A stretch of 64,000 nt of DNA from Brachyspira aalborgi (GCF_008016455.1 NZ_SAXU01000001.1:558001-622000); one strand, 5' to 3'. Counted from the first letter of the stretch, positions 1 through 64,000 are shown. Notes: generated by a model from the sequence alone, not told the origin. Numbers and translations are program-made.

Positions 1-2157
1 TGACATACTTGAAGGCGAGGATAATTGAACTCTATAACCGCATTCTGTAAGTATCGTAGCCCAAAAAGGAAAATTTTGATACATATTTAAAACTCTTGGA
101 ATTCCTATAACGCCCTTTATTTTGTCAGTCGCTGGCGCTAAAGGTCTTTCAAAAAGAAGAGAAAGTTTTTTTTGCGTAATATCCATTCCGTATTTTCTTT
201 CTTTATTTCCTTTATTTGAAAATATTCTTTCGCATTTATTTCCCGTGTAGAAAGATTTTGAATCTTTAAATTTTAATCTTGTAACCGTGCATAGATTTTC
301 ACAACCTTTACAAGTTAATTGTCTTCTTTCATAATCGTTTGCTTCCTGTAAATTATCTAAACCTATAAAAGTAGTTTTTTCATTTTTAACTTTGAAAGTG
401 TCTAAAGAGAGCAAAGCGCAACCGTAAGCTCCCATTAATTCCGATATATCGGGACGAATTACTTTTCTATTTAAGAATTTTTCAACCGAACGAAGAACTG
501 CCGAATTTTTGAAAGTTCCGCCTTGAACGACTATATTATCTCCCAAAATTGAAGTGTCGGTAATTTTCAATACTTTAGTAAAACAATTTAAAGTGACGCT
601 TTTTGCAAGTCCTGCCGAAATATCCGCGACTGAAGAGCCTTCTCTTAATGATTGTTTAACTTTGCTATTCATAAATACCGTGCATCTGCTTCCCAAATCG
701 CATGGACTAACGCTTTCGCAAGCAATATCGGCAAAATCTGCAACTTTATAACCCATTCCTCGCGCAAAAGTTTCTATAAAAGAACCGCAACCCGAAGAAC
801 AAGCTTCGTTTATTTCTATATTTTCTATTATTCCGTCTTTAATAAATATAGCTTTCATATCCTGCCCGCCAATATCGAGTATAAAGCTTACTTTTTCGTC
901 AAACGCTTTCGCTCCTCTATAATGAGCCATAGTTTCGACAATTCCTTCATCCATATTGAAAGCCGCTTTTATTAAATCTTCTCCGTATCCTGTCACAGAA
1001 GTTCGAGCGATATTTATATTAATATTTTTTTCTTCAAGTTCCTTTTTTATTTCGGTTAATCCTTCCACAACAGCACCTACAGGATTTCCGTTATTATTTC
1101 TATAATGTCTTAAAACTACTTTTCCCTCTTCGTCTATTATAACTATTTTTGTAGTCGTTGAGCCAGAATCTATTCCTAAAAAAGTATTTTTTCCATTAAC
1201 CGTTTTTACATCGGCGGATTTAACTTTATCTTTCGCATGTTCTTCAAACCAATTATTATATTCTTCTTCGCTTGAAAATAAAGCTTCTCTATGTTTTGAA
1301 TTTGTTATTTTTACTTCAGCGGAAATATTTTGAACCAATTTTGTAAAAGCCGAAACGGATATTATAGTTTTATCTTCTTTTTCTCCAAAAGCCGCTCCTA
1401 TAGCCGCCGTAAGTTCGGGATGCTCAATCGTATACATATCGTCTTCTGTGGCATTTAAAAGAGTTAAAAATGTCATCCTCAAATCGGGCAAGAATGTTAA
1501 AGGTCCTCCCGTAAAAAGTATTTTCGGTTTAATTTCAAAACCTTTTGCAAGAGTATTGACAGTTTGAACGGCGACAGCTTGAAATATGCTTTTTGCAATA
1601 TCGGATTTTGGAATATCTCTGCTTATTAAAGTTTGAACATCTGTTTTTGCAAATACTCCGCATCTGCTCGCCATAGGATAAATTGAAGTCGCTTCTTCCG
1701 ATAAAGTTGAAAGTTCGGAAGGATGAACATTTAAAAGAGTAGCCATTTGGTCTATAAAAGCTCCCGTTCCTCCCGCGCAATTCCCATTCATTCTTATATC
1801 CGCTTTGAAATTATCGTCAAATACTATAATTTTAGCGTCTTCTCCGCCTATATCTATTAAAGTTCTTCCGTAAGGATAAATTTTTCTAATTGCCGTTGAA
1901 GAAGCTATAACCTCTTGAACGAAACTTATTCCCGTTCTTTCGCTTATTCCCATTCCAGCAGTTCCCGTCATAGCAAGCGATAAATTTAAATCTCCATGTA
2001 TGCTTTGCAAATTTCCAAGAATCGATAATAAAGTTTCCTTTACATCGGCATTATGTCTAACATAAGTTTTAAATATAATATTGTCGAACTCGTCATAAAC
2101 AACCATTTTTGCCGTAGTCGAACCAATATCTATTCCAGCTTTATATATCTTTTTCAT
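1..2157 (-). CDS. Acyl-CoA dehydratase activase, two-domain large form (3' end outside window)
   Basis: The minus-strand frame stays open from the ATG at 2157 to the window edge (719 codons, no stop), so the gene is truncated by the window. Two BadF/BadG/BcrA-type ATPase domains follow one another. The first opens with GIDIGSTT and carries NGNCAGGTG; the second has LGIDSGSTTTK, GGQDMKA and NEACSSGCGSF. The cysteine in each CxxG region is the usual [4Fe-4S] ligand of these activases. A CKGCENLC motif then starts the third region, resembling DUF2229 of the roughly 1400-residue forms. The family uses ATP to inject an electron into 2-hydroxyacyl-CoA dehydratases. The dehydratase itself is not in view. 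The start is preceded by GGAG (TTGGAGATAATAATT before ATG). Family confident, substrate unknown. Confidence 0.85.
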   Translation of the reverse strand, partial: MKKIYKAGIDIGSTTAKMVVYDEFDNIIFKTYVRHNADVKETLLSILGNLQSIHGDLNLSLAMTGTAGMGISERTGISFVQEVIASSTAIRKIYPYGRTLIDIGGEDAKIIVFDDNFKADIRMNGNCAGGTGAFIDQMATLLNVHPSELSTLSEEATSIYPMASRCGVFAKTDVQTLISRDIPKSDIAKSIFQAVAVQTVNTLAKGFEIKPKILFTGGPLTFLPDLRMTFLTLLNATEDDMYTIEHPELTAAIGAAFGEKEDKTIISVSAFTKLVQNISAEVKITNSKHREALFSSEEEYNNWFEEHAKDKVKSADVKTVNGKNTFLGIDSGSTTTKIVIIDEEGKVVLRHYRNNNGNPVGAVVEGLTEIKKELEEKNININIARTSVTGYGEDLIKAAFNMDEGIVETMAHYRGAKAFDEKVSFILDIGGQDMKAIFIKDGIIENIEINEACSSGCGSFIETFARGMGYKVADFADIACESVSPCDLGSRCTVFMNSKVKQSLREGSSVADISAGLAKSVTLNCFTKVLKITDTSILGDNIVVQGGTFKNSAVLRSVEKFLNRKVIRPDISELMGAYGCALLSLDTFKVKNEKTTFIGLDNLQEANDYERRQLTCKGCENLCTVTRLKFKDSKSFYTGNKCERIFSNKGNKERKYGMDITQKKLSLLFERPLAPATDKIKGVIGIPRVLNMYQNFPFWATILTECGYRVQLSSPSSMS

Positions 2158-2211
2158 AATTATTATCTCCAAGTATTTTAAAATAAATCTCTATATTAAA
2201 AGCTATAAAAA

Positions 2212-2562
2212 TTAATCTATAGCCATATTATGAATATTAACGAATACTATCTTTGTTTTATGATTTTCTATTTTCTCTTCGGGTATATAACAATATGATA
2301 GTATTACCAATATATCGTCTATTTTGGCATAGTTAACTAAATCGCCGTTTATTCCAATTATTCCCGTTTTTCTAATTCCTTTTATAACTATTGCCTCAAA
2401 TCTATTATCATTATTAATATTTATAACCGATACTTTATCTCCTTCCATTATGTCGGATTTTTCCATAAGCTCTTCGTCTATTGTAATAGAATCCTTATAG
2501 TTTAAATCCGTTCTCGTTACGGTTAATCTATGTATCTTCGATTTTATGACTTCTCGCATCAT
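2212..2562 (-). CDS. PanD-like protein (aspartate 1-decarboxylase family), catalytic residues altered
   Basis: The 116 residues line up without gaps with aspartate alpha-decarboxylase, including K9, H11, R12, S25, R54, F55, N72 and G73 in E. coli numbering. PanD makes beta-alanine for pantothenate after self-cleavage between G24 and S25. Here the cleavage site is D24-S25, and T57 and Y58, needed for processing and as proton donor, are A57 and I58. The fold is probably kept while activity is doubtful. It lies 54 bp upstream of the activase on the same strand. No other pantothenate gene is nearby. AAGGAA precedes the two adjacent ATGs; the first is used to match family numbering. Membership sure, function not. 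Confidence 0.75.
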   Translation of the reverse strand: MMREVIKSKIHRLTVTRTDLNYKDSITIDEELMEKSDIMEGDKVSVININNDNRFEAIVIKGIRKTGIIGINGDLVNYAKIDDILVILSYCYIPEEKIENHKTKIVFVNIHNMAID

Positions 2563-2841
2563 AATAATCTATATTCCTTAAAATATTTAAAATATTAAAT
2601 AAATATTAAATTAAAAAATATATTAAAATATTTTACTTATAGTAATAAAAAAGTCAATATGATAATTATCAATATTTATTAAGAATTATTATGATTTACT
2701 AATCGTTATCTATAAAATATGATACATTTAATACATTTTAGAATATAATATTTATTAAAAATATGCATAAAATATTGATAATAAAATATTTTTTATTATA
2801 ATAATATCAAATAAATTTTTATTAAAAAAGGAGTAAAAACT

Positions 2842-3924
2842 ATGAAGAAAAGTTTTTTCACAAGTTCTACGGGCATTATATTGTCGGGAGCGATTATAGG
2901 AGCTTTAGCCGCTTTTTTGTCCGTAAAAGGAAATCCCGCAAATATGGGAATATGCATAGCATGTTTTACAAGAGATTTGGCGGGAGCTTTGGGATTGCAT
3001 AGAGCGGCGGCTGTGCAATATATAAGACCCGAAATTATTGGTATCGTTATCGGCGCTACAATATCGTCCGTTTTGTCGAAAGAGTTTGTTTCTAAAGGCG
3101 GAAGCTCTCCAGCGATAAGATTCTTTTTAGGTTTCTTCGCTATGATTGGAGCTTTGGTTTTCTTGGGTTGTCCTTGGAGAACGCTTTTAAGAATTGCTGG
3201 CGGAGATATTAACGGAATATTCGGGCTTATAGGAATAATAATCGGCGGAGGAATTGGAGTTTTCTTTTGGAAACAAAATTATTCTTTGGGAGCGTCAAAA
3301 AATTATAATAATAAATTTGTAGGATTGCTTCCCATTATAATTTCTTTGATTCTTTTAGCGTTATTATTAAGCAAAATAAAATTTTCTGAAAACGGAGCTA
3401 TATTCTTTTCGGAATCTGGACCTGGAAGCATGAAAGCGCCTATAATAATATCTTTAATAGTTTCTATTATAATAGGTTTCATAGCTCAAAAATCTAGATT
3501 CTGCACAGTCGGAGGAGTAAGAGACGGAATATTTATGAAAGATTTTCACATGACTAAAGGAGTTATCGCTTTTATAGTGGCTGCGATTATAGTCAATATA
3601 GCGACAAGCCGATTTCATATTTCTATGGAAAATCAGCCTATAGCTCATACGAATATTTTATGGAATATAGTTTCTATGATATTAACGGGACTTGCATTCA
3701 CTTTAGGAGCTGGTTGTCCTGGAAGACAATTAATACAATCTGCAGAAGGCAATATGGATAGTCTAATTTTTATTTTGGGAATGCTTGTTGGCGCTGGATT
3801 TTCTCATAATTTTAATTTGGCAAGCTCGACTGCGGGTCCTACAATATACGGAATATATGCCGTTATAATCGGTTTAATATTCTGCATTATTATTGGGTTT
3901 ACGATGAAAGAAACTAATAATTGA
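2842..3924 (+). CDS. yedE: YedE-type selenium/sulfur transporter-like membrane protein
   Basis: This 360-residue protein has about ten hydrophobic segments and belongs to the YeeE/YedE family. The N-terminal NMGICIACFTRD, the FLGCPWRTLLR region, SRFCTVGG and the GAGCPGRQL motif place conserved cysteines as in the selenium-metabolism YedE branch. The family is thought to move a sulfur or selenium species across the inner membrane and often travels with TusA/YedF-like proteins, as it does here. The start follows AAAAAGGAG at good spacing. Length is normal. No selD or selA is in the window, so the selenium link rests on subfamily resemblance only. Confidence 0.8.
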   Translation: MKKSFFTSSTGIILSGAIIGALAAFLSVKGNPANMGICIACFTRDLAGALGLHRAAAVQYIRPEIIGIVIGATISSVLSKEFVSKGGSSPAIRFFLGFFAMIGALVFLGCPWRTLLRIAGGDINGIFGLIGIIIGGGIGVFFWKQNYSLGASKNYNNKFVGLLPIIISLILLALLLSKIKFSENGAIFFSESGPGSMKAPIIISLIVSIIIGFIAQKSRFCTVGGVRDGIFMKDFHMTKGVIAFIVAAIIVNIATSRFHISMENQPIAHTNILWNIVSMILTGLAFTLGAGCPGRQLIQSAEGNMDSLIFILGMLVGAGFSHNFNLASSTAGPTIYGIYAVIIGLIFCIIIGFTMKETNN

Positions 3925-3942
3925 TATATTCGTAAATATGCA

Positions 3943-4050
3943 ACCGTGAGTTGTTTTTATAAAGGTAGACGGTATAAAGATTATATAACGAACTTTACCG
4001 TTACTTTATATTATTAGAACTTAATCGGTAATGATAATATAAAGCGGCGG
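3943..4050 (+). other. Structured intergenic element between yedE and the TusA-like gene
   Basis: The 209-bp gap is far more structured than neighbouring spacers. ACCGT near 3943 can pair with ACGGT near 3970. CTTTATATTAT at 4004-4014 is perfectly complementary to 4034-4044 and is extended by CCG/CGG (3998-4000 with 4048-4050). TTACCG at 3995-4000 could instead pair with CGGTAA at 4026-4031, an arrangement that crosses or excludes the first. A GGTAGA..GGT.TAaA motif occurs twice (about 3964 and 4049). There is no T-tract, so it is not a simple terminator. Function unknown. Confidence 0.4.
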
Positions 4051-4133
4051 TAGAGGTTATAAAAATAGAAATTATAATTTTATAATAGTTTGATATCTAA
4101 ATACCGTTAATTTTTTATATTTAAGGATTATTT

Positions 4134-4367
4134 ATGCCTGAAATCATTAAAGTCGATACTAGAGGAATGTCATGCTCTCAAGCTTCATTTCAAGCTAAAT
4201 TAGTCGCAATAAATAATACAGAATTAAATACAGTTATAGAGGTTTTGGTTAGCGGACATTCAAGTTGCGAAAGCGTTATTCGAGGATGCTTAAAATACGG
4301 TTATGAAGGAAGCTTTGAAAATATGGAAAACGAAGATATTTTGGTTAGACTTATAAAAACTTATTAA
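4134..4367 (+). CDS. TusA/SirA-family small protein with altered CPxP motif
   Basis: A 77-residue single-domain protein of the TusA fold, starting after TTTAAGGATT. The usual RGxxCPxP signature reads RGMSCSQA: the sulfur-carrying cysteine is kept but both prolines are gone. TusA-like proteins pass persulfide sulfur, or selenium in YedF-like members, to partners. Two further cysteines (in SSCESV and RGCLK) are present. Its place downstream of yedE suggests it receives the imported chalcogen, which is an inference. Family call good, exact role open. Confidence 0.7.
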   Translation: MPEIIKVDTRGMSCSQASFQAKLVAINNTELNTVIEVLVSGHSSCESVIRGCLKYGYEGSFENMENEDILVRLIKTY

Positions 4368-4386
4368 TTATTCTTTAAATTAATTA

Positions 4387-4411
4387 GAGGACTGCCATGA
4401 CAACAGCCCTC
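4387..4411 (+). other. Short hairpin downstream of the TusA-like gene, followed by an orphan Shine-Dalgarno
   Basis: GAGGACTG (4387-4394) pairs with CAGCCCTC (4404-4411) with one A-C mismatch around a 9-nt loop. No T-run follows. A perfect GGAGGT at 4428-4433 abuts an ATG whose frame ends after three codons, too close to act normally. The rest of 4434-4600 shows no gene. It could be a weak terminator, a processed 3' end or the leader of a lost gene. Confidence 0.35.
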
Positions 4412-4620
4412 AAAATACATCTTAATCGGAGGTATGAACAAATAATTCTATATCGTTCAAAAATCACAAAACACATTAATAAAACCTAATATATATAATT
4501 AAGTAAAATTTTATATTTTTGACTTTAAAATATTAAGTGATATAATTTAAAGATAATTTTAAGTAAATTTTAATAAATAATTTTTAAAATAATGTTTTAT
4601 TTGAAAGGAGAATAAATTTT

Positions 4621-5430
4621 ATGAGTTCAGTAGAAGAGCTTGAAAAAAAAGCTAAAGCATGCAGACAGATACTTTTGAAAATGGTTTACGAATCAAAAAG
4701 CGTAGCTCATGTCGGAGGCTCTTTGTCTGCTATGGATATGGCGGTTGCCGTTTACGACAGATATATAAATTTTAAAGACAAAAATAGAGCGCGTTTTGTT
4801 TTGTCAAAAGGGCATGTAGTCGTTATGCAATACGCTATACTTGCCGAACTTGGAATAATTCCTATGGAAGAATTAACCACTCTTAAAAAAATAGGAACTC
4901 GTTTGCAAGGACATCCCGATATTAATAAAATTCCCGAAACCGAAATGAATACGGGACTTTTAGGACAAGGACTCGCCGTTGCTATGGGAATGGCTTATGC
5001 AAGAAAATTATCAAATAACGATAATAAAATATTCGCTTTATGCGGAGACGCGGAATTGCATGAAGGACAAATTTGGGAAACCGTTCAACAATCGGCTCAT
5101 TTCAAATTGGATAATCTTGTCGCTATTATAGACAATAACGGACTCTCTTCTCATGACCCCGTGAATAAAGTTATAGATTTGGGTTCTTTGGAAGATAAAT
5201 TCAAAAGTTTTAATTGGAATACGATAACCGTTAAAGACGGAAATAATATGAAAGAAGTTGTCGAGGCTTTGGATAAATTGGATAAATTAAGCGGAAAACC
5301 CGTAGCGATAATAATGAAAACCGTTAAAGGAAAAGGCGTTTCCACTTTAGAAAATAATCCTGATTGCCATTCTTTGACAATCGGCGATAAAGATTTTGAA
5401 CAAGCTAAAAAAGATTTGGATATAAAATAA
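4621..5430 (+). CDS. Transketolase, N-terminal (ThDP pyrophosphate-binding) subunit
   Basis: This 269-residue protein is the first half of a split transketolase. The GDAELHEGQIWE and DNNGLSSHD motifs bind Mg-thiamine diphosphate, and the N-terminal histidine-rich regions (VGGSLSAMDMA, SKGHVV) are as expected. With the next gene it moves two-carbon ketol units between sugar phosphates in the non-oxidative pentose phosphate pathway. Split transketolases of this size are common in anaerobes. A strong GAAAGGAG precedes the ATG. The partner begins 22 bp later, so the two are co-transcribed. Confidence 0.93.
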   Translation: MSSVEELEKKAKACRQILLKMVYESKSVAHVGGSLSAMDMAVAVYDRYINFKDKNRARFVLSKGHVVVMQYAILAELGIIPMEELTTLKKIGTRLQGHPDINKIPETEMNTGLLGQGLAVAMGMAYARKLSNNDNKIFALCGDAELHEGQIWETVQQSAHFKLDNLVAIIDNNGLSSHDPVNKVIDLGSLEDKFKSFNWNTITVKDGNNMKEVVEALDKLDKLSGKPVAIIMKTVKGKGVSTLENNPDCHSLTIGDKDFEQAKKDLDIK

Positions 5431-5452
5431 AATTTAATAAGGAATATAAATT

Positions 5453-6400
5453 ATGATAAAAATAGAAAAAAGCTCAGCTCCGAGAGTAGTAATCGGAAAG
5501 CATTTAACAAGTTTAATTGAAAAAAATAATAAAATAATAGTAATAGACAATGATTTGGGAACTTCAACTTCTTCTGCGGATGTTGAAAAAACTTTTCCTA
5601 AAAACTTTTTGGAATTGGGAATTGGCGAGCAAAGTTCTTTAAGCGCTGCAACAGGTTTGGCTTTGGAAGGAATGTTTCCCGTTTATGTTAATTTTGCAAT
5701 ATTTGCAAGCGGAACTATTTGGACGCAAATAAGGCAAGCGGCTTACGCGAAAGCGAATCTTAAAATAATAGCCACTCACCCTGGACTTGACGCGGGACCA
5801 GACGGAGCGAGTCATCAGGCTACGCAGGATATGGCTTTAATGAGATGCATTCCAAATATGAATGTCATTTTGCCTTTGGACGAAAACGATGTTAAATCGG
5901 CAATCAGCTACGCTTTGAATAATAAGGGGCTTTATTATGTTAGAGTGGCGAGAGAACCTGTTCCTATAATTTATAATTCGCCCGAAGAAGCAAATTTCGA
6001 CATAAAAAATAAAGAATTATATTCTACGGGAGATGATGTCGCTTTATTTTTTGACGGCTCTTCTTTCGAGCAAGCTATAGCGTCCGTCAATTTACTTGAA
6101 GAAAATAATATAAAATATCGTTTAATTCATGTTCGCTCTTTAAAACCTTTGGATGCAGACAATATTATAGAATGGGCTAAAAAAGTTAAATGCGTTATAA
6201 CTTTAGAAAATCATAGCGTTATTGGAGGATTGGGAAGCGCCGTTGCGGAAGTTTTATCCGCTCATAAAGATGTCGCTCCTTTAAGAATAGTAGGCTGTAA
6301 AGATTCTTTCACAGAATCGGGAAAATCTACCGAACTTAAATTAAAATACGGAGTTTCTGCTCAAAATGTATTTGAAAAAGTTAAAGAGGTTTTGAAATAA
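5453..6400 (+). CDS. Transketolase, C-terminal (pyrimidine-binding) subunit
   Basis: A 315-residue protein with the transketolase pyrimidine-binding domain (GIGEQSSLSAATGLALEG with the catalytic glutamate) followed by the C-terminal domain (HSVIGGLGSAVAEVLS). It forms the active site at the interface with the N-terminal subunit just upstream. The start follows AATAAGGAA. A strong hairpin terminator begins 10 bp after the stop, closing a two-gene operon. Confidence 0.93.
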   Translation: MIKIEKSSAPRVVIGKHLTSLIEKNNKIIVIDNDLGTSTSSADVEKTFPKNFLELGIGEQSSLSAATGLALEGMFPVYVNFAIFASGTIWTQIRQAAYAKANLKIIATHPGLDAGPDGASHQATQDMALMRCIPNMNVILPLDENDVKSAISYALNNKGLYYVRVAREPVPIIYNSPEEANFDIKNKELYSTGDDVALFFDGSSFEQAIASVNLLEENNIKYRLIHVRSLKPLDADNIIEWAKKVKCVITLENHSVIGGLGSAVAEVLSAHKDVAPLRIVGCKDSFTESGKSTELKLKYGVSAQNVFEKVKEVLK

Positions 6401-6410
6401 TTTTTTTAAT

Positions 6411-6446
6411 AATCGAATGGTTTTTAATAACCGTTCGATTTTTTAT
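6411..6446 (+). terminator. Rho-independent terminator of the transketolase operon
   Basis: A 12-bp stem (AATCGAATGGTT at 6411-6422 with AACCGTTCGATT at 6429-6440, one G-T pair) and a 6-nt loop are followed by a T-rich tract. It sits directly after the second transketolase gene. Confidence 0.9.
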
Positions 6447-6670
6447 TTATTTTATTATTTATTATTATTTTGGAATTTGTAAATCGATTTTTATTTTAAA
6501 TGCATTATATATTTTATTAATCGTTATTTTAAATTAAAAAATTCAAATAAAAATAAATATTATAATTTGCATTTTTCTTATTTTTATTTATACTAATTTT
6601 ATAATTTATATAGGCTTAATTATGTATATTATTAACGATATTAAAAATAAAATTATTAGAGATTTTAAAA

Positions 6671-7393
6671 ATGACTAAAGTAGAAGCTATTGAATGCGTT
6701 TTAAAACAAAATGGAGGAAGCGCAAATTTAAATACTATTTATGAAAAAATTCAAAAGTTTTATCCGAAAGCAAAACAAAGTTCTGAATGGGAAGCTGGAA
6801 TTCGAGGCGTTCTTTATAGAGAGATTAAAGAAGGAAATAGATTTAAGAAAATAGGAATTAGTATTTACGCATTGAAAGATTATGAAGAAAATCCTTTACC
6901 AAAATCTAACGAAAAAGTTAAAATGCATTCGTTTATGCAAGGAATTTGTTTAGAACTTGGAAATGCAAGAAATTATTTGACTTATACAGCCGACCCGTCA
7001 AAACTTTATCGAGATAATGTTTATTTGAAAGATATTGCAAATTTAAAGTCTGTTCCAAATTTTACTTATAAAGAAATTACAAACGAAATTAGACGAATTG
7101 ATGTTTTATGGTTTAATAATGCAAAATATGCATTTCCGCAATGCGCTTTTGAAGTAGTCGATAGCGTTAATACTCTTAACGGAGCTTTTAATCGTTGTTT
7201 GCAACTCAAAGCATTTGCCACTAAATTTATTATAGTAGCGCCACAAATTCATTATAAAAAATTTAAACAAAAATTAGAACTTGAAATTTACCAAGATAAA
7301 AAGAATTTTTTTAAATTTGTAAATTATGATGAAATGATAGAAACCTATGAGCATGTAGTAAACGGACTAAAAAATAATAATTGGTTAATTTAA
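6671..7393 (+). CDS. Winged-helix plus nuclease-like protein, possible restriction endonuclease
   Basis: A 240-residue protein. The first 70 residues resemble the HARE/restriction-type winged helix (VEAIECVLKQNGGSANLNTIYEKI). The second half (EIRRIDVLWF then CAFEVVDSVNTLNGAFNRCLQL) has a D...ExV pattern compatible with a degenerate PD-(D/E)xK nuclease core. It is followed after 3 bp by a broken type II endonuclease gene, so the pair looks like the restriction part of a lost system; no methyltransferase is adjacent. The ATG has no clear Shine-Dalgarno. Nuclease function is an inference from pattern and neighbourhood. Confidence 0.55.
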   Translation: MTKVEAIECVLKQNGGSANLNTIYEKIQKFYPKAKQSSEWEAGIRGVLYREIKEGNRFKKIGISIYALKDYEENPLPKSNEKVKMHSFMQGICLELGNARNYLTYTADPSKLYRDNVYLKDIANLKSVPNFTYKEITNEIRRIDVLWFNNAKYAFPQCAFEVVDSVNTLNGAFNRCLQLKAFATKFIIVAPQIHYKKFKQKLELEIYQDKKNFFKFVNYDEMIETYEHVVNGLKNNNWLI

Positions 7394-7396
7394 AAA

Positions 7397-8174
7397 ATGA
7401 AAAACGATTTGGAAAATATTATAATTAAAGCGGTTAGAGATATAATTGAGAATTCAATCTCTTATAAAAAGTTAAAAGAAAAGTATAATCATAATAATGA
7501 AATGCATTTTATTAAAGTATTAGAATTATTATTTCAAAGCGTAAATATTAGGTTTTAAACTTTCATTAAAGAGCTTATAGCTTTAATTATATCTAACGAA
7601 AATAAATTTAAAATTTTAGAAGAATATAACGGAAAAAAAGAATAATAAATTTTATTTGTCGGATACCAATATAAAAAGAATAGACGATTATATTGCAAAA
7701 TGCCAATACGAACATACCGCGGATTTAGAAAAAGAATTTCGCTTATTACAAAACGAGATAATAAACAATAAAGGAAATAATTTTATCGAAGTTAAATGCG
7801 ATATTGATTTAATTTTTTATGGCAATAAAAATATATATTATTTAGAAATAAAATATAACGATGACCATGATACGGGAAAATTCGTAAATATAAATAAAAA
7901 ATTTATCACAACTTACGGAGCGATAGCTACAGAATTAAAAAATAAAAACTTTAAAGAAACCATTATTCCTATTTTATTTTACTTTACAAATAAAAAAATG
8001 AAAGGAAATAATTACATACCCGAAAAAACGAATATAAGAAGAGGCAAAAGATTTTTTGACGAATTTCTTTCTATAAAATATGACGATTTAGAAAAATGTT
8101 TATCTAATATTTCTGAAAATAAAAAGAATATAGAAATATTTGACGAATTATATAAAAAAATTATGGATATTTAA
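7397..8174 (+). pseudogene. Type II restriction endonuclease-like gene, broken by a stop and a frameshift
   Basis: An ATG at 7397 opens a frame that meets TAA at 7556-7558 and continues in the same frame to TAA at 7643-7645. The rest lies in another frame and runs to 8174; the two join smoothly if one base is gained or lost in the A-run at 7633-7639. The downstream part could be read from a TTG at 7656 (172 residues), but no convincing ribosome site precedes it. It holds a PD-(D/E)xK core: DIDLIF, then YYLEIK, then HDTGKF, and resembles TdeIII/MjaII-type enzymes (tentative). Rejoined, it would be about 258 residues. Confidence 0.65.
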
Positions 8175-8204
8175 AAATATTAAATCCGAACCTCAATTAA
8201 TATT

Positions 8205-8917
8205 TTATCTTTCTAAAGGCAATTTATATATATTCTCTATTTTCCATTTAATCGATTCTTCGTTTACCAATCTTATATAATAATAAGTAGGCAAATAATC
8301 GGTATTTCTTATTATAAAATATCCTCTATTATAGTTTGCATTTTCTCCTATAGTATATTTTATCGTTGCCGAATATTCTCCGTCCTCTGAAGAGATTAAA
8401 TTTTTTATAGAATCTTCATTTTCAATTAATATATCTTTTAAGTTTTCTGAATTTTTTTCTATTTACCCTCTAAATATATCGCCACAAATTCAATAGAATT
8501 TTTTGATATTACATTAAACGAAGGATATTCTATTTGAGCTATAGCTATATCTTTATATTTTCTATAAGTTACGCTCACATCATAATAACCGCCTTCTTTA
8601 GGCAAATAATTACAAAGCGAATCTTCATTATCTGAAAATATTCTTTGATACAAAGCGCCTCTTTTTTTTATAGATTCTATTATCTCTATCGGATTAAGCT
8701 CGTATATAATTGTCATTTGATTTATTTTTTCAATTAAACTAGAATCTAAATTTAAAAGAAAATTTGATGTAAACTCCAAAGCGTCTCTATTTGAAATTAA
8801 TTTTGAAATATATTTTTCAAATTCATAAACTCCGAATTCCGAATTTGAATCTCTCTTTTTATCGCATCCGTTTATAATAAATAAAATCGATAATATTATT
8901 ATAAATATTTTTTTCAT
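8205..8917 (-). pseudogene. Lipoprotein of unknown function, frameshifted
   Basis: The ATG at 8917 opens a 152-residue frame ending at 8459. It starts with a lipoprotein signal (MKKIFIIILSILFIINGC, cysteine 18). Directly past this stop the next frame continues for about 85 codons to TAA at 8205-8207 with no start of its own (it opens KIEKNSENLK). One extra A in the GGTAAATAG stretch at 8459-8465 would join them into about 237 residues. Either the 3' part is lost by a real deletion or this is a sequencing error. It lies just downstream of lnt on the same strand. No family recognised. Confidence 0.6.
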
Positions 8918-8942
8918 TTATTAACAATTCCTAAAATTAAAA

Positions 8943-10982
8943 TTATATTTTTTTATCGTCATTATTTTCGTTCATAATATCGTCCAAAGCGGAATATATA
9001 TCCGATTTAGGCTCTTCAAAAATATTATAAGGATTATTTTTCTTAACGGAATATTCTATATCGTCCAAACTCGGAATCTCTTCTACATTATCGCTATTTA
9101 TATACGAATTAACTTTTTCAGCGGAAGGCTTTTTATTATTTTCTATTAAACTTTTTTTTAATTTTACGGCTGAGATTTTTTCTTTTATATAAACTCTTAA
9201 TTTTATCATATCTTTTTTTATAGAGAAAAATAAAAATACAAATATTGAGATAAAACAAAGCCATACAAACCATTCGCCGAATCTCGTATATATTGTAATT
9301 TTATCGTTTAAAGAAACATTAGCTATCATATAATCAGGTTTCCAAAAAGGAATAGTTGATATAATTTTTCCCGAACTTGAAATATGTCCCGTTACTCCCG
9401 AATTTCCATTATGAACTAAATCTCTTCTGTTTTCTATCGCTCTAAATACCGACATATAAAAATGTTGAACTAAAGATTCATCGCTATAAGACCATGCATC
9501 TTCCGTTATTACCGCTAAAATTTGCGCTCCATTATAAACGAAATCTCTTACAAAATCTCCAAATGCGCTTTCATAACATATAAGTCCCGAAAAAGTATAA
9601 CCTTTAGGATGATTAAAAACCGTTTTTTTCTTTCCTCTATTCCACTTACTCGCTCCCGCTTTATCAAATTGTTGATACATAAAATTAATAATATTCTTAA
9701 AAGGAAAAGTATTTAAAAGAAATTCATTATCTTGAAAAGGATAAGCTTCTCCGCCTGGAACAAGTTTTATTTTAGAATATTCTTCTAAAACATTCCCGTT
9801 ATAATCTATAAACTCCATGCCGTTATAATATTCAAAAGGATTATAAGCGTTTTCGTTTGTATTTTCTTTTATTATCGTAGTTCCCAAAAGATGATAGGTT
9901 TGAGTTTTTTTTATCATATCGTATAAAATAAAAGTATTGTATATGGCTGGATATGTAGAATTGGAAGCTAATCCGTATTCGTATAATTCTCTATTTCTTG
10001 CAATATAAAATCCGTAAGAATCCATAGTAACCGATTCTGGATAAACTATCAAAGAAGGATTAGATAAAGCCGCTTCTTGCGATAATTTCGCTATTCTATT
10101 AACTGATATAGTTCCGTTTTGAGTCATTCCGTCTGGAATTTCTTCGCTTTTAAATTTATCCGATTTAAGTAAAAAGTTTTCTGCAAATCCTTGAATTCCT
10201 CCCGAATTTTTTCTAAAAGGCTCTCCTGTATAAATGCTATTCCAATAATTATTAGGGTCAAAAGATTTCTGTATTAAAGCGATTTTAGTTTTTTTTGCTC
10301 TTAATCTTTTTGACTCTTCAAGATGTAATTTTATAGCTCCATAAATTATAATCAACACTAAAGAAGAAGCCATTATTATAGCGGGCAAATAATGATTTTT
10401 ATTTTTTATTTTTTCGGCATTTAAAAGTATATAATGACTTATCATAGCGTTTGTTAGATATATTATAAAACTTATTCCCAAAAGTCCGATTGTGTCGGCT
10501 ATTTGTATAAACGGAAGAAAATTCCATTGAGAATATCCGACTATTCCCCAAGGAAATCCTAAAAATCCGATATTTCGCATATATTCCATAAAAGTAAATA
10601 CTATCGGAACGATTATAAATCTAAATTTAGGAAGTCTTTTCGATATAAAGCCGCTTAATAACATTGCAGGAAAATAAAATAAAAGGACGAGTAAAAAAAG
10701 AATTGTAAATAGAGCTAAAAAAGCTACAACCGCTTCGGTTTCTTTTAACATAAAAGCCGATACCCACATAAGCAAATAACCAAAAAAAATAAGAACGAAT
10801 ATTGCAGACGATATTATATAATATCTGATTTTTTCCGCTTTATATATAATTATAATTAAAGGCGTTAAAGCTATAAAAGATATTGGAAAAAGATTTAAAG
10901 GCGGAAAAGCGAAAGCTAAAAGTATCGCGCTTAAAACGCTTAATATGATTATTCCCGATATATACGAATTATATTTATACAC
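8943..10982 (-). CDS. lnt: Apolipoprotein N-acyltransferase
   Basis: A 679-residue inner-membrane enzyme that adds the third acyl chain to lipoproteins. The N-terminal 200 residues hold six or more membrane segments with FPWG..GYSQW typical of Lnt. The C-N hydrolase domain follows with the catalytic Glu-Lys-Cys set visible in YPESVTMDS, SKIKLVPGGEAYPF and GLICYESAF, and RAIENRRDLVHNGNSG near the end. A last transmembrane segment is followed by about 100 charged residues, longer than usual. The window has many lipoprotein genes and lolCD, consistent with its role. Confidence 0.92.
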   Translation of the reverse strand: MYKYNSYISGIIILSVLSAILLAFAFPPLNLFPISFIALTPLIIIIYKAEKIRYYIISSAIFVLIFFGYLLMWVSAFMLKETEAVVAFLALFTILFLLVLLFYFPAMLLSGFISKRLPKFRFIIVPIVFTFMEYMRNIGFLGFPWGIVGYSQWNFLPFIQIADTIGLLGISFIIYLTNAMISHYILLNAEKIKNKNHYLPAIIMASSLVLIIIYGAIKLHLEESKRLRAKKTKIALIQKSFDPNNYWNSIYTGEPFRKNSGGIQGFAENFLLKSDKFKSEEIPDGMTQNGTISVNRIAKLSQEAALSNPSLIVYPESVTMDSYGFYIARNRELYEYGLASNSTYPAIYNTFILYDMIKKTQTYHLLGTTIIKENTNENAYNPFEYYNGMEFIDYNGNVLEEYSKIKLVPGGEAYPFQDNEFLLNTFPFKNIINFMYQQFDKAGASKWNRGKKKTVFNHPKGYTFSGLICYESAFGDFVRDFVYNGAQILAVITEDAWSYSDESLVQHFYMSVFRAIENRRDLVHNGNSGVTGHISSSGKIISTIPFWKPDYMIANVSLNDKITIYTRFGEWFVWLCFISIFVFLFFSIKKDMIKLRVYIKEKISAVKLKKSLIENNKKPSAEKVNSYINSDNVEEIPSLDDIEYSVKKNNPYNIFEEPKSDIYSALDDIMNENNDDKKI

Positions 10983-11404
10983 TTAATAAATTCCTCATAT
11001 TTTTTGCATTTATTATAGATTATTTAAGATAAAAATGCAAAATATTAAATAAGTGGATTTTATTAAAAATTAATTACTTCAGAAGATACTTCGCAATGAC
11101 GAGTAGAAGTTCAAAAAAAATAATAAAAAAAGTTCTTGACTTTTTTTAAAATTTTGTTATCTTATAAATAGACTAGTTAAAGAGTTTAATTTTATGAATA
11201 ATAAATTTTGCATTAAATTCCAGACAGACATGGCATTATTCTGTCCTTTTTCTATTGCAATTTATAAATTCTATATTTTATCTATATAAGAAATATATTC
11301 TACATTTAGTTAATCCAATTTTAACTTTGTATAACCTATCTGGAAATATTTCTCGACTGTTTATAAATAAAAAAATTAATATTTTCATAAAAGGAGTATA
11401 AATT
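10983..11404. other. Gene-free stretch with promoter-like and hairpin signals
   Basis: This 422-bp gap holds a remnant of the GTCATTGCGAAG repeat family (about 11085-11108, reverse strand), a promoter-like pair at 11136-11163, a possible 30-codon ORF from the ATG at 11194 without a ribosome site, and a small hairpin. In the hairpin GACAGA (11223-11228) pairs with TCTGTC (11240-11245) before CTTTTTC. The last could act as an attenuator upstream of the lipoprotein gene. No gene is supported. Confidence 0.4.
11136..11163 (+). promoter_or_regulatory. Probable promoter for the small lipoprotein genes
   Basis: TTGACT (11136-11141), a 16-bp spacer and TATCTT (11158-11163). The lipoprotein ATG is 240 bp downstream, leaving a long leader that contains the hairpin at 11223-11245. 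Confidence 0.5.
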
Positions 11405-11719
11405 ATGAAATTTAAATTATCTATCATTATTTTTACAATTATTTTAAGCATATTTTATTTTCAAATGGTTTCTTGTAAAAGCAATGAAGACCCACAGACC
11501 CTGCAGCCAGTTTATTCCAATTATCCCGTTTATTCAAATTATACAGGAGAGTTAATTATTAATAATTACATGCCTTCAGTGTATGATATAATCAAACATC
11601 CATATAGACGCTTTAAAGTCGATACCAAAGAATATAGCATTATGGTTCAATCGGATATTGATAAATTAAATAATCTTACAAATAAAGATTATTTAGGTAA
11701 AAATATAACATTAAATTAA
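11405..11719 (+). CDS. Small lipoprotein, unknown function
   Basis: A 104-residue protein preceded by AAAGGAGTATAAATT. The signal peptide ends in FQMVSC with a lipobox cysteine at about residue 24, after which a short polar mature part of about 80 residues contains a VYSNYPVYSNY duplication. It is probably anchored at the outer membrane or periplasmic face. It shares its setting with the next small lipoprotein, 37 bp downstream. No family recognised. Confidence 0.7.
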   Translation: MKFKLSIIIFTIILSIFYFQMVSCKSNEDPQTLQPVYSNYPVYSNYTGELIINNYMPSVYDIIKHPYRRFKVDTKEYSIMVQSDIDKLNNLTNKDYLGKNITLN

Positions 11720-11756
11720 CTTTTATATTTATTAATAAAAATTTAAGGAGTTTAAA

Positions 11757-12004
11757 ATGAAATTAAAAATATGTATAATAATTTTTTATTGTTTATTAAT
11801 TCTTGCATGTAAGAGCGTTAAAGAGCCAGATTATATAGAATTGATAGGAGAATTAACGCCAGGCGGAAGAGGAAGACTTACTTTAGAAGTATTTGTGTAT
11901 AAGCGTGTAGAAAATATGATATTTATTATTTATATTTTCCTCATACCGATGGAATAAGTTGGTATGGTGGAGATTATGATGGGCTTCCTTTTTGTAAAAA
12001 ATAA
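11757..12004 (+). pseudogene. Small lipoprotein gene with a frameshift
   Basis: After TTTAAGGAG the ATG at 11757 opens a lipoprotein (signal ending LLILAC). The annotated frame stops at 11957 with an implausible hydrophobic tail. Adding one A to the AAAA run at 11911-11914 restores a plausible polar ending (KYDIYYLYFPHTDG, then GGDYDGLPFCKK) stopping at 12004. The intact protein would be about 82 residues. It is either a slipped homopolymer or an assembly error. Confidence 0.6.
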
Positions 12005-12173
12005 CATAAATTTTATTTCTAAAAAACATTGCAATCCGTATTTAAATAAAGTCAATCTTAAAATAAAATTTTATTATGTTTTAATAGAATTTTAATATAA
12101 TATCAATTATTGATTTTTTACATTAATTAAATTAAAATATTTGCATTATATAAATAATTGGAGTATTTTATAA

Positions 12174-12785
12174 ATGAACGGTATTTTTAATGCGGATACT
12201 TTAATAAATGCGGCTATGACTCTATGTTGGATAGGACTTTTAATTTCTTCCGTAATGGCATTAACGATAATAGTCGATAGATTTATTTATTTCACAAAAA
12301 TAAAATCTTTAGACGATTCTTTATCTCAAAAAATTGTCTCTCTTATAAAAGAAAATGAAATAAAAACGGCTATAGCTTTATGCGAAACGAGTAAATCTCC
12401 TCTATCGAATATTATAATCGCAGGATTAAATAATTCAAAAGCTTCAAAAGAATATATGCAAAGTCAGGCAAATAAAGAACTTCCAAAATTAGAAAGATTT
12501 ATAGCGGCTCTTTCTACAATTTCTACGGTAGCTCCGTTGCTTGGGCTTCTTGGAACAATACTTGGAATGATTCAATCTTTTGCCGTTATCTCTACCGTTG
12601 GAAGCGGACGCCCTATTGCTTTGGCTTCGGGAATAGCAAACGCTCTACTAACTACGGCGGCTGGACTTATAATCGCGATTCCTTCGGTTGTATTTTATAA
12701 TTATTTTGTAAACGCGGTAAATAAAAAAATATTATTTATGGAAAACTTATCAAATGAAATATCCGATTTTTTGGATAAAAATTAA
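12174..12785 (+). CDS. MotA/TolQ/ExbB proton-channel family protein
   Basis: 203 residues with three membrane segments, one N-terminal and a C-terminal pair, and the family motif TVAPLLGLLGTILGMIQSF plus SGIANALLTTAAGL. These proteins form the proton-driven motor part of ExbBD/TolQR complexes. The usual ExbD/TolR partner is absent: the next gene, 3 bp downstream, is a CNNM/CBS membrane protein. The start follows AATTGGAG. Family sure, partner unknown. Confidence 0.85.
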   Translation: MNGIFNADTLINAAMTLCWIGLLISSVMALTIIVDRFIYFTKIKSLDDSLSQKIVSLIKENEIKTAIALCETSKSPLSNIIIAGLNNSKASKEYMQSQANKELPKLERFIAALSTISTVAPLLGLLGTILGMIQSFAVISTVGSGRPIALASGIANALLTTAAGLIIAIPSVVFYNYFVNAVNKKILFMENLSNEISDFLDKN

Positions 12786-12788
12786 TTT

Positions 12789-14048
12789 ATGGATTTTTTA
12801 ATTATAATAATTTTGATTATCTTAAACGGCGTATTTGCTATGTCGGAAATAGCCATAATATCGGCAAGAAAATCTTCTTTAATGAAAGAAAGCAAAGAAG
12901 GAAATAAAAATGCAAAAACCGCTCTTTCTCTTGCAAATCAACCCGACAAATTTTTATCGACTATTCAAATAGGAATAACTTTAATAGGAATATTGACGGG
13001 AATTTATTCGGGAGATACGATTGCAAAAGAATTATCAAATATTTTAATAAAAATAAATATTCCTACAATTTACGCTTCTTCAATATCAAAAATAATTGTT
13101 GTAGCTCTTGTTACTTATCTCACTTTAATATTTGGAGAGTTAGTTCCAAAAAGACTCGCAATGATTATGCCCGAAAAAATAGCAAAAGCCGTTGCAAGTC
13201 CAATGAATATATTGTCGAAAATCGGCGCTCCTTTCGTTTGGATACTTTCAAAAAGCGCTTTAATAGTTTCAAAAATTTTGGGAATAAAAGACGATAAAAA
13301 TCCTATAACCGAAGAAGAAATTAAATCTATGGTTGAAGAAGGAAAACAAGTAGGCGAAGTAAAAGAAGTCGAGCAAGATATTATAGAGAGAGCGTTCTTT
13401 TTAGGAGATAGAAAAATAGAATCGATAATGACGCACAGAAGCGATATAGTTTGTTTAGATATTAATATGAGTGTAGATGAAATTAAAAAAATAATATCTA
13501 AAAATCCATTTTCAAATTATCCTCTTATAGATAAAAATTTGGATAATATTATTGGAATTTTAAGAATAACCGATATATTCGATAAATTAAACGGAAAAAT
13601 AAAAATAGAAAAATTCGCTAAAAAAGTTAATTACTTTCATAACAATATGGAAGTTTATTTAGTTTTAGAAGAAATGAAAAAGAATAATATAAAAATAGGA
13701 TTTATCTCTGACGAGTTTGGAAATATTGACGGAATGATAACTCAAAGCGATATATTTGACGCTTTAGTCGGTTCGATTAGCGAAAGCAAAGAAAACAAAG
13801 ATATAAAAGAGAGAAAAAACGGAGGTTGGTTTGTCGATGGACAATGCCCGATTTACGATTTTTTAGAATATTTTGAAATTGACGATGAAACAGTTTCAAA
13901 TAATTATAATACTATAAGCGGACTTATACTTGAAATATTGCAGCATATTCCTTTAGAAGGAGAATCTATAAAATGGAAAAATTTAAATATTGAAATTGTC
14001 GATATGGACGGAGCGAGAATAGACAAAATTATAGTTAAGAAAATCTAA
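12789..14048 (+). CDS. CNNM/HlyC-CorC family membrane protein with CBS domains (TlyC-like)
   Basis: A 419-residue protein with an N-terminal DUF21 (CNNM) membrane domain of about 190 residues (GELVPKRLAM motif), then two CBS domains (MTHRSDIVCLD.., VYLVLEEMK.. DGMITQSDIFDALVG), then a CorC_HlyC C-terminal domain (ISGLILEILQHIPLEGE). The family is linked to magnesium or cobalt export; older names in spirochaetes call it a haemolysin without proof. It is translated in tandem with the ExbB-like gene and ends at a shared bidirectional terminator. Confidence 0.88.
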   Translation: MDFLIIIILIILNGVFAMSEIAIISARKSSLMKESKEGNKNAKTALSLANQPDKFLSTIQIGITLIGILTGIYSGDTIAKELSNILIKINIPTIYASSISKIIVVALVTYLTLIFGELVPKRLAMIMPEKIAKAVASPMNILSKIGAPFVWILSKSALIVSKILGIKDDKNPITEEEIKSMVEEGKQVGEVKEVEQDIIERAFFLGDRKIESIMTHRSDIVCLDINMSVDEIKKIISKNPFSNYPLIDKNLDNIIGILRITDIFDKLNGKIKIEKFAKKVNYFHNNMEVYLVLEEMKKNNIKIGFISDEFGNIDGMITQSDIFDALVGSISESKENKDIKERKNGGWFVDGQCPIYDFLEYFEIDDETVSNNYNTISGLILEILQHIPLEGESIKWKNLNIEIVDMDGARIDKIIVKKI

Positions 14049-14093
14049 ACTTCAATATTATAATTTTTCTTATTTATTTAATTAATAAAAATT

Positions 14094-14126
14094 AAAAAAG
14101 TAAGATTAATAACTTTTTACTTTTTT
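14094..14126. terminator. Bidirectional terminator between converging genes
   Basis: AAAAAAGTAA (14094-14103) pairs with TTACTTTTTT (14117-14126), giving a T-run on either strand. It serves the CNNM gene on the plus strand and includes the stop codon of the ATPase on the minus strand. Confidence 0.7.
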
Positions 14127-16756
14127 GATGCAAATCTTTCAAATATTTTTAATACTTCCGAAGCTATTATAACAATAAAAGCCATTCCTATAATCTTTAT
14201 CCAAGCGTTAAAACTTAAAGGAATCGTATTGAAAAATCCGCCTGCATATTGAACGGCGAGTATTTGCAATATAAAAGTTCCTAACATAGAAAAAAGCATT
14301 AATTTATTATCAAAAAAATGTTTAAATATGCTGTCAAATCCTAATTCTCTGCTATTGAAAGAATTGAATATTTGAAACATAACAAACATAACAAATAAAA
14401 CCGTTGAGCGTTCGTTTTCCGCCACATTTAATATATTTAATTTGCTTTGAATCATAAATAATATAATCATAATGATTCCCGAATATATTATTTTTCCAAA
14501 CATTTTTTTAGTCACTATATTAGCGTTTCTTTTTGTCGGTTTTCTATTCATTAAATCGCCTCTTATAGGCTCAAGTCCCAAAGCTATTGCGGGAGGTCCG
14601 TCCATAATTATATTTATCCATAATAATTGTATTGCAGTAAATGGAGCTTTAAGTCCCGTTAAAGTCGATAATAAAACTACAATAACCGAAGCAAAATTAA
14701 CCGTAAGCTGAAATTGAATAAATCTCTGAAAATTATCGTATATTCCCCTACCCCATTGAACCGCTTTAACTATTGTGGCAAAAGAATCGTCAAGCAAAAC
14801 TATATCGCTCGCTTCTTTTGAAACTTCCGTTCCCGTTATTCCCATAGCGACTCCGACATCGGCGTTTTTTATCGCGGGAGCGTCATTTATTCCATCTCCT
14901 GTAACGGCGACTACATTTCCCATACTTTTTATAGTATTAACGACTCGCATTTTTATAGTTGGCGTGCTTCTCGCTATAACCGATATTTTATCGATATTAT
15001 TTTTAAGCTCTTCATCGTTCATAGCTTCTATATCTTTAGCTTCAAAAATTAAACTATTTTCGTTTAACATTTTTAACTCTCTTGCAATCGCTCTTGCCGT
15101 TACAATATTATCTCCCGTAAGCATTTTTATATTAATTCCCGCGCTTCTACATTGATTAACCGCGTCATAAACTTCTTTTCTTACGGGGTCCGAAATTGCT
15201 ACAAAACCGTCATAAATTAAATTGCTTTCCAAATCCGCTCTATTATTTTCAACGGACTCCGAAACCGTTTTATGAGCGAATGCGATAACTCTTTTAGCTT
15301 CGTCTTGAAATTTTTCAATAGTTTTTTCTATATCTTTTTTTTCTTCTTCGTTTATATTACACATAGAAATTATTTTTTCGGGGCTTCCTTTAGTAAATAC
15401 AAAATATTCTCCGTTAATTTCCGATACTGTAGTCATATTTTTTGTATCTGAAGAAAAAGGATATTCAAATATTATTTTTGATTTTTCTCTTATCTCTTTA
15501 TAATTAAAACCCGATTTATTCGCTCCAACCAATAAAGCGCATTCTGTAGGATTTCCTAAAAATTTAATAGCGTTATCTTTATAATTAATATCCGCTGTAG
15601 AATTGATGCAAAAATTTTCTATTATTTTTTGATTCTTTATATTTTCAGGCTCTATATATTCTCCGTTTATATATAATTTATTTAAAGTCATTTTATTTTC
15701 CGTCAATGTCCCCGTTTTGTCGGAACATATAACATTTACGCTTCCGATAGTTTCGCAGGCAACCATTTTTTTTACCAAAGCTTTTTGTTTAGCCATTTTA
15801 ATAATATTTATTGAAAGAGAGACGGCGACAATCGTTGGCAAACCTTCGGGAACTGAAGCGACTATTAAAACTATGCTAGTAATAAAAGCTTCGGATATAT
15901 TTACAAAATTAGCTTCGCCTATTCTAATAAAATTAATCAACTGTATAATAAAAACTATAGCGGCTGCGAATATTCCAATTAAAGCGATTTTCTTTCCTAA
16001 TTCTGCAAGTTTTTCTTGTAAAGGAGTAGAAGTTTTTTTAGTAGACGATAATTCTCGAGCGATTTTTCCAAACTCTGTGCTATCGCCAACCGAAGTTATT
16101 ACCATTTTACCGTTTCCTGTAGCGACAAAAGAACCAGAATAAGCCATATTTACTCTTTCGGCAACGGGAACTTTTTCGTCTGTAAATATAGCATCGCAAT
16201 TTTTTTCAACCGTTTCGCTTTCTCCCGTAAGCGCGGATTCGTCTATATGCAAAGATACGCTTTCAAGAAGCCTGCCATCGGCTGGAAGTTTATTTCCCGT
16301 TTCTATAAAAGCGATATCTCCGACAAGCAAATCTTTTTGATTTATTATTTCCAAGTTTCCGTTCCTTATAACTTTTACTCTTATATCTTCGTTTATTTTA
16401 TTTAAAGCCTCAAACGCCTTTGCGCTTTTGCCTTCCATTACTACGGTTATAATTACGGATAATGAAATGGCGATAAATATTCCCAAACATTCAAAAATAT
16501 CAAAATGCCCGCCATTTAAATAATTAACCGTATTTACTCCGATTGCAATTAAGCCTGCAAATATAAGCATTAATATCATAGGCTCTTTTAGAGATTCCAA
16601 TATTTTGCCAAATAATGAAATTCCTTTTTCTTTTGTAAAACTGTTTTTCCCGTATTTTTCTAAACTTAATTTTTTTGTTTCTTCCGTTAGTCCAATTTTA
16701 GGATTAATATTAAGCTCTTTTAATACATCCTCTTTTGTTCCTAAAAATTCATTCAT
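14117..16756 (-). CDS. P-type cation-transporting ATPase (P2A-like), probably Mn2+/Ca2+ export
   Basis: An 879-residue P-type ATPase: actuator TGES (ALTGESETVEK), phosphorylation motif CSDKTGTLTENK, MLTGDN, and TGDGINDAPA, with cation-site segments resembling PMCA/SERCA (VASVPEGLPT and LLWINIIMDGPPA). It uses ATP to extrude divalent cations across the inner membrane. Sequence alone would say calcium, but the transcript leader is a yybP-ykoY manganese riboswitch, so manganese export is the better guess. The start has AAGGAGAATTTTT before ATG. Confidence 0.92.
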   Translation of the reverse strand: MNEFLGTKEDVLKELNINPKIGLTEETKKLSLEKYGKNSFTKEKGISLFGKILESLKEPMILMLIFAGLIAIGVNTVNYLNGGHFDIFECLGIFIAISLSVIITVVMEGKSAKAFEALNKINEDIRVKVIRNGNLEIINQKDLLVGDIAFIETGNKLPADGRLLESVSLHIDESALTGESETVEKNCDAIFTDEKVPVAERVNMAYSGSFVATGNGKMVITSVGDSTEFGKIARELSSTKKTSTPLQEKLAELGKKIALIGIFAAAIVFIIQLINFIRIGEANFVNISEAFITSIVLIVASVPEGLPTIVAVSLSINIIKMAKQKALVKKMVACETIGSVNVICSDKTGTLTENKMTLNKLYINGEYIEPENIKNQKIIENFCINSTADINYKDNAIKFLGNPTECALLVGANKSGFNYKEIREKSKIIFEYPFSSDTKNMTTVSEINGEYFVFTKGSPEKIISMCNINEEEKKDIEKTIEKFQDEAKRVIAFAHKTVSESVENNRADLESNLIYDGFVAISDPVRKEVYDAVNQCRSAGINIKMLTGDNIVTARAIARELKMLNENSLIFEAKDIEAMNDEELKNNIDKISVIARSTPTIKMRVVNTIKSMGNVVAVTGDGINDAPAIKNADVGVAMGITGTEVSKEASDIVLLDDSFATIVKAVQWGRGIYDNFQRFIQFQLTVNFASVIVVLLSTLTGLKAPFTAIQLLWINIIMDGPPAIALGLEPIRGDLMNRKPTKRNANIVTKKMFGKIIYSGIIMIILFMIQSKLNILNVAENERSTVLFVMFVMFQIFNSFNSRELGFDSIFKHFFDNKLMLFSMLGTFILQILAVQYAGGFFNTIPLSFNAWIKIIGMAFIVIIASEVLKIFERFASKK

Positions 16757-16793
16757 AAAAAATTCTCCTTTTAATTAAACTATTTTTAAGCAT

Positions 16794-16960
16794 AAAAAAG
16801 ACTCAAATATAAATAAGCTTACAAATTATAATTTACAAACTTATTTATACCCGAGTCTCATTAATTAAGGCTAGCCAAACCCTGCTTTTCAAGGGCTGCG
16901 ATTGTTGACTTCGCCACGCAAAATTAATTGCGTCAACTACTCCCTCTTGAGTATTTTTTA
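16794..16960 (-). promoter_or_regulatory. yybP-ykoY manganese riboswitch with terminator, upstream of the P-type ATPase
   Basis: Read on the minus strand, the leader shows the family signature GGGAGTAG (+ strand 16939-16946), then GTCAACA, a GC-rich region (CAGCCCTTG, GCAGGG, GGCTAGCC), and GAGACTC. The last segment is also the 5' arm of a long hairpin: GACTC/GAGTC (16853-16857 with 16800-16804), extended by ATAAATAAG/CTTATTTAT and followed by TTTTTT (16794-16799). The aptamer's closing stem and the terminator share the GAGACTC segment, so Mn2+ binding should disrupt the terminator and switch the exporter on. Arrangement seen; ligand from family knowledge. Confidence 0.85.
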
Positions 16961-16975
16961 ATTTATGTAGAATAA

Positions 16976-17003
16976 ATTATATTATATAATAAAATAATGT
17001 CAA
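16976..17003 (-). promoter_or_regulatory. Promoter of the riboswitch-ATPase transcript
   Basis: On the minus strand TTGACA (17003-16998), 16 bp, TATAAT (16981-16976). Transcription would begin about 20 nt before the conserved riboswitch core. Confidence 0.7.
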
Positions 17004-17129
17004 TAGTTAAATGATAGAATAAAAATTAATTATTGAATTTATGTAGTATTTTTTAGCCTATGATATTGTAAAAAATATTTTTTAATTATTCTATTTTTAA
17101 ATAAATTTATTAATTAATATTTACTATTT

Positions 17130-17541
17130 AGAAAATTTACTTCTAAAATTATCTATCCATTTTCTAATCGGTAATAAACCAAGTAATCCTATTTATAACC
17201 TCATTAAAAATTGAAATAATATTATTTATCATTTTTTCTAATTTATTATTTTTATCTTCAATAATATAATTACTAAACGATTTATAAATTGAAAATCATT
17301 ATAATATTTTTCACTTAAATCATAATTAATATAATATAAATTGCTTTGGTTTCTTTCAAATAATTTTTTATTTAATTAAAATAATTAAGCGTTAAATCAA
17401 TTCTTTCGGCAAATGCGTATTTGTATATTTTAGCTTTATTTATATCGTTAATTATGTCTCCAGTGTATTTTGTGGTAGATATTTAAAATAATCGAATTTA
17501 TTAGAATGTAAATATTCCATTGTTATAACTTTTCTTTTCAT
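17130..17541 (-). pseudogene. Unidentified gene remnant
   Basis: Minus-strand fragments in different frames read as protein-like: a 29-codon start at 17541 (MKRKVITMEYLHSNKFDYF...), then INKAKIYKYAFAERIDLTLNYF in another frame, then further pieces near 17330-17140. Several stops and frame changes separate them. No family recognised. Confidence 0.35.
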
Positions 17542-17694
17542 TAAAATATCCAATATGTCGCACGATAAGAGTTTGTTATAATAAATTTTATTGGTATATA
17601 TTTTATAATTTTATAAAAATATTAATTTAATAATATTTGTGTTTATTTATAAAATGATATTATATTATAGTTAAAATTATTTAAGAAAAAAATA

Positions 17695-18789
17695 ATGTTG
17701 TCATTTGAAGTTAAAAAGTTATTTGGTAAATTTAATTACAAATTTAAACTAAAAAAGTAGGATTACCATATTAACTAGCCCCAATGGTTTTGGTAAAACT
17801 ACCATATTAAAATGTTTATAGGTGTTTACTGATATTAATAAAATTGAATATTTTGATAAATTAGAATTTGAAGAAATACAAATAAACATTAATTCTTTTA
17901 TTTTATTAAAAGATGGAATAAATATGATAATAAGCTATAATAAAGATAAGATTGATAATTTGAAAGATGCAATAAAATTTCATAATATAAGTGTAGAAAA
18001 AAAGAAAAAAGAATTCTATGGGTTTTTATACTATGGCGGAAACATTTAATAGTGAAAGAGGAAGAAGTAAAAGCACAAAAAGCCAATTCTGGATTGCAAT
18101 ATATTAAGCGAATTGAAAAAATATAGAAAAAATCTATTATATAAAAGATGATAGATTATTTAATAAACAATATATAGAGTAGATAGCACTTATCCAATTA
18201 GACTATTTAGAAATAAAGAAGAAATAACTAATAAAGAATTTGAAGATAAAAAAATGATATGAATAAAAAATTAAGTATATTATATAATTATGGGTTATTT
18301 AGTAATATAGACGAAATAAATTTTAAGTTTAAAAAGAAATATTCTGGAGCATTAAAGGTATATTTTGATGACTTTGATAAAAAATATAACATATACAAAG
18401 AACTTATAGAAAAATTAGATACTTTTACTAATATAGTTAATAAAAAATTATATTATAAAAAAATAAGGATTTCTAAAAATGATGGAATACAAATATTTTC
18501 TGATAATGATAATGAAATAAAATTAAGCGATTTATCTTCTGGTGAAAAACAGGAAATTATATTATTTTTTGAACTTATATTTTCTACTGATAAAATCATA
18601 ATGATGCTAATAGATGAACCAGAATTATCTTTGCATGTAGCTTGGTAAAAAAGATTTATTGACGATTTATTTAATATAATAAAAAATAAGAATATAAGTA
18701 TTATAATTTCTACTCATTCTCCATATATCATATGGAAATATAAAGAAAATCAAATAGATTTAGGAGAATTACACAAAAATGCAAAATAA
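17695..18789 (+). pseudogene. AAA-type (RecF/SMC-like) ATPase, degraded
   Basis: ATP-binding motifs are all visible but scattered over frames. The Walker A region SPNGFGKTTILK lies at about 17783-17812 in a frame shifted from the ATG at 17695. An in-frame TAG at 17819-17821 separates it from the next 75 codons. After more breaks, a 130-codon piece from 18259 contains the LSSGEKQE signature and Walker B LIDEPELSLH, then TAA at 18646, then ISTHSPYII (H-loop). This matches the AAA_15/AAA_21 ATPases common in phage-defence and abortive-infection loci. The gene is dead as written. Confidence 0.75.
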
Positions 18790-18813
18790 TAATATACCAG
18801 AAAGTCCTCTATT

Positions 18814-19335
18814 TTGTCTTCGTATTTATATAATATAAAGAGAATCGATTATATGAAACATAATTTTGAAAAATGGCTTGAAATAAAATGCGAGAATAAA
18901 TCTCTTTCGTCTGAAGCTAATAATATAGGGCAAATAAAAAATGTATTTGAAGAATCTATAATATGCTATAAATCTGGTGCTTATAGAGCTGCTATAGTTA
19001 TGGCTATGATAGGATTTGATACTATTATGAGAGATAGAATATTAAAATATAAGAATTCTTTAGAAAAATTAAACAGTCAAATTCTATTTGAAAAATATGA
19101 TTTAATTAATGAGAATAATTGGGATAAATAATTAATGGATTTTGTAAATAATAATAACCTTAAAATAATATTTCCTAATAAATCACAATTGCAATTAATG
19201 TGTAAGAACTATAAAAATACGATAAATAATGCGGCTCATGGTAAGACTTATAAGATTGAATATTTAATATCTAGTTTATATAGTGAAAAAAGAGAAATTC
19301 TGATACAAACTTTAGAAATATATATAGGGAGATAA
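18814..19335 (+). pseudogene. HEPN-like protein next to the broken ATPase, interrupted by a stop
   Basis: Two pieces in one frame (18814-19128 and 19135-19335) are separated by TAA at 19129-19131. Together they give about 170 residues. The segment ESIICYKSGAYRAAIVMAMIGFD is the pattern of HEPN-type helical proteins, and NAAHGKTYK near the end occupies the place of the HEPN catalytic RxxxxH motif, with the arginine not obvious. An ATPase followed by a HEPN protein suggests an abortive-infection or toxin module. That role is an inference. Confidence 0.5.
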
Positions 19336-19359
19336 GAAATCTCTAATAGTAATAATAGA

Positions 19360-19820
19360 AATATACAATATTATCTATTATTATATTTAGAGCTAATGCT
19401 CAAATACTATCTAATATAGATGAAGACTTACGGTATTGATTTTTTAAAAATACAGATCTTTTATTATTAGAAGATTATAATTATTTTTATGGATTAAAAT
19501 TAATAAAAGACTATTTAGTATCTAAAAAGCTTGATAAATTTTATGCTTCAAAATTATCCGAACTAGAAAAATTTAAAAATATAAGCAGTTTAATATATTA
19601 TGAAGAGATTACTAAAAGATGCAAAGTGTTTGAAAATAGTCAAGGCTTTATAAAAGCAATTAATAATATATTATGTATGCCTTTATAAAAAATAGACGAA
19701 TTCCAAATGAAAATAATTTTATCCGCTTTTAATAAAAACACTCAAGTATATAATTCTCACACTGTAAAAGAAATATTAGAAAGACATAAACAAATTTTAA
19801 CAGAAAATTCAATAATTTAG
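19360..19820 (+). pseudogene. Unidentified remnant with two in-frame stops
   Basis: One frame reads as continuous protein (FRANAQILSNIDEDLRY, then FFKNTDLLLLEDYNYFYGLK...) to TAG at 19820, broken only by TGA at 19437-19439 and TAA at 19686-19688. The 5' end is lost. It follows the HEPN-like remnant and may have belonged to the same locus. No family recognised. Confidence 0.45.
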
Positions 19821-20239
19821 ACTTAAGTAAATTAGGTTTCTAATAAAAAATCAACATTATTTTTAAAATTGATTTTATCCATAAAATATATAAAATTCTA
19901 TTACCAATTTATACTTTTAATAACTCTTTAACTTTTTTACAAAATCTTCTTTAATACTTTTCAAGCCCTAATATTTTTAAAAATTAATAAACTTACTATT
20001 ATAGTTATCATATTAATTTTCGATGTTTTGGGAGTGGTTATGTATTAAAACTATTCAAAAATTTATTATTTTTATTATATAGAAGTAGTTGATTTAAATT
20101 TATTTTATATTATAGTTACAGGTAAATAAATTATCATTTAATTGAGGTATTAAATTATGGTAAGTATTTATAAAAGTTTAAAATGCTAATATTTATTTTA
20201 GATAAACTTAAAGATATTGATAATAATTCGTAATTAGAT

Positions 20240-20890
20240 ATGGAAAAACTATATAAAGAATGTTCATATTATATTAAACCAAAAGAAAAATACCATATCT
20301 TTCGTGACAAAAGCTATATTAAAAAATATTGTCAAGATGTGTTAGATGAATTAAATAACAGAAGGATAATAAGATATGAAATTGTAAAAATCATTTTAAT
20401 TGACAAAAAATTTGATTTAGAAATGATGAACATAGAAATTATCAATAAGGTATGCTCTGATATTTTAATTGAAATAGTAACAAATAATAAAAAATTAATG
20501 AAAATTTTGATTATAGCCATATATATATTCAAGAATTAAGTTATTATGAAAAATTATATTTTAATAAAACTATAAATAAATTAATAAATGAAGAATTAAT
20601 ATTATGCAATGGTCATAATATAGCTTTAACTCAAAAAGGATTTAATTTAATTATTTCAGATAAAGATGATACTATAAATAAAATAAATTCTAAAATATTA
20701 GATTAAGATAAAGAAAGAAGATGTAACATAAATTAATTATTTTATTATGGTGATTTAGATTCAAATATAAAAAACTATATTTTAATAAATCTATAAATCA
20801 ATTAGTAAGCGAATAATTAATATCGCATGACAAAAATACATGTGGTATAGCATTGACAGAAAAATGCTTTTATAGGATACATACAATTAA
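20240..20890 (+). pseudogene. Degraded gene with an internally related second copy, winged-helix-like
   Basis: A 99-codon frame (20240-20539) continues after a frame change as YYEKLYFNKTINKLINEELILCNGHN..., ending in TAA at 20704-20706. From about 20748 a second, poorer copy of the same segment follows (YYGDLDSN.. LVSE stop LISHDKNTCGIALTEKCF). NKLINEELI..ALTQKGF looks like the wing end of a winged helix. The gap 19821-20239 shows no other gene. No family assigned. Confidence 0.4.
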
Positions 20891-20954
20891 TAACTAATTC
20901 TGATAATTTGCATAAAATCAATAAATCCATTCCTGCTTAAATAAAATACATAAT

Positions 20955-21413
20955 CTATTTATTATAAACAGATTTATGAACATCCCAATATCTCGTTTTT
21001 ATATCTTTATTATCAATATCGCATTCTCTTTGCCAACTATACAATCCCACTACTCCATGTGAAAAATTCGACCATTTATTATTAAAATTTTATTCGTCAA
21101 ATATTGCATTTTTAAACTGCTCTATATAAAAATCTAAATCGGGACAAATTATATGCAATTTAGCCCCCGTTAATGCTTTACACCAATCTTTTAATGTTTC
21201 ATTAAATTCCGTATAAGTCAAATGTTCAACCATATGCCTTGAATATATTTCATTAACATTTTTGCAATATTTAGATAATTCCCAAGCCTTGCAAATAATT
21301 TTAGCGGTTTTTGTCTTTCGGACATCGCAACCTACATAACCATCTTTATAATCATCTCCACAACCCATATAAATTTTATCAATAACTTTTTCAGTCTTAA
21401 AAAAGATAATCAC
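20955..21413 (-). pseudogene. SAM-dependent methyltransferase (glycan-locus type), interrupted by a stop
   Basis: A GTG at 21413 opens a frame with the SAM motif KIYMGCGDDYKDGYVGCD and a SRHMVEHL motif, stopping with TAA at 21090-21092. The same frame continues (NFNNKWSNFSHGVVGLYSW...) to TAG at 20955, so one nonsense change splits a 152-residue protein. The GTG overlaps the TGA of the preceding fragment (GTGA). Such small methyltransferases occur in surface-polysaccharide loci. Possibly truncated at the 3' end as well. Confidence 0.65.
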
Positions 21414-21559
21414 TCCTTAACAACTTTCAAAATATAAATCATAAACTGCTCGTTATAATATTTTATAATCTTCATTTTATCCTCGATTAAAGTTCCCGTA
21501 ACCAAACAGTTTTTGTCTATAGAATATGTATCTTCGCCATATTGTTCTATAACTTTCAA
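21410..21559 (-). pseudogene. 3' fragment of an unidentified gene upstream of the methyltransferase
   Basis: From a TTG at 21559 the frame reads LKVIEQYGEDTYSIDKNCLV..., 49 residues to TGA at 21410. That TGA overlaps the following GTG, as in co-translated operon genes. The upstream part of the gene is missing: the TPR gene starts on the other strand at 21666. Confidence 0.35.
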
Positions 21560-21665
21560 ATTGTATCTTTACTTGAAATTTTTTATAAAGTATGATGTAT
21601 TTGACAATTTTAGGATTTTTGCTACAATTAACTTATGTTAAATATAAATTTTCAAGGAATAAATT

Positions 21666-22376
21666 ATGATAACTATAAGTAATGATAAAATAGAAGAGTT
21701 ATTTAATGAAGCTATAAATAAATATGATGAGAATAATTTTAATGAAGCTATCTTAATATTTGAAGAAATTTTGAAAAAAGATAAAGATAATATTAAAGCT
21801 ATTGAAGATATAGGTGCTTGTTATGGTAAATTGGGTGATAATGAAAAAGCTTTAGAAAAATTTAATGAAGCGCTTGCATTAGTAAACAGTAAAAATGATG
21901 ATGAAAGTATAATAGACATCAGTATAAATAAAATATCTTCTTTATTTAAATTAAAGGACTATGACCAGATAATAGCTTTTACTACTGAAACTATAGAGAA
22001 AGTAAATATTTCTGAAAAATATAACGGTAATAAATTAAAGTCTGATTTATTAAATTATATAGGTATTGCCAACTATTATTTAAATAACTATGGAGAATAA
22101 ATTAAAAAATACGATGAAGCAATAAAATTATATCCTATAATACAAGTGCATATAAAAATAAGGGGCTTTCATTACAAAAATTAGGAAATAATGAGGAAGC
22201 TGAAAGATGTTTTAATATGTCTGTAAAATTTGAGAAAGTAGAAGAATATAAGATGTATATCCAATCTCTATCTGGAGTGTATTTTTCATTAACATTAAAT
22301 ACAATATACCAATGTATCATATTTGATTTAATAGATATTATTTCTGAAATAGTTATAGAACCCATAAAATAAATTT
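21666..22376 (+). pseudogene. TPR-repeat protein, degraded
   Basis: A good start (TCAAGGAATAAATT before ATG) opens tetratricopeptide repeats (NFNEAILIFEEILKKDKDN, KLGDNEKALEKFNEAL) to TAA at 22098-22100. The next repeat (KKYDEAIKLYP) follows in frame after the stop, then a frame change leads to YKNKGLSLQKLGNNEEAERCF and on to about 22376. An intact protein would be about 235 residues. TPR proteins mediate protein-protein contacts; specific role unknown. Confidence 0.65.
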
Positions 22377-22392
22377 TTTGGTAACGCATCAA

Positions 22393-23130
22393 ATGACTGA
22401 AGAATTAAGTGGTAAGATTAAAAAATTTGTTAGAAAATACTTTATAAAAAAAAAATGGTGATAATGAATTTGTTCAAGGATTGATTATAAGATTTGCTAA
22501 AATTCATATAGGTGATTATTTTTGTATTTTTCCTGGTAAAGATAAAGTTACAGCTAAAGAATTTTTTTATACTATGACACATCTAAAAAAAGAATCTGGT
22601 ATAGAAAGTGAGGATAATATAAAAAAATCGAAGCTAATTTTATGGATATTTTTTCTCTCTATTATGCTATATGAGATTGATACGGCGAAAAAAACCATAT
22701 AATGTATCCGATAGTCGTAATTATAAAAGACTTTCCAAATACTATTAAATTTATAATGGTGAATTGAAAGATAAAAAGCTACCGCTTATAATAACTTATT
22801 TTAATAAAAATATTAGTGCCGATGAAAAAAAACCTGTCTTTTTAAGTTTATTTTATAGAAAAGAAAATGTGTCAAAAGAATTTCCTTATTTAGTTTCAGA
22901 ATTTATTTTTTATAACTTTTCATTTATTTATATGGTTCCATTTTCATCTAAAGATAGAATGGACTTTTCTGATAAAGATAAATTTGATAATTTTAATAGA
23001 AATTGGCATTCGTATAAATTTAATTACGATTTAACATATTGTAATAAAGTTGAAGAGGTCGATTTTAATTTTATTATGAATTTTGATATAGATAATAAAT
23101 GGAATTTTATTAAAAATATATTTTTGGAAG
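22393..23130 (+). pseudogene. Unidentified degraded gene
   Basis: Frames beginning MTEELSGKIKKFVRKYF (22393) and continuing as FVQGLIIRFAKIHIGDYF..., IVVIIKDFPNTIKF and KDKKLPLIITYFNKN... read as one protein cut by several frame changes and stops, ending near 23130. No recognisable domain. It abuts the TPR remnant and precedes another remnant on the same strand. Confidence 0.4.
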
Positions 23131-23137
23131 TATATTT

Positions 23138-23443
23138 ATGGAAGGTTATATATTTTATTTGGATTTATTAGTAGCATCTTATCTTAGTATAAAAAATCCA
23201 GATAAATTAAAAAGCAACATATTGAGATCCTATCACATAGTATATAGTCATATAAAGAAATATAAATTTATAAAATGTATAATAACATCAGATTCTATAT
23301 TTTTATATACTACCAATAATAATATATATTCTTTATTTTGTGGTAGCTAATACTTCTAGAACATTATTAAGAATAGGAATATTATGTAGTGCTGGAAGTG
23401 ACTATGGTAAATTTGAAATATTGCCTACTAAATATATAATCTG
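23138..23443 (+). pseudogene. Unidentified remnant, faintly cyclase-like
   Basis: An ATG at 23138 after TTTTGGAAG gives MEGYIFYLDLLVASYLSIK... to TAG/TAA near 23350. In a shifted frame VVANTSRTLLRIGILCSAGSDYGKF continues to about 23443. The opening FYLD and ITSDSIFLY segments faintly recall nucleotidyl-cyclase-like domains, which is speculative. Confidence 0.35.
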
Positions 23444-23471
23444 CCATTTTCTAATATTAAACAATTATTTG

Positions 23472-25073
23472 CTAAAAAAAAATTTCTAAAATTCCATTCG
23501 GGATTTTCATCCCCTCCAAATTAAGCGGACTATAAAAACTTATTTTAATAACATCCTCACCGTTAAAAAAAATTAATTTTATATTCATGTCTTTACGAAT
23601 TTCTTTTATTTTATCCCAATCTATTTTTATCGGGTATTTTGTCGGAGCTAAAGTAATATTATTATCTTTCATTGACTGCCAAAAACTATCATTTTGTTTT
23701 AATAATAAAATGCCGTTTGTGATTAATTTTATTTCGGTTTTATAAAAATATTTTCTCGTTAATTCAAAAAACCTTTCGCAATGCGGATTTAATAACGGTT
23801 CGCCACCCATTAAGTGAATTATATTAACTTCGCCGTTGGATAATTCGGATAGTCTTTTAATGTCTCTTTCAAATATTTCAATATCTGTAAATTCTTGTTC
23901 GGCTAAATTTGAAAAATGAGAGCAACATTGACAATTTAAATTGCAATGTTCCGTCAAATGTATTTCTACAAAATCTATATTCGCTTTTGGAGTTATTCTG
24001 AATAGTTGAAAATTTATATTTTCTAATTCTCTATTAATTCTGTTATTAATATCGTTAATTTTTATAGTAAATTTGTTTTTAAGAGTTATTTTAATTCCAA
24101 ATATTGTTATTATATTGTATATTCCTTCAGACTTTTTATAAAAAATGAAACTCAAAATTTTAGATATTTTATTTTTTATATTTGCCATTTTATATTTATC
24201 TTTAGGATTTTTCATTTTTCTATACGGCGATAATTTTAAATATTTCCACCATATATCGTAATAATTGGCTACCTTCGTATTAATCCAGGGTTTATTAGCT
24301 CCCGCATAATGATAAACTTTTGGATTTTTGAAAGATGCTTTTATTATTTCTTCGTTATAAAAAGCATAGTTAAAAGGTTGTTCATAATCTATATCGCAAA
24401 ATACATTATATGAAGGTTCTAAATAATTTATCAAATCCGAATGTTGCTGTCCGATTACGGCATTTAAAATATCTTGATCTACATAAGGAAGATTTGGATA
24501 CCTATTTAAAAAGTCAAGCATTTTTTCAAATATATTAAGTTCGTTTGCAAGTTTTATATTTACTAAAAATAAACCCGTATTAAAATAAGGATATTCCAAA
24601 GCGTCATTTTTAAAATCATCAATTTCATAACAATGAGATAATATACTTTTTCTATGTTGCATAGCCAAAGGTTCAACGATTACGGAAGCAAGTTTTTCTT
24701 CGGTTAAATTATCGTATGTAATTGATAAATCAGTATCAATAATCATATCGCCATCTATATAAAAACATTTATCAACATTTTCTGGTAATACTTTAAACAT
24801 TAATAATCTGTAATAAGCGGCTAAAGACACATAAGGTATTTTGTTTTTTGTAATATCTATTTTATCAAAAATATTTATATTATTTTTTATATCAATATTT
24901 ATAATTTCAAAATTATATTTCTTTTTTAATTTTAATATCGTGTTAATTTCATTGTCGCTAAAATCTGTAGTAATTAAGAAAAATCTTGCTATTCTCAATT
25001 TATTAATATTAGTTAAAATTGAAGTTATAGCTACGGTTATAGGAATAATAAAATTTTTATCTCCGCAAGCCAA
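23472..25073 (-). CDS. Glycosyltransferase family 8 fused to a radical SAM domain
   Basis: 533 residues. Residues 1-290 are a GT8 glycosyltransferase (DGDMIIDTD as the DxD metal site, YPYFNTGLFLVNI, YHYAGANKPW). A linker with TIFGIKITLK follows, then a radical SAM domain starting near residue 370 with CNLNCQCC and a MGGEPLLN motif. It is probably a surface-glycan enzyme. The ends look abnormal. The start is a TTG inside the reading of the upstream HAD gene in another frame, and the C-terminus stops abruptly next to the degraded region. The protein may be a survivor of deletions at both ends. Confidence 0.7.
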   Translation of the reverse strand: MACGDKNFIIPITVAITSILTNINKLRIARFFLITTDFSDNEINTILKLKKKYNFEIINIDIKNNINIFDKIDITKNKIPYVSLAAYYRLLMFKVLPENVDKCFYIDGDMIIDTDLSITYDNLTEEKLASVIVEPLAMQHRKSILSHCYEIDDFKNDALEYPYFNTGLFLVNIKLANELNIFEKMLDFLNRYPNLPYVDQDILNAVIGQQHSDLINYLEPSYNVFCDIDYEQPFNYAFYNEEIIKASFKNPKVYHYAGANKPWINTKVANYYDIWWKYLKLSPYRKMKNPKDKYKMANIKNKISKILSFIFYKKSEGIYNIITIFGIKITLKNKFTIKINDINNRINRELENINFQLFRITPKANIDFVEIHLTEHCNLNCQCCSHFSNLAEQEFTDIEIFERDIKRLSELSNGEVNIIHLMGGEPLLNPHCERFFELTRKYFYKTEIKLITNGILLLKQNDSFWQSMKDNNITLAPTKYPIKIDWDKIKEIRKDMNIKLIFFNGEDVIKISFYSPLNLEGMKIPNGILEIFF

Positions 25074-25972
25074 TTCATATAAGAAAAGACGGCAGGACCT
25101 CCGTATATAAATCCAAAATTACGCCAATAATTATTTTCTTTATTTTTATCATTTTTATTAAAACAACTAAAAGCGGATAATCCAAGCATAATTGAAACGC
25201 CGATATTATTTTTATCTTTATGCAATAATTTTTCCGCTCTTATATTATCTTTCAAAAAAATATCAATTATCTTTTATATAAAAAATGCATCGATTCCGTA
25301 TAATCTTGCATTTTCAAAATCCGAATGATAATTATCTCCTAAATGCATTATAGTTGAAGGTTTTACATTTAAATCGTTTATAATATATTTATATAAATTG
25401 CCCGAAGCTTTTGTTAGCATTAAATCGGAAGACAAATATAATTTATAATAATTCGTATAATTATTTTTTATAAGTATTTTTTCTATAACATTTTTAGGCA
25501 AATACATGTCGGATGCTATGATTATCTTTTTTCCCAAACTTAAAGCGTAATCGTATATTTTTTTATTTTCTTTATGTGTCGATAATATTCTCTCTTCCAA
25601 TTCTATTTCAATTTCTTTGAATCGTTTATATTTTTCGTCAATCTCTTCGTAGATTTGGTTTAATGTAACTTCTTCTTTATCAATATATTTTCCTCTCGCC
25701 GATTTTTCCGCCATTATTCTATTTTTATGAAATCCTTTAATCTTATATAATTTTTCAATATGCAAAAATAAATCGGTAGGCTTTACATAAGGACGAATTA
25801 GTAAAGTATCGAATATATCGAAAGAAATAATATTATGCTTCTTTATCTCTTCGTATATATTTACTTTTTTAGCTTTATATTTTTTAACTATTGAAAATCT
25901 TATTCCAAATATTTTCCATACTTTATATTTATAATCTTCATTGTAGCTAAATAATTTATTTAAAATCGACAT
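25037..25972 (-). pseudogene. HAD-superfamily hydrolase of glycan loci, split by a stop
   Basis: The ATG at 25972 opens a 232-residue HAD protein (FDIFDTLLIRP with the nucleophile aspartate, IIASDMYLP, HLGDNYHSDFENA). TAA at 25274-25276 interrupts it. The same frame goes on (KIIDIFLKDNIRAEKLLHKD..., FIYGGPAVFSYMNWL) to 25037, matching the normal continuation of these COG5610-like proteins. The tail then runs into the GT8 gene in a different frame, so the 3' end has probably been lost by deletion. An N-terminal WKIFGIRFSI motif is shared with its neighbours. Confidence 0.7.
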
Positions 25973-25993
25973 AATACAAATCCTTAATTTATT

Positions 25994-26488
25994 TCAAAAT
26001 TTAAAATTAAATCCTAACAAGTTTAAAAAAGTAATTTTCTTCCCTTCAATCTTTTTTGTATTTATAGAAAATAATCGCCTCAAAAAATTACTCAAACTTA
26101 TTACAATTATTTTGTTGGAACATTCTTTATTTTTTATAACAATTCTAATGCCGAATAATTTAATTATTATTTTGTAATCTATAAAAATCATATAAAAGAA
26201 ATATGGCGAGAGTTTATAATTCAATTCTTCTAAATTATTATTTTCTATTTCGTTATATTTTTGCAAATGCAAATATTGATTAATAATAGATTTATCAAAA
26301 TATTTTTCGATTATTTTTATATATTCTTCATTGTTATTTTTTATCTTTTCAAATAGATAATTATAATGTTTCAAATAATTCTTTAGTTTTGCAATGAAAA
26401 AACAGCCAAAAATTATAATAATGGCTTGTATTGTATTGTATTGTATTGTATTGTATTGTATTGTATTGTAGAATTTACATCCGCTCAT
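25994..26488 (-). CDS. Glycan-locus protein of unknown function with a phase-variable start
   Basis: The 164-residue frame starts at ATG 26488, 10 nt after AGGAG, and within seven codons enters nine ACAAT units encoding three YNTIQ repeats. Gain or loss of one unit would shift the frame. The rest is basic and hydrophobic and ends with IIIKLFGIRIVIKNK, a motif shared with the next two genes. It is shorter than typical glycosyltransferases and may be a remnant. A consensus promoter lies just upstream. Function unknown; phase variation is an inference from the repeat. Confidence 0.55.
   Translation of the reverse strand: MSGCKFYNTIQYNTIQYNTIQAIIIIFGCFFIAKLKNYLKHYNYLFEKIKNNNEEYIKIIEKYFDKSIINQYLHLQKYNEIENNNLEELNYKLSPYFFYMIFIDYKIIIKLFGIRIVIKNKECSNKIIVISLSNFLRRLFSINTKKIEGKKITFLNLLGFNFKF
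26426..26470 (-). repeat. Pentanucleotide tandem repeat (ACAAT)9
   Basis: Nine perfect 5-bp units (TTGTA on the plus strand), 45 bp, lie inside the start of the minus-strand gene at 25994-26488. Nine units keep that frame open. Confidence 0.95.
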
Positions 26489-26534
26489 TTTTCATGCTCT
26501 CCTTTTTTCGACAATTACAATCAATTTTTTCAAT

Positions 26535-26563
26535 ATTATACATATTTTATAAAAAATTGTCAA
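26535..26563 (-). promoter_or_regulatory. Consensus promoter for the glycan genes
   Basis: TTGACA (26563-26558), exactly 17 bp, TATAAT (26540-26535) on the minus strand, about 47 bp before the ATG at 26488. It is a perfect match to the housekeeping consensus. Confidence 0.85.
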
Positions 26564-26705
26564 GCAATATAATTTACACTTAACAATTACTTTAAAAGAA
26601 TTATAACATATTAATAAAAAATGTCAATACTTAAATTATAAATTTATACTTAATTAATAAAAATTTAATATTATATTTACTTATTTATAGTGTTTACAAA
26701 GATAA

Positions 26706-26733
26706 TTGATTTTATATTATTTTTTTATATAAT
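26706..26733 (+). promoter_or_regulatory. Possible murI promoter
   Basis: TTGATT (26706-26711), 16 bp, TATAAT (26728-26733), 31 bp before the murI ATG. Confidence 0.5.
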
Positions 26734-26763
26734 AATTTTAATTTAATTTCAGAGTTTATATTT

Positions 26764-27573
26764 ATGAATATTAAGCCTATAGGAGTTTTCGATTCGGGAT
26801 TTGGCGGAATAACGATTTTGAAAGAGTTATTAAAATTAATGCCGAATGAAAATTATATTTATCTCGGCGATAATAAAAATATTCCTTATGGCGATAAATC
26901 AAAAAAAGAAATTGTAGAATTGTCTTCAAAAATGGCGGAATTTCTTATAAATAAAAATTGCAAAATATTAGTTATAGCTTGCAATACAATATCCGCATCC
27001 GCTTATAAAGTACTAAAAGAAAAATATAATATTCCAATAATAGAAGTAATTTCAAATGCATGCAAAGACGCTATAAATAAAACAGAAAATAATAATATAT
27101 CGATTATGGCTACGGATTTTACGGTTAAATCAAAAATATATTTAAAAAAAATAAAAGAATATAATAAATACATAAAGATAAAACAGATAGCCTGCAAAAA
27201 ATTATGTCCAATGATAGAAAATAATTGGCAAAACTACGAAGATAGATTTGAAATATTAAACGATTATATAAAAAATATAGATTTGCATTCTGACACTTTA
27301 ATTTTAGCTTGCACTCATTATCCTTTAATAATTAAAGATATAAAAAAAGTTTTGAAGCAAAATAAAAAGAATATAAAAAATATTGTAAATGCGAGCCATA
27401 AAACCGCTTTATCGGTAAAAAAATATTTGAAAGAAAATAATCTTTTAAATGAAGGCAAAAGAAATCAATTTATTATATACTCTACTTTAAATGATAAAAA
27501 TAAAGCTCAAAATCTTTTGAATATATTTTTGAATAACAAAGAATATAAATTAGAATTAATTAATTTGGATTAG
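26764..27573 (+). CDS. murI: Glutamate racemase
   Basis: 269 residues with both catalytic cysteine motifs (VIACNTISA and LACTHYP) and the N-terminal GVFDSGFGG loop. The enzyme makes D-glutamate for peptidoglycan in the cytoplasm. Length is normal. It is monocistronic: the upstream genes diverge, and bioY converges from downstream. The Shine-Dalgarno is weak (CAGAG). Confidence 0.93.
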   Translation: MNIKPIGVFDSGFGGITILKELLKLMPNENYIYLGDNKNIPYGDKSKKEIVELSSKMAEFLINKNCKILVIACNTISASAYKVLKEKYNIPIIEVISNACKDAINKTENNNISIMATDFTVKSKIYLKKIKEYNKYIKIKQIACKKLCPMIENNWQNYEDRFEILNDYIKNIDLHSDTLILACTHYPLIIKDIKKVLKQNKKNIKNIVNASHKTALSVKKYLKENNLLNEGKRNQFIIYSTLNDKNKAQNLLNIFLNNKEYKLELINLD

Positions 27574-27705
27574 TGAATATTTTTAATTTCTTATAAAAAA
27601 TTTATTATTGCTTTTTATTAAAAAAGTAAGTGTAATTTTGCATGCTTTTATCAAAGGGACGCAGAACAACAAAAAAAACATAAAATCTTAAAATCAAATT
27701 CAAAT

Positions 27706-27740
27706 AAAAAAAAGAGCCCGTATTTCTACGAACTCTTTTA
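27706..27740 (-). terminator. Terminator of the bioY transcript
   Basis: On the minus strand AAAAGAG-TT-CGTA, loop GAAA, TACG-GG-CTCTTTTTTTT: two stems with a small internal loop and a T8 tail, 29 bp after the bioY stop. Confidence 0.85.
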
Positions 27741-27768
27741 TTCTTGTAGATTTTTATATTCTATTATT

Positions 27769-28353
27769 TTATTTTTTAAGAATAAAACCCATTGATAACG
27801 AAAGAATTATTGACTTTATGCTATCTCCAAATAAAAACGGAATAGTTCCCTTCATTATAACTTGAGTAAGAGTATAAGGCGAACCCGTTGAAACCGACCA
27901 TATATATAAGCCTATCATACCGCATATATGAATAATCGCTATTTGGAATATAAATAAAACGGCTGAAGTCTTTACAAAACTATCTTTCTTTATATTGCCT
28001 CTTTCCGTCCATTTTCCCAAAACGAAAGCGCATATAGCAAAACCGATTATATATCCTGTAGTCGCTCCTATAAGGCTTGAGCCAGCGATAACGGGAAGCC
28101 CAACGGCTGCGGCTAACATATATATTGCAACCGAAACAAATCCCCAGAAACCGCCTAAAGTCATACCCGCCATACATACGGCAAATGTTCCAAGATTAAT
28201 TGGAACGGGAGTGAAAGAGAGAAATATTTTTATTTGAGAGGCAACCGCTAAAATAATGGCAAAAAGTATTGAAAGCGCCATTTTTTGAACTATGCCTGCA
28301 TCGTTAATCAAATAAACTCTCGCATCATTGTATTTTTTAATTAGTGTAGTCAT
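27769..28353 (-). CDS. bioY: Biotin transporter BioY
   Basis: 194 residues with six hydrophobic segments and the BioY pattern (FTPVPINLGTFAVCMAGMTLG; GLPVIAGSSLIGATTGYIIGF). BioY is the biotin-binding S component of ECF transporters and can also work alone. It is the last gene after oadGAB on the same strand, matching the need of OadA for biotin. No ecfA/T genes are in view. AAGGAG precedes the start. Confidence 0.92.
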   Translation of the reverse strand: MTTLIKKYNDARVYLINDAGIVQKMALSILFAIILAVASQIKIFLSFTPVPINLGTFAVCMAGMTLGGFWGFVSVAIYMLAAAVGLPVIAGSSLIGATTGYIIGFAICAFVLGKWTERGNIKKDSFVKTSAVLFIFQIAIIHICGMIGLYIWSVSTGSPYTLTQVIMKGTIPFLFGDSIKSIILSLSMGFILKK

Positions 28354-28417
28354 TTTTTTCTCCTTAAAAATTTTTATTTATTTTTCTTAATTTATATTTT
28401 ATTATCTTATAACTTAA

Positions 28418-29794
28418 TTATCCTAATATCGCAAGCAAAACTCCCGCCGCAACCGCAGAGCCTATAACTCCCGATACATTCGGACCCATAGCATGCATCA
28501 AAAGGAAATTTTGAGGATTTGCTTCTTGTCCGACTTTATTTGCTACTCTTGCAGCCATAGGAACGGCAGAAACTCCCGCAGAACCTATAAGAGGATTAAT
28601 TTTATCTTTGCTAAAAAGATTCATTAATTTAGCAAGCAAAACTCCTCCCGCAGTTCCCATAGAAAAAGCGACAAGCCCTAAAACCAATATTCCTATAGTT
28701 TCAAATCGTAAAAATTTTTCCGCAGCTAATTTACTTCCAACCGACAAACCCAAAAGAATCGTCACTATATTTATAAATTCGTTTTGAGCAGTTTTTGAAA
28801 GCCTTTCTGTAACTCCCGATTCTCTTATTAAATTTCCAAACATTAAAGCGCCAATAAGAGGAGCCGCATCAGGCAAAAGTAAAGCGATTAATATAATAAC
28901 AGTAAGAGGAAAAATAACTTTTTCTCTCTTGCTTACGGGACGGAGTTGTTTCATTACTATTTTTCGCTCTTCTTCAGTAGTCAAAAGTTTCATTATAGGA
29001 GGCTGAATTATCGGAACTAAAGCCATATAAGAATATGCGGCAACGGCAATAGCGCCAAGCAAACTAGGGCTTAATTTTGAAGCCGTAAATATGGCTGTAG
29101 GACCGTCAGCTCCGCCAATTATTCCTATTGAAGCGGCGTCTTTTAAAGTAAATGTTATAACGGGAACATAAGCCGATAAAAGCATAGCTCCAAGCAGAGT
29201 TCCGAATATTCCTATTTGTGCGGCTGCTCCAAGCAAAGCGGTTTTAGGATTGGCAATAAGAGGACCGAAATCCGTCATAGCTCCGACTCCCATAAATATA
29301 AACAATGGAAATAAACCCGCTTCTATTCCGAAAGTATAAACTTGTCCTAAAAATCCTCCCGCGCTTATAGTAACGGGAATATTATTAATAACCTGAACTA
29401 CAGGAATTGCGGCAATATTAGCGACTGGTATATTAGCCAAAATGCCTCCCATACCGATTGGAATCAAAAGCAAAGGCTCAAAATCTTTTGCAATAGCCAA
29501 ATAAACCAAAACAAGCCCTACGCAAATCATTATAATATTTTGCCATAAAGGAACAGATTTTATTTGTATATCATGCAATTTTATTTCGTATTTTTCTTGA
29601 ATGCTCTTTTCAAGTTTTGCCCGCTCTTCAGCTTTATCCTCTTCGCTTTTAGGAAAAAATCCTCCGAAAGCCGTATTTCTTAAAAGCGAAATAACCGCTT
29701 CTTTCATATCAAGCTTTTCCGTAGAATTATTTTGAGGAAATAAAATTGAAGCCGTCATAAATATAAGCGCAAATACTAAAAATATTTTTTTCAT
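28418..29794 (-). CDS. oadB: Oxaloacetate decarboxylase (Na+ pump), beta subunit
   Basis: The membrane decarboxylase subunit couples CO2 release from carboxybiotin to sodium export. The body has the OadB/GcdB motifs ([45 protein letters not shown]). I start it at ATG 29794 rather than the in-frame TTG-type start 14 codons upstream, because AAGGAG sits at 29804-29809 and the protein then opens with a clean signal-like segment ([20 protein letters not shown]). A charged segment of about 60 residues separates this from the first conserved membrane helix, so the N-terminus is longer than in enterobacteria. Confidence 0.93.
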
Positions 29795-29825
29795 TTGTGT
29801 TTTCTCCTTTTTCAAATACCTACGC

Positions 29826-31619
29826 TTAACCGACAATCGCTAATTCTTGTCCCGCTACAATCGAATCGCCAGGTTTAACTTTAATCTCTTTAACCGAACC
29901 AGAAACGGAAGATTTTATTTCAACTTCCATTTTCATAGCTTCGACAATCAATATTGTAGTTCCGTCAGAAACTTGAGTTCCAACGGGAGAAACTATTTTT
30001 ACAACCGTTCCAGGAAGTCCCGCCGTTACAGGAGTAGCCGCTCCGCTTGAAGTAGCTTGAGTAGGAGTCGAAATCGTTTGAGATATTCCGTCTTTAATAG
30101 AATAATCATAACTTATGCCGTCAACTATCGCTTTTCCATTTTCTATTTTTATTCCATAACTTGAACCGCCGATTGTTATAGTCACTTCATTGCTTGTCGC
30201 TTTAGCGCTTTCTTCAACATTCTTTCTTATTCCTAATTTAGCCTCGCCTTTTAAGAATTGAATTCCTTTTTCTTTACAAGCTGCCGCAATAAATACATTT
30301 TCATCCGATAAATCGTCAATTCCCGCGTCTTTAAGAGCTTGTTCCGCGGCTTTTCTGCCTTTTTTAGGATTTTTATCATCAATATCCATAGCAAGTTCTG
30401 TAGTCGGTTGCAATCCTAACTGTTCGCTTGCAATTTTCACTATTTCGGCATCGGGAGTAGTCGGAGTTTTACCAAAATAACCCAAAACCATTTTACCGTA
30501 TCCGTCCGCTATCTTTTTCCAATTTCCTTGCATTACATTATTAAAAGCCTGCTGAAAATAGAATTGAGAAACTGGAGTTACCGAAGTTCCAAATCCGCCT
30601 TTTTCAACTACTTCCGTCATAGCTTTAATAACTTCAGGAAATCTATTCATAACATTAATATCGCGCATCATTTGAGTATTTGCAGTTAAAGCTCCGCCTG
30701 GCATTGGAGCGAAAGGAATCATTGGCTCTACTGTTCTACTTTCTGGAGGCAAGAAATAATCTTTCATACAATCTTTAAATACTTCTTCTGCGTCTCTTAT
30801 TTTATCAATATCTATATCAAAATAATAATCCGTTCCTCTTAAAGCATGCCACATAACTATTAAATCGGTTTGACAAGTTCCGCCCGATACTGGCGCTAAA
30901 GACAAATCTATATAATCCGCTCCCGCTTCGATAGCCGCTTTATATTGCAATGCTCCAATTCCCGCAGTTTCATGACTATGAACTTGAATACGAATATCGC
31001 TTCCAAGTAATTTTCTCGCTTCTTTAACCGTATCGTAAACAACTTGAGGAGTTGTAGTTCCCGAAGCGTCCTTAAAACATACAGAATCGTATTCTACATT
31101 ATCCATAATTTGTTTTAAAACTTTAGCGTAGAATTCGGAATCATGAGCGCCTTTACATTCAGGCGGAAGAGCCATCATAGTAACGCAAACTTGATGTTTG
31201 AGTCCAGCTTCTTTAATACATTTTCCGCTATAAATCAAATTATTAACATCGTTTAACGCGTCAAAATTTCTAATAGTAGTCACGCCATGTTTTTTGAATA
31301 AATCTGCATGCAATTTAATCATCTCTCTTGGTTGAGATTCTAATCCCACAACATTAACGCCTCTCGCTAAAGTTTGCAAATCTACATCGGGACCTACGGT
31401 TTTTCTAAAAGAATCCATTACATCAAAAGCGTTTTCATTATTATAGAAAAAAGCGCTTTGAAATGTAGCACCGCCTCCCGATTCAAAATATTTTACTCCC
31501 GCATTAACGAAAGCTTCAACGGCTGGCATAAAATCTTTAGATAAAACTCTCGCTCCGTAAACGGATTGAAAGCCGTCTCTAAACGCCGTTATCATAAATT
31601 TAATTTCTTTTTTTGACAT
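29826..31619 (-). CDS. oadA: Oxaloacetate decarboxylase, alpha subunit (carboxyltransferase-biotin carrier)
   Basis: 597 residues. The N-terminal carboxyltransferase TIM barrel ([32 protein letters not shown] with metal-binding histidines) is followed by a conserved middle domain and a C-terminal biotinyl domain with the EAMKMEV site (lysine about 563). It moves the carboxyl group of oxaloacetate to biotin; the beta subunit then decarboxylates it and pumps sodium. A Ser/Thr/Ala/Pro linker ([13 protein letters not shown]) precedes the biotinyl domain. It lies in the operon oadG-oadA-oadB. Confidence 0.95.
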
Positions 31620-31664
31620 TATTTAATTTCTCCTTAAATTAATTAAAAACATTTTTTATATTTA

Positions 31665-31904
31665 TTATTTTTTATTGCTATGTATATGAGCCAAAGCTAT
31701 CGCTATAGCCTTCATTTTATCTCCGCTTGCCGATTGGACGGGCGCTGACGAAATCGCTTCTTCTTGAGGCGGCATTATTTTATTTATTTGAGCTATAACG
31801 AGACTTACAAATTTCATTACATAAACTAATATAATTAAAAATAAAACTACAACTCCCATACCGATAAGCATTATCTGAATAGCTGCTAATATTTCATTAT
31901 TCAT
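31665..31904 (-). CDS. oadG: Oxaloacetate decarboxylase, gamma subunit
   Basis: 79 residues with one N-terminal membrane helix (IQIMLIGMGVVVLFLIILVYVM) and a polar tail ending in HIHSNKK, the typical OadG layout; the tail helps assemble the pump and bind Zn. It is the first gene of the oad operon, with TTTGGAG before the ATG and a promoter just upstream. Confidence 0.85.
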   Translation of the reverse strand: MNNEILAAIQIMLIGMGVVVLFLIILVYVMKFVSLVIAQINKIMPPQEEAISSAPVQSASGDKMKAIAIALAHIHSNKK

Positions 31905-31940
31905 AGAATTTACTCCAAAAGATTAATTTTTTATGCGATA

Positions 31941-31969
31941 ATTATACAATATTTTTTATTTATATTCAA
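31941..31969 (-). promoter_or_regulatory. Promoter of the oadGAB operon
   Basis: TTGAAT (31969-31964), 17 bp, TATAAT (31946-31941) on the minus strand, 37 bp before the oadG ATG. Confidence 0.75.
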
Positions 31970-32264
31970 GAGTATATAATTAATTTAATATTGATATTCT
32001 TAATATATTATTTCTATTAATGGTTTTGAATTAGAATATATTTCTTTATTCACTTAATAGAATTATATTTAAATCTTCTATTCTCGCTTAAAACTTTGCT
32101 TATAGCGTTTATTAAAAGCATTTAATTTTGAATGCGAATTATATAGATGGAATTAACCGAATAGAAAATAATAATTACGAATAACTTAAAAAATAAGAGG
32201 AGGTATTAAACTAAATATAATTATCTAATCTAATATATCCTACAAATATAATATCAAAATAAAA
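31970..32264. other. Spacer without a recognisable gene
   Basis: AT-rich sequence with no supported ORF. A strong AAGAGGAGGT near 32200 on the plus strand is followed by no start codon; it resembles the leader before the gene at 52444 and may be an orphan ribosome site. Confidence 0.4.
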
Positions 32265-32378
32265 TCATTTTAACTTATTGTTGTTAGAAGAATTATTGTC
32301 ATTAGGTAATAAAATAGCCGCTGCTAAAATTGCTAAAAAACTTACCCCTATTTCACCACCAATTAACCACTTATCCAT
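32265..32378 (-). CDS. Tiny single-helix membrane protein
   Basis: 37 codons: MDKWLIGGEIGVSFLAILAAAILL followed by a polar Asn/Ser-rich end. One membrane helix is predicted. It is the third of three tightly spaced tiny ORFs on the minus strand (16 bp after the previous one). The layout recalls small toxin, holin-like or phage accessory peptides, but nothing identifies it. Confidence 0.45.
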   Translation of the reverse strand: MDKWLIGGEIGVSFLAILAAAILLPNDNNSSNNNKLK

Positions 32379-32394
32379 TTTGGCTTCTTCGTTC

Positions 32395-32586
32395 CTATTT
32401 CTTTCTTTGTAAAAATTCCAAAATCAATTCCATTTTATCTTTTGGTAAAGATTCTGCCTTTTCTAAAATTTCTTTTAAAAATTCTAAATTACCACTATTT
32501 TCCAATAAAGTTTTTAGATTTTCATTAGAATATTTTGTTATAATATAAACTGCTTTATCCAAAGAATCGATATATAAATTAGGCAT
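32395..32586 (-). CDS. Small helical protein of unknown function
   Basis: 63 residues, charged and likely all-helical (LDKAVYIITKYSNENLKTLL, LPKDKMELILEFLQ). It begins 9 bp after the preceding tiny ORF and is followed by the membrane peptide. No family recognised. Confidence 0.5.
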   Translation of the reverse strand: MPNLYIDSLDKAVYIITKYSNENLKTLLENSGNLEFLKEILEKAESLPKDKMELILEFLQRKK

Positions 32587-32595
32587 ACTCTTTGA

Positions 32596-32682
32596 TTATA
32601 AACCTGAATTAACTATTTCAACCTCTTTTTCATTAGAATTTTGTTCTTCTTCATTTTTATTATCAAAATCTTTATCAGTCAT
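32596..32682 (-). CDS. Tiny acidic peptide
   Basis: 28 codons, very acidic (MTDKDFDNKNEEEQNSNEKE...), preceded by an excellent TTGGAGG ribosome site. First of three tiny ORFs in one direction. The ribosome site is the main support. Confidence 0.45.
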   Translation of the reverse strand: MTDKDFDNKNEEEQNSNEKEVEIVNSGL

Positions 32683-32751
32683 AATCGACCTCCAATTTTT
32701 ATAAATATTTATTATACACCATTTAACAAAAAAGTCAATTATTAATTTAAC

Positions 32752-33325
32752 CTACTCCGTCAAAACTTTAATATATCTATCCATATTATCCATTTTATAT
32801 AACATTTCATCCATCGAATCAAATTTTAAATCTATAAATAGTAAAACTTTACAATTAATTTAGTATGCCAGCATTATACTTACTATCTAAAAATTCAAAA
32901 AAGTAAGGAAAATCAGAATAAGGGATTTATTCTTGTTTACCTATTTCTGTATAACTATCTACAGAGTTACTATATTTAGTCATTTCATAATAATTATCTA
33001 CAGCTTTTTTATGGTTTTTAAAAATAGTATTTTATCCATTCTTTATATCCTTCTTTACTTCATTTTTTATACTTTTTAAGTCTTTTTTAAAACCTTTATG
33101 CAAAAATATAAATCTATGAATTAATTTATATAAAAATATAGAACGATACTCATTTACTAATCTATTTATTTAATTCTCAATATATTTTTAAGTTCATCAA
33201 AGGAATAAAGCGGTGCTCTATCATGGTCTGTTATAATGTCTGCCAAATAATCGCTATTTTGATTTCCAAGTAAAAGTTGGTCGCCTAATTTACGGTTTAC
33301 AATTATATTTCTTTTTTATTAGAAT
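32752..33325 (-). pseudogene. Unidentified degraded gene
   Basis: Minus-strand protein-like pieces line up in order but in changing frames: VNRKLGDQLLLGNQNSDYLA and APLYSFDELKNILRI (from about 33310), LVNEYRSIFLYKLIHRFIFL to TAA after KDIKNG, its in-frame continuation to GKQE, IPYSDFPYFFEFLDSKYNAG, and KVLLFIDLKFDSMDEMLYKM to TAG at about 32752. An intact product would be near 190 residues. No family recognised. The rest of the gap (33326-33513) shows nothing clear. Confidence 0.45.
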
Positions 33326-33513
33326 TATTCTAAAAATCCAAATCAAGTTTATCATAAATAGATTTATAATTTTATATTGAAAATTTTATTAACATTTTAA
33401 CTAATTATCCTTATATTTTATAGCTGCATAAGTATCGTAATATCTATGTCGAATAATTGTATATTTTATATAATATTTATCAATACTTTAATATTTAATC
33501 TTATCCGAAATTA

Positions 33514-33569
33514 TCCGATAATAAATATACATTCTATGCAGCTTCCATAAAGCAGTATTCAAACATTAC
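33514..33569 (-). repeat. 56-bp element, copy B, at the 3' end of the FkbM-type gene
   Basis: 26 bp and 14 bp blocks at the two ends are identical to copy A at 34703-34758 and have the same spacing. The 16 bp between differ, yet both versions fold into a hairpin (here AAGC/GCTT plus flanks). The element contains the last codons and the TAG of the gene and follows its pentanucleotide repeat. Confidence 0.85.
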
Positions 33570-34670
33570 AAGATGTCTCGTCTCGTCTCGTCTCGTATTT
33601 TCTATCCAACAATATAAAACAGTTTCGTTAAAAGTTATATTATGATGTCTCAAAGCAAATTTATATTCTGGAACTAAATTCTTAATAAATTCAGGTATCG
33701 TTAATAAATCGTCTGGTTTATGATATACGCTTATAGCCATTTTAGGTTTATAATTCTTAATTGTATTTACCGCCCCCTTTAACATATTAAATTCTTCGCC
33801 TTCTATATCGGCTTTCAAAAATGTTATAGGTTTGTTTTTTAAGTAGTCGTCTATAGAAAATACCTTGACTTTATAATTTCCTCTGCTCGATAAACTATTA
33901 GATGTTATAATACTATCATTATTAATAAACATACTCCCGTTTTTATTTGATATTCCAGCATTGATTAATGTTATTTTATCATTATCTATAGCCCATTCTT
34001 TTATTAGTCTTTTGATTCTTGTATTTAATGCTCTAAATTGTTTCTTACCTATTTCAAAAGCGTATATCTTGCTAAATATTGCGCTATTCAAATAAATAAA
34101 TTTTTCAATTGTATCACCTACATAAGCTCCAACATCCACATATATATCCTTATCATTAAAAGATTTAAATTTAGACAGACAAAAATATTGATTATCTTCA
34201 TTTACATTTTTAAGATAAGAGCCGTCACCAAATATTTTTGAGTAAATTAATACATCAAAAACTTTTATTGATTTATCGTCAAATAGACCGTTTCTAAAAT
34301 CCAATAATTTATTAAAATTTTTAATTACAAAATATTTATCAAAAAATATTAATTTATTATAATTAATTTTATTTTGTTTTATTATTTCATTAACAGTATG
34401 CCTGGCGGTTATAAATAAAACTTTTGAATTTTTAGATTGGTCGGAATCTTTAGAAACTATTTCAATATTATTAATTTTAGTTCCATGTTTATTTGGGTTA
34501 TTATCGATAAAACAATTAATTTTATAGCCATTTTTAATTAAATATTCGGAAACAAATTCGCCATATTGTCCCGCTCCAAATAATGAAACGCCTTCTTTTT
34601 CTATTATTTTATCTATATCATAGATTTCCTTTTTATGTTCTTCGTAAAGTTTATAAATGTTGAATTCCAT
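33534..34670 (-). CDS. FkbM-type methyltransferase with N-terminal Rossmann-like domain
   Basis: 378 residues from ATG 34670 (AAGGAA upstream; an adjacent TTG adds one codon). Residues 1-115 look like a sugar-sensor or PglD-like Rossmann domain (VSLFGAGQYGEF.., CFIDNNPNKHGTKINNI). The rest is an FkbM methyltransferase: YVDVGAYVGDTIEKF, KIYAFEIG, FLKADIEGEE, ALRHHN..ETVLYCW. It probably O-methylates a surface sugar. After the normal FkbM end come residues made by a pentanucleotide repeat and a VMFEYCFMEAA tail shared in pattern with the upstream gene. A phase-variable C-terminus is inferred. Confidence 0.8.
   Translation of the reverse strand: MEFNIYKLYEEHKKEIYDIDKIIEKEGVSLFGAGQYGEFVSEYLIKNGYKINCFIDNNPNKHGTKINNIEIVSKDSDQSKNSKVLFITARHTVNEIIKQNKINYNKLIFFDKYFVIKNFNKLLDFRNGLFDDKSIKVFDVLIYSKIFGDGSYLKNVNEDNQYFCLSKFKSFNDKDIYVDVGAYVGDTIEKFIYLNSAIFSKIYAFEIGKKQFRALNTRIKRLIKEWAIDNDKITLINAGISNKNGSMFINNDSIITSNSLSSRGNYKVKVFSIDDYLKNKPITFLKADIEGEEFNMLKGAVNTIKNYKPKMAISVYHKPDDLLTIPEFIKNLVPEYKFALRHHNITFNETVLYCWIENTRRDETRHLVMFEYCFMEAA
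33575..33595 (-). repeat. Pentanucleotide tandem repeat (GAGAC)4
   Basis: Four CGAGA/TCTCG units plus a partial one inside the 3' end of the FkbM-type gene, encoding RRDETR. With this copy number the frame runs on into the tail VMFEYCFMEAA within the 56-bp element. Confidence 0.9.
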
Positions 34671-34702
34671 CAATATTTTCCTTAAAAATTAAATTAATAT
34701 TT

Positions 34703-34758
34703 TCCGATAATAAATATACATTCTATGCCGATTTTCGATAAGCATATTCAAACATTAC
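34703..34758 (-). repeat. 56-bp element, copy A, after the Zn-ribbon methyltransferase gene
   Basis: Same 26-bp and 14-bp end blocks as copy B at 33514-33569, with a different 16-bp centre that pairs TATGC with GCATA and CGA with TCG. It lies between the two methyltransferase genes; read in the alternative frame it encodes VMFEYAYRKSA followed by TAG. Confidence 0.85.
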
Positions 34759-35912
34759 TGCTCTGCTCTGCTCTGCTCTGCTATAGCATATATTTTATTT
34801 TTTAAACCCATTTCTTTTATCTGTTTATATATACTATCGTAATATACAACTGGAAGTATTAATATAGTTGCATCCTCATCTTTAATTTCATTCGGAGAAA
34901 TTATTTTATGTCCTAATAAAGTTTTTCCTTGCTTTTTAGTGGAAGCGTCAACTATATCGACTATATTCAATTTTTCTAATCCTAAAGAAAATAAATGTAA
35001 AGTAGTTGAACCTATGCCCCATAAAATAACTTTTTCATTAGACGATATAAGTCTTTTTATTATGTTATTATTTATATCTTCAATTGAATCATTTATATGT
35101 TGATTCAGCGAAGTTTTTATATCATTATTATTAGGATTATTTTTTAATAATACCCTGAATGAAGGAATGCTAGATGCTCTCATGCATTCTTCTATAGAAA
35201 CTATATCAAAGCCATAAATATTGGCTAAATTAATAATAGCTGGTTTAGAAAGATGAGATATAATTTCATAATTAAAATAAAATAAAGGCGCCATATAAAT
35301 CTCTTTGTATCTTTGCGCATCTGGAGATTCTATATATAAATAACCTTCTTTGTTCAATAAATTTTTTATATTTTTAATTGGCTCTTTTATATTATAAATA
35401 TGCCCCAACATATGACTTAGTATAACTAAATCAAAGGTATCATTAATTTGTTCCTTGCCTGAAAAAATATTTCCATATTGAAAATTGATATTATATTCTC
35501 TTTTAATTTTATCGAATGCATTAGACTCGTCTATCCCTAACAAATTAGAATATCCATTATTATGAAATATTTTTAATAATTCTCCAGTTCCGCATCCGAA
35601 TTCTAAAATTTTACTTTCTTTAGAGTTTAGATATTTATTGATAAAATTAAAAGTCTGTTTGTATGTTTTACTATGCTCGTCATCGTAAAATATATGATGA
35701 GGCTGACTATAGGCTGAATTTTTATTATAGTAATCGTCAAACTGTTTTTGAGAGGAATCAAAATCATAATAAGCTAACTTACAATTATTACAAATTACTA
35801 TATCACAATTATTAGGCAATCCGTTAATTTCTTCATTGTTTGGAAAATTTAAAGAATAAATTTTCTCAACTTCTTTATTTCCGCATAGCGGACATTCTCT
35901 TTTTGGTAGCAT
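34755..35912 (-). CDS. Zn-ribbon SAM methyltransferase of sugar C-methyltransferase type
   Basis: 385 residues. An N-terminal zinc ribbon (CPLCGNK, then CNNCKLAYYD) is followed by a class I methyltransferase core (ILEFGCGTGELLKIF, DLVILSHMLGHI) and a C-terminal Rossmann-like domain (VILWGIGSTTLHLF, DIVDASTKKQG). This is the architecture of sugar C-methyltransferases. It probably modifies a surface polysaccharide. The last residues come from an AGCAG repeat that ends in a stop at the present copy number. The gene is 84 bp upstream of the FkbM-type gene and likely co-transcribed with it. Confidence 0.82.
   Translation of the reverse strand: MLPKRECPLCGNKEVEKIYSLNFPNNEEINGLPNNCDIVICNNCKLAYYDFDSSQKQFDDYYNKNSAYSQPHHIFYDDEHSKTYKQTFNFINKYLNSKESKILEFGCGTGELLKIFHNNGYSNLLGIDESNAFDKIKREYNINFQYGNIFSGKEQINDTFDLVILSHMLGHIYNIKEPIKNIKNLLNKEGYLYIESPDAQRYKEIYMAPLFYFNYEIISHLSKPAIINLANIYGFDIVSIEECMRASSIPSFRVLLKNNPNNNDIKTSLNQHINDSIEDINNNIIKRLISSNEKVILWGIGSTTLHLFSLGLEKLNIVDIVDASTKKQGKTLLGHKIISPNEIKDEDATILILPVVYYDSIYKQIKEMGLKNKIYAIAEQSRAEQ
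34758..34782 (-). repeat. Pentanucleotide tandem repeat (AGCAG)5
   Basis: Five units at the very end of the methyltransferase gene, encoding AEQSRAEQ. In the present number the frame hits TAA immediately after the repeat; loss of one unit would extend it through the 56-bp element. Confidence 0.92.
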
Positions 35913-36025
35913 AATAATCCTCTTTAAACTATCTAAATATATTTTAATAATTATAATTTTATTATTTTTAAAAGATATAATATTTAATAAAAAATGTCAA
36001 TAATTTAATTTATATTAAATAATAA

Positions 36026-37966
36026 TTATTCTCTAAATTGCAAAGAATACAAATATTGATATTTTCCGCCTCTTTTCATCAACTCTTCATGCGTTCCCGA
36101 TTCTATAATTTTTCCGTTTTCAACAACGCAAATATAAGTCGCGGTTTTTATTGTCGATAATCTATGAGCTATAACGAAAGTGGTTTGCAAATTAATAATT
36201 TCGTTTAAGGCTTTTTGAACATACATTTCGCTTTCCGTATCTAATGCGCTTGTAGCTTCGTCAAGTATAAGTATAGAAGGCTTTTTTAAAACCGCGCGCG
36301 CTAAAGCAATTCTTTGTCTCTGTCCGCCCGAAAGCATTATTCCTCTTGGACCTATATGCGTATCGTAGCCGTTTGGAAGTTTGACTATAAACTCATCCGC
36401 ATGCGCTATTCTTGCCGCTCTGATTAAATCCTCATCGTTCGCTTCTCTGTTGGCATATAAAATATTTTCTCTAACAGTTCCGTAAAATAATATATTTTCT
36501 TGAGAAACTACTCCTATTTGATTTCTTAAACTTCTTGTATTTAGTTCGTTAATATCTATTCCGTCAAATCTTATAACGCCTTTGGTTGGCGAAAATAATT
36601 TTGGAATTAAACTTATAAGAGTAGTTTTGCCGCCTCCAGAATTTCCAACGAAAGCCACAACATCTCCTTTTTTTACATTGACATTAATCGGTCCTAAATG
36701 AAAAGGTTGACTGTCGCTTCTTTTAGGATATTCAAAATGCACATTTTCGAAAGTTATTGAGCTTTCAATAGGTTTCATTTCTTTTTTGGTTTTATCGTCT
36801 ACATTTTCCGCTGGCAAATCTATTATTTGAAATACTCTTAAAGCTATAATTTTTGTTACTTTCAATCCCATAAATATTCCCGATATATCTCTAACGGGAG
36901 AGGAGATATTTAACATATAAAGTAAAAATCCCCATAAAAATTCAAAAGGCATTTCGCCTATAAAAATTAAATATCCGCCATAAGCTAAAATCGTAAGCAT
37001 CGCTACTATCATTACAAGCTCCGTCATAGGTCTATTTAAAGCTTGCAATAAAGACATTTTTCTAATTAATTTAATATAATCCGAATAAGCGTTTTTATAT
37101 CTGTCGACTTCTTCGTCTTCTTTAGAAAATATTTTTATAACTTCTATTCCCCTTATATCTTCTTGAATAAGAGAAGTCATATCGCCCAATACTCTTTGCT
37201 GCGTTGTCACTCTCGATTTAATAAGTTTTGAAACTGAATTTATGCCTAAAGCTATTAAAGGAGCGGCTACAAAACATGCTAAAGTAAGTTTGACATTCAA
37301 AATTAATAACGCGCATAAAGTTAATATTAAAGTTAAAGGAACGGTTATAAGATTAGGCAAAGTGCTAGATAAAAAACCTTCTATAGTCCCAGATTCATTT
37401 AAAACTTTGCTTATTATATCGCCTTCTTTTTCTTGTTTAAAATATCCTATATCCGTATTCATTAAACCTTTTAACATATCCGCTCGAACATCCTTTCCTA
37501 TTTCTTGAGCGGTAAAAGAAAAAAGAAAACTTTTTATATAATCAAATCCGACTCGAAAAACAAGATATATAAAACCTAAAAGTATAATAAAAATGAATTG
37601 AGCTATTATAACGGGATTTACCAAAGAATCCGCAGATAGAAAATGATTAGTTATTTGCCCTAGGTTTATATTAGAAATTTCATTGATAAAAGGAATTTTT
37701 TCTAATATATCGACTCTTTTACCGCCCGTAATAGCTATAGCCATTTGTCCAAAAAATGGAGGAAGTATATTTATAATAGTATAAAATATGCTTATAACAA
37801 AAGAAGGTATAAATAATTTTTTATGCCTCATAGCGTAAGAGAACATTCTTTTATAAGGATGAGGTTCTAATTTACCGTAATATTTTTTTAAATGCTCTTC
37901 AGTTAATGCTCCGTAATCAATAGATACTTCTTCTTTTTTAAAAAATTCTTTTATTTTTTTTATCAT
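36026..37966 (-). CDS. ABC exporter, fused permease-ATPase (MsbA-like)
   Basis: 646 residues: an N-terminal six-helix exporter domain, then an ATPase domain with Walker A GNSGGGKTT, signature LSGGQRQRIALARA and Walker B ILILDEATSALD, and a VIAHRLSTI switch. It works as a dimer or heterodimer in the inner membrane and exports lipid, peptide or drug substrates; the substrate cannot be told. A long cytoplasmic N-terminus of about 45 residues precedes the first helix. It stands apart from the glycan genes by 113 bp and is followed by lolD/lolC. Confidence 0.88.
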   Translation of the reverse strand: MIKKIKEFFKKEEVSIDYGALTEEHLKKYYGKLEPHPYKRMFSYAMRHKKLFIPSFVISIFYTIINILPPFFGQMAIAITGGKRVDILEKIPFINEISNINLGQITNHFLSADSLVNPVIIAQFIFIILLGFIYLVFRVGFDYIKSFLFSFTAQEIGKDVRADMLKGLMNTDIGYFKQEKEGDIISKVLNESGTIEGFLSSTLPNLITVPLTLILTLCALLILNVKLTLACFVAAPLIALGINSVSKLIKSRVTTQQRVLGDMTSLIQEDIRGIEVIKIFSKEDEEVDRYKNAYSDYIKLIRKMSLLQALNRPMTELVMIVAMLTILAYGGYLIFIGEMPFEFLWGFLLYMLNISSPVRDISGIFMGLKVTKIIALRVFQIIDLPAENVDDKTKKEMKPIESSITFENVHFEYPKRSDSQPFHLGPINVNVKKGDVVAFVGNSGGGKTTLISLIPKLFSPTKGVIRFDGIDINELNTRSLRNQIGVVSQENILFYGTVRENILYANREANDEDLIRAARIAHADEFIVKLPNGYDTHIGPRGIMLSGGQRQRIALARAVLKKPSILILDEATSALDTESEMYVQKALNEIINLQTTFVIAHRLSTIKTATYICVVENGKIIESGTHEELMKRGGKYQYLYSLQFRE

Positions 37967-38032
37967 TACAATTATATCCTAATTTATTTATAGAATTTAC
38001 ATAATTAATTTTATATCTTTATATTAAATATT

Positions 38033-38713
38033 TCAATATTCGGATAGATTCTCTCCATATTCAAGTTTTAATTTTCTATCCGCAATATTTGCAATTGAAA
38101 TTGAATGAGTTACTATTATTAAAGACGCTTCCGTTTTTTTAGTCATATTCCATAAAAGTTCTCTCACTATTTCCGCATTTTTTTTATCTAAATTTCCCGT
38201 AGGCTCGTCCGCTAAAATCAATTTAGGATTATTTATTAAAGCTCTTGCAATAGCGACTCTCTGCGCTTCTCCGCCTGAAAGCTCGCCAATTCTATGTTCA
38301 ATTCTGTCTTTTAATCCGACTGTTTCAAGAAGATTTTCAGCTTTTTCTCTTGCAAGTTTTTTATCGTATTTAAGCATTAAAGAAGGAATCATTACATTTT
38401 CTATTGCGCTAAACTCTCCAAGCAAATTATGAAACTGAAAAACATAACCTAAATAACTATTTCTAAAATGCGCAAGTTGTCCTTCGTTCATTTTATTAAT
38501 ATTATTTCCGTCAATATTTACATTTCCGTCAGTTATATTGTCAATTCCTCCAATCAAATTTAAAAGAGTAGTTTTACCGCTTCCCGATTCTCCCGTTATT
38601 GCAAGTATTTCGTTTTTATATACTTTCAAATTCAAAGATTTAAGAACTTCAACTTTCGGCGGACCGATATAAGTTTTTTTAAGATTTTCTATATTTATTA
38701 ATACTTCATTCAT
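38033..38713 (-). CDS. lolD: Lipoprotein-releasing ABC transporter ATPase LolD
   Basis: 226 residues with Walker A GESGSGKTT, signature LSGGEAQRVAIARAL and LILADEPTGNLD, of the MacB/LolD class. It powers release of lipoproteins from the inner membrane. It overlaps the end of the membrane subunit gene by 8 bp, so the two are translated together. Confidence 0.88.
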   Translation of the reverse strand: MNEVLINIENLKKTYIGPPKVEVLKSLNLKVYKNEILAITGESGSGKTTLLNLIGGIDNITDGNVNIDGNNINKMNEGQLAHFRNSYLGYVFQFHNLLGEFSAIENVMIPSLMLKYDKKLAREKAENLLETVGLKDRIEHRIGELSGGEAQRVAIARALINNPKLILADEPTGNLDKKNAEIVRELLWNMTKKTEASLIIVTHSISIANIADRKLKLEYGENLSEY

Positions 38714-40016
38714 ACCTCAAAACCTCCGCAGGTTTATATTTGCTCGCTATATACGCGGGAATAATTGCAAATATAACAGAAAGCAAAAACGAAATCAAAG
38801 CTACCATAATAACTTGATTAATATGTATTATAGAAGGAAGTCCTCCGCTCACATAATAAATATCGGAAGGGAAAAAATCTGGCACTATTGGAATAGATAT
38901 AGAAGAGTTTATATGCGAAGGAATAAACCATATAATATTAACTATAAATTGAGATATAAATCTAATCGCTTCTAAAGTTTCATTAACATAATTGGCAAGA
39001 AGTATTCCAAAAATTACTCCCAATACAGTTCCAATCGCTCCGATAATCGCTCCTTCCAAAAAGAAAACTTTTGCAACATTTGAAGGTCTTAATCCTAAAG
39101 TTTTTATTATAGCTATATCTCTTCTCTTATCTTTTACAAAAATTATTTGGCTTGATGCTATATTTAAAGCGGCTATCAATATAATAAAAGATAAAATTAA
39201 ACCAAGCATCAACTTTTCCGTTTGAAGAGCTTGAAAAAAATTTCTGTCGAATAACATCCAAGGCATTACATTATAAAATTCTTTCAAAGTTAAATCCAAA
39301 TCTTTTGCAACTTTACCTGCGTTAAAAAAATTTTTAACTTTAACTGCAATTCCCGTGACTGCGTTATCGTATCCAACCATAGCCTGTCCCGTTTTCAAAG
39401 GCACGATTACCATTCTGCTATCATATTCGTAATAACCCGTTTTATATATTCCTTTTATAGTGAAAGTGTTTTTTTGAGGACGAAATCCTTTTTCAAAACT
39501 GCCCGAAGCCGAAACTATATCAATCGTATCTCCAACCGAAAGCGCATAATCGAAAGCCATTTCCGAACCTATAAGAGCTTCGTTGCTCGCCATAGATTTA
39601 TTATTTCCTTCTATAAAATTAAAATATTTAATAAAATCTTTATCGGTAGTAAATATATTATCTTCAAAAGAACGAACGGTTATTAAAGTAGTAAAACTAT
39701 AAGTTCGCATTATGCAAGGCAAAACAATATAAGGATATAAACTCGTTATTTCTTTATTATCTTTTATATTATCGATTACATAATTATAATCTGTTAAAGG
39801 TTGGTCGCTATAAGCGCTAATATTTATATGCGCTCTCATTCCAAGTATTTTATCTCTTATATCATCCTGAAAACCATTCATTACAGATAAAACCGTTATC
39901 ATTACCATATCGCCGACTAAAATTCCAAGTATGCATATTACCGTGATAACCGAAACAAATGAAAATTTCTTTTTAGCTTTTAGGTATCTTATACCAAGCA
40001 TTAATTCTAATCTCAA
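38706..40016 (-). CDS. lolC: Lipoprotein-releasing ABC transporter permease (LolC/E family)
   Basis: 436 residues with one N-terminal membrane helix, a large periplasmic domain and three C-terminal helices (FtsX fold). The LolC/E motif MVMITVLSVMNGFQDDIRDKILG is clear, as is IAIIKTLGLRPSNVAKVFFLEG. With LolD it extracts lipoproteins destined for the outer membrane. Only one such permease is present, so it may act as a homodimer. LolC and LolE cannot be told apart here. Confidence 0.88.
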   Translation of the reverse strand: MRLELMLGIRYLKAKKKFSFVSVITVICILGILVGDMVMITVLSVMNGFQDDIRDKILGMRAHINISAYSDQPLTDYNYVIDNIKDNKEITSLYPYIVLPCIMRTYSFTTLITVRSFEDNIFTTDKDFIKYFNFIEGNNKSMASNEALIGSEMAFDYALSVGDTIDIVSASGSFEKGFRPQKNTFTIKGIYKTGYYEYDSRMVIVPLKTGQAMVGYDNAVTGIAVKVKNFFNAGKVAKDLDLTLKEFYNVMPWMLFDRNFFQALQTEKLMLGLILSFIILIAALNIASSQIIFVKDKRRDIAIIKTLGLRPSNVAKVFFLEGAIIGAIGTVLGVIFGILLANYVNETLEAIRFISQFIVNIIWFIPSHINSSISIPIVPDFFPSDIYYVSGGLPSIIHINQVIMVALISFLLSVIFAIIPAYIASKYKPAEVLRYE

Positions 40017-40103
40017 AATAACTCCTTAATTTTTAGTTTTAATTTTAGTTTAATATTATATATAAATATAAATTACTATGCAAATATTTTATTTAATAAA
40101 ACC

Positions 40104-40880
40104 CTATATATTTTTACTCTTTATTTGAAATTTGGCGCTATTTTTAAGAATTATGCTATTATAATTTAAAATATCGTTAAATCCAAATTCCCATATTAAA
40201 AATTCATTTTCTCTCTTTTCAAAAAATAATGTAATAACTTCTTTTTGAGTATGAATGCTCCATTGTCGCATAGGATAGTAAAGTTGACGAATAATAATAT
40301 TTTTTGTATTAGAATTTTTAGCTTCAATTAAAACTATTTTATTTCGTCCTTCAAACCCCGCATCGACTTCGGTTTGAACGGATACTACATTAATATTTTT
40401 ATATAAATCGGTATTAAAATTAAATTGCGGCGTATATTTTCTTCCTCTAATACTTAAAACTAAACTATCGTCTTTCAAAAAACTACGAATAAGCGAAGAA
40501 GCGTAAGCAAAATCTAAATGTTGCATTTCAGAATTCCCAATTTTAGAACTTTTTAATTCAAAATCTAATTTGCTTTCATATTCTAAAGATTGCGTTTTAA
40601 TTTCTGGAATATCTATATAACCGTCTCCTTTGCAAATAATATACTCGCCGTTTTTTATAGGCAAAATAAAAAGATTATTATCAATAAAAATTTGAGGACG
40701 CTCTTCTCGACTATCTTGCTTGCATAATACTCGAACTTCTTTTTCTGAAGTTTTATTAAAATCTTTTACGCAAACTTTAATTTGCTCCGCCGTAATAATA
40801 AACGGATATTTATTAAAATCATGATTTTTTATTTGTAAATCGTTATAGATTTTCTCCCAACTTCCATTATTTTTACTCAT
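40104..40880 (-). CDS. Probable type II restriction endonuclease
   Basis: 258 residues with a PD-(D/E)xK-like core near residues 170-190 (EVDAGFEGRNKIVLIEAKNS) and a following IIIRQLYYPMRQW segment. Its start overlaps the end of the adenine methyltransferase gene by 8 bp, the usual arrangement of a restriction-modification pair. Recognition sequence cannot be read; GATC is possible given the D12-class partner. Both genes look intact. Confidence 0.7.
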   Translation of the reverse strand: MSKNNGSWEKIYNDLQIKNHDFNKYPFIITAEQIKVCVKDFNKTSEKEVRVLCKQDSREERPQIFIDNNLFILPIKNGEYIICKGDGYIDIPEIKTQSLEYESKLDFELKSSKIGNSEMQHLDFAYASSLIRSFLKDDSLVLSIRGRKYTPQFNFNTDLYKNINVVSVQTEVDAGFEGRNKIVLIEAKNSNTKNIIIRQLYYPMRQWSIHTQKEVITLFFEKRENEFLIWEFGFNDILNYNSIILKNSAKFQIKSKNI

Positions 40881-41736
40881 AATTTCCTCTTATAATAAGT
40901 TCCGTTATTTTTCCTCTTTTATCGCCTTTGCAATTTATCGCTCTTTTTGAGATTACTTCTATTATTTCAAAATCTTTGTAAAGCTCTTTTATGAAATCGG
41001 TATTTGAATTACTTTGCAAAACTTTTATTCCTTCACAATCAAGCATTTTAAATAATTTATAAAGTCTTATTTGTTCGTTTGCAGAAAAATTATCAGTATA
41101 GCTTACAAAACTTGAAGTTTTATTAAGCGGATAATATGGCGGGTCAAAATATACAAAATCTCCTTTTTTAGCTTTAAGCGATACGACTTCAAAATCCTTA
41201 TTTGTTATCGATACATTTTTTAAAACCTCATGAACTGAAAAAATTAAATCTTTATCATAAATTTTAGGATTTTTATAACTTCCCATTGGAGTATTAAAAT
41301 TTCCTTTTGCATTATATCGGCAAAGTCCGTTAAAGCAGGTTTTATTAAGATAAATAAATCTTGCGGCTCGAAAAACTTCGCTTAAAGAATAAAAATCAAA
41401 ATCTCTATCAAGATTACGAATTTTATAAAAATATTCTTTACTATGATTATTTTTCAAAATTTCTAATTCTTCCAAAAGTTTATTAGGATTAATTTTTATT
41501 TGTTTATAAGCGTTAATTAATTCGGTATTTTTATCATTAAGATATATTTTTTTAGAATTTAATATATTAAGATTTTTAAGATAAAAAAATAAAGCTCCGC
41601 CTCCGACAAAAGGCTCGAAATAAGAATTAAAATTTTTTGGAATAAACGAAATTAAAGAATTTATTAATCCGTTTTTTCCGCCCGCCCATTTTACGAAAGG
41701 TTTAGAGTTTAAATTGCATTCTTTTAAGTTTATCAT
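40873..41736 (-). CDS. DNA adenine-N6 methyltransferase, D12 class (Dam/DpnM-like)
   Basis: 287 residues with the SAM motif WAGGK and FEPFVGGGALFF, and the catalytic DPPY (VYFDPPYYPL), in the order of alpha-class (D12) methyltransferases. Paired with the endonuclease, it protects host DNA. A TNKTCFNG-like stretch (YLNKTCFNGLCRYNAKG) is typical of Dam relatives. Target GATC is plausible but not proven by sequence. Confidence 0.88.
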   Translation of the reverse strand: MINLKECNLNSKPFVKWAGGKNGLINSLISFIPKNFNSYFEPFVGGGALFFYLKNLNILNSKKIYLNDKNTELINAYKQIKINPNKLLEELEILKNNHSKEYFYKIRNLDRDFDFYSLSEVFRAARFIYLNKTCFNGLCRYNAKGNFNTPMGSYKNPKIYDKDLIFSVHEVLKNVSITNKDFEVVSLKAKKGDFVYFDPPYYPLNKTSSFVSYTDNFSANEQIRLYKLFKMLDCEGIKVLQSNSNTDFIKELYKDFEIIEVISKRAINCKGDKRGKITELIIRGNYE

Positions 41737-41946
41737 TATTTAATTTTCCGAATTAAAACAATAATTATTTGAATATTAACATATAATTAATAAAAAATAA
41801 ATTCGTATATTTAATAAAGATTATATTTATTGTCTATTAGTTTGCATATATCGTTTGGTTATATCGATTGTAAATCGTATAAAGAATAATATTGATAATA
41901 AAGTTTTGCAGTATTATTTTTCAATTTTTTACGATAAATTAATTCT

Positions 41947-42645
41947 TTATATATAATTCCTAAATTCTTCGGGAAACTGTTGAATAGGTTTTAATATGTC
42001 GGATAATTTATCTTTCATAGATACTGGAATTTTTCTTTCGGCGCATTGATTGTAAATATTTTCAATCCATTTCTTTTCAGGAACTATTTTTCCTTTTCTA
42101 TTGCCCGTTTCTTTTCCTATTACAACCCACCCGATTTTATCTAAATTTATTTTTCCCAAATCTTCCATTAACGGTTCAAAAGTAATTAGATAATTATTTG
42201 ATTTTATATTATTTCTTAACTCTTCTATTTTATGCAAATCGGATTTACAAGTAATACTTACTCCAAACCAATATCTCTTGTCATATTTTTCTATATGGCA
42301 TAATTCTGGTTTTTTAGTTAGAAATAAATAAATATTATTTTTTAAATCTAATCTTTCAAATATTTTATCTTTCCAATTATTTATGCACCAAGACGAAAAA
42401 TCCGACATACTTGTCATTAAATATATTCGATTTTCTTTTAAATTATCAAGCCTATTTAATTTTAATTGAGGTTTATTAAAATCTGGGATATGTTTGAACC
42501 TTTGATTAATTTTACGAGCATAACAATACGGACATCCTATATTGCAACCGCATACAGGGTTCATTGTCAATATATTATTAAAAATAGAATTATTATGATT
42601 ATATAAATCAAGTAAAACGAGATGCTTTTTATTATCTTTAGCCAT
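41947..42645 (-). CDS. DUF5131 / phage Gp37-Gp68-like radical SAM-type protein
   Basis: 232 residues. The CGCNIGCPYCYAR segment gives the CxxxCxxC cluster motif of radical SAM enzymes, and the body (YLMTSMSDFSSWCIN, FLTKKPELC, WFGVSITCK, TFEPLMEDLG, WVVIGKETGNRKG) matches the DUF5131 family often carried by phages. The reaction is unknown. It stands alone, with the restriction-modification pair upstream and a lipid glycosyltransferase downstream, so it may be part of a mobile accessory segment. Confidence 0.78.
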   Translation of the reverse strand: MAKDNKKHLVLLDLYNHNNSIFNNILTMNPVCGCNIGCPYCYARKINQRFKHIPDFNKPQLKLNRLDNLKENRIYLMTSMSDFSSWCINNWKDKIFERLDLKNNIYLFLTKKPELCHIEKYDKRYWFGVSITCKSDLHKIEELRNNIKSNNYLITFEPLMEDLGKINLDKIGWVVIGKETGNRKGKIVPEKKWIENIYNQCAERKIPVSMKDKLSDILKPIQQFPEEFRNYI

Positions 42646-42707
42646 TTATTATCCTTTATTTCAATTAAAATACTATTCTAATTGAAATAAAAAGTCAATA
42701 CTTTACT

Positions 42708-43823
42708 TTATAAAATACTTTCCGCAATATAATCAACTATCTTCTCTCTAACATCTCTACCGTAATAATCAAATTGATTCTCTCGCATTTTTACCAAATT
42801 CTCTCTGTTATTTTCTAAAAGCAATTCTATTTTATTAAAAATATCGTCCGTAGAATCGGCGCTATAACCCAAACCGTTTTGTTGAATATATATAGGATTT
42901 TCTTCTTCTTGTCCTGGCAAAGCGCCCATTGAAATTACGGGTATCAAACAATTAACCGCTTCTATTATTGCCGTAGGTCCCGCTCTCGTTATCAATATAT
43001 CGTTTTCTGAAAATAATTTTGGAATTTCTTGAGTATAGCCTATTATTTTAGGAGCGTAACTTTTTGAAGAAAAAAAACTTGTAAGTTTATTAAAAGTATT
43101 TTTATTTCTTCCGCAAATTAATGTAACTTCGCAATTAAATTTAGAATACAGATTTTTTATTATATAAATTAATCTTTTATTTTTTTCAGAATTATTAAGA
43201 ATTAATATTTTTAATTTACAGTTTATATTTGTATTCTCTCTTATTTTTTCTTTAGAATTTATTTTTGGATTAAATCCTTCTCGCACGGGCAAACCGAAAG
43301 TCTCTATTTTTTCTCTGTCAATTCCGTTTTTTATCATATATTCGGAAGCTTCTTTTGAAGGACTTATGATTTTATCCGCTCTATTGTCAAACCAAATTTT
43401 AGTTATCGTTATCAAATCCGTAATTATTATAAAAAATTTTATATTTAATTTTTTCTTTTCTATTATATTTAATAAACTTCCGCTAAATAGAGGATGAACA
43501 TTTATAATTAAATCAGGCTTGTATTCTTTAATAATTTTCAAAAATCTTCTTTTTATGTTGAAAGAATTATTTTTATTTAAAAAATCTTTATTCTTAAAAG
43601 AAAATCTGAAAATCTTATTCCATAAATTAGGGAAATATTTTACGCAAGTATTATAAAGTCTTTCCGCCGCTATAAATTCCGCTCCGCCAAAAGTGAAACC
43701 GTTTACAACTTTGCATTCTATTTTATCTTTGTATAATTTTTCAAAACCTTGAATTAATGCGGTATGAACGCTTTTATGTCCATGTCCTGTGTATTCTGAA
43801 GATATTATTAATATTTTTTTCAT
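42708..43823 (-). CDS. Diacylglycerol glycosyltransferase (MGDG synthase/UgtP-like)
   Basis: 371 residues of GT28 type. The N-terminal EYTGHGHKSVHTALIQGF is the MGDG-synthase acceptor-side motif, and the C-terminal donor site shows RAGPTAIIEAVNCLIPVISM and PGQEEENP. It most likely adds glucose or galactose from UDP-sugar to diacylglycerol at the inner membrane, fitting the glycolipid-rich membranes of Brachyspira. Sugar specificity is not readable. Confidence 0.82.
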   Translation of the reverse strand: MKKILIISSEYTGHGHKSVHTALIQGFEKLYKDKIECKVVNGFTFGGAEFIAAERLYNTCVKYFPNLWNKIFRFSFKNKDFLNKNNSFNIKRRFLKIIKEYKPDLIINVHPLFSGSLLNIIEKKKLNIKFFIIITDLITITKIWFDNRADKIISPSKEASEYMIKNGIDREKIETFGLPVREGFNPKINSKEKIRENTNINCKLKILILNNSEKNKRLIYIIKNLYSKFNCEVTLICGRNKNTFNKLTSFFSSKSYAPKIIGYTQEIPKLFSENDILITRAGPTAIIEAVNCLIPVISMGALPGQEEENPIYIQQNGLGYSADSTDDIFNKIELLLENNRENLVKMRENQFDYYGRDVREKIVDYIAESIL

Positions 43824-44546
43824 ATTAAAACCTTAAATTTGAATTGTAAATATTATACTTAATGAAAATCTTTTGTCAATTATAAAGTATAAGTAAAAAA
43901 ATAAATACAATAAAAAAATAATCACACCCACTTCGGGCAAGCTACTTAATACAAACAAATTATCTTGTATTGGCGATTTTCATGCAGCAGTCCACAAAGT
44001 GAGGAAGATAAGTATCACAGCATAGGCTCACAATGACAATTTTTTTATAAAGTAAAGAATTTAAATAAAGTTAATAAATTCTATATATAAGAGAATAAAA
44101 TTCCCCGTTGCTTAATTTAATAAAATTCACAATAATGATACAAACCATATATATTATACTTTAAATTTAAATTGTTAATGTTTTTTTGTTTTTTTCACCG
44201 AAGGTGAGCATAGCAATAAAGTAAAAATTTAAATTGCATCTTTACTTATATAGAGGATTATTCTCAAATCCTTTGTATTTCCTATAATTTTGGCGTCTTT
44301 CGTTTGTTGCGGACGAAGGTCGCTTTAATTTTTGCATGTTTATTTTAATTGAATATTTTTTAAAACAATAATTTTAAATTTTATATATCGCAATTTTTAA
44401 ATGCCTCAATTTTATTGCAAAAATTAAATACAAATTTAGTTAAATCTTTTTTAACTTCAATCAAATTTACTTTCGATAACTTATCAAGGAAAATTAAAAA
44501 TCCTTGTTTAGTTATAAATAAAAATTTTTTAAAGGAGGATTTCACA
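43824..44546. other. Long noncoding stretch with repeat remnants
   Basis: No gene is supported over 720 bp. On the minus strand a GTCATTGTGAGCCTATG segment (about 44035-44020) starts a degenerate palindromic repeat reaching about 43970. From 44062 to 44230 the sequence aligns with 45176-45340. Around 44300-44330 CGTCTTTCG..GGACGAAGG can form a short hairpin. Confidence 0.5.
44062..44230 (+). repeat. Degenerate noncoding direct repeat, copy 1
   Basis: It shares blocks in the same order with 45176-45340: AAGTTAATxAATTCT, CCGTTxCTTxATTTAATAAAATT and TTTAAATTTAAAxTGxTAATxxTTT. The two copies bracket the lipoprotein gene at 44547-45053. Confidence 0.55.
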
Positions 44547-45053
44547 ATGAAATCTAAACAAATTATTATTATGCTCTTATCGTTTATTATCCTGTTTGCG
44601 ATAAGTTGCAAAAATGACGACAAAACAGGAAACGGAGGAGGCGGTAGCTTGAATATACCTACAGCTTCAGGTAATCCTGCTAGTGTAGGAAATGTTACCT
44701 TAAAAGGCAATCTCACTCGCACTGGAACAACAGGACAAGGCGAATTAATTGCACCAGATACTACTTATCCAGATTTTCAAGTGGTAATAGCAAACAATAA
44801 GGCTACAGCACAAACTCTTTTAGGAGCGCTTGCTTCAGGAAAACAATTATTTGGCGATGGTAATATAGTTGCGGCGAGTGGCGAATTAGTAGAAGTATCA
44901 GAAGGAATTACTACCACTATTAGAGAATATATAAAATTAACTTTAGATAATGCCCAAAATCCTACGAAGGCAGAAGTCGAATATATATTTGGTAGTTCTA
45001 ATAGTGAAGTAAATTATACGGTTACATATACGGGAACTATAACTAAACAGTAA
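44547..45053 (+). CDS. Lipoprotein of unknown function
   Basis: 168 residues from ATG 44547, chosen over an upstream in-frame ATG at 44415 because AAAGGAGG lies at 44532-44539 and the product then starts with a clean signal ending LFAISC. A Gly-rich stretch (GNGGGGS) follows the lipidated cysteine, then a beta-rich domain with repeated Thr/Gly segments (VTLKGNLTRTGTTGQGE; VNYTVTYTGTITKQ). It is probably a surface or periplasmic lipoprotein. It is bracketed by degenerate noncoding repeats, which suggests past duplication. No family recognised. Confidence 0.75.
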   Translation: MKSKQIIIMLLSFIILFAISCKNDDKTGNGGGGSLNIPTASGNPASVGNVTLKGNLTRTGTTGQGELIAPDTTYPDFQVVIANNKATAQTLLGALASGKQLFGDGNIVAASGELVEVSEGITTTIREYIKLTLDNAQNPTKAEVEYIFGSSNSEVNYTVTYTGTITKQ

Positions 45054-45080
45054 TTACAGAGATAAAAGAAAAGAATAATT

Positions 45081-45113
45081 AAAAGGTATCGTGTTAGTGT
45101 GGCGCCTTTTTTA
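45081..45113 (+). terminator. Terminator of the lipoprotein gene
   Basis: AAAAGGT (45081-45087) pairs with GCCTTTT (45104-45110), followed by more T. The stem is short and the loop is about 16 nt. Confidence 0.6.
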
Positions 45114-45117
45114 TTTC

Positions 45118-45155
45118 ATATTGCTTCGTTAGTTTCATTCACTCATAATGACTAT
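45118..45155 (-). repeat. Remnant of a GTCATT..GAAGCAAT dispersed repeat
   Basis: On the minus strand it reads GTCATTATGAGTGAATG, then AACTAACGAAGCAAT, the two ends of a palindromic element type seen in several AT-rich bacterial genomes. Related pieces occur near 11085-11108, 43970-44035 and 45372-45414. Confidence 0.5.
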
Positions 45156-45175
45156 ATTCTTAATAAAATAAAAAA

Positions 45176-45340
45176 TTTATAATGAAGTTAATGAATTCTG
45201 CGGTAAGGAAATAAGACTACCGTTTCTTGATTTAATAAAATTTCAAAAAACGGTATAACCACAAATCTATTGAATTTTAAATTTAAACTGCTAATACTTT
45301 CACTAAAACTACTACCCACAGAGTGAAGCAAACTTTAGTA
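45176..45340 (+). repeat. Degenerate noncoding direct repeat, copy 2
   Basis: Partner of 44062-44230 with the same ordered blocks (see that entry). It lies between the lipoprotein terminator and the 3' end of tsf. Confidence 0.55.
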
Positions 45341-45371
45341 TAAAAATTATCTAATTGATAGCCAATAAATT

Positions 45372-45414
45372 GAAGCAATCTATAAAAAATTAACACTTTC
45401 TTAAAGATTGCTTC
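45372..45414. repeat. Perfect 10-bp inverted repeat downstream of tsf
   Basis: GAAGCAATCT (45372-45381) and AGATTGCTTC (45405-45414) form a hairpin with a 23-nt loop, 20 bp after the tsf stop. It shares GAAGCAAT with the dispersed repeat family and might also end the rpsB-tsf transcript. Confidence 0.65.
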
Positions 45415-45433
45415 GTTAATATAAAAAAATTAT

Positions 45434-46288
45434 TTATAACCCTAAAGAAATTATTGAAAAGTTTTTAATCGTAGCCGTAGAACCCGCTTCTTTTGATATT
45501 TCGTCAATTAAACTTTTAATAGTTATTTTATTATCCGTAAATAATTTTTGGTCTATTAAAACTGATTCAGAATACCAAGAATTCATTTTTCCTTCAAGGA
45601 TTTTTCCAATCATATTTTCTGGTTTTCCTTGTTCTCTTATCTGCTTTTCAAATATCTCTTTTTGTTCTTTAACCGCTTCTGTGTCAATTCCTTCTCTATT
45701 CAAAGCCAAAGGTTTTTCGCTCGCAACATGCATAGCTATTTGATTTGCAATTTCTAAACATTTGCCTTTAGGTTTTACATCGAATTCTACAACGCTTACT
45801 AATTTGTTATTGAAATGAACATAAGTTCCAAAAAATCCACTTGTCTTCATAACTTTAACATCGGCTAAAACGGTTTTCTCTCCCCATTTTTGAATTCCTT
45901 CGTTAATCATAGCTTGAATTGTCTCGCCATTTTCTCCTTTAGAGTTTAAAAGAGCATCAACTGAAATATCGTTAAGATTCATTGCCGTTTTTGAAATATT
46001 TTTAGCCAAGTTAATAAATAATTCGTTTTTAGCGACAAAATCCGTTTCGCATTGAAGTTCTATACAAGCGACTTGAGTTTTATCGTCATTAATGCAAAAA
46101 CCAATAGAACCTTCTTTAACCGTTCTTTCATTCTTTTTTGCGGCGGTAATAGCTCCTTTTTCTTTAAGAAGACGAATAGCTTTATCCATATCGCCATCAG
46201 TTTCTTGGAGCGCTTTTTTACAATCCATTATTCCTATTCCCGTTCGCTCTCTCAATTCTTTAATTATATCCATGCTTATATTTGCCAT
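45434..46288 (-). CDS. tsf: Elongation factor Ts
   Basis: 284 residues. The N-terminal UBA-like domain (LRERTGIGIMDCKKALQETDGD) and the core ELQCETDFVAKNELF motif that contacts EF-Tu are clear. It exchanges GDP for GTP on EF-Tu. It is 53 bp downstream of rpsB in the conserved rpsB-tsf order. Length is normal. Confidence 0.96.
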   Translation of the reverse strand: MANISMDIIKELRERTGIGIMDCKKALQETDGDMDKAIRLLKEKGAITAAKKNERTVKEGSIGFCINDDKTQVACIELQCETDFVAKNELFINLAKNISKTAMNLNDISVDALLNSKGENGETIQAMINEGIQKWGEKTVLADVKVMKTSGFFGTYVHFNNKLVSVVEFDVKPKGKCLEIANQIAMHVASEKPLALNREGIDTEAVKEQKEIFEKQIREQGKPENMIGKILEGKMNSWYSESVLIDQKLFTDNKITIKSLIDEISKEAGSTATIKNFSIISLGL

Positions 46289-46341
46289 TTAATTATCCTT
46301 ATATTTTAAAATTATTTTTATTATTAATTAATTCTATTTAA

Positions 46342-47175
46342 TTAATTTTCTTCTTGGTCCGAAACGCCATATTGTTCGGCAATAGCTTCGGCGGCTTCTG
46401 TTGCGCTATTATCAAACGCTTCTTCTGTTGCAGATTCTCCAGAAGAAGATTCTTCAGAAGAATATTCGCTTTTAGCCAAAGTTTCTTTTCCCGCTTCGTT
46501 TTGTCCTTCTATAACCGCAGAAGCCACAACGCCCGCAAATAAACTTATAGCTCTTATAGCGTCATCGTTTCCAGGAATTGGATAATCGATAATTTCGGGA
46601 TTGCAATTCGTATCGACAACGGCGACAACGGGAATTCCTAATTTTCTCGCTTCGCTTACGGCTATAGCCTCTTGCATAGGGTCGATTACAAAAAGCATAT
46701 CGGGAAGATTTTCCATATCTTTAATTCCCGCAAAATTTTTCTCCAATCTGTCCTTTTCTTTAAGAAGAAGTATAACCTCTTTTTTAGGAAGTTTATCAAA
46801 AGTGCCGTCAACTTCCTCTTTTTCTATTCTTTTTAATCTTGCAATACTTTTTTTAATAGTCGCAAAATTAGTGAGCATTCCTCCAAGCCAACGATTGTTT
46901 ATATAATACATATCGCATCTTTCCGCGGCTTCCTTAATGCTTTGAACGGCTTGTTTTTTAGTTCCTACAAAAAGAACATTGCCTCCGTTTCTTGCCAATT
47001 CTTTAACGGCATCGAAAGCCTTTCTTACATAATTAAGAGTTTTCATAAGGTCGATAATATAAATATCGTTTCTCTCTTGAAATATAAAAGGCTTCATTCT
47101 TGGGTCCCATTTTCTTGTCGGATGTCCGAAATGAACTCCCGCTTCAAGCAAATCTTTCATAGCTGGTAATGACAT
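46342..47175 (-). CDS. rpsB: 30S ribosomal protein S2
   Basis: 277 residues with [31 protein letters not shown] and [24 protein letters not shown]. The core ends near residue 230; the last roughly 45 residues are an acidic Ser/Glu-rich tail ([17 protein letters not shown]), longer than in E. coli. It is first gene of rpsB-tsf, with AAAGGATATTTTT before ATG and a leader hairpin directly upstream. Confidence 0.96.
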
Positions 47176-47198
47176 AAAAATATCCTTTAAAAATAAAA

Positions 47199-47223
47199 TA
47201 GAGTCCCGATTTCAGGCGCTCTA
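47199..47223 (-). promoter_or_regulatory. Leader hairpin before rpsB, possible attenuator or S2 site
   Basis: On the minus strand TAGAG-CG-CC, loop TGAAATC, GG-GA-CTCTA, followed by TTTTATTTTT (47198-47189), then the rpsB ribosome site. It looks like a weak intrinsic terminator within a leader of about 180 nt. The rest of 47224-47369 shows no gene. Confidence 0.5.
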
Positions 47224-47369
47224 TCCATAAACTCAATTCGTTATTATTATAAATCATAACGCTTTTATTATCGTTTAGATAACAATGTCTTTTTAATTAA
47301 ATTTCTTAAAAATTAATTTAAGACATTTCGCAATTATGGAAAGATTAACCAATAAATCGGTTTCAAAAT

Positions 47370-47397
47370 ATTTTACAATAAATAAAAAAAAAGTCAA
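47370..47397 (-). promoter_or_regulatory. Promoter of rpsB-tsf
   Basis: TTGACT (47397-47392), 16 bp, TAAAAT (47375-47370) on the minus strand, giving a leader of about 190 nt. Confidence 0.65.
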
Positions 47398-47480
47398 GCG
47401 TTAAAAATATTTTTTATAATAATTTTACTTAAAATATCGCTTTATTTAAATAATTTTCTATAATTTTTTTCAATATTTTA

Positions 47481-48605
47481 TTAAAAAACATAATGAATAA
47501 ATTCTTTAATCGCATTTCCGCTTATACTAAACTGCTCCGAGTCTATCGTAAAATATCCCGTTAAAATTCCGTAAGAAATTTGATTATGCATTTTATTAAA
47601 AGTTCCAAAAGAATCTTCAAAATCTTTGCTTTTAATAGTATATACGAAACTAAATCCCGATGCCTTTGAATAAAAATCTACGCTTTCATTAGATTCATGA
47701 TAAATAAAATCATTGTAAACAAACCATTTATTATTATATAAAAATTTTATTATCTTTGAATTTTGCGATTGAGGTTTTGCATCGTATATAAAAACGGGAA
47801 TTGGCTTAACCGCGTATGGAATATATACTAATCCGACAATAATATTATGTTCGTATCTTGACGGAATTTTTCCAACCGTATTTATAGCCAAAATCGAACT
47901 TGTAGAATTGATTATATTATCGCTTCCAGGAACAATCAAATAACCTCTTGGATAGCCAAAATAATAATTTGCCAAATAAAGTCCTCTATTCTTTCCCCAA
48001 TTAATCATAGAAGCGTTAAAATTTGTAAATCTAAAATTAAGTTTAGAATCCGATATATTTGTAATTGAATTTTCAAAATTAATTAAAGTATTGTAAAAAT
48101 TGGGAATCTCCAAATCTAATTTAGATGCCGTTTTTCTAAATTGCGCTCTCGTAAAATTGTCATAATAATCTAAAAAATCTTTATTCTCTTCTTTTATTGA
48201 AAAATTTTGTTTATCGCCGTCAAATATATTAAAAGCGTTGTAAGAAAAATATCTTTTTTCTCCGTATTTGTAGAGTTTCCATAAAACTGCATGATTATCA
48301 TGAAAGAGATACAAATATAAATTTTCTTTCATATCTTCTTTTATAGGAATCAACTTTGGAATATTGGTAAAAGTTCCCGTATAATAAATTCCTTTAGAGT
48401 TCATAATATTATCGCCGATTATTGTCGGAGTATTACTTTTCATAAAAGATTTTTTCGGCACTAAATTATATGGCAAATAAATTGAAAGAAAAATAATTAT
48501 TGCAACGATTAATATAATAAAAGCTATTAAAATATATTTTTTGACATAATCGGAAGAATATTCATAATAATCGCTATTTTCTATAAGTCGTTTTTTTATA
48601 CTCAT
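47481..48605 (-). CDS. Membrane-anchored protein of unknown function
   Basis: 374 residues: about 25 cytoplasmic residues, one helix (YILIAFIILIVAIIIFLSIYL), then a large extracytoplasmic domain rich in aromatic residues and Asn (NFNASMINWGKNRGLYLANYYF). No motif recognised. It starts 1 bp after the stop of the DUF1385 gene, so the two are translationally linked and may work together. Confidence 0.6.
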   Translation of the reverse strand: MSIKKRLIENSDYYEYSSDYVKKYILIAFIILIVAIIIFLSIYLPYNLVPKKSFMKSNTPTIIGDNIMNSKGIYYTGTFTNIPKLIPIKEDMKENLYLYLFHDNHAVLWKLYKYGEKRYFSYNAFNIFDGDKQNFSIKEENKDFLDYYDNFTRAQFRKTASKLDLEIPNFYNTLINFENSITNISDSKLNFRFTNFNASMINWGKNRGLYLANYYFGYPRGYLIVPGSDNIINSTSSILAINTVGKIPSRYEHNIIVGLVYIPYAVKPIPVFIYDAKPQSQNSKIIKFLYNNKWFVYNDFIYHESNESVDFYSKASGFSFVYTIKSKDFEDSFGTFNKMHNQISYGILTGYFTIDSEQFSISGNAIKEFIHYVF

Positions 48606-48606
48606 T

Positions 48607-49650
48607 TTAATTATTATTTAATTCGCTGTTATTTAATTCTTTTTCAATATCCGCTTTTACTTCGTCTTCGGTTCTTTTTTCAATTGAAGAATCCAATAAT
48701 TTATTTAAAGCGAATAAAGCGACTTCAATCTCTTCATCTTCAGGTTTTCTTGTAGTGATTTTTTGAAGCAAAAGCCCTGGAAGTATAGCTAATCTCATTA
48801 AAGGAAAATTATAAAATCTGAAACCTAATTTTAATATTTCGTAAGATATTCCCGAAACTACAGGAAGCAATAATATATTTATAATTAAAACGGTAATATT
48901 TCCTATAATTTTCGGCGGAATAAAAGAAGAATATATAAAAGAATAAACGAAATAACTTGTAAACATATACAAAATAATCGAAACTGTTAAAACTAAAAAC
49001 ATAAAAGTAGTTCCGCATCTTGGATGAATTGTCGTAAAATCTCTTATATTTTCTTTATTTGGATTTAGTCCATGTTCGTATGCGTTTACAACCATATGTT
49101 CCGCTCCATGATATTGAAAAACTTTTTTAACATCTTTAAAAAATGAAATTACAAGCAAATAGCCTATAAATATGCATAATTTAACCGCTCCTCGAAGAAG
49201 ATTAAAAGAAATAACATGGCTTTTTTCCTCTATACCGATAAGATTTACTATAAAATATGGAAGCGCTACAAAGAGTCCGACTGCAAAAGCTAAAGAAACT
49301 AACATGCTTAAAGTCATAGCCATATTTTGTTTTTTTTCATTGTTTTCTTCTTTTTCAGTTTTTGATTTATTTTCAACTTCTTCTTCCAAACCCGCGGTAT
49401 TTGCCGAAAACATTAAAGTTTTGTATCCTAATTTCATCATATCTACAAAATTAATTATTCCTCTAAAAAAAATCATTTTGCTTAATTTATTTTTATTTTC
49501 TGGAATTGAATATTTTATAAAGTCTATAATTTTATTTGGTTTTCTAACGGCGACTACATAATGAGTTTTATTTCTTAACATAATGCCTTCTATAACAGCC
49601 TGCCCGCCGACTCCTTCTTTTATTCTATTTTCGTCTAATTTATATTTCAT
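48607..49650 (-). CDS. DUF1385 family membrane protein (YqhQ-like)
   Basis: 347 residues. The N-terminal GVGGQAVIEGIMLRNK and central YHGAEHMVVNAYEHG and HPRCGTTFMFLV motifs define DUF1385/YqhQ. Four or five membrane helices lie in between, with a charged insert (about residues 85-105). Function is unsettled; members often lie near translation genes, as here next to rpsB-tsf. Confidence 0.85.
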   Translation of the reverse strand: MKYKLDENRIKEGVGGQAVIEGIMLRNKTHYVVAVRKPNKIIDFIKYSIPENKNKLSKMIFFRGIINFVDMMKLGYKTLMFSANTAGLEEEVENKSKTEKEENNEKKQNMAMTLSMLVSLAFAVGLFVALPYFIVNLIGIEEKSHVISFNLLRGAVKLCIFIGYLLVISFFKDVKKVFQYHGAEHMVVNAYEHGLNPNKENIRDFTTIHPRCGTTFMFLVLTVSIILYMFTSYFVYSFIYSSFIPPKIIGNITVLIINILLLPVVSGISYEILKLGFRFYNFPLMRLAILPGLLLQKITTRKPEDEEIEVALFALNKLLDSSIEKRTEDEVKADIEKELNNSELNNN

Positions 49651-49923
49651 TTATTTTATCCTAATTTAATTTTTTATTTTTTTAATTTTGATTTAAATAA
49701 TAAATTGATTTAAATTATATTAATGATATATTAAATAATTTATTCTTTCAAGATGTAATTTTTTCCTTTTTTATGCATATAATAAATAAACAAAAAATAT
49801 TATTATTTTTAGAAAATAACTAAAATATTCCTTTTTTTGATAACACGACAAAGACTTGCAGAAGTCAATTATTTTTATATATCAATAAACAATATAATTT
49901 TGCTATTTTATTATTTATAATAC
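49651..49923. other. AT-rich spacer
   Basis: No ORF with a ribosome site is seen. A small perfect palindrome GACTT-GCAG-AAGTC lies near 49852-49865; it could be an operator for the divergent transcripts but nothing identifies the regulator. Confidence 0.3.
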
Positions 49924-49951
49924 TTGCAAAAATATTTGTTTATATTATAAT
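49924..49951 (+). promoter_or_regulatory. Hydrogenase promoter
   Basis: TTGCAA (49924-49929), 16 bp, TATAAT (49946-49951), 70 bp before the likely start codon. Confidence 0.6.
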
Positions 49952-50021
49952 TGGTATCAATATTAATATATTTAAATTATTTTATATTAATAAAAATCAC
50001 TTAAAATTTTTGGATAATAGA

Positions 50022-51497
50022 ATGAATATAAATAATAACGCCGCGCAATTAAAAAAAGATATTCTTGTAAGAATAACGACACTTTTTATTGAAGATAGGC
50101 TTTTGGAAGATATAGATAAAATGCCAATAGAAATAATACCAAGAGATAGCAAATCTATAAGATGCTGCATTCACCATGACAGGGAGATTATAAAAAATAG
50201 AATTTTAGCGAGACTAGGAATAAGCGTTGAAGGAAAAGAAGACAGCGGAATACCTTTATCGCAATACGCAAAATTGGCTTTGGAAAGAGAAAAGCCAACT
50301 TGGCCCATGCTTACCGTTTTGGACGAGGCTTGTAATGCCTGTGTTAAAGCAAACTTTATGGTAACAAACGCATGTCAGGCTTGTTTGGCGCGTCCTTGTA
50401 TGGTAAATTGTCCTAAAAACGCTATAGATATTTTGGACGAAAAAAGAGCTTTTATTCACAGCGAAAAATGTATAAACTGCGGATTATGTTTAAAAAATTG
50501 CCCTTATCATGCGATTATTTATATTCCTGTTCCTTGCGAAGAATCTTGTCCCGTAGGAGCTATTAATAAAAATGAATTTGGAAAAGAAGTTATAGATTAT
50601 CATAAATGTATTTTTTGCGGAAATTGTATGCGAGAATGTCCTTTTAGCGCGATGATGGATAAAGGACAATTATTAGATGTATTGAAACATTTGAAAGACG
50701 ATAATAAAAAAGTTAATGTAATGTATGCTCCTTCTATTGCCTCTCAATTCAATGCAAAACCTGGACAATTAAAAAGCGCTTTGCTTAAAATCGGATTTGG
50801 TAAAGTTTGGGAAGTGGCTTTGGGAGCGGATATAACTTCCGACAAAGAAGCTCATGAATTTGAAGAGAGAATGGAGAAAGGCGATAAACTTATGACTACT
50901 TCATGCTGTCCCGCTTATGTTAAAGCCGTTAGAAGACATGTTCCCGAGCTTATTCCATGCGTGTCTGAAACGAGAACTCCGATGCATTATACGGCGGAAA
51001 TGATGAGAGAAGACGATTCGGAAGCGATTAATGTATTTATAGGACCATGCCTTGCAAAGAGAAGAGAGAGCATAGACGATGATTTGGTTGATTATTGTTT
51101 GTCTATGGAAGAACTTGACGCTTTATTTATAGCCACAGGAACGGATGTAATGAAAGAACCAGATTTAAATATAGATGTAATTCCAACCTCTTCGGGAAGA
51201 AAATACGCTATGAGCGGAGGAGTAGCCGAAGCGGTAAAAATAAGATTAAAACATCCCGAAAAAGTTAAGCCTACCGTTATTGACGGATTGGATAAAGAAG
51301 GAATGAAACAGCTTAAAAATTTCGGCAAGATTCAATCGGGAGAATTGCCCGTTCAAGACGACACTCCTAATTTGGTGGAAGTTATGGCTTGCAAAGGCGG
51401 ATGCGTTGGAGGTCCTTGCGTTGTGAAAAATCCTAAAGTTGCTACGGTTCAATTGCAGAAGTATGCCACAGACGGCGTTGAAATTTTATCTAAATAA
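50022..51497 (+). CDS. Monomeric [FeFe] hydrogenase, group B-like
   Basis: 491 residues from ATG 50022 (a TTG four codons upstream is also possible; neither has a strong Shine-Dalgarno). After an N-terminal domain with a CNACVKANF..CQAC segment come 4Fe-4S motifs (CINCGLCLKNCPYHA; CIFCGNCMRECP), then the H-cluster motifs: L1 TTSCCPAYVK, L2 GPCLAKRRE, L3 EVMACKGGCVGGP. It makes or uses H2 in the cytoplasm, probably with ferredoxin. The TSCCP..GPC..GGCVGG pattern matches the B1 branch rather than the classical TSCCPGW/MPC form. No maturase genes are nearby. Confidence 0.85.
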   Translation: MNINNNAAQLKKDILVRITTLFIEDRLLEDIDKMPIEIIPRDSKSIRCCIHHDREIIKNRILARLGISVEGKEDSGIPLSQYAKLALEREKPTWPMLTVLDEACNACVKANFMVTNACQACLARPCMVNCPKNAIDILDEKRAFIHSEKCINCGLCLKNCPYHAIIYIPVPCEESCPVGAINKNEFGKEVIDYHKCIFCGNCMRECPFSAMMDKGQLLDVLKHLKDDNKKVNVMYAPSIASQFNAKPGQLKSALLKIGFGKVWEVALGADITSDKEAHEFEERMEKGDKLMTTSCCPAYVKAVRRHVPELIPCVSETRTPMHYTAEMMREDDSEAINVFIGPCLAKRRESIDDDLVDYCLSMEELDALFIATGTDVMKEPDLNIDVIPTSSGRKYAMSGGVAEAVKIRLKHPEKVKPTVIDGLDKEGMKQLKNFGKIQSGELPVQDDTPNLVEVMACKGGCVGGPCVVKNPKVATVQLQKYATDGVEILSK

Positions 51498-51587
51498 ATA
51501 TATTAATTAAATCAATAACAAATATATATTTTAATATCGTTTTAATATAAAATAAAAATATAGTCAAATTGAAAACGAGGAAAAATT

Positions 51588-52235
51588 ATGAATAAATTAA
51601 TCGATAAAAAACTTTCAGATTATATTAACGAAGTGGATTCTTCATCTCCAGCGCCAGGAGGCGGAAGCGTAATGGGAGTAGTCGGAAGTTTAGCTTGCGC
51701 ATTGGCGGGAATGGTTGGACATTTAACGATTAATAAAAAAGTTTTTAAAGAATTATCAGATAATGAAAAAAATGATTTCAATAAAGCTATAGAAAATATT
51801 AAAGAAATAAAAATTAAATTAATGGAAATAGTCGATAAAGACGCCGATGCTTTTAATATATTTATGGAAGCTGTAAAATTGCCCAAAAATACGGAAGAAG
51901 AAAAATTAATCAGAAAAGACGCTATTTCAAAAGCTTCAATTAAAGCAACCGAAAGCCCTTTTAATACTTTAAAATATTGTTATGAATTAATGCCTTTATT
52001 TGAAACGATTATTAAATATGGAAATGTTGGAGTTATAACCGATATCGCTTCGGCTTACATTTTAGTTTACGGAGCTTCAAAAGGTTCTGTATTAAATATC
52101 AATATAAATATTCCGTTAATTGACGACAATTTATTTTTAACTCAATTAAAAAAAGATAGTTTGCATTATATAGAAAAAATAGAATATTATTATAAAAATA
52201 TAGAAAAAAAATTAGATATTTTTAACATAAAATAA
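51588..52235 (+). CDS. Formimidoyl-THF cyclodeaminase / methenyl-THF cyclohydrolase family protein
   Basis: 215 residues of the FTCD_C/FchA family: the SSSPAPGGGSVMGVVGSLACALAGMVGHLT motif region (about residues 18-45), then a helical body with ESPFNTLKYC. Members process one-carbon units on tetrahydrofolate. Preceded by AAACGAGGAAA. It is 90 bp downstream of the hydrogenase. Formimino versus methenyl substrate cannot be told. Confidence 0.85.
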   Translation: MNKLIDKKLSDYINEVDSSSPAPGGGSVMGVVGSLACALAGMVGHLTINKKVFKELSDNEKNDFNKAIENIKEIKIKLMEIVDKDADAFNIFMEAVKLPKNTEEEKLIRKDAISKASIKATESPFNTLKYCYELMPLFETIIKYGNVGVITDIASAYILVYGASKGSVLNININIPLIDDNLFLTQLKKDSLHYIEKIEYYYKNIEKKLDIFNIK

Positions 52236-52303
52236 ATATTATTTTTTTACATAAATAATATTAATTAGTTATAATTTATTATGAAAAAAATTATTTATTC
52301 GTA

Positions 52304-52332
52304 TTGACAATTTATTAATATTATGTTATATT
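52304..52332 (+). promoter_or_regulatory. Promoter of the HTH gene
   Basis: TTGACA (52304-52309), 17 bp, TATATT (52327-52332). A second TTGACAAT follows at 52348, possibly a repeated operator half or a spare -35. Confidence 0.75.
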
Positions 52333-52443
52333 AACTATAATGAGATTTTGACAATATAAATAATAATTATTTTTTAAAATTTTATTTAATTATGATTGTT
52401 AATTTTAGTAGTTTTATATTTTAAATATTAAGAGGAGGTTTAA

Positions 52444-52740
52444 ATGAGTATACCTACTAAACATGTGATATCTTTAAGCGAAGAAGAAAAAAACAAAATT
52501 CATGAGTTCTTAAACAAAGAAGTAAAATCTCAAAGATTAATTTTAAGAGCAAAAATACTTTTAGAACTTGACAATAAGAAGAATACGGGATTAAGTCATA
52601 CCGATATCGCTAAAAAATATGATGTTACATATCATACGGTTGTCAATGTTATAAACGAATATGTTGAAATTGGTTTAGAACCTACTTTAACATATAAAAG
52701 AAACCCTAACAGCAACAGAAAGAAAAAGAACGCTAATTAA
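52444..52740 (+). CDS. Orphan IS630-type helix-turn-helix protein
   Basis: 98 residues starting after an excellent AAGAGGAGG. SLSEEEKNKIHEFL, SQRLILRAKILLEL and HTDIAKKYDVTYHTVVNVINEYVEIGLE reproduce the N-terminal DNA-binding half of IS630-type transposases, but the catalytic DDE half is absent and no transposase fragments or terminal repeats follow. The clean promoter, ribosome site and basic C-terminal tail suggest a domesticated DNA-binding protein rather than fresh decay. Target unknown. Confidence 0.7.
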   Translation: MSIPTKHVISLSEEEKNKIHEFLNKEVKSQRLILRAKILLELDNKKNTGLSHTDIAKKYDVTYHTVVNVINEYVEIGLEPTLTYKRNPNSNRKKKNAN

Positions 52741-52756
52741 AAATATATTATTTTTG

Positions 52757-52798
52757 ATGCGCTACGGTAATTATAAATATTTACATGCTTTAGCGCAT
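52757..52798 (+). other. Inverted repeat after the HTH gene
   Basis: ATGCGCTA (52757-52764) and TAGCGCAT (52791-52798) pair perfectly around a 26-nt loop, without a T-tract. It could be a 3' end structure or a binding site for the HTH protein. Confidence 0.4.
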
Positions 52799-52853
52799 TG
52801 AATGATATTTATATTTCCAAATAATATAATTAAATTATTAAGGATATTTAATT

Positions 52854-53243
52854 ATGCCTAATATAAGAAAATCTTTTATTTTATCGTTATTTATAATTTT
52901 TATTATTTCATGCTCAAATAAAGGTTATAAAAATATTAATCTAAAAAAAGCAATAAAAACTATTAATACTTCAACAAATTTAATTCTTTTAGATGTGCGA
53001 ACCGCGGAAGAATATTCATCGGGCAATATTCCAAATTCAATTAATATTGATGTTTTAAATTCCGATTTCAAATCAAAAACAGAATTGCTCGATAAAAATA
53101 AAGAGTATTTAATATATTGCAGAAGTGGAAACAGGTCTACAATAGCGTCAAGCATAATGGCTACAAACGGTTTTATTAAAATTTATAATTTAAATAATGT
53201 AAATTATAGCGATTTTGAAAACGCAATATTAACGAATAGATAA
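52854..53243 (+). CDS. Rhodanese-like lipoprotein
   Basis: 129 residues. A lipoprotein signal (LFIIFIISC) is followed by a single rhodanese domain with LILLDVRTAEEYSSGNIPNS and the active-site loop CRSGNRS. The catalytic cysteine is present, so sulfur transfer or phosphatase-like chemistry in the periplasm is possible. The start follows TTAAGGATATTTAATT. Confidence 0.85.
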   Translation: MPNIRKSFILSLFIIFIISCSNKGYKNINLKKAIKTINTSTNLILLDVRTAEEYSSGNIPNSINIDVLNSDFKSKTELLDKNKEYLIYCRSGNRSTIASSIMATNGFIKIYNLNNVNYSDFENAILTNR

Positions 53244-53264
53244 TTTTTTAAAATTTAATTCAAT

Positions 53265-54197
53265 TTAATTTTTAATATGTTTATTAAGCCATTCGACTAT
53301 TTCGTTCATTACATCTTGCCTACAAAAATCGTTTAATATTTCATGTCTTCCGTCTTTATACAAACTAATATTAATATCGGTAAGTCCTAAAGATTTATAC
53401 ATTTCATAAACCCATTTTACGCCTTCGCCCATATTACCAACAGGGTCTTTGTCGCCCGACATTAGTAAAATAGGAAAATCTTTATTCATATTGGAATAAT
53501 TATTTGAGTTTGAAATTTTTTCAAGTAGATTAAATATTTGAATATAAGTTTCCACACTCGGAGGAATTTTTGAAAAATATTCGTCTTCTTTAACTTTTTT
53601 TATTTCTTCTTTATCCGAAGTCATCCAAGCGAAAGAGGAATTATCTTCGGGAAAGTATTTTCTTCCATATCCGCCGTTAGCTAATTTTGCTAAAAATCTT
53701 GCTCTCTTGCTTCCGCCGAAAATTGCTTTTTGAATATTCGCTATAATTTTTCCGCTTTTTTCAAATCCTTTAAATTTTCCTTTCGTTCCCATTACTATAG
53801 CGCCGTTTAAATATGAATGATATTTTATTAAAAAGCCTCTTGTCAAAAACGAACCCATACTATGTCCAAACATAAAATAAGGCAAATCTCCGTATTCGGC
53901 TTTAGTTTTATCCATAAGATATTTTAAATCTTCAATAATAAGTTCATGTCCGTTTTCTCCCATATCTCCCATTTGTTCTTTAGTTATAGCGCTTCTTCCA
54001 AATCCTCTATGGTCGTCTGCGCATACCAAAAAATCGTTATCGGTTAATTTTCTAGCCAATTCCTTATATCTTCCCGCATGTTCGTCAAGTCCATGAACTA
54101 TTTGAACTATCGCTTTAGGTTTGTTTTCGGGGATAAAAGTATAAGTAAACATTTTGTGTCCGTCTTCGATTGTTAAAACTTTAGTTAATTCTTTCAT
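53265..54197 (-). CDS. Alpha/beta hydrolase, monoacylglycerol lipase-like
   Basis: 310 residues from ATG 54197, chosen because CGGAG lies 8 nt upstream; an in-frame upstream ATG lacks one. VHGLDEHAGRYKELA, DHRGFGRS and the nucleophile GHSMGS, then SGDKDPVG and GRHEILND with the acid and histidine, fit serine aquaporin/lysophospholipase (Hydrolase_4) enzymes. Probably cleaves monoglycerides or lysophospholipids in the cytoplasm. It stands alone, convergent with the rhodanese gene. Confidence 0.85.
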   Translation of the reverse strand: MKELTKVLTIEDGHKMFTYTFIPENKPKAIVQIVHGLDEHAGRYKELARKLTDNDFLVCADDHRGFGRSAITKEQMGDMGENGHELIIEDLKYLMDKTKAEYGDLPYFMFGHSMGSFLTRGFLIKYHSYLNGAIVMGTKGKFKGFEKSGKIIANIQKAIFGGSKRARFLAKLANGGYGRKYFPEDNSSFAWMTSDKEEIKKVKEDEYFSKIPPSVETYIQIFNLLEKISNSNNYSNMNKDFPILLMSGDKDPVGNMGEGVKWVYEMYKSLGLTDINISLYKDGRHEILNDFCRQDVMNEIVEWLNKHIKN

Positions 54198-54299
54198 AAA
54201 ATCAACTCCGAAATTTAATATTAGCAATTAATATGATTTATTTGCTTGATTTAAATTATATATTATTTATTTCTTATATGCAATAAATAGCAATTTTAT

Positions 54300-55283
54300 T
54301 TAATAAAATTTAAATTTTGCTCTATTTAATAGCGAAGTTTTATCGCTTATATTTTCTTTAATATTAAGAAAATCCAATAATAAATGTCTGACATTATTTA
54401 TTTTATTTCTATTAAAATTTCCCGCGCAAGTCGCACAGTAAACATATAAGTTATTTAAATTTTTAGATTTTAATTTTTCTATAAATCCTTTTGCAATATC
54501 TCTTTCATTTACTATAGCGCATCCTCCGAGTCCGCAGCAATTAATATCGTTTATTTCTTTAATATTATCTTTATATTGAGGAATTAATTTTAATATCGAT
54601 TCTTTAATAAATTTTGATTCTTTATCTGGGCATGGCAAAAATAAATTTATCTCTTTAGAAAAATCTACATTTGAAATTTTTATTCCTAATTCAAATATCT
54701 TTTCGTATATCGTAACAATTTTTATACTAATTCTTGGCTTTAGAAAATAATAACAATTTGGACATAAAGTTATTATCTCTTCAACTTTAGATAATTCCAT
54801 ACTCTTTTCTATTTCTTTTATTATATTCTCTTCATAATCTTTAATTTCTAATTCCGCTATAGGCTTACCGCAACAGTCGAAAGCTATTCCTATATTATAT
54901 TCTTTTCTAAATATATCGGCAATTTTTTTCACGGCGTTCGGATAAAACGAAGAAAAATTACAACCTGGAAAAAGTATAGATTTTGTATTTGAATGTTTAT
55001 AATTTTTAAAAATATAATTCTTCTTTTCAAATAAAAGAGCCTTATATTTTTTTTCTATATAATTTTTATCTTTCCAACTATTTCTTAAAGCCAAAGATAT
55101 TTTAGAGCCGTCTATATCTTTAGGACATACTATTTTACAATCATTGCATAAAAAACAATTATAAGCTAAATCGTCTCTCTTTGAAAATTCATGTAAGTCC
55201 ATATTATATTTTGTCAAAAAGTCGCATTTTTTAACGCATTTATTACAATGAATACAATCATTAACATTATTTGGCATTTGCAT
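54300..55283 (-). CDS. CCG-domain (heterodisulfide reductase-like) iron-sulfur protein
   Basis: 327 residues: two 4Fe-4S motifs at the N-terminus (CIHCNKCVKKC; CFLCNDCKIVCP) and two CCG domains (FPGCNFSSFYPN..DCCGKP with LCPNCYY; CCGLGGC with CATCAG). This is the GlpC/HdrD layout used to pass electrons to a partner. It is the last gene of a seven-gene operon with arsenosugar-type glycosyltransferases, so it may serve as the redox partner of that pathway (inference). Confidence 0.82.
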   Translation of the reverse strand: MQMPNNVNDCIHCNKCVKKCDFLTKYNMDLHEFSKRDDLAYNCFLCNDCKIVCPKDIDGSKISLALRNSWKDKNYIEKKYKALLFEKKNYIFKNYKHSNTKSILFPGCNFSSFYPNAVKKIADIFRKEYNIGIAFDCCGKPIAELEIKDYEENIIKEIEKSMELSKVEEIITLCPNCYYFLKPRISIKIVTIYEKIFELGIKISNVDFSKEINLFLPCPDKESKFIKESILKLIPQYKDNIKEINDINCCGLGGCAIVNERDIAKGFIEKLKSKNLNNLYVYCATCAGNFNRNKINNVRHLLLDFLNIKENISDKTSLLNRAKFKFY

Positions 55284-55305
55284 AAAATTATCCTTAAAAT
55301 ATTTT

Positions 55306-55986
55306 TTATTTCATACTGTTATATATATTTGCAATCTTATCTATAGAAACTCCTCTTCTAAACATATATTGAAGTTTCTGCATAAGTAAAGCCGTTTTTA
55401 AAATTCCGTTTTTTTCAAATCTACGCGAAGAAGAAATAATATAAGAATCTATATATTTTATAGGAAATACATTTTTTAATTTTATTGACAATTTATAATC
55501 TTCCATAATCGGAATATCGTCAAACATTCCTATATCTTCAAAAAGTTTTTTTTCTATAAATATTCCTTGGTCTCCAAAAGCTATGTTTCTATATTTCACT
55601 CTCAAATTTGAAAGAATTGCAAATAATCTCATAATAATTTTTTTACTATCAAATTTTATTTTAAGACAACCCGCTTTATTCCCATTTTTTATAAAATTTT
55701 CTACTTTTATTAAAACATCCTCTTCTATAATACTGTCGGCATGTAAAAATAATAATATATCTTTATTGCTTTCTTTAGCTCCGTTATTCAACTGTTTTGC
55801 CCTGCCTCTTTCTGATTTTATAATTTTATAATCTCCAAAATTTTTAATTATTTCTATGGTTTTATCTAAACTTCCTCCGTCTGAAAATATTACTTCAAAA
55901 TCTCCTTTTAAACTTTTTAAATTATTTAATAAATTTTCTATATTTTCTTCTTCGTTTAAAGTAGGTATTATTATCGATACTGCCAT
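55306..55986 (-). CDS. GT2 glycosyltransferase, TIGR04283 (arsenosugar-type) family
   Basis: 226 residues of GT-A fold with SIIIPTLNEEENI, FSDGGSLDKT, SERGRAKQLNNGA, LFLHADS, FGDQGIF and MEDYKLS, and the SSRRFEKNGILKTAL end that marks the TIGR04283 family. The name comes from arsenosugar clusters; the real donor and acceptor are unknown here, and no arsM or arsS gene is in view. It begins 2 bp after the TIGR04282-type gene. Confidence 0.82.
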   Translation of the reverse strand: MAVSIIIPTLNEEENIENLLNNLKSLKGDFEVIFSDGGSLDKTIEIIKNFGDYKIIKSERGRAKQLNNGAKESNKDILLFLHADSIIEEDVLIKVENFIKNGNKAGCLKIKFDSKKIIMRLFAILSNLRVKYRNIAFGDQGIFIEKKLFEDIGMFDDIPIMEDYKLSIKLKNVFPIKYIDSYIISSSRRFEKNGILKTALLMQKLQYMFRRGVSIDKIANIYNSMK

Positions 55987-55988
55987 AA

Positions 55989-56642
55989 TTATATAACTTC
56001 AATCTCTTTTAAAAATATTTTTGTATTTTTTAATTTATTATCATTTATATTTATTCTTTTTGATAAATCTATTAAATCTTCGTATTCGTCTATATCATGC
56101 TTTTTATTCGTTAATCCGTATTTTAAATTATTCGCTTCTACAATATTAATTATATCTTTTAAATTTCCGCTTCCGCTTTTAAATATTATATCGTTAGCTT
56201 CTTTCATGCCTACAAGATAATATCCGCCGTCATAACTTGCTCCAAATACGAAATCGTTATTTTTAAGTAAATTAAAAGCGTTTATTATATCGTCTTTGTT
56301 AATTTCTGGTATATCTGCTCCTATTAAAACGCATTTGTCATATTTTAAACTCAAAACTTCTTTTATAGCGTTATACATTTTTTCATTAAGATTATTTCCG
56401 TATTGCTTAATATATAAATTCTCTTTATAAAAAATATTTTTTAATATATTTAAATCTCCTTCTTCGGTATGACAAATAATAATATCAATATCGTTTAAAT
56501 TTAAAAATATATCGTAAATATCTTTCAAAAAACATTTATGCAAATTAGCGCATTCTTCTTTAGATAATTTGCTTTGAAGTCTTGTTTTTGTTTTGCCCGC
56601 TTCTGGTATTCTTGTAAATATTATTAAACCGTTTTTACTCAA
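55989..56642 (-). CDS. TIGR04282-type nucleotidyl/glycosyltransferase
   Basis: 217 residues with LIIFTRIPEAGKTKTRL at the N-terminus, LIGADIPEI and ASYDGGYYLVGM, the CofC/MobA-like GT-A pattern of the TIGR04282 family. It regularly occurs beside TIGR04283 proteins and the pair is thought to act in one pathway. Gene order and near-overlap here repeat that pairing. Confidence 0.82.
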   Translation of the reverse strand: MSKNGLIIFTRIPEAGKTKTRLQSKLSKEECANLHKCFLKDIYDIFLNLNDIDIIICHTEEGDLNILKNIFYKENLYIKQYGNNLNEKMYNAIKEVLSLKYDKCVLIGADIPEINKDDIINAFNLLKNNDFVFGASYDGGYYLVGMKEANDIIFKSGSGNLKDIINIVEANNLKYGLTNKKHDIDEYEDLIDLSKRININDNKLKNTKIFLKEIEVI

Positions 56643-56643
56643 A

Positions 56644-57030
56644 TTATACTCTCTTTAATTTTTTAAAAATATAAATAAGTAATATTCCCGATATTATAAA
56701 AATACTTAAAACCGCATTAACGACATTTAAATTTAGTATTCCAATTAAATGCAATCCTTCTCTTATAATCGAGGACGGAATATAAATTAATCCTTTAGGC
56801 TTTAATATTATTAAACTTAAAATTGCAAATATTATAAGATTTATAATTGAAAATTTAAAAATATTTTTGATAAAATATAATTTATAAAATATTATAAAAA
56901 ACAATATCCATAATATAAACAAAACCGTTCCTATATTAATACGCATCTCAATCCATGTATTTTTAAACATAATAAAAGATACTAATAACGACCAAAAAAG
57001 CGTATTATATAGAACGGTAAAAAACTTCAT
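56644..57030 (-). CDS. Small membrane protein, unknown function
   Basis: 128 residues with four hydrophobic segments (for example IGTVLFILWILFFIIFYKLYF) and short polar loops. No motif recognised. It sits 1 bp from the TIGR04282-type gene and 19 bp from the YdjY-like gene, so it belongs to the same transcript. Confidence 0.65.
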   Translation of the reverse strand: MKFFTVLYNTLFWSLLVSFIMFKNTWIEMRINIGTVLFILWILFFIIFYKLYFIKNIFKFSIINLIIFAILSLIILKPKGLIYIPSSIIREGLHLIGILNLNVVNAVLSIFIISGILLIYIFKKLKRV

Positions 57031-57049
57031 TTTATTTTCCTATTTTTAA

Positions 57050-57730
57050 TTAATTATTAGAAGATATTCTAAATATAACCAAAACCTTTGTTCCGTCTTT
57101 AGGCAAAATATCTTCTCTGCCGAATCTGTCTATTTTTTTTATTTCAACAGCGCCTGTTTCATAGGCTGCATCGCTTACAATACCAACCGCGCAACTATCG
57201 AGACATAATATGCATCCCGTTCTTTTTGACTTTGCATTTTCAAAATTGCCGCCAAATCTTAAGTCCATAGTTCTATAATCGGCTGATTTGATTATATCGG
57301 CGAAAGGTATTTCTTTTTCAAGTCCGTCCCATTTAACGAAAACATCTAATTTTTCGCCTTCAACCGTTTTGCCAAGCTTCATATCTTCAAATGTGAGATT
57401 GTTTCCTGGTTTCGCTCCTATGTCGACTAAAGCTTGATAAAATTCTCTTTCATCGCATAGTCCTCTTAAAACCGCTTTATCTCCGTTTGAGCCTCCTTTA
57501 AATACTACGCCATGTCTCGTAGGAGAGTTAAAGTATTTTCCGTTTACTTCAGCCTCTATTATGACTTCTCTCTTTTCGGCGTCAATAATAACGGGAACGG
57601 CGCCGTTATCTCTTAATATTGGGCTTCCCATAGAGTTTTTTAACTCTTCCGTTTGCGAAGTTTTAGAGCATGAAGCCAAAACGCTCAATGTAAATATCGC
57701 AAGCAGTCTTAAAATAATTTTGTTTGTCAT
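57050..57730 (-). CDS. YdjY-domain lipoprotein
   Basis: 226 residues. The signal ends LSVLASC, so a lipoprotein. The mature part (VIIDAEKREVIIEAEVNG.., PTRHGVVF, GCILCLDSCAVGIVSDA) matches the YdjY-like domain, often found with ferredoxins and VTT proteins. The CxxCxxxC set near residue 175 could bind a metal or cluster. Higher GC than its neighbours is visible. Start after GAGTAAAAAA (AAGGAG). Confidence 0.75.
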   Translation of the reverse strand: MTNKIILRLLAIFTLSVLASCSKTSQTEELKNSMGSPILRDNGAVPVIIDAEKREVIIEAEVNGKYFNSPTRHGVVFKGGSNGDKAVLRGLCDEREFYQALVDIGAKPGNNLTFEDMKLGKTVEGEKLDVFVKWDGLEKEIPFADIIKSADYRTMDLRFGGNFENAKSKRTGCILCLDSCAVGIVSDAAYETGAVEIKKIDRFGREDILPKDGTKVLVIFRISSNN

Positions 57731-57779
57731 TTTTTTACTCCTTTGTAAAAAATTTTTTTATTATAATTTATCTATAATT

Positions 57780-58457
57780 TTATATAGATTTATTATTAAC
57801 ATATTTTTTCTTTAAATATATTGATATTATCAAAACGAATACAAATATAATTCCCGCTATTAAAAAATATAAAGCTCTATTTTCTTGAGATATAATGCCA
57901 GCGGAAGCTATTGTAAAAAGCGAAATTCCTGGAAGCATAAATATAAAAGTGTATATTGTATATAAAGTAAAACTTATATCGGTTATCCCATAGGCAAAAT
58001 TCTGTATATTATAAGGAAATAAAGGCACTAATCTTGTTATCATTAAAAGCATAATGGCGTTTTTGTTTCCGTCTTCAAATAATATTTTATTTAAATATTT
58101 ATTTTTTTCTATCAAAGGTTTAACGCTGTCTTTAAGAAAAAATCTCGATATAATAAAAGATATTGAAGCGGACATTGTAGCCGATATTGAACATAAAATC
58201 ATACCTAATATTGGACCGAATAATATTCCAGAAAATAAAGCGAAAGTAACGCCAGGCAAAGCTAAAACGGAACTTCCTACAGCCGTTATAATAATATATA
58301 TAATAGACGCTTTAATAATATTTTCGTTTATCATAAATTTAAAATTATCTAAATTATTAATTTTTTCGTATAGCTTATAATTATGATTTAATATTAATAT
58401 AATTATAACAAGCGCTATAAAGATAATTAATTTAATATATTTAGTTTTCATTTTCAT
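57780..58457 (-). CDS. TVP38/TMEM64 (VTT) family membrane protein, second copy
   Basis: 225 residues, six membrane helices, with the VTT motif FALFSGILFGPILGMILCSI and ITRLVPLFPYNIQNFAYGIT. Its start overlaps the end of the first VTT gene by 17 bp. VTT (DedA-superfamily) proteins move or scramble lipids or export ions; here the substrate is unknown. Confidence 0.8.
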   Translation of the reverse strand: MKMKTKYIKLIIFIALVIIILILNHNYKLYEKINNLDNFKFMINENIIKASIIYIIITAVGSSVLALPGVTFALFSGILFGPILGMILCSISATMSASISFIISRFFLKDSVKPLIEKNKYLNKILFEDGNKNAIMLLMITRLVPLFPYNIQNFAYGITDISFTLYTIYTFIFMLPGISLFTIASAGIISQENRALYFLIAGIIFVFVLIISIYLKKKYVNNKSI

Positions 58458-59181
58458 TTGTTTTATTATTATTTTTTTTACTTAAATATATTTGTCTAAT
58501 TAAAATTATCAAAACTGATAAAGCGAATAATATTAAAAGTCCCGTTACAAATAATCTCGCTCCTCCCGTAAGCATTCCGCCGACATAGGAATAAACTATA
58601 GTAGCTGGAAGCTGTCCTATTCCCGTAGCTATAAAAAATCCACAAAATCCCATAGAAGTTAAACCAGCCGCATAACTTACTATATCGAAAGAAATGAAAG
58701 GCAATAATCTCGCTATCAATATGCTATGCTTTCCGTATTTATCAAAGAAATCGTCTATTTGTTTTAATCCCGTTTTGCTTGTAAGTTTTTCAACGACATC
58801 TCTTCCTAATATTCTTGCTATATAAAAACATACCGCCGCTCCAGCCATAGCGCTCGACCAGGATAATATAGCTCCTTGCCACCAGCCGAATAAATTGGCG
58901 TTTGCAAAAGTAATTAAAAATGCAGGCAAAGGCGCTATAACAGATTGCAATATCATAAGAAGAAACGAAACCGCCATAGCGTAAGCTCCGTATTGAGCTA
59001 CAAATTCTTTAACTACTTGAAAATCGCCCGTTGCGAACATTTTAAATATATCGTTAATCGTAGAATTAACTTTTGGAACAAATATATAAATTAATATACA
59101 AGCGATTATTATTATTAATAGAATTACTTTTTCTATTATTGATTTTTTACTTATTTTATTATTATTTTCTAAATTTTCCAT
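58441..59181 (-). CDS. TVP38/TMEM64 (VTT) family membrane protein, first copy
   Basis: 246 residues, six helices, with LITFANANLFGWWQGAILSW and LIARLLPFISFDIVSYAAG as in VTT domains. It is the first gene of the seven-gene operon; AAGGAG precedes the ATG. Only moderately similar to the following VTT protein, so not a recent duplication. Confidence 0.8.
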   Translation of the reverse strand: MENLENNNKISKKSIIEKVILLIIIIACILIYIFVPKVNSTINDIFKMFATGDFQVVKEFVAQYGAYAMAVSFLLMILQSVIAPLPAFLITFANANLFGWWQGAILSWSSAMAGAAVCFYIARILGRDVVEKLTSKTGLKQIDDFFDKYGKHSILIARLLPFISFDIVSYAAGLTSMGFCGFFIATGIGQLPATIVYSYVGGMLTGGARLFVTGLLILFALSVLIILIRQIYLSKKNNNKTNENEN

Positions 59182-59280
59182 AATTATAAACTCCTTAATT
59201 TATAATTTATAATTTATATTTATTTTTTATTGTTTTTCAAATTGAATTTTGATTTCTATAATCTCACGGATTACTAATTT

Positions 59281-59358
59281 TTAGATATGAGGAAAAGCCA
59301 ATGCATCGAAAAGTAGAATGAGCATTTTACAAGATATAATGAAAAATAATTTATTCAT
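59281..59358 (-). CDS. Possible 25-residue hydrophobic peptide
   Basis: ATG 59358 follows GGAAAGATT and encodes MNKLFFIISCKMLILLFDAL... to TAA. It is the only candidate in a 354-bp gap; weak support. The rest of 59182-59535 shows no gene. Confidence 0.25.
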   Translation of the reverse strand: MNKLFFIISCKMLILLFDALAFPHI

Positions 59359-59535
59359 AATCTTTCCTATTAATTAAATTTATTAAATTAAATGCATTAT
59401 AACAATAATATAAAAAATAGCAAGCGTTTAATTAATTAATTTTGCAAAATTATAATATAAAGCATTGAAAAACGAAATATTATATATATAATCTTTAATA
59501 AAATTTATTAATTTAATTAAGAAGAGGCATAAATT

Positions 59536-59907
59536 TTGGCATTAATAAAACAATTTACAATTATTTTTTCAATATATTCAATTTCTGATATATTAGGAAA
59601 ATCATTAAAACTACCAATACCCGCAAATGTTATAGGCATGTTTTTGCTCTTTATTTTTCTTTTAACGGGAATACTAAAAGAACATCATATAGATAAAGCG
59701 AGCGATATTCTAATAAATAATATGGCGTTATTATTCGTTCCCGCAACTTTGGCGATAATGGAAGAATATAAATATATAAAAGAATATGTTATTCCATTTT
59801 TAATAATATGCATATTTATGGTAATCGTTATAATGGTTTCTACGGGTTTAATAGCTCAATTTTTAGAAAGATTATTTAATAAATTAAGAAAGGAAAATAA
59901 AAAATGA
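59536..59907 (+). CDS. lrgA: LrgA/CidA family membrane protein
   Basis: 123 residues with four helices and the CidA/LrgA pattern (LPIPANVIGMFLLFIFLL; ALLFVPATLAIMEEY). I use the TTG at 59536, as no ATG lies near and AGAGG precedes it at good spacing. With LrgB it forms a holin-like pair now linked to pyruvate or other small-acid transport. It overlaps lrgB by 4 bp (ATGA). Confidence 0.85.
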   Translation: MALIKQFTIIFSIYSISDILGKSLKLPIPANVIGMFLLFIFLLTGILKEHHIDKASDILINNMALLFVPATLAIMEEYKYIKEYVIPFLIICIFMVIVIMVSTGLIAQFLERLFNKLRKENKK

Positions 59908-60614
59908 TAGAATTATTTAAATCAAATCCTATAATACCAATAGTTATAACTTTAATAGCTTATATTATTTCATACGCTATTTATATAAAAACAAAACTGC
60001 CGATTTTAACGCCTTTAGTGACAAGCGCCGTTTTAGTTGGTTTTTCTTTATATTTTATGAATATTCCTTATAGCGTTTACAATGAAAGCGGCGGAAAATT
60101 TATAAACGCTTTAGTAGGACCAGCCACAGTAGTTTTGGCTCTTCCAATATACAGAAATCTTCCAATCCTTAAAGCAAATCTGCCCGTTATATTAATAAGT
60201 ATAGCCATAGGAAGCGCAATCGGAATAATAGGAATTTTTATAATGTCAAAATTATTTGGAATATCCGACAATATACTTTTATCTTTACTTCCAAAATCTG
60301 TAACTACGGCAATAGCGGTTGATATCGCCGAAAGCATAGGCGGAATAAAATCTATAGCCGTTTTATCGGTAGTATTATCGGGAATAACGGGAGCTATAGT
60401 CGCGCCTTTCATTTGTAAAATATTTAAAATAAAATCTCCTTTTGCAATAGGTTTGGGAATAGGAACTTCTTCGCATGCGCTTGGAACGAGCAAAGCAATA
60501 GAAATGGGAGAAACCGAAGGCGCTATGTCGGGGCTTGCAATAGGTTTGGCGGGAGCTTTAACGGTTGTTCTTCTTCCGATACTTTATCGTTTATTAATTA
60601 TAATATGGAGATAA
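59904..60614 (+). CDS. lrgB: LrgB family membrane protein
   Basis: 236 residues of the LrgB family: FINALVGPATVVLALPIYRN, LLPKSVTTAIAVDIAESIGG and GIGTSSHALGTSKAIEMGE. Translationally coupled to lrgA. Likely works with it in the inner membrane. Confidence 0.9.
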   Translation: MIELFKSNPIIPIVITLIAYIISYAIYIKTKLPILTPLVTSAVLVGFSLYFMNIPYSVYNESGGKFINALVGPATVVLALPIYRNLPILKANLPVILISIAIGSAIGIIGIFIMSKLFGISDNILLSLLPKSVTTAIAVDIAESIGGIKSIAVLSVVLSGITGAIVAPFICKIFKIKSPFAIGLGIGTSSHALGTSKAIEMGETEGAMSGLAIGLAGALTVVLLPILYRLLIIIWR

Positions 60615-60661
60615 TTTTGTAATTAGTATTTAAAATATATAAAATAAAATGGAGTTATAAA

Positions 60662-60994
60662 TTGAATAGATTTAACTTAAATAATATAGAACAAATAATT
60701 ACGCTTTATTTAATATTTAATTTTATTATAGCGATTTGTTTATTATATTTAATATTATCCGTTATATTTAGAATAGTTTTTAAGAAAAATAATAATTCTA
60801 AAAAACCAAATAATAAAAAGAAAGACATAATTGAATTATTTTGGGAAGAAGATAAAAAAAGCAAATCGAAAACTATTATTAAAAGAATATTTTTATTTGC
60901 GCTTATTTTAATAACTTCGATATATCTTTTTAATTCAATTTGTTTTATAATTAATAATATTGAAGTTATTAAAAGAGTATTGAGAATTGAATAA
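60662..60994 (+). CDS. Small two-helix membrane protein
   Basis: 110 residues from TTG 60662 (ATGGAGTTATAAA upstream). Two membrane helices flank a very basic loop (FKKNNNSKKPNNKKKD). It lies between lrgB and the nucleotidase. No family recognised. Confidence 0.55.
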   Translation: MNRFNLNNIEQIITLYLIFNFIIAICLLYLILSVIFRIVFKKNNNSKKPNNKKKDIIELFWEEDKKSKSKTIIKRIFLFALILITSIYLFNSICFIINNIEVIKRVLRIE

Positions 60995-61054
60995 AATATT
61001 TATTTAATTCTTTTTACAATGTTATATATAGCCTAAATTTTAGGAGTTTATTTT

Positions 61055-62890
61055 ATGAGAAAAGGTTTTTTATTAATGTTTAACTTTTTATTTAGTTTAT
61101 TATCTTTATTTTCATGCAAGCCGAAAGGCGAGATTAATTTTACTATAGTCGAAACTACCGATATTCATGGAATGATTTTTCCATATAATTTTATTACAGA
61201 CAGAGAAGAAAATACTTCAATGGCTCATATTTCTTCGTATATTAAAAAATTGAAAAGCGAAGGAAAAACGGTTTTACTGCTTGATAACGGCGATACTCTT
61301 CAAGGACAGCCTACGGTTTATTATTATAATTTTATCGCTACAAATAAAAAACATATTTGGGCTGAAGTTTTAAATTATATGAATTATGATATTATAACTA
61401 TGGGAAATCATGATATTGAGGCGGGGCATACAGTTTACGATAAAATTGTCAAAGAAATTAAAGCGCCTGTTATTGTCGCTAATTTAATAAACGAAAAAAC
61501 TAAAGAGCCTTATTTTAAGCCTTATTCGATTATAAAGAAAAGCGGAATAAAAATTGCAGTTTTAGGGATGATTGAGCCTGCGATAGAAAGACAACTTCCA
61601 AAAATTTTATACGAAGGAATAATAGCTGAAGATATGATTGAATGCGCTAAAAAATGGATAAAGATTATAAAAGAAAAAGAAAAACCCGATTTAATTATAG
61701 GGCTTTTTCATTCGGGAGTAAATTATACGGAAGATAAAGAAAAATATAAAAATGAAAATGCAAGTCAATTGGTAGCTCAAGAAGTTGACGGTTTCGATAT
61801 AATATTTGTAGGGCATGACCATCAAGGATGGAGTGGCAAAGGTTACGATGAAATTACAAAACAAAAAACTAAAGATGTTAAAAGTCCGAGCGATAAAATT
61901 GTTCCGATATACGGAGGAGTAAACGCGGCAAGATTAATCGCTTCGGTAGATGTTAGAATGATTTACGATAAAGAAATTAAAAAATGGAATATTGATTTTA
62001 ATGGAGAATTAATAGAACCTTCAAAATTTGAAGCGGATAAAGAATTTTTAAATAGATTTAATGATTATAAAGACGAAATTAAAATTTGGGTTGAAAGAGA
62101 TATTGGAGAGTTAAATACAAAATTAACTTCAGACGAAGCTATATTTGGAGACAGTTATTTTTTAAGTTTTATTCATAATTTGCAATTTGAAATAGCTAAA
62201 AAAGAACTTGGAGAGAAAGCGGATATTTCTTTTGCAGCGCCTTTAAGCAAAGACGCCGTTTTGAATATTGGAAAAGTTAAAGTTAGAGATATGTTTAATT
62301 TGTATCCTTATGAAAATTTCTTTTATGTAATGAGACTTACAGGAAAGCAAATAAAATATATTATGGAATATTCTTATTGCAGACAATTTAATCGCATGAC
62401 GAATATTAACGAACATTTGATATATTTTAAAAGAGACGCAAGCGGAAATTTGATTTTTAATAATAGATATAATTCTTACGATACTTTAACTCAAACTTAT
62501 AATTATGAAAGCTTTGGAGGATTAAATTATATTGTCGATGTTAGAAAAGGTTATGGCGAGAGAGTAAATATAATTTCTATGTCTGACGGTTCTAATTTTG
62601 ATTTGAATAAAGAATATAAAATAGCTATTAATTCCTATAGAGGAAGCGGAGGCGGAGGACATTTGACGCAAGGAGCTAAAATAGATTTGAAAACTTTGCA
62701 AAATATGGATTTGGTAATTAAATCTACCGATAAAGATTTAAGATTTTATATGATGAAATGGTTTGAAGAGCAAACTAATAGTATAATGGTTGAAAAATTG
62801 AATAATTGGAAAGTTATTCCCGAAGATTATCTTAAAGCGGGACGCGAAAGAGATTATAAATTATTATATCCCAATAAAGTAGGATTATGA
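61055..62890 (+). CDS. 5'-nucleotidase / 2',3'-cyclic phosphodiesterase lipoprotein
   Basis: 611 residues. A signal ending LLSLFSC makes it a lipoprotein. The metallophosphatase domain shows TTDIHG, DNGDTLQG, MGNHDIEAG, FHSGV and VGHDHQGW, and the C-terminal 5_nucleotid_C domain has FAAPLSKDAV, NLYPYENFFYVM and INSYRGSGGGGH. It resembles CpdB-like enzymes that hydrolyse nucleotides in the periplasm for uptake. The start follows TTTTAGGAG. Confidence 0.9.
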   Translation: MRKGFLLMFNFLFSLLSLFSCKPKGEINFTIVETTDIHGMIFPYNFITDREENTSMAHISSYIKKLKSEGKTVLLLDNGDTLQGQPTVYYYNFIATNKKHIWAEVLNYMNYDIITMGNHDIEAGHTVYDKIVKEIKAPVIVANLINEKTKEPYFKPYSIIKKSGIKIAVLGMIEPAIERQLPKILYEGIIAEDMIECAKKWIKIIKEKEKPDLIIGLFHSGVNYTEDKEKYKNENASQLVAQEVDGFDIIFVGHDHQGWSGKGYDEITKQKTKDVKSPSDKIVPIYGGVNAARLIASVDVRMIYDKEIKKWNIDFNGELIEPSKFEADKEFLNRFNDYKDEIKIWVERDIGELNTKLTSDEAIFGDSYFLSFIHNLQFEIAKKELGEKADISFAAPLSKDAVLNIGKVKVRDMFNLYPYENFFYVMRLTGKQIKYIMEYSYCRQFNRMTNINEHLIYFKRDASGNLIFNNRYNSYDTLTQTYNYESFGGLNYIVDVRKGYGERVNIISMSDGSNFDLNKEYKIAINSYRGSGGGGHLTQGAKIDLKTLQNMDLVIKSTDKDLRFYMMKWFEEQTNSIMVEKLNNWKVIPEDYLKAGRERDYKLLYPNKVGL

Positions 62891-62995
62891 ATTTAAATGC
62901 TTAAATTAAAGTTTAGTAAATAATTAAATTCTTTATAATGAAAAATTAATTAAAAAAAATATCCGCTTCTGTTATAATATTAAAATTATAAAAAA

Positions 62996-63664
62996 TTATA
63001 AATTTATAATATAAAATCCTATTTGAAAACCAATATCAAACGATGCAATATTTTCTTTACTATATGCATCTTTTAATATTCCATTATTTTTCAAATTAAA
63101 AGGAAAATCATAATTCGCATAAACTCCAAGCGTCATCATAAATTTGTTTTTGCCTTTGATTAAAAAATCAACTGAAGCCTTAATATAAGGATAGTAAAAA
63201 TTATTCAAAGTGTCTCTTATATCGCCCAAATCTAATTTATACTTCTTTTCATTATCTCTTGAATAAGTCATTGAAATTGGAAATTTAACGCCTCCGCCTA
63301 TTCCAATAGATAAAAATCCAAAATTAATTCTTGGTAAAAGTCCGATAGAAATATTATTCAATCTAAAATTTTCAATTATTCTATTTTCGCTTTCTCCATG
63401 TCTAAATTCATATCTGTCTTTTCCATATCCAATATCTAAAAATATTGCTGAAGATATAGTATCGTAATAAGAAAAGAAAATTCCAGGCTGAACAGAAAAA
63501 GAACTTTCAAATTCTCTAAAATCGGAATTAAATATTTTTCCTTTCTCTGTAGTTGCGGCGCTTGCTCCAAACTGTCCCATAAAACCGACTACAAAATTTG
63601 CAGCGTCTAATTTATAAAAAGAAATTATAAATAAAATCGTAAATATAATAAATTTGTTTCTCAT
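62996..63664 (-). CDS. Outer-membrane beta-barrel-like protein
   Basis: 222 residues with a cleavable signal (IIFTILFIISFYKLDA), then alternating beta-strand sequence (FVVGFMGQFGASAA; LSIGIGGGVKFPIS; MTLGVYANYDFPFNL) and a C-terminal FDIGFQIGFYIINL strand. It resembles spirochaete small barrel proteins. The next gene on the same strand is a paralogue. The start follows AAAAGGAG. Confidence 0.7.
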   Translation of the reverse strand: MRNKFIIFTILFIISFYKLDAANFVVGFMGQFGASAATTEKGKIFNSDFREFESSFSVQPGIFFSYYDTISSAIFLDIGYGKDRYEFRHGESENRIIENFRLNNISIGLLPRINFGFLSIGIGGGVKFPISMTYSRDNEKKYKLDLGDIRDTLNNFYYPYIKASVDFLIKGKNKFMMTLGVYANYDFPFNLKNNGILKDAYSKENIASFDIGFQIGFYIINL

Positions 63665-63681
63665 AAATAAAACTCCTTTTT

Positions 63682-64000
63682 TTATCTATTATATTTTTCA
63701 AAATTGACGAAATATCCAAGTTGAATTCCTATGTCTAATCCCGTCATATAATTTTTATTTACTATTATATTATCCATAAAATTATTTTTCTGAAATTTTA
63801 TTGGAAAATCATAATTAACATATAAACCGAATAATGCATAATTAAATATACTAAAATCAAGCGAAGCTTTTAAATACGGAATAATAGAAGTTTGAAAAAT
63901 ATCTTTTATATCTCCTCTGCTTAAATAATATCTATTGGCGCTTGAGTTAATTTCTTTTTTATAAACTGCCGAAATTGGAATTTTTATTCCTCCGCCTATA
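63682..64000 (-). CDS. Paralogous outer-membrane protein (5' end outside window)
   Basis: The frame is open from the window edge to TAA at 63682-63684 and gives 105 residues matching the previous protein position by position: IGGGIKIPIS against IGGGVKFPIS, LYVNYDFPIKF against VYANYDFPFNL, LDIGIQLGYF against FDIGFQIGFY. It is a tandem duplication, 17 bp upstream of its copy. Confidence 0.75.
   Translation of the reverse strand, partial: IGGGIKIPISAVYKKEINSSANRYYLSRGDIKDIFQTSIIPYLKASLDFSIFNYALFGLYVNYDFPIKFQKNNFMDNIIVNKNYMTGLDIGIQLGYFVNFEKYNR

Follow-up and report, generated by a model that had tools for sequence, protein, structure and literature searches.

Gene content of the operon

The window analysed in this study, a stretch of 64,000 nt from the Brachyspira aalborgi genome (GCF_008016455.1 NZ_SAXU01000001.1:558001-622000), contains seven co-directional ORFs on the minus strand between positions 54300 and 59181. 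They are given here in operon order, followed by a neighbouring rhodanese gene:

58441-59181, minus strand: VTT1, a DedA/TVP38 membrane protein related to YdjZ (PF09335, 1.5e-27)
57780-58457, minus strand: VTT2, a second DedA/TVP38 membrane protein, related to YdjX (PF09335, 7.4e-19), overlapping VTT1 by 17 nt
57050-57730, minus strand: YdjY-domain lipoprotein (NF040466, 147.6 bits, cut-off 50)
56644-57030, minus strand: 128-aa hydrophobic protein of unknown family (no Pfam/NCBIfam match)
55989-56642, minus strand: TIGR04282 (GT82 for short), CofC/FbiD-type nucleotidyltransferase, predicted NDP-sugar maker, TTG start (164.7 bits, cut-off 134)
55306-55986, minus strand: TIGR04283 (GT83), family-2 glycosyltransferase, predicted activated-sugar transferase (262 bits, cut-off 182)
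54300-55283, minus strand: CCG protein, HdrC-HdrB (HdrD-like) fusion (4Fe-4S and CCG motifs; NF045663 for the dicluster half)
52854-53243, plus strand: rhodanese lipoprotein (PF00581, 1.6e-15; NF045521 'rhoda_near_glyco', 45 bits, below cut-off)

VTT1, VTT2, YdjY, TIGR04282 and TIGR04283 exceeded the curated cut-offs of their Pfam/NCBIfam profiles, and the intergenic spacing from VTT1 to the CCG gene was -17, 49, 19, 1, 2 and 22 nt. ORFs, family matches and gaps therefore agree with the initial annotation, which had described seven genes packed with near-zero spacing. A lysophospholipase-like gene separates the operon from the rhodanese lipoprotein gene. No riboswitch or known RNA exceeded the threshold near the operon, and a promoter scan was uninformative (72 sites versus 51 expected by chance).

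BLAST comparison related VTT1 to Escherichia coli YdjZ (62.5% identity over 200 aa, E 1e-87), VTT2 to YdjX (33% identity, E 5e-33) and the lipoprotein to YdjY (39.5% identity, E 8e-52). The operon thus pairs a YdjY domain with one VTT protein each of the YdjX and the YdjZ type, the combination by which we defined a YdjXYZ module. The YdjY lipoprotein carries a lipobox-like sequence (..LASC21) and a CxxCxxxC motif with invariant cysteines C173, C176 and C180; its structure model was poor (pLDDT 61.5) and was excluded from the analysis. Single-sequence queries of the PDB with YdjY, CCG and VTT1 gave no sequence match. The E. coli ydjXYZ-ynjABCD operon is activated by FNR (PMC3688515), with which an anaerobic role of the module would fit. 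Despite the homology of YdjZ, YdjY and YdjX to VTT1, YdjY and VTT2, the E. coli ydjXYZ-ynjABCD(E) operon is devoid of TIGR04282, TIGR04283, CCG and ArsS genes.

The last gene of the operon encodes, in one chain, a pair of 4Fe-4S motifs together with two complete CCG motifs (C108/C137-138/C174/C177 and C218/C249-250/C283/C286), all cluster cysteines being invariant in 10 relatives, and a profile of the protein matches both HdrB and HdrC chains. The heterodisulfide reductases HdrD/HdrBC contain the same motif set, although the sequences are distant and the operon includes neither an HdrA nor an HdrE gene. Judging by its HdrD-like arrangement, the role of electron supplier that the initial annotation had given the CCG protein is plausible; the movement of lipid proposed there for the VTT proteins is a putative function.

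TIGR04282 and TIGR04283 had been taken together as glycosyltransferases. This designation suits TIGR04283, a family-2 enzyme whose PDB relatives include dolichol-phosphate mannose synthase, but probably has to be corrected for TIGR04282. Its predicted structure (pLDDT 94.9) found its nearest characterised folds, among the matches listed, in FbiD Rv2983 and 3-phosphoglycerate guanylyltransferase (Z 19-20), and it also matched the CofC profile TIGR03552 (8e-16; 58 bits versus a cut-off of 105). All its characterised relatives, by sequence and among the fold matches listed, were nucleotidyltransferases in spite of the glycosyltransferase name in the databases. On the strength of sequence and modelled fold, TIGR04282 is probably a nucleotidyltransferase rather than a glycosyltransferase. 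It shares the fold and part of the sequence with the CofC/FbiD guanylyltransferases, from which it differs in scoring below the CofC cut-off and in having neighbours that suggest a sugar-1-phosphate substrate.

Conservation in Brachyspira and linkage to ArsS

The operon occurs in nine of 26 Brachyspira genomes and hence beyond the single strain in which it had been noticed. In a profile search, TIGR04283 exceeded its cut-off in these nine genomes, B. aalborgi included, and the YdjY domain was found in the same nine and, among 247 Spirochaetota genomes, in only one other. Gene order was identical in every Brachyspira locus that could be fully read, and homologs of the 128-aa hydrophobic protein were confined to sister Brachyspira operons. 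YdjY was often present in two or three copies at these loci.

The TIGR04282/TIGR04283 pair is shared with the ArsM-ArsS arsenosugar pathway, reported in Synechocystis (Xue 2019; Cheng 2021, as cited in PMC8552651 and PMC12159101). The initial annotation had pointed out that ArsM and ArsS were missing, and this proved true genome-wide: in the B. aalborgi genome, which is 99.99% complete, nothing exceeded the cut-offs for ArsS (TIGR04167; best match an unrelated radical SAM protein, 30 bits) or ArsM (NF008823; best match 29 bits). ArsM was over the cut-off in none of the 26 Brachyspira genomes with the NF008823 profile, which a divergent enzyme could escape. ArsS, on the contrary, exceeded its own cut-off in seven of the 26, every one of them an operon carrier. 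Leaving B. aalborgi aside, seven of eight carriers and none of 17 non-carriers had ArsS (Fisher p = 5e-5, counting related genomes as independent).

The ArsS module, with the layout RHO-(SSF-PPE)-ArsS-mtnA-mtnK, divergently adjoins VTT1 in four genomes (G022, G103, G151 and G171) and is sited away from the operon in three (G078, G088 and G113); mtnA-mtnK follows five of the seven ArsS genes, and rhodanese homologs adjoin ArsS or VTT1 in sister species. As for G083, a carrier in which ArsS was not found, the operon contig stops just past the rhodanese gene and another contig begins at mtnA. Since the related G151, with the order rhodanese-ArsS-mtnA-mtnK, has ArsS at the point of this break, a gap in the assembly is the probable cause of its absence from G083. 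As regards B. aalborgi, no ArsS remnant was seen in the window or beside its own mtnA-mtnK, which, together with the completeness of the genome, makes a true loss likely. Compared with the ArsM-ArsS pathway, ArsS adjoins the operon in sister species but is lacking in B. aalborgi, ArsM is lacking in the genus, and Brachyspira adds the YdjXYZ module and the HdrD-like CCG protein, joined in sister species by mtnA-mtnK.

The B. aalborgi genome encodes MtnK (504 bits), its mtnA-mtnK genes lie within a nucleoside-type ABC operon, and it contains four PNP_UDP_1 nucleosidase/phosphorylase genes. We rejected MtnK as a pathway-specific marker because it is also present in eight of the 17 non-carriers. 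The arsenite-resistance gene ACR3 does not track the operon either (6/9 carriers versus 8/17 others), and it is absent from B. aalborgi.

From the lack of arsenic genes, the initial annotation had concluded that the operon serves some other product. The premise stands for ArsM and ArsS in B. aalborgi, but the presence of ArsS in nearly all other carriers weakens the conclusion: the missing arsenic genes look like a species-level loss rather than the mark of a separate pathway, and the B. aalborgi operon is probably part of an ArsS-associated pathway that is truncated in this species. Linkage to ArsS, without ArsM or ACR3 tracking the operon, ties the pathway to ArsS and not to arsenic as such. 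Given the genus-wide absence of ArsM and the independence of ACR3, the heteroatom could be some element besides arsenic, and the product may be free of arsenic.

Related loci outside Brachyspira

A search with TIGR04283 through GTDB species genomes yielded 80 loci and, with the Spirochaetota loci, 86 were compared; the loci outside Brachyspira having been gathered through TIGR04283, its prevalence among them carries no meaning. Proteobacteria and others showed the layout ArsS-TIGR04283-TIGR04282, often with VTT added. In anaerobic Clostridia and termite-gut Treponema, TIGR04282 and TIGR04283 were accompanied by an APH-type kinase and a nucleoside hydrolase (PF01156), and the same loci hold a YnjB-like ABC importer, VTT and CCG genes. 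The Clostridial ABC binding protein is 33% identical to E. coli YnjB, so that YnjB-like ABC genes and rhodaneses form a second likeness between the Clostridial GT82/GT83 loci and the ydjXYZ-ynjABCD(E) operon.

The nucleoside hydrolase was found in 10 of 15 kinase loci versus 1 of 71 others (86 loci, which are not independent), and the APH-type kinase in none of the 24 ArsS loci of the survey. Because ArsS was mostly absent genome-wide where kinase and nucleoside hydrolase occurred, the Clostridial substrate may differ. That the kinase, nucleoside hydrolase and ABC genes substitute for ArsS was considered and rejected, one genome, Clostridiaceae BL-3, having the kinase and ArsS at separate loci. 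In Anaerococcus, TIGR04282 is fused to the APH-type kinase which, with the nucleotidyltransferase fold, points to a role of TIGR04282 in sugar-1-phosphate activation.

A locus of Lagierella, with the run RHO-GT82-VTT-VTT-GT83-CCG-CGCA-TIGR04169-ArsS (CGCA standing for C-GCAxxG-C-C), bridges the two kinds of locus. The ArsS gene of this locus has an internal TGA codon, consistent with a selenoprotein.

A proposed pathway and its alternatives

The reading that we prefer, to which we give an even chance, is that the operon represents the downstream half of a pathway associated with ArsS, in which a 5-substituted (5-deoxy-5-X) ribose is activated and transferred. Operon content, conservation, linkage to ArsS, the fold of TIGR04282 as a nucleotidyltransferase, its fusion to a kinase and the homology to E. 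coli genes were computed; on this basis we infer each enzymatic step, which sugar, heteroatom and acceptor are involved, and what VTT, YdjY and CCG do. X-adenosine would come from ArsS, salvage or import, and a nucleosidase would release 5-X-ribose from it. A kinase, MtnK in Brachyspira and the APH-type enzyme in Clostridia, would then form 5-X-ribose 1-phosphate, which TIGR04282 would turn into an NDP-sugar and TIGR04283 would pass to an acceptor, probably lipid-linked or exported. VTT1, VTT2 and the YdjY lipoprotein, as a YdjXYZ membrane module, may serve the membrane side, while the HdrD-like CCG protein and the rhodanese may carry out thiol/chalcogen redox chemistry.

The Anaerococcus fusion and the pairing of kinase and nucleoside hydrolase support the order kinase, TIGR04282, TIGR04283, and the lack of a kinase in ArsS loci could be explained by a phosphorylase, which would make it needless. 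Against the proposal count the absence of ArsS from B. aalborgi and of a kinase from its operon. Lacking the ArsS step, this species would obtain X-ribose by uptake or salvage, or the operon would be a leftover of the full pathway; MtnK in an operon with ABC genes and the four PNP_UDP_1 proteins suggest that sugars obtained by import or salvage could feed the pathway.

Two alternatives to this reading concern the product. The operon might be a true arsenosugar or arsenolipid operon, in which ArsS, with an unrecognised methyltransferase or with methylated arsenic from the gut, yields dimethylarsinoyl-ribosides and B. aalborgi uses imported intermediates. The family names, the linkage to ArsS and the arsenosugar-associated protein TIGR04169 next to ArsS in Lagierella speak for it; we nevertheless consider it unlikely in view of the ArsM result in all 26 genomes, the distribution of ACR3, with its absence from B. 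aalborgi, and the lack of ArsS in this species. Alternatively, as the initial annotation had outlined, the product might be an arsenic-free glycolipid or glycan carrying either unmodified ribose or a pentose of the 5-methylthio or 5-deoxy type derived from S-adenosylmethionine by-products. B. aalborgi, with no arsenic genes, the Clostridial loci, which have the nucleoside hydrolase, the kinase and an ABC importer but mostly no ArsS, and the linkage of mtnA-mtnK would all agree with such a product, which is rendered doubtful by the near-perfect co-occurrence of ArsS within the genus, arguing that ArsS feeds the operon in most carriers. Finally, a redox or chalcogen (selenium, tellurium, sulfur) system, with VTT, YdjY, rhodanese and CCG as the primary components and the sugar genes disposing of its product, would account for the rhodanese, CGCA and ExtH-like rhodanese neighbours, the rhodanese in E. 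coli YdjXYZ-ynjE and the VTT-YdjY genes adjoining genes read as Rnf-like in G020, but is very improbable because the sugar genes, compared with VTT and CCG, are the pair most widely kept across phyla, a comparison biased by the collection of loci via TIGR04283.

To our knowledge, no steps of arsenosugar synthesis beyond ArsS have been assigned to enzymes, and a literature search confined largely to open-access papers retrieved no paper making such an assignment. The ArsS-associated pathway proposed here offers a testable order of kinase, TIGR04282 nucleotidyltransferase and TIGR04283 transferase. A broader version, which we regard as a tentative and rather improbable extension, would be a widespread anaerobic pathway that makes 5-substituted ribosyl lipids via NDP-5-X-ribose, formed by kinase and TIGR04282, with E. 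coli ydjXYZ-ynjABCDE as its transport and redox half, acting on heteroatom sugars of the same class. If this were true, Brachyspira and Clostridia would synthesise or salvage these sugars with no need of ArsM, X being an element other than arsenic. The homology in itself links the uncharacterised E. coli ydjXYZ-ynjABCD operon to the ArsS-associated pathway family, which provides a first pathway context for that operon.

Genes flanking the operon

The seven-gene operon is flanked in the window by the following genes:

52854-53243, strand opposite to the operon: rhodanese lipoprotein gene
53265-54227: lysophospholipase-like gene, between the rhodanese lipoprotein gene and the operon
59536-60614, upstream of the operon and divergent: putative LrgA/LrgB-like gene pair (called from sequence reading only)

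The same kind of rhodanese gene adjoins ArsS, the arsenosugar radical-SAM enzyme, or VTT1 in sister species.

Operon components in other genomes

In the Brachyspira operon carrier G078, two ORFs (L043, 9160-10153) take the place of the single gene for CCG, the HdrD-like iron-sulfur protein, and the split reflects either decay to a pseudogene or an error in sequencing. In B. alvinipulli (L033, 5489-6181), many stop codons disrupt the middle YdjY copy, which has an intact YdjY copy on either side. A VTT-YdjY pair was also found in G020, from a different Spirochaetota family, where it adjoins two genes for putative subunits of an Rnf complex (L196, 7954-11601). The predicted nucleotidyltransferase TIGR04282 is fused to an APH-type kinase in a single 489-aa protein of Anaerococcus obesiensis (L060, 6146-7615).

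The mtnA-mtnK run

The genome of the window's species carries a run comprising a lipoprotein gene, mtnA, mtnK, an ABC ATPase gene and a permease gene (L183, 7243-13211), which looks like an operon for nucleoside or methylthioribose uptake. This run is common to the genome of the window's species and to G022 and G171, two Brachyspira carriers of the seven-gene operon.
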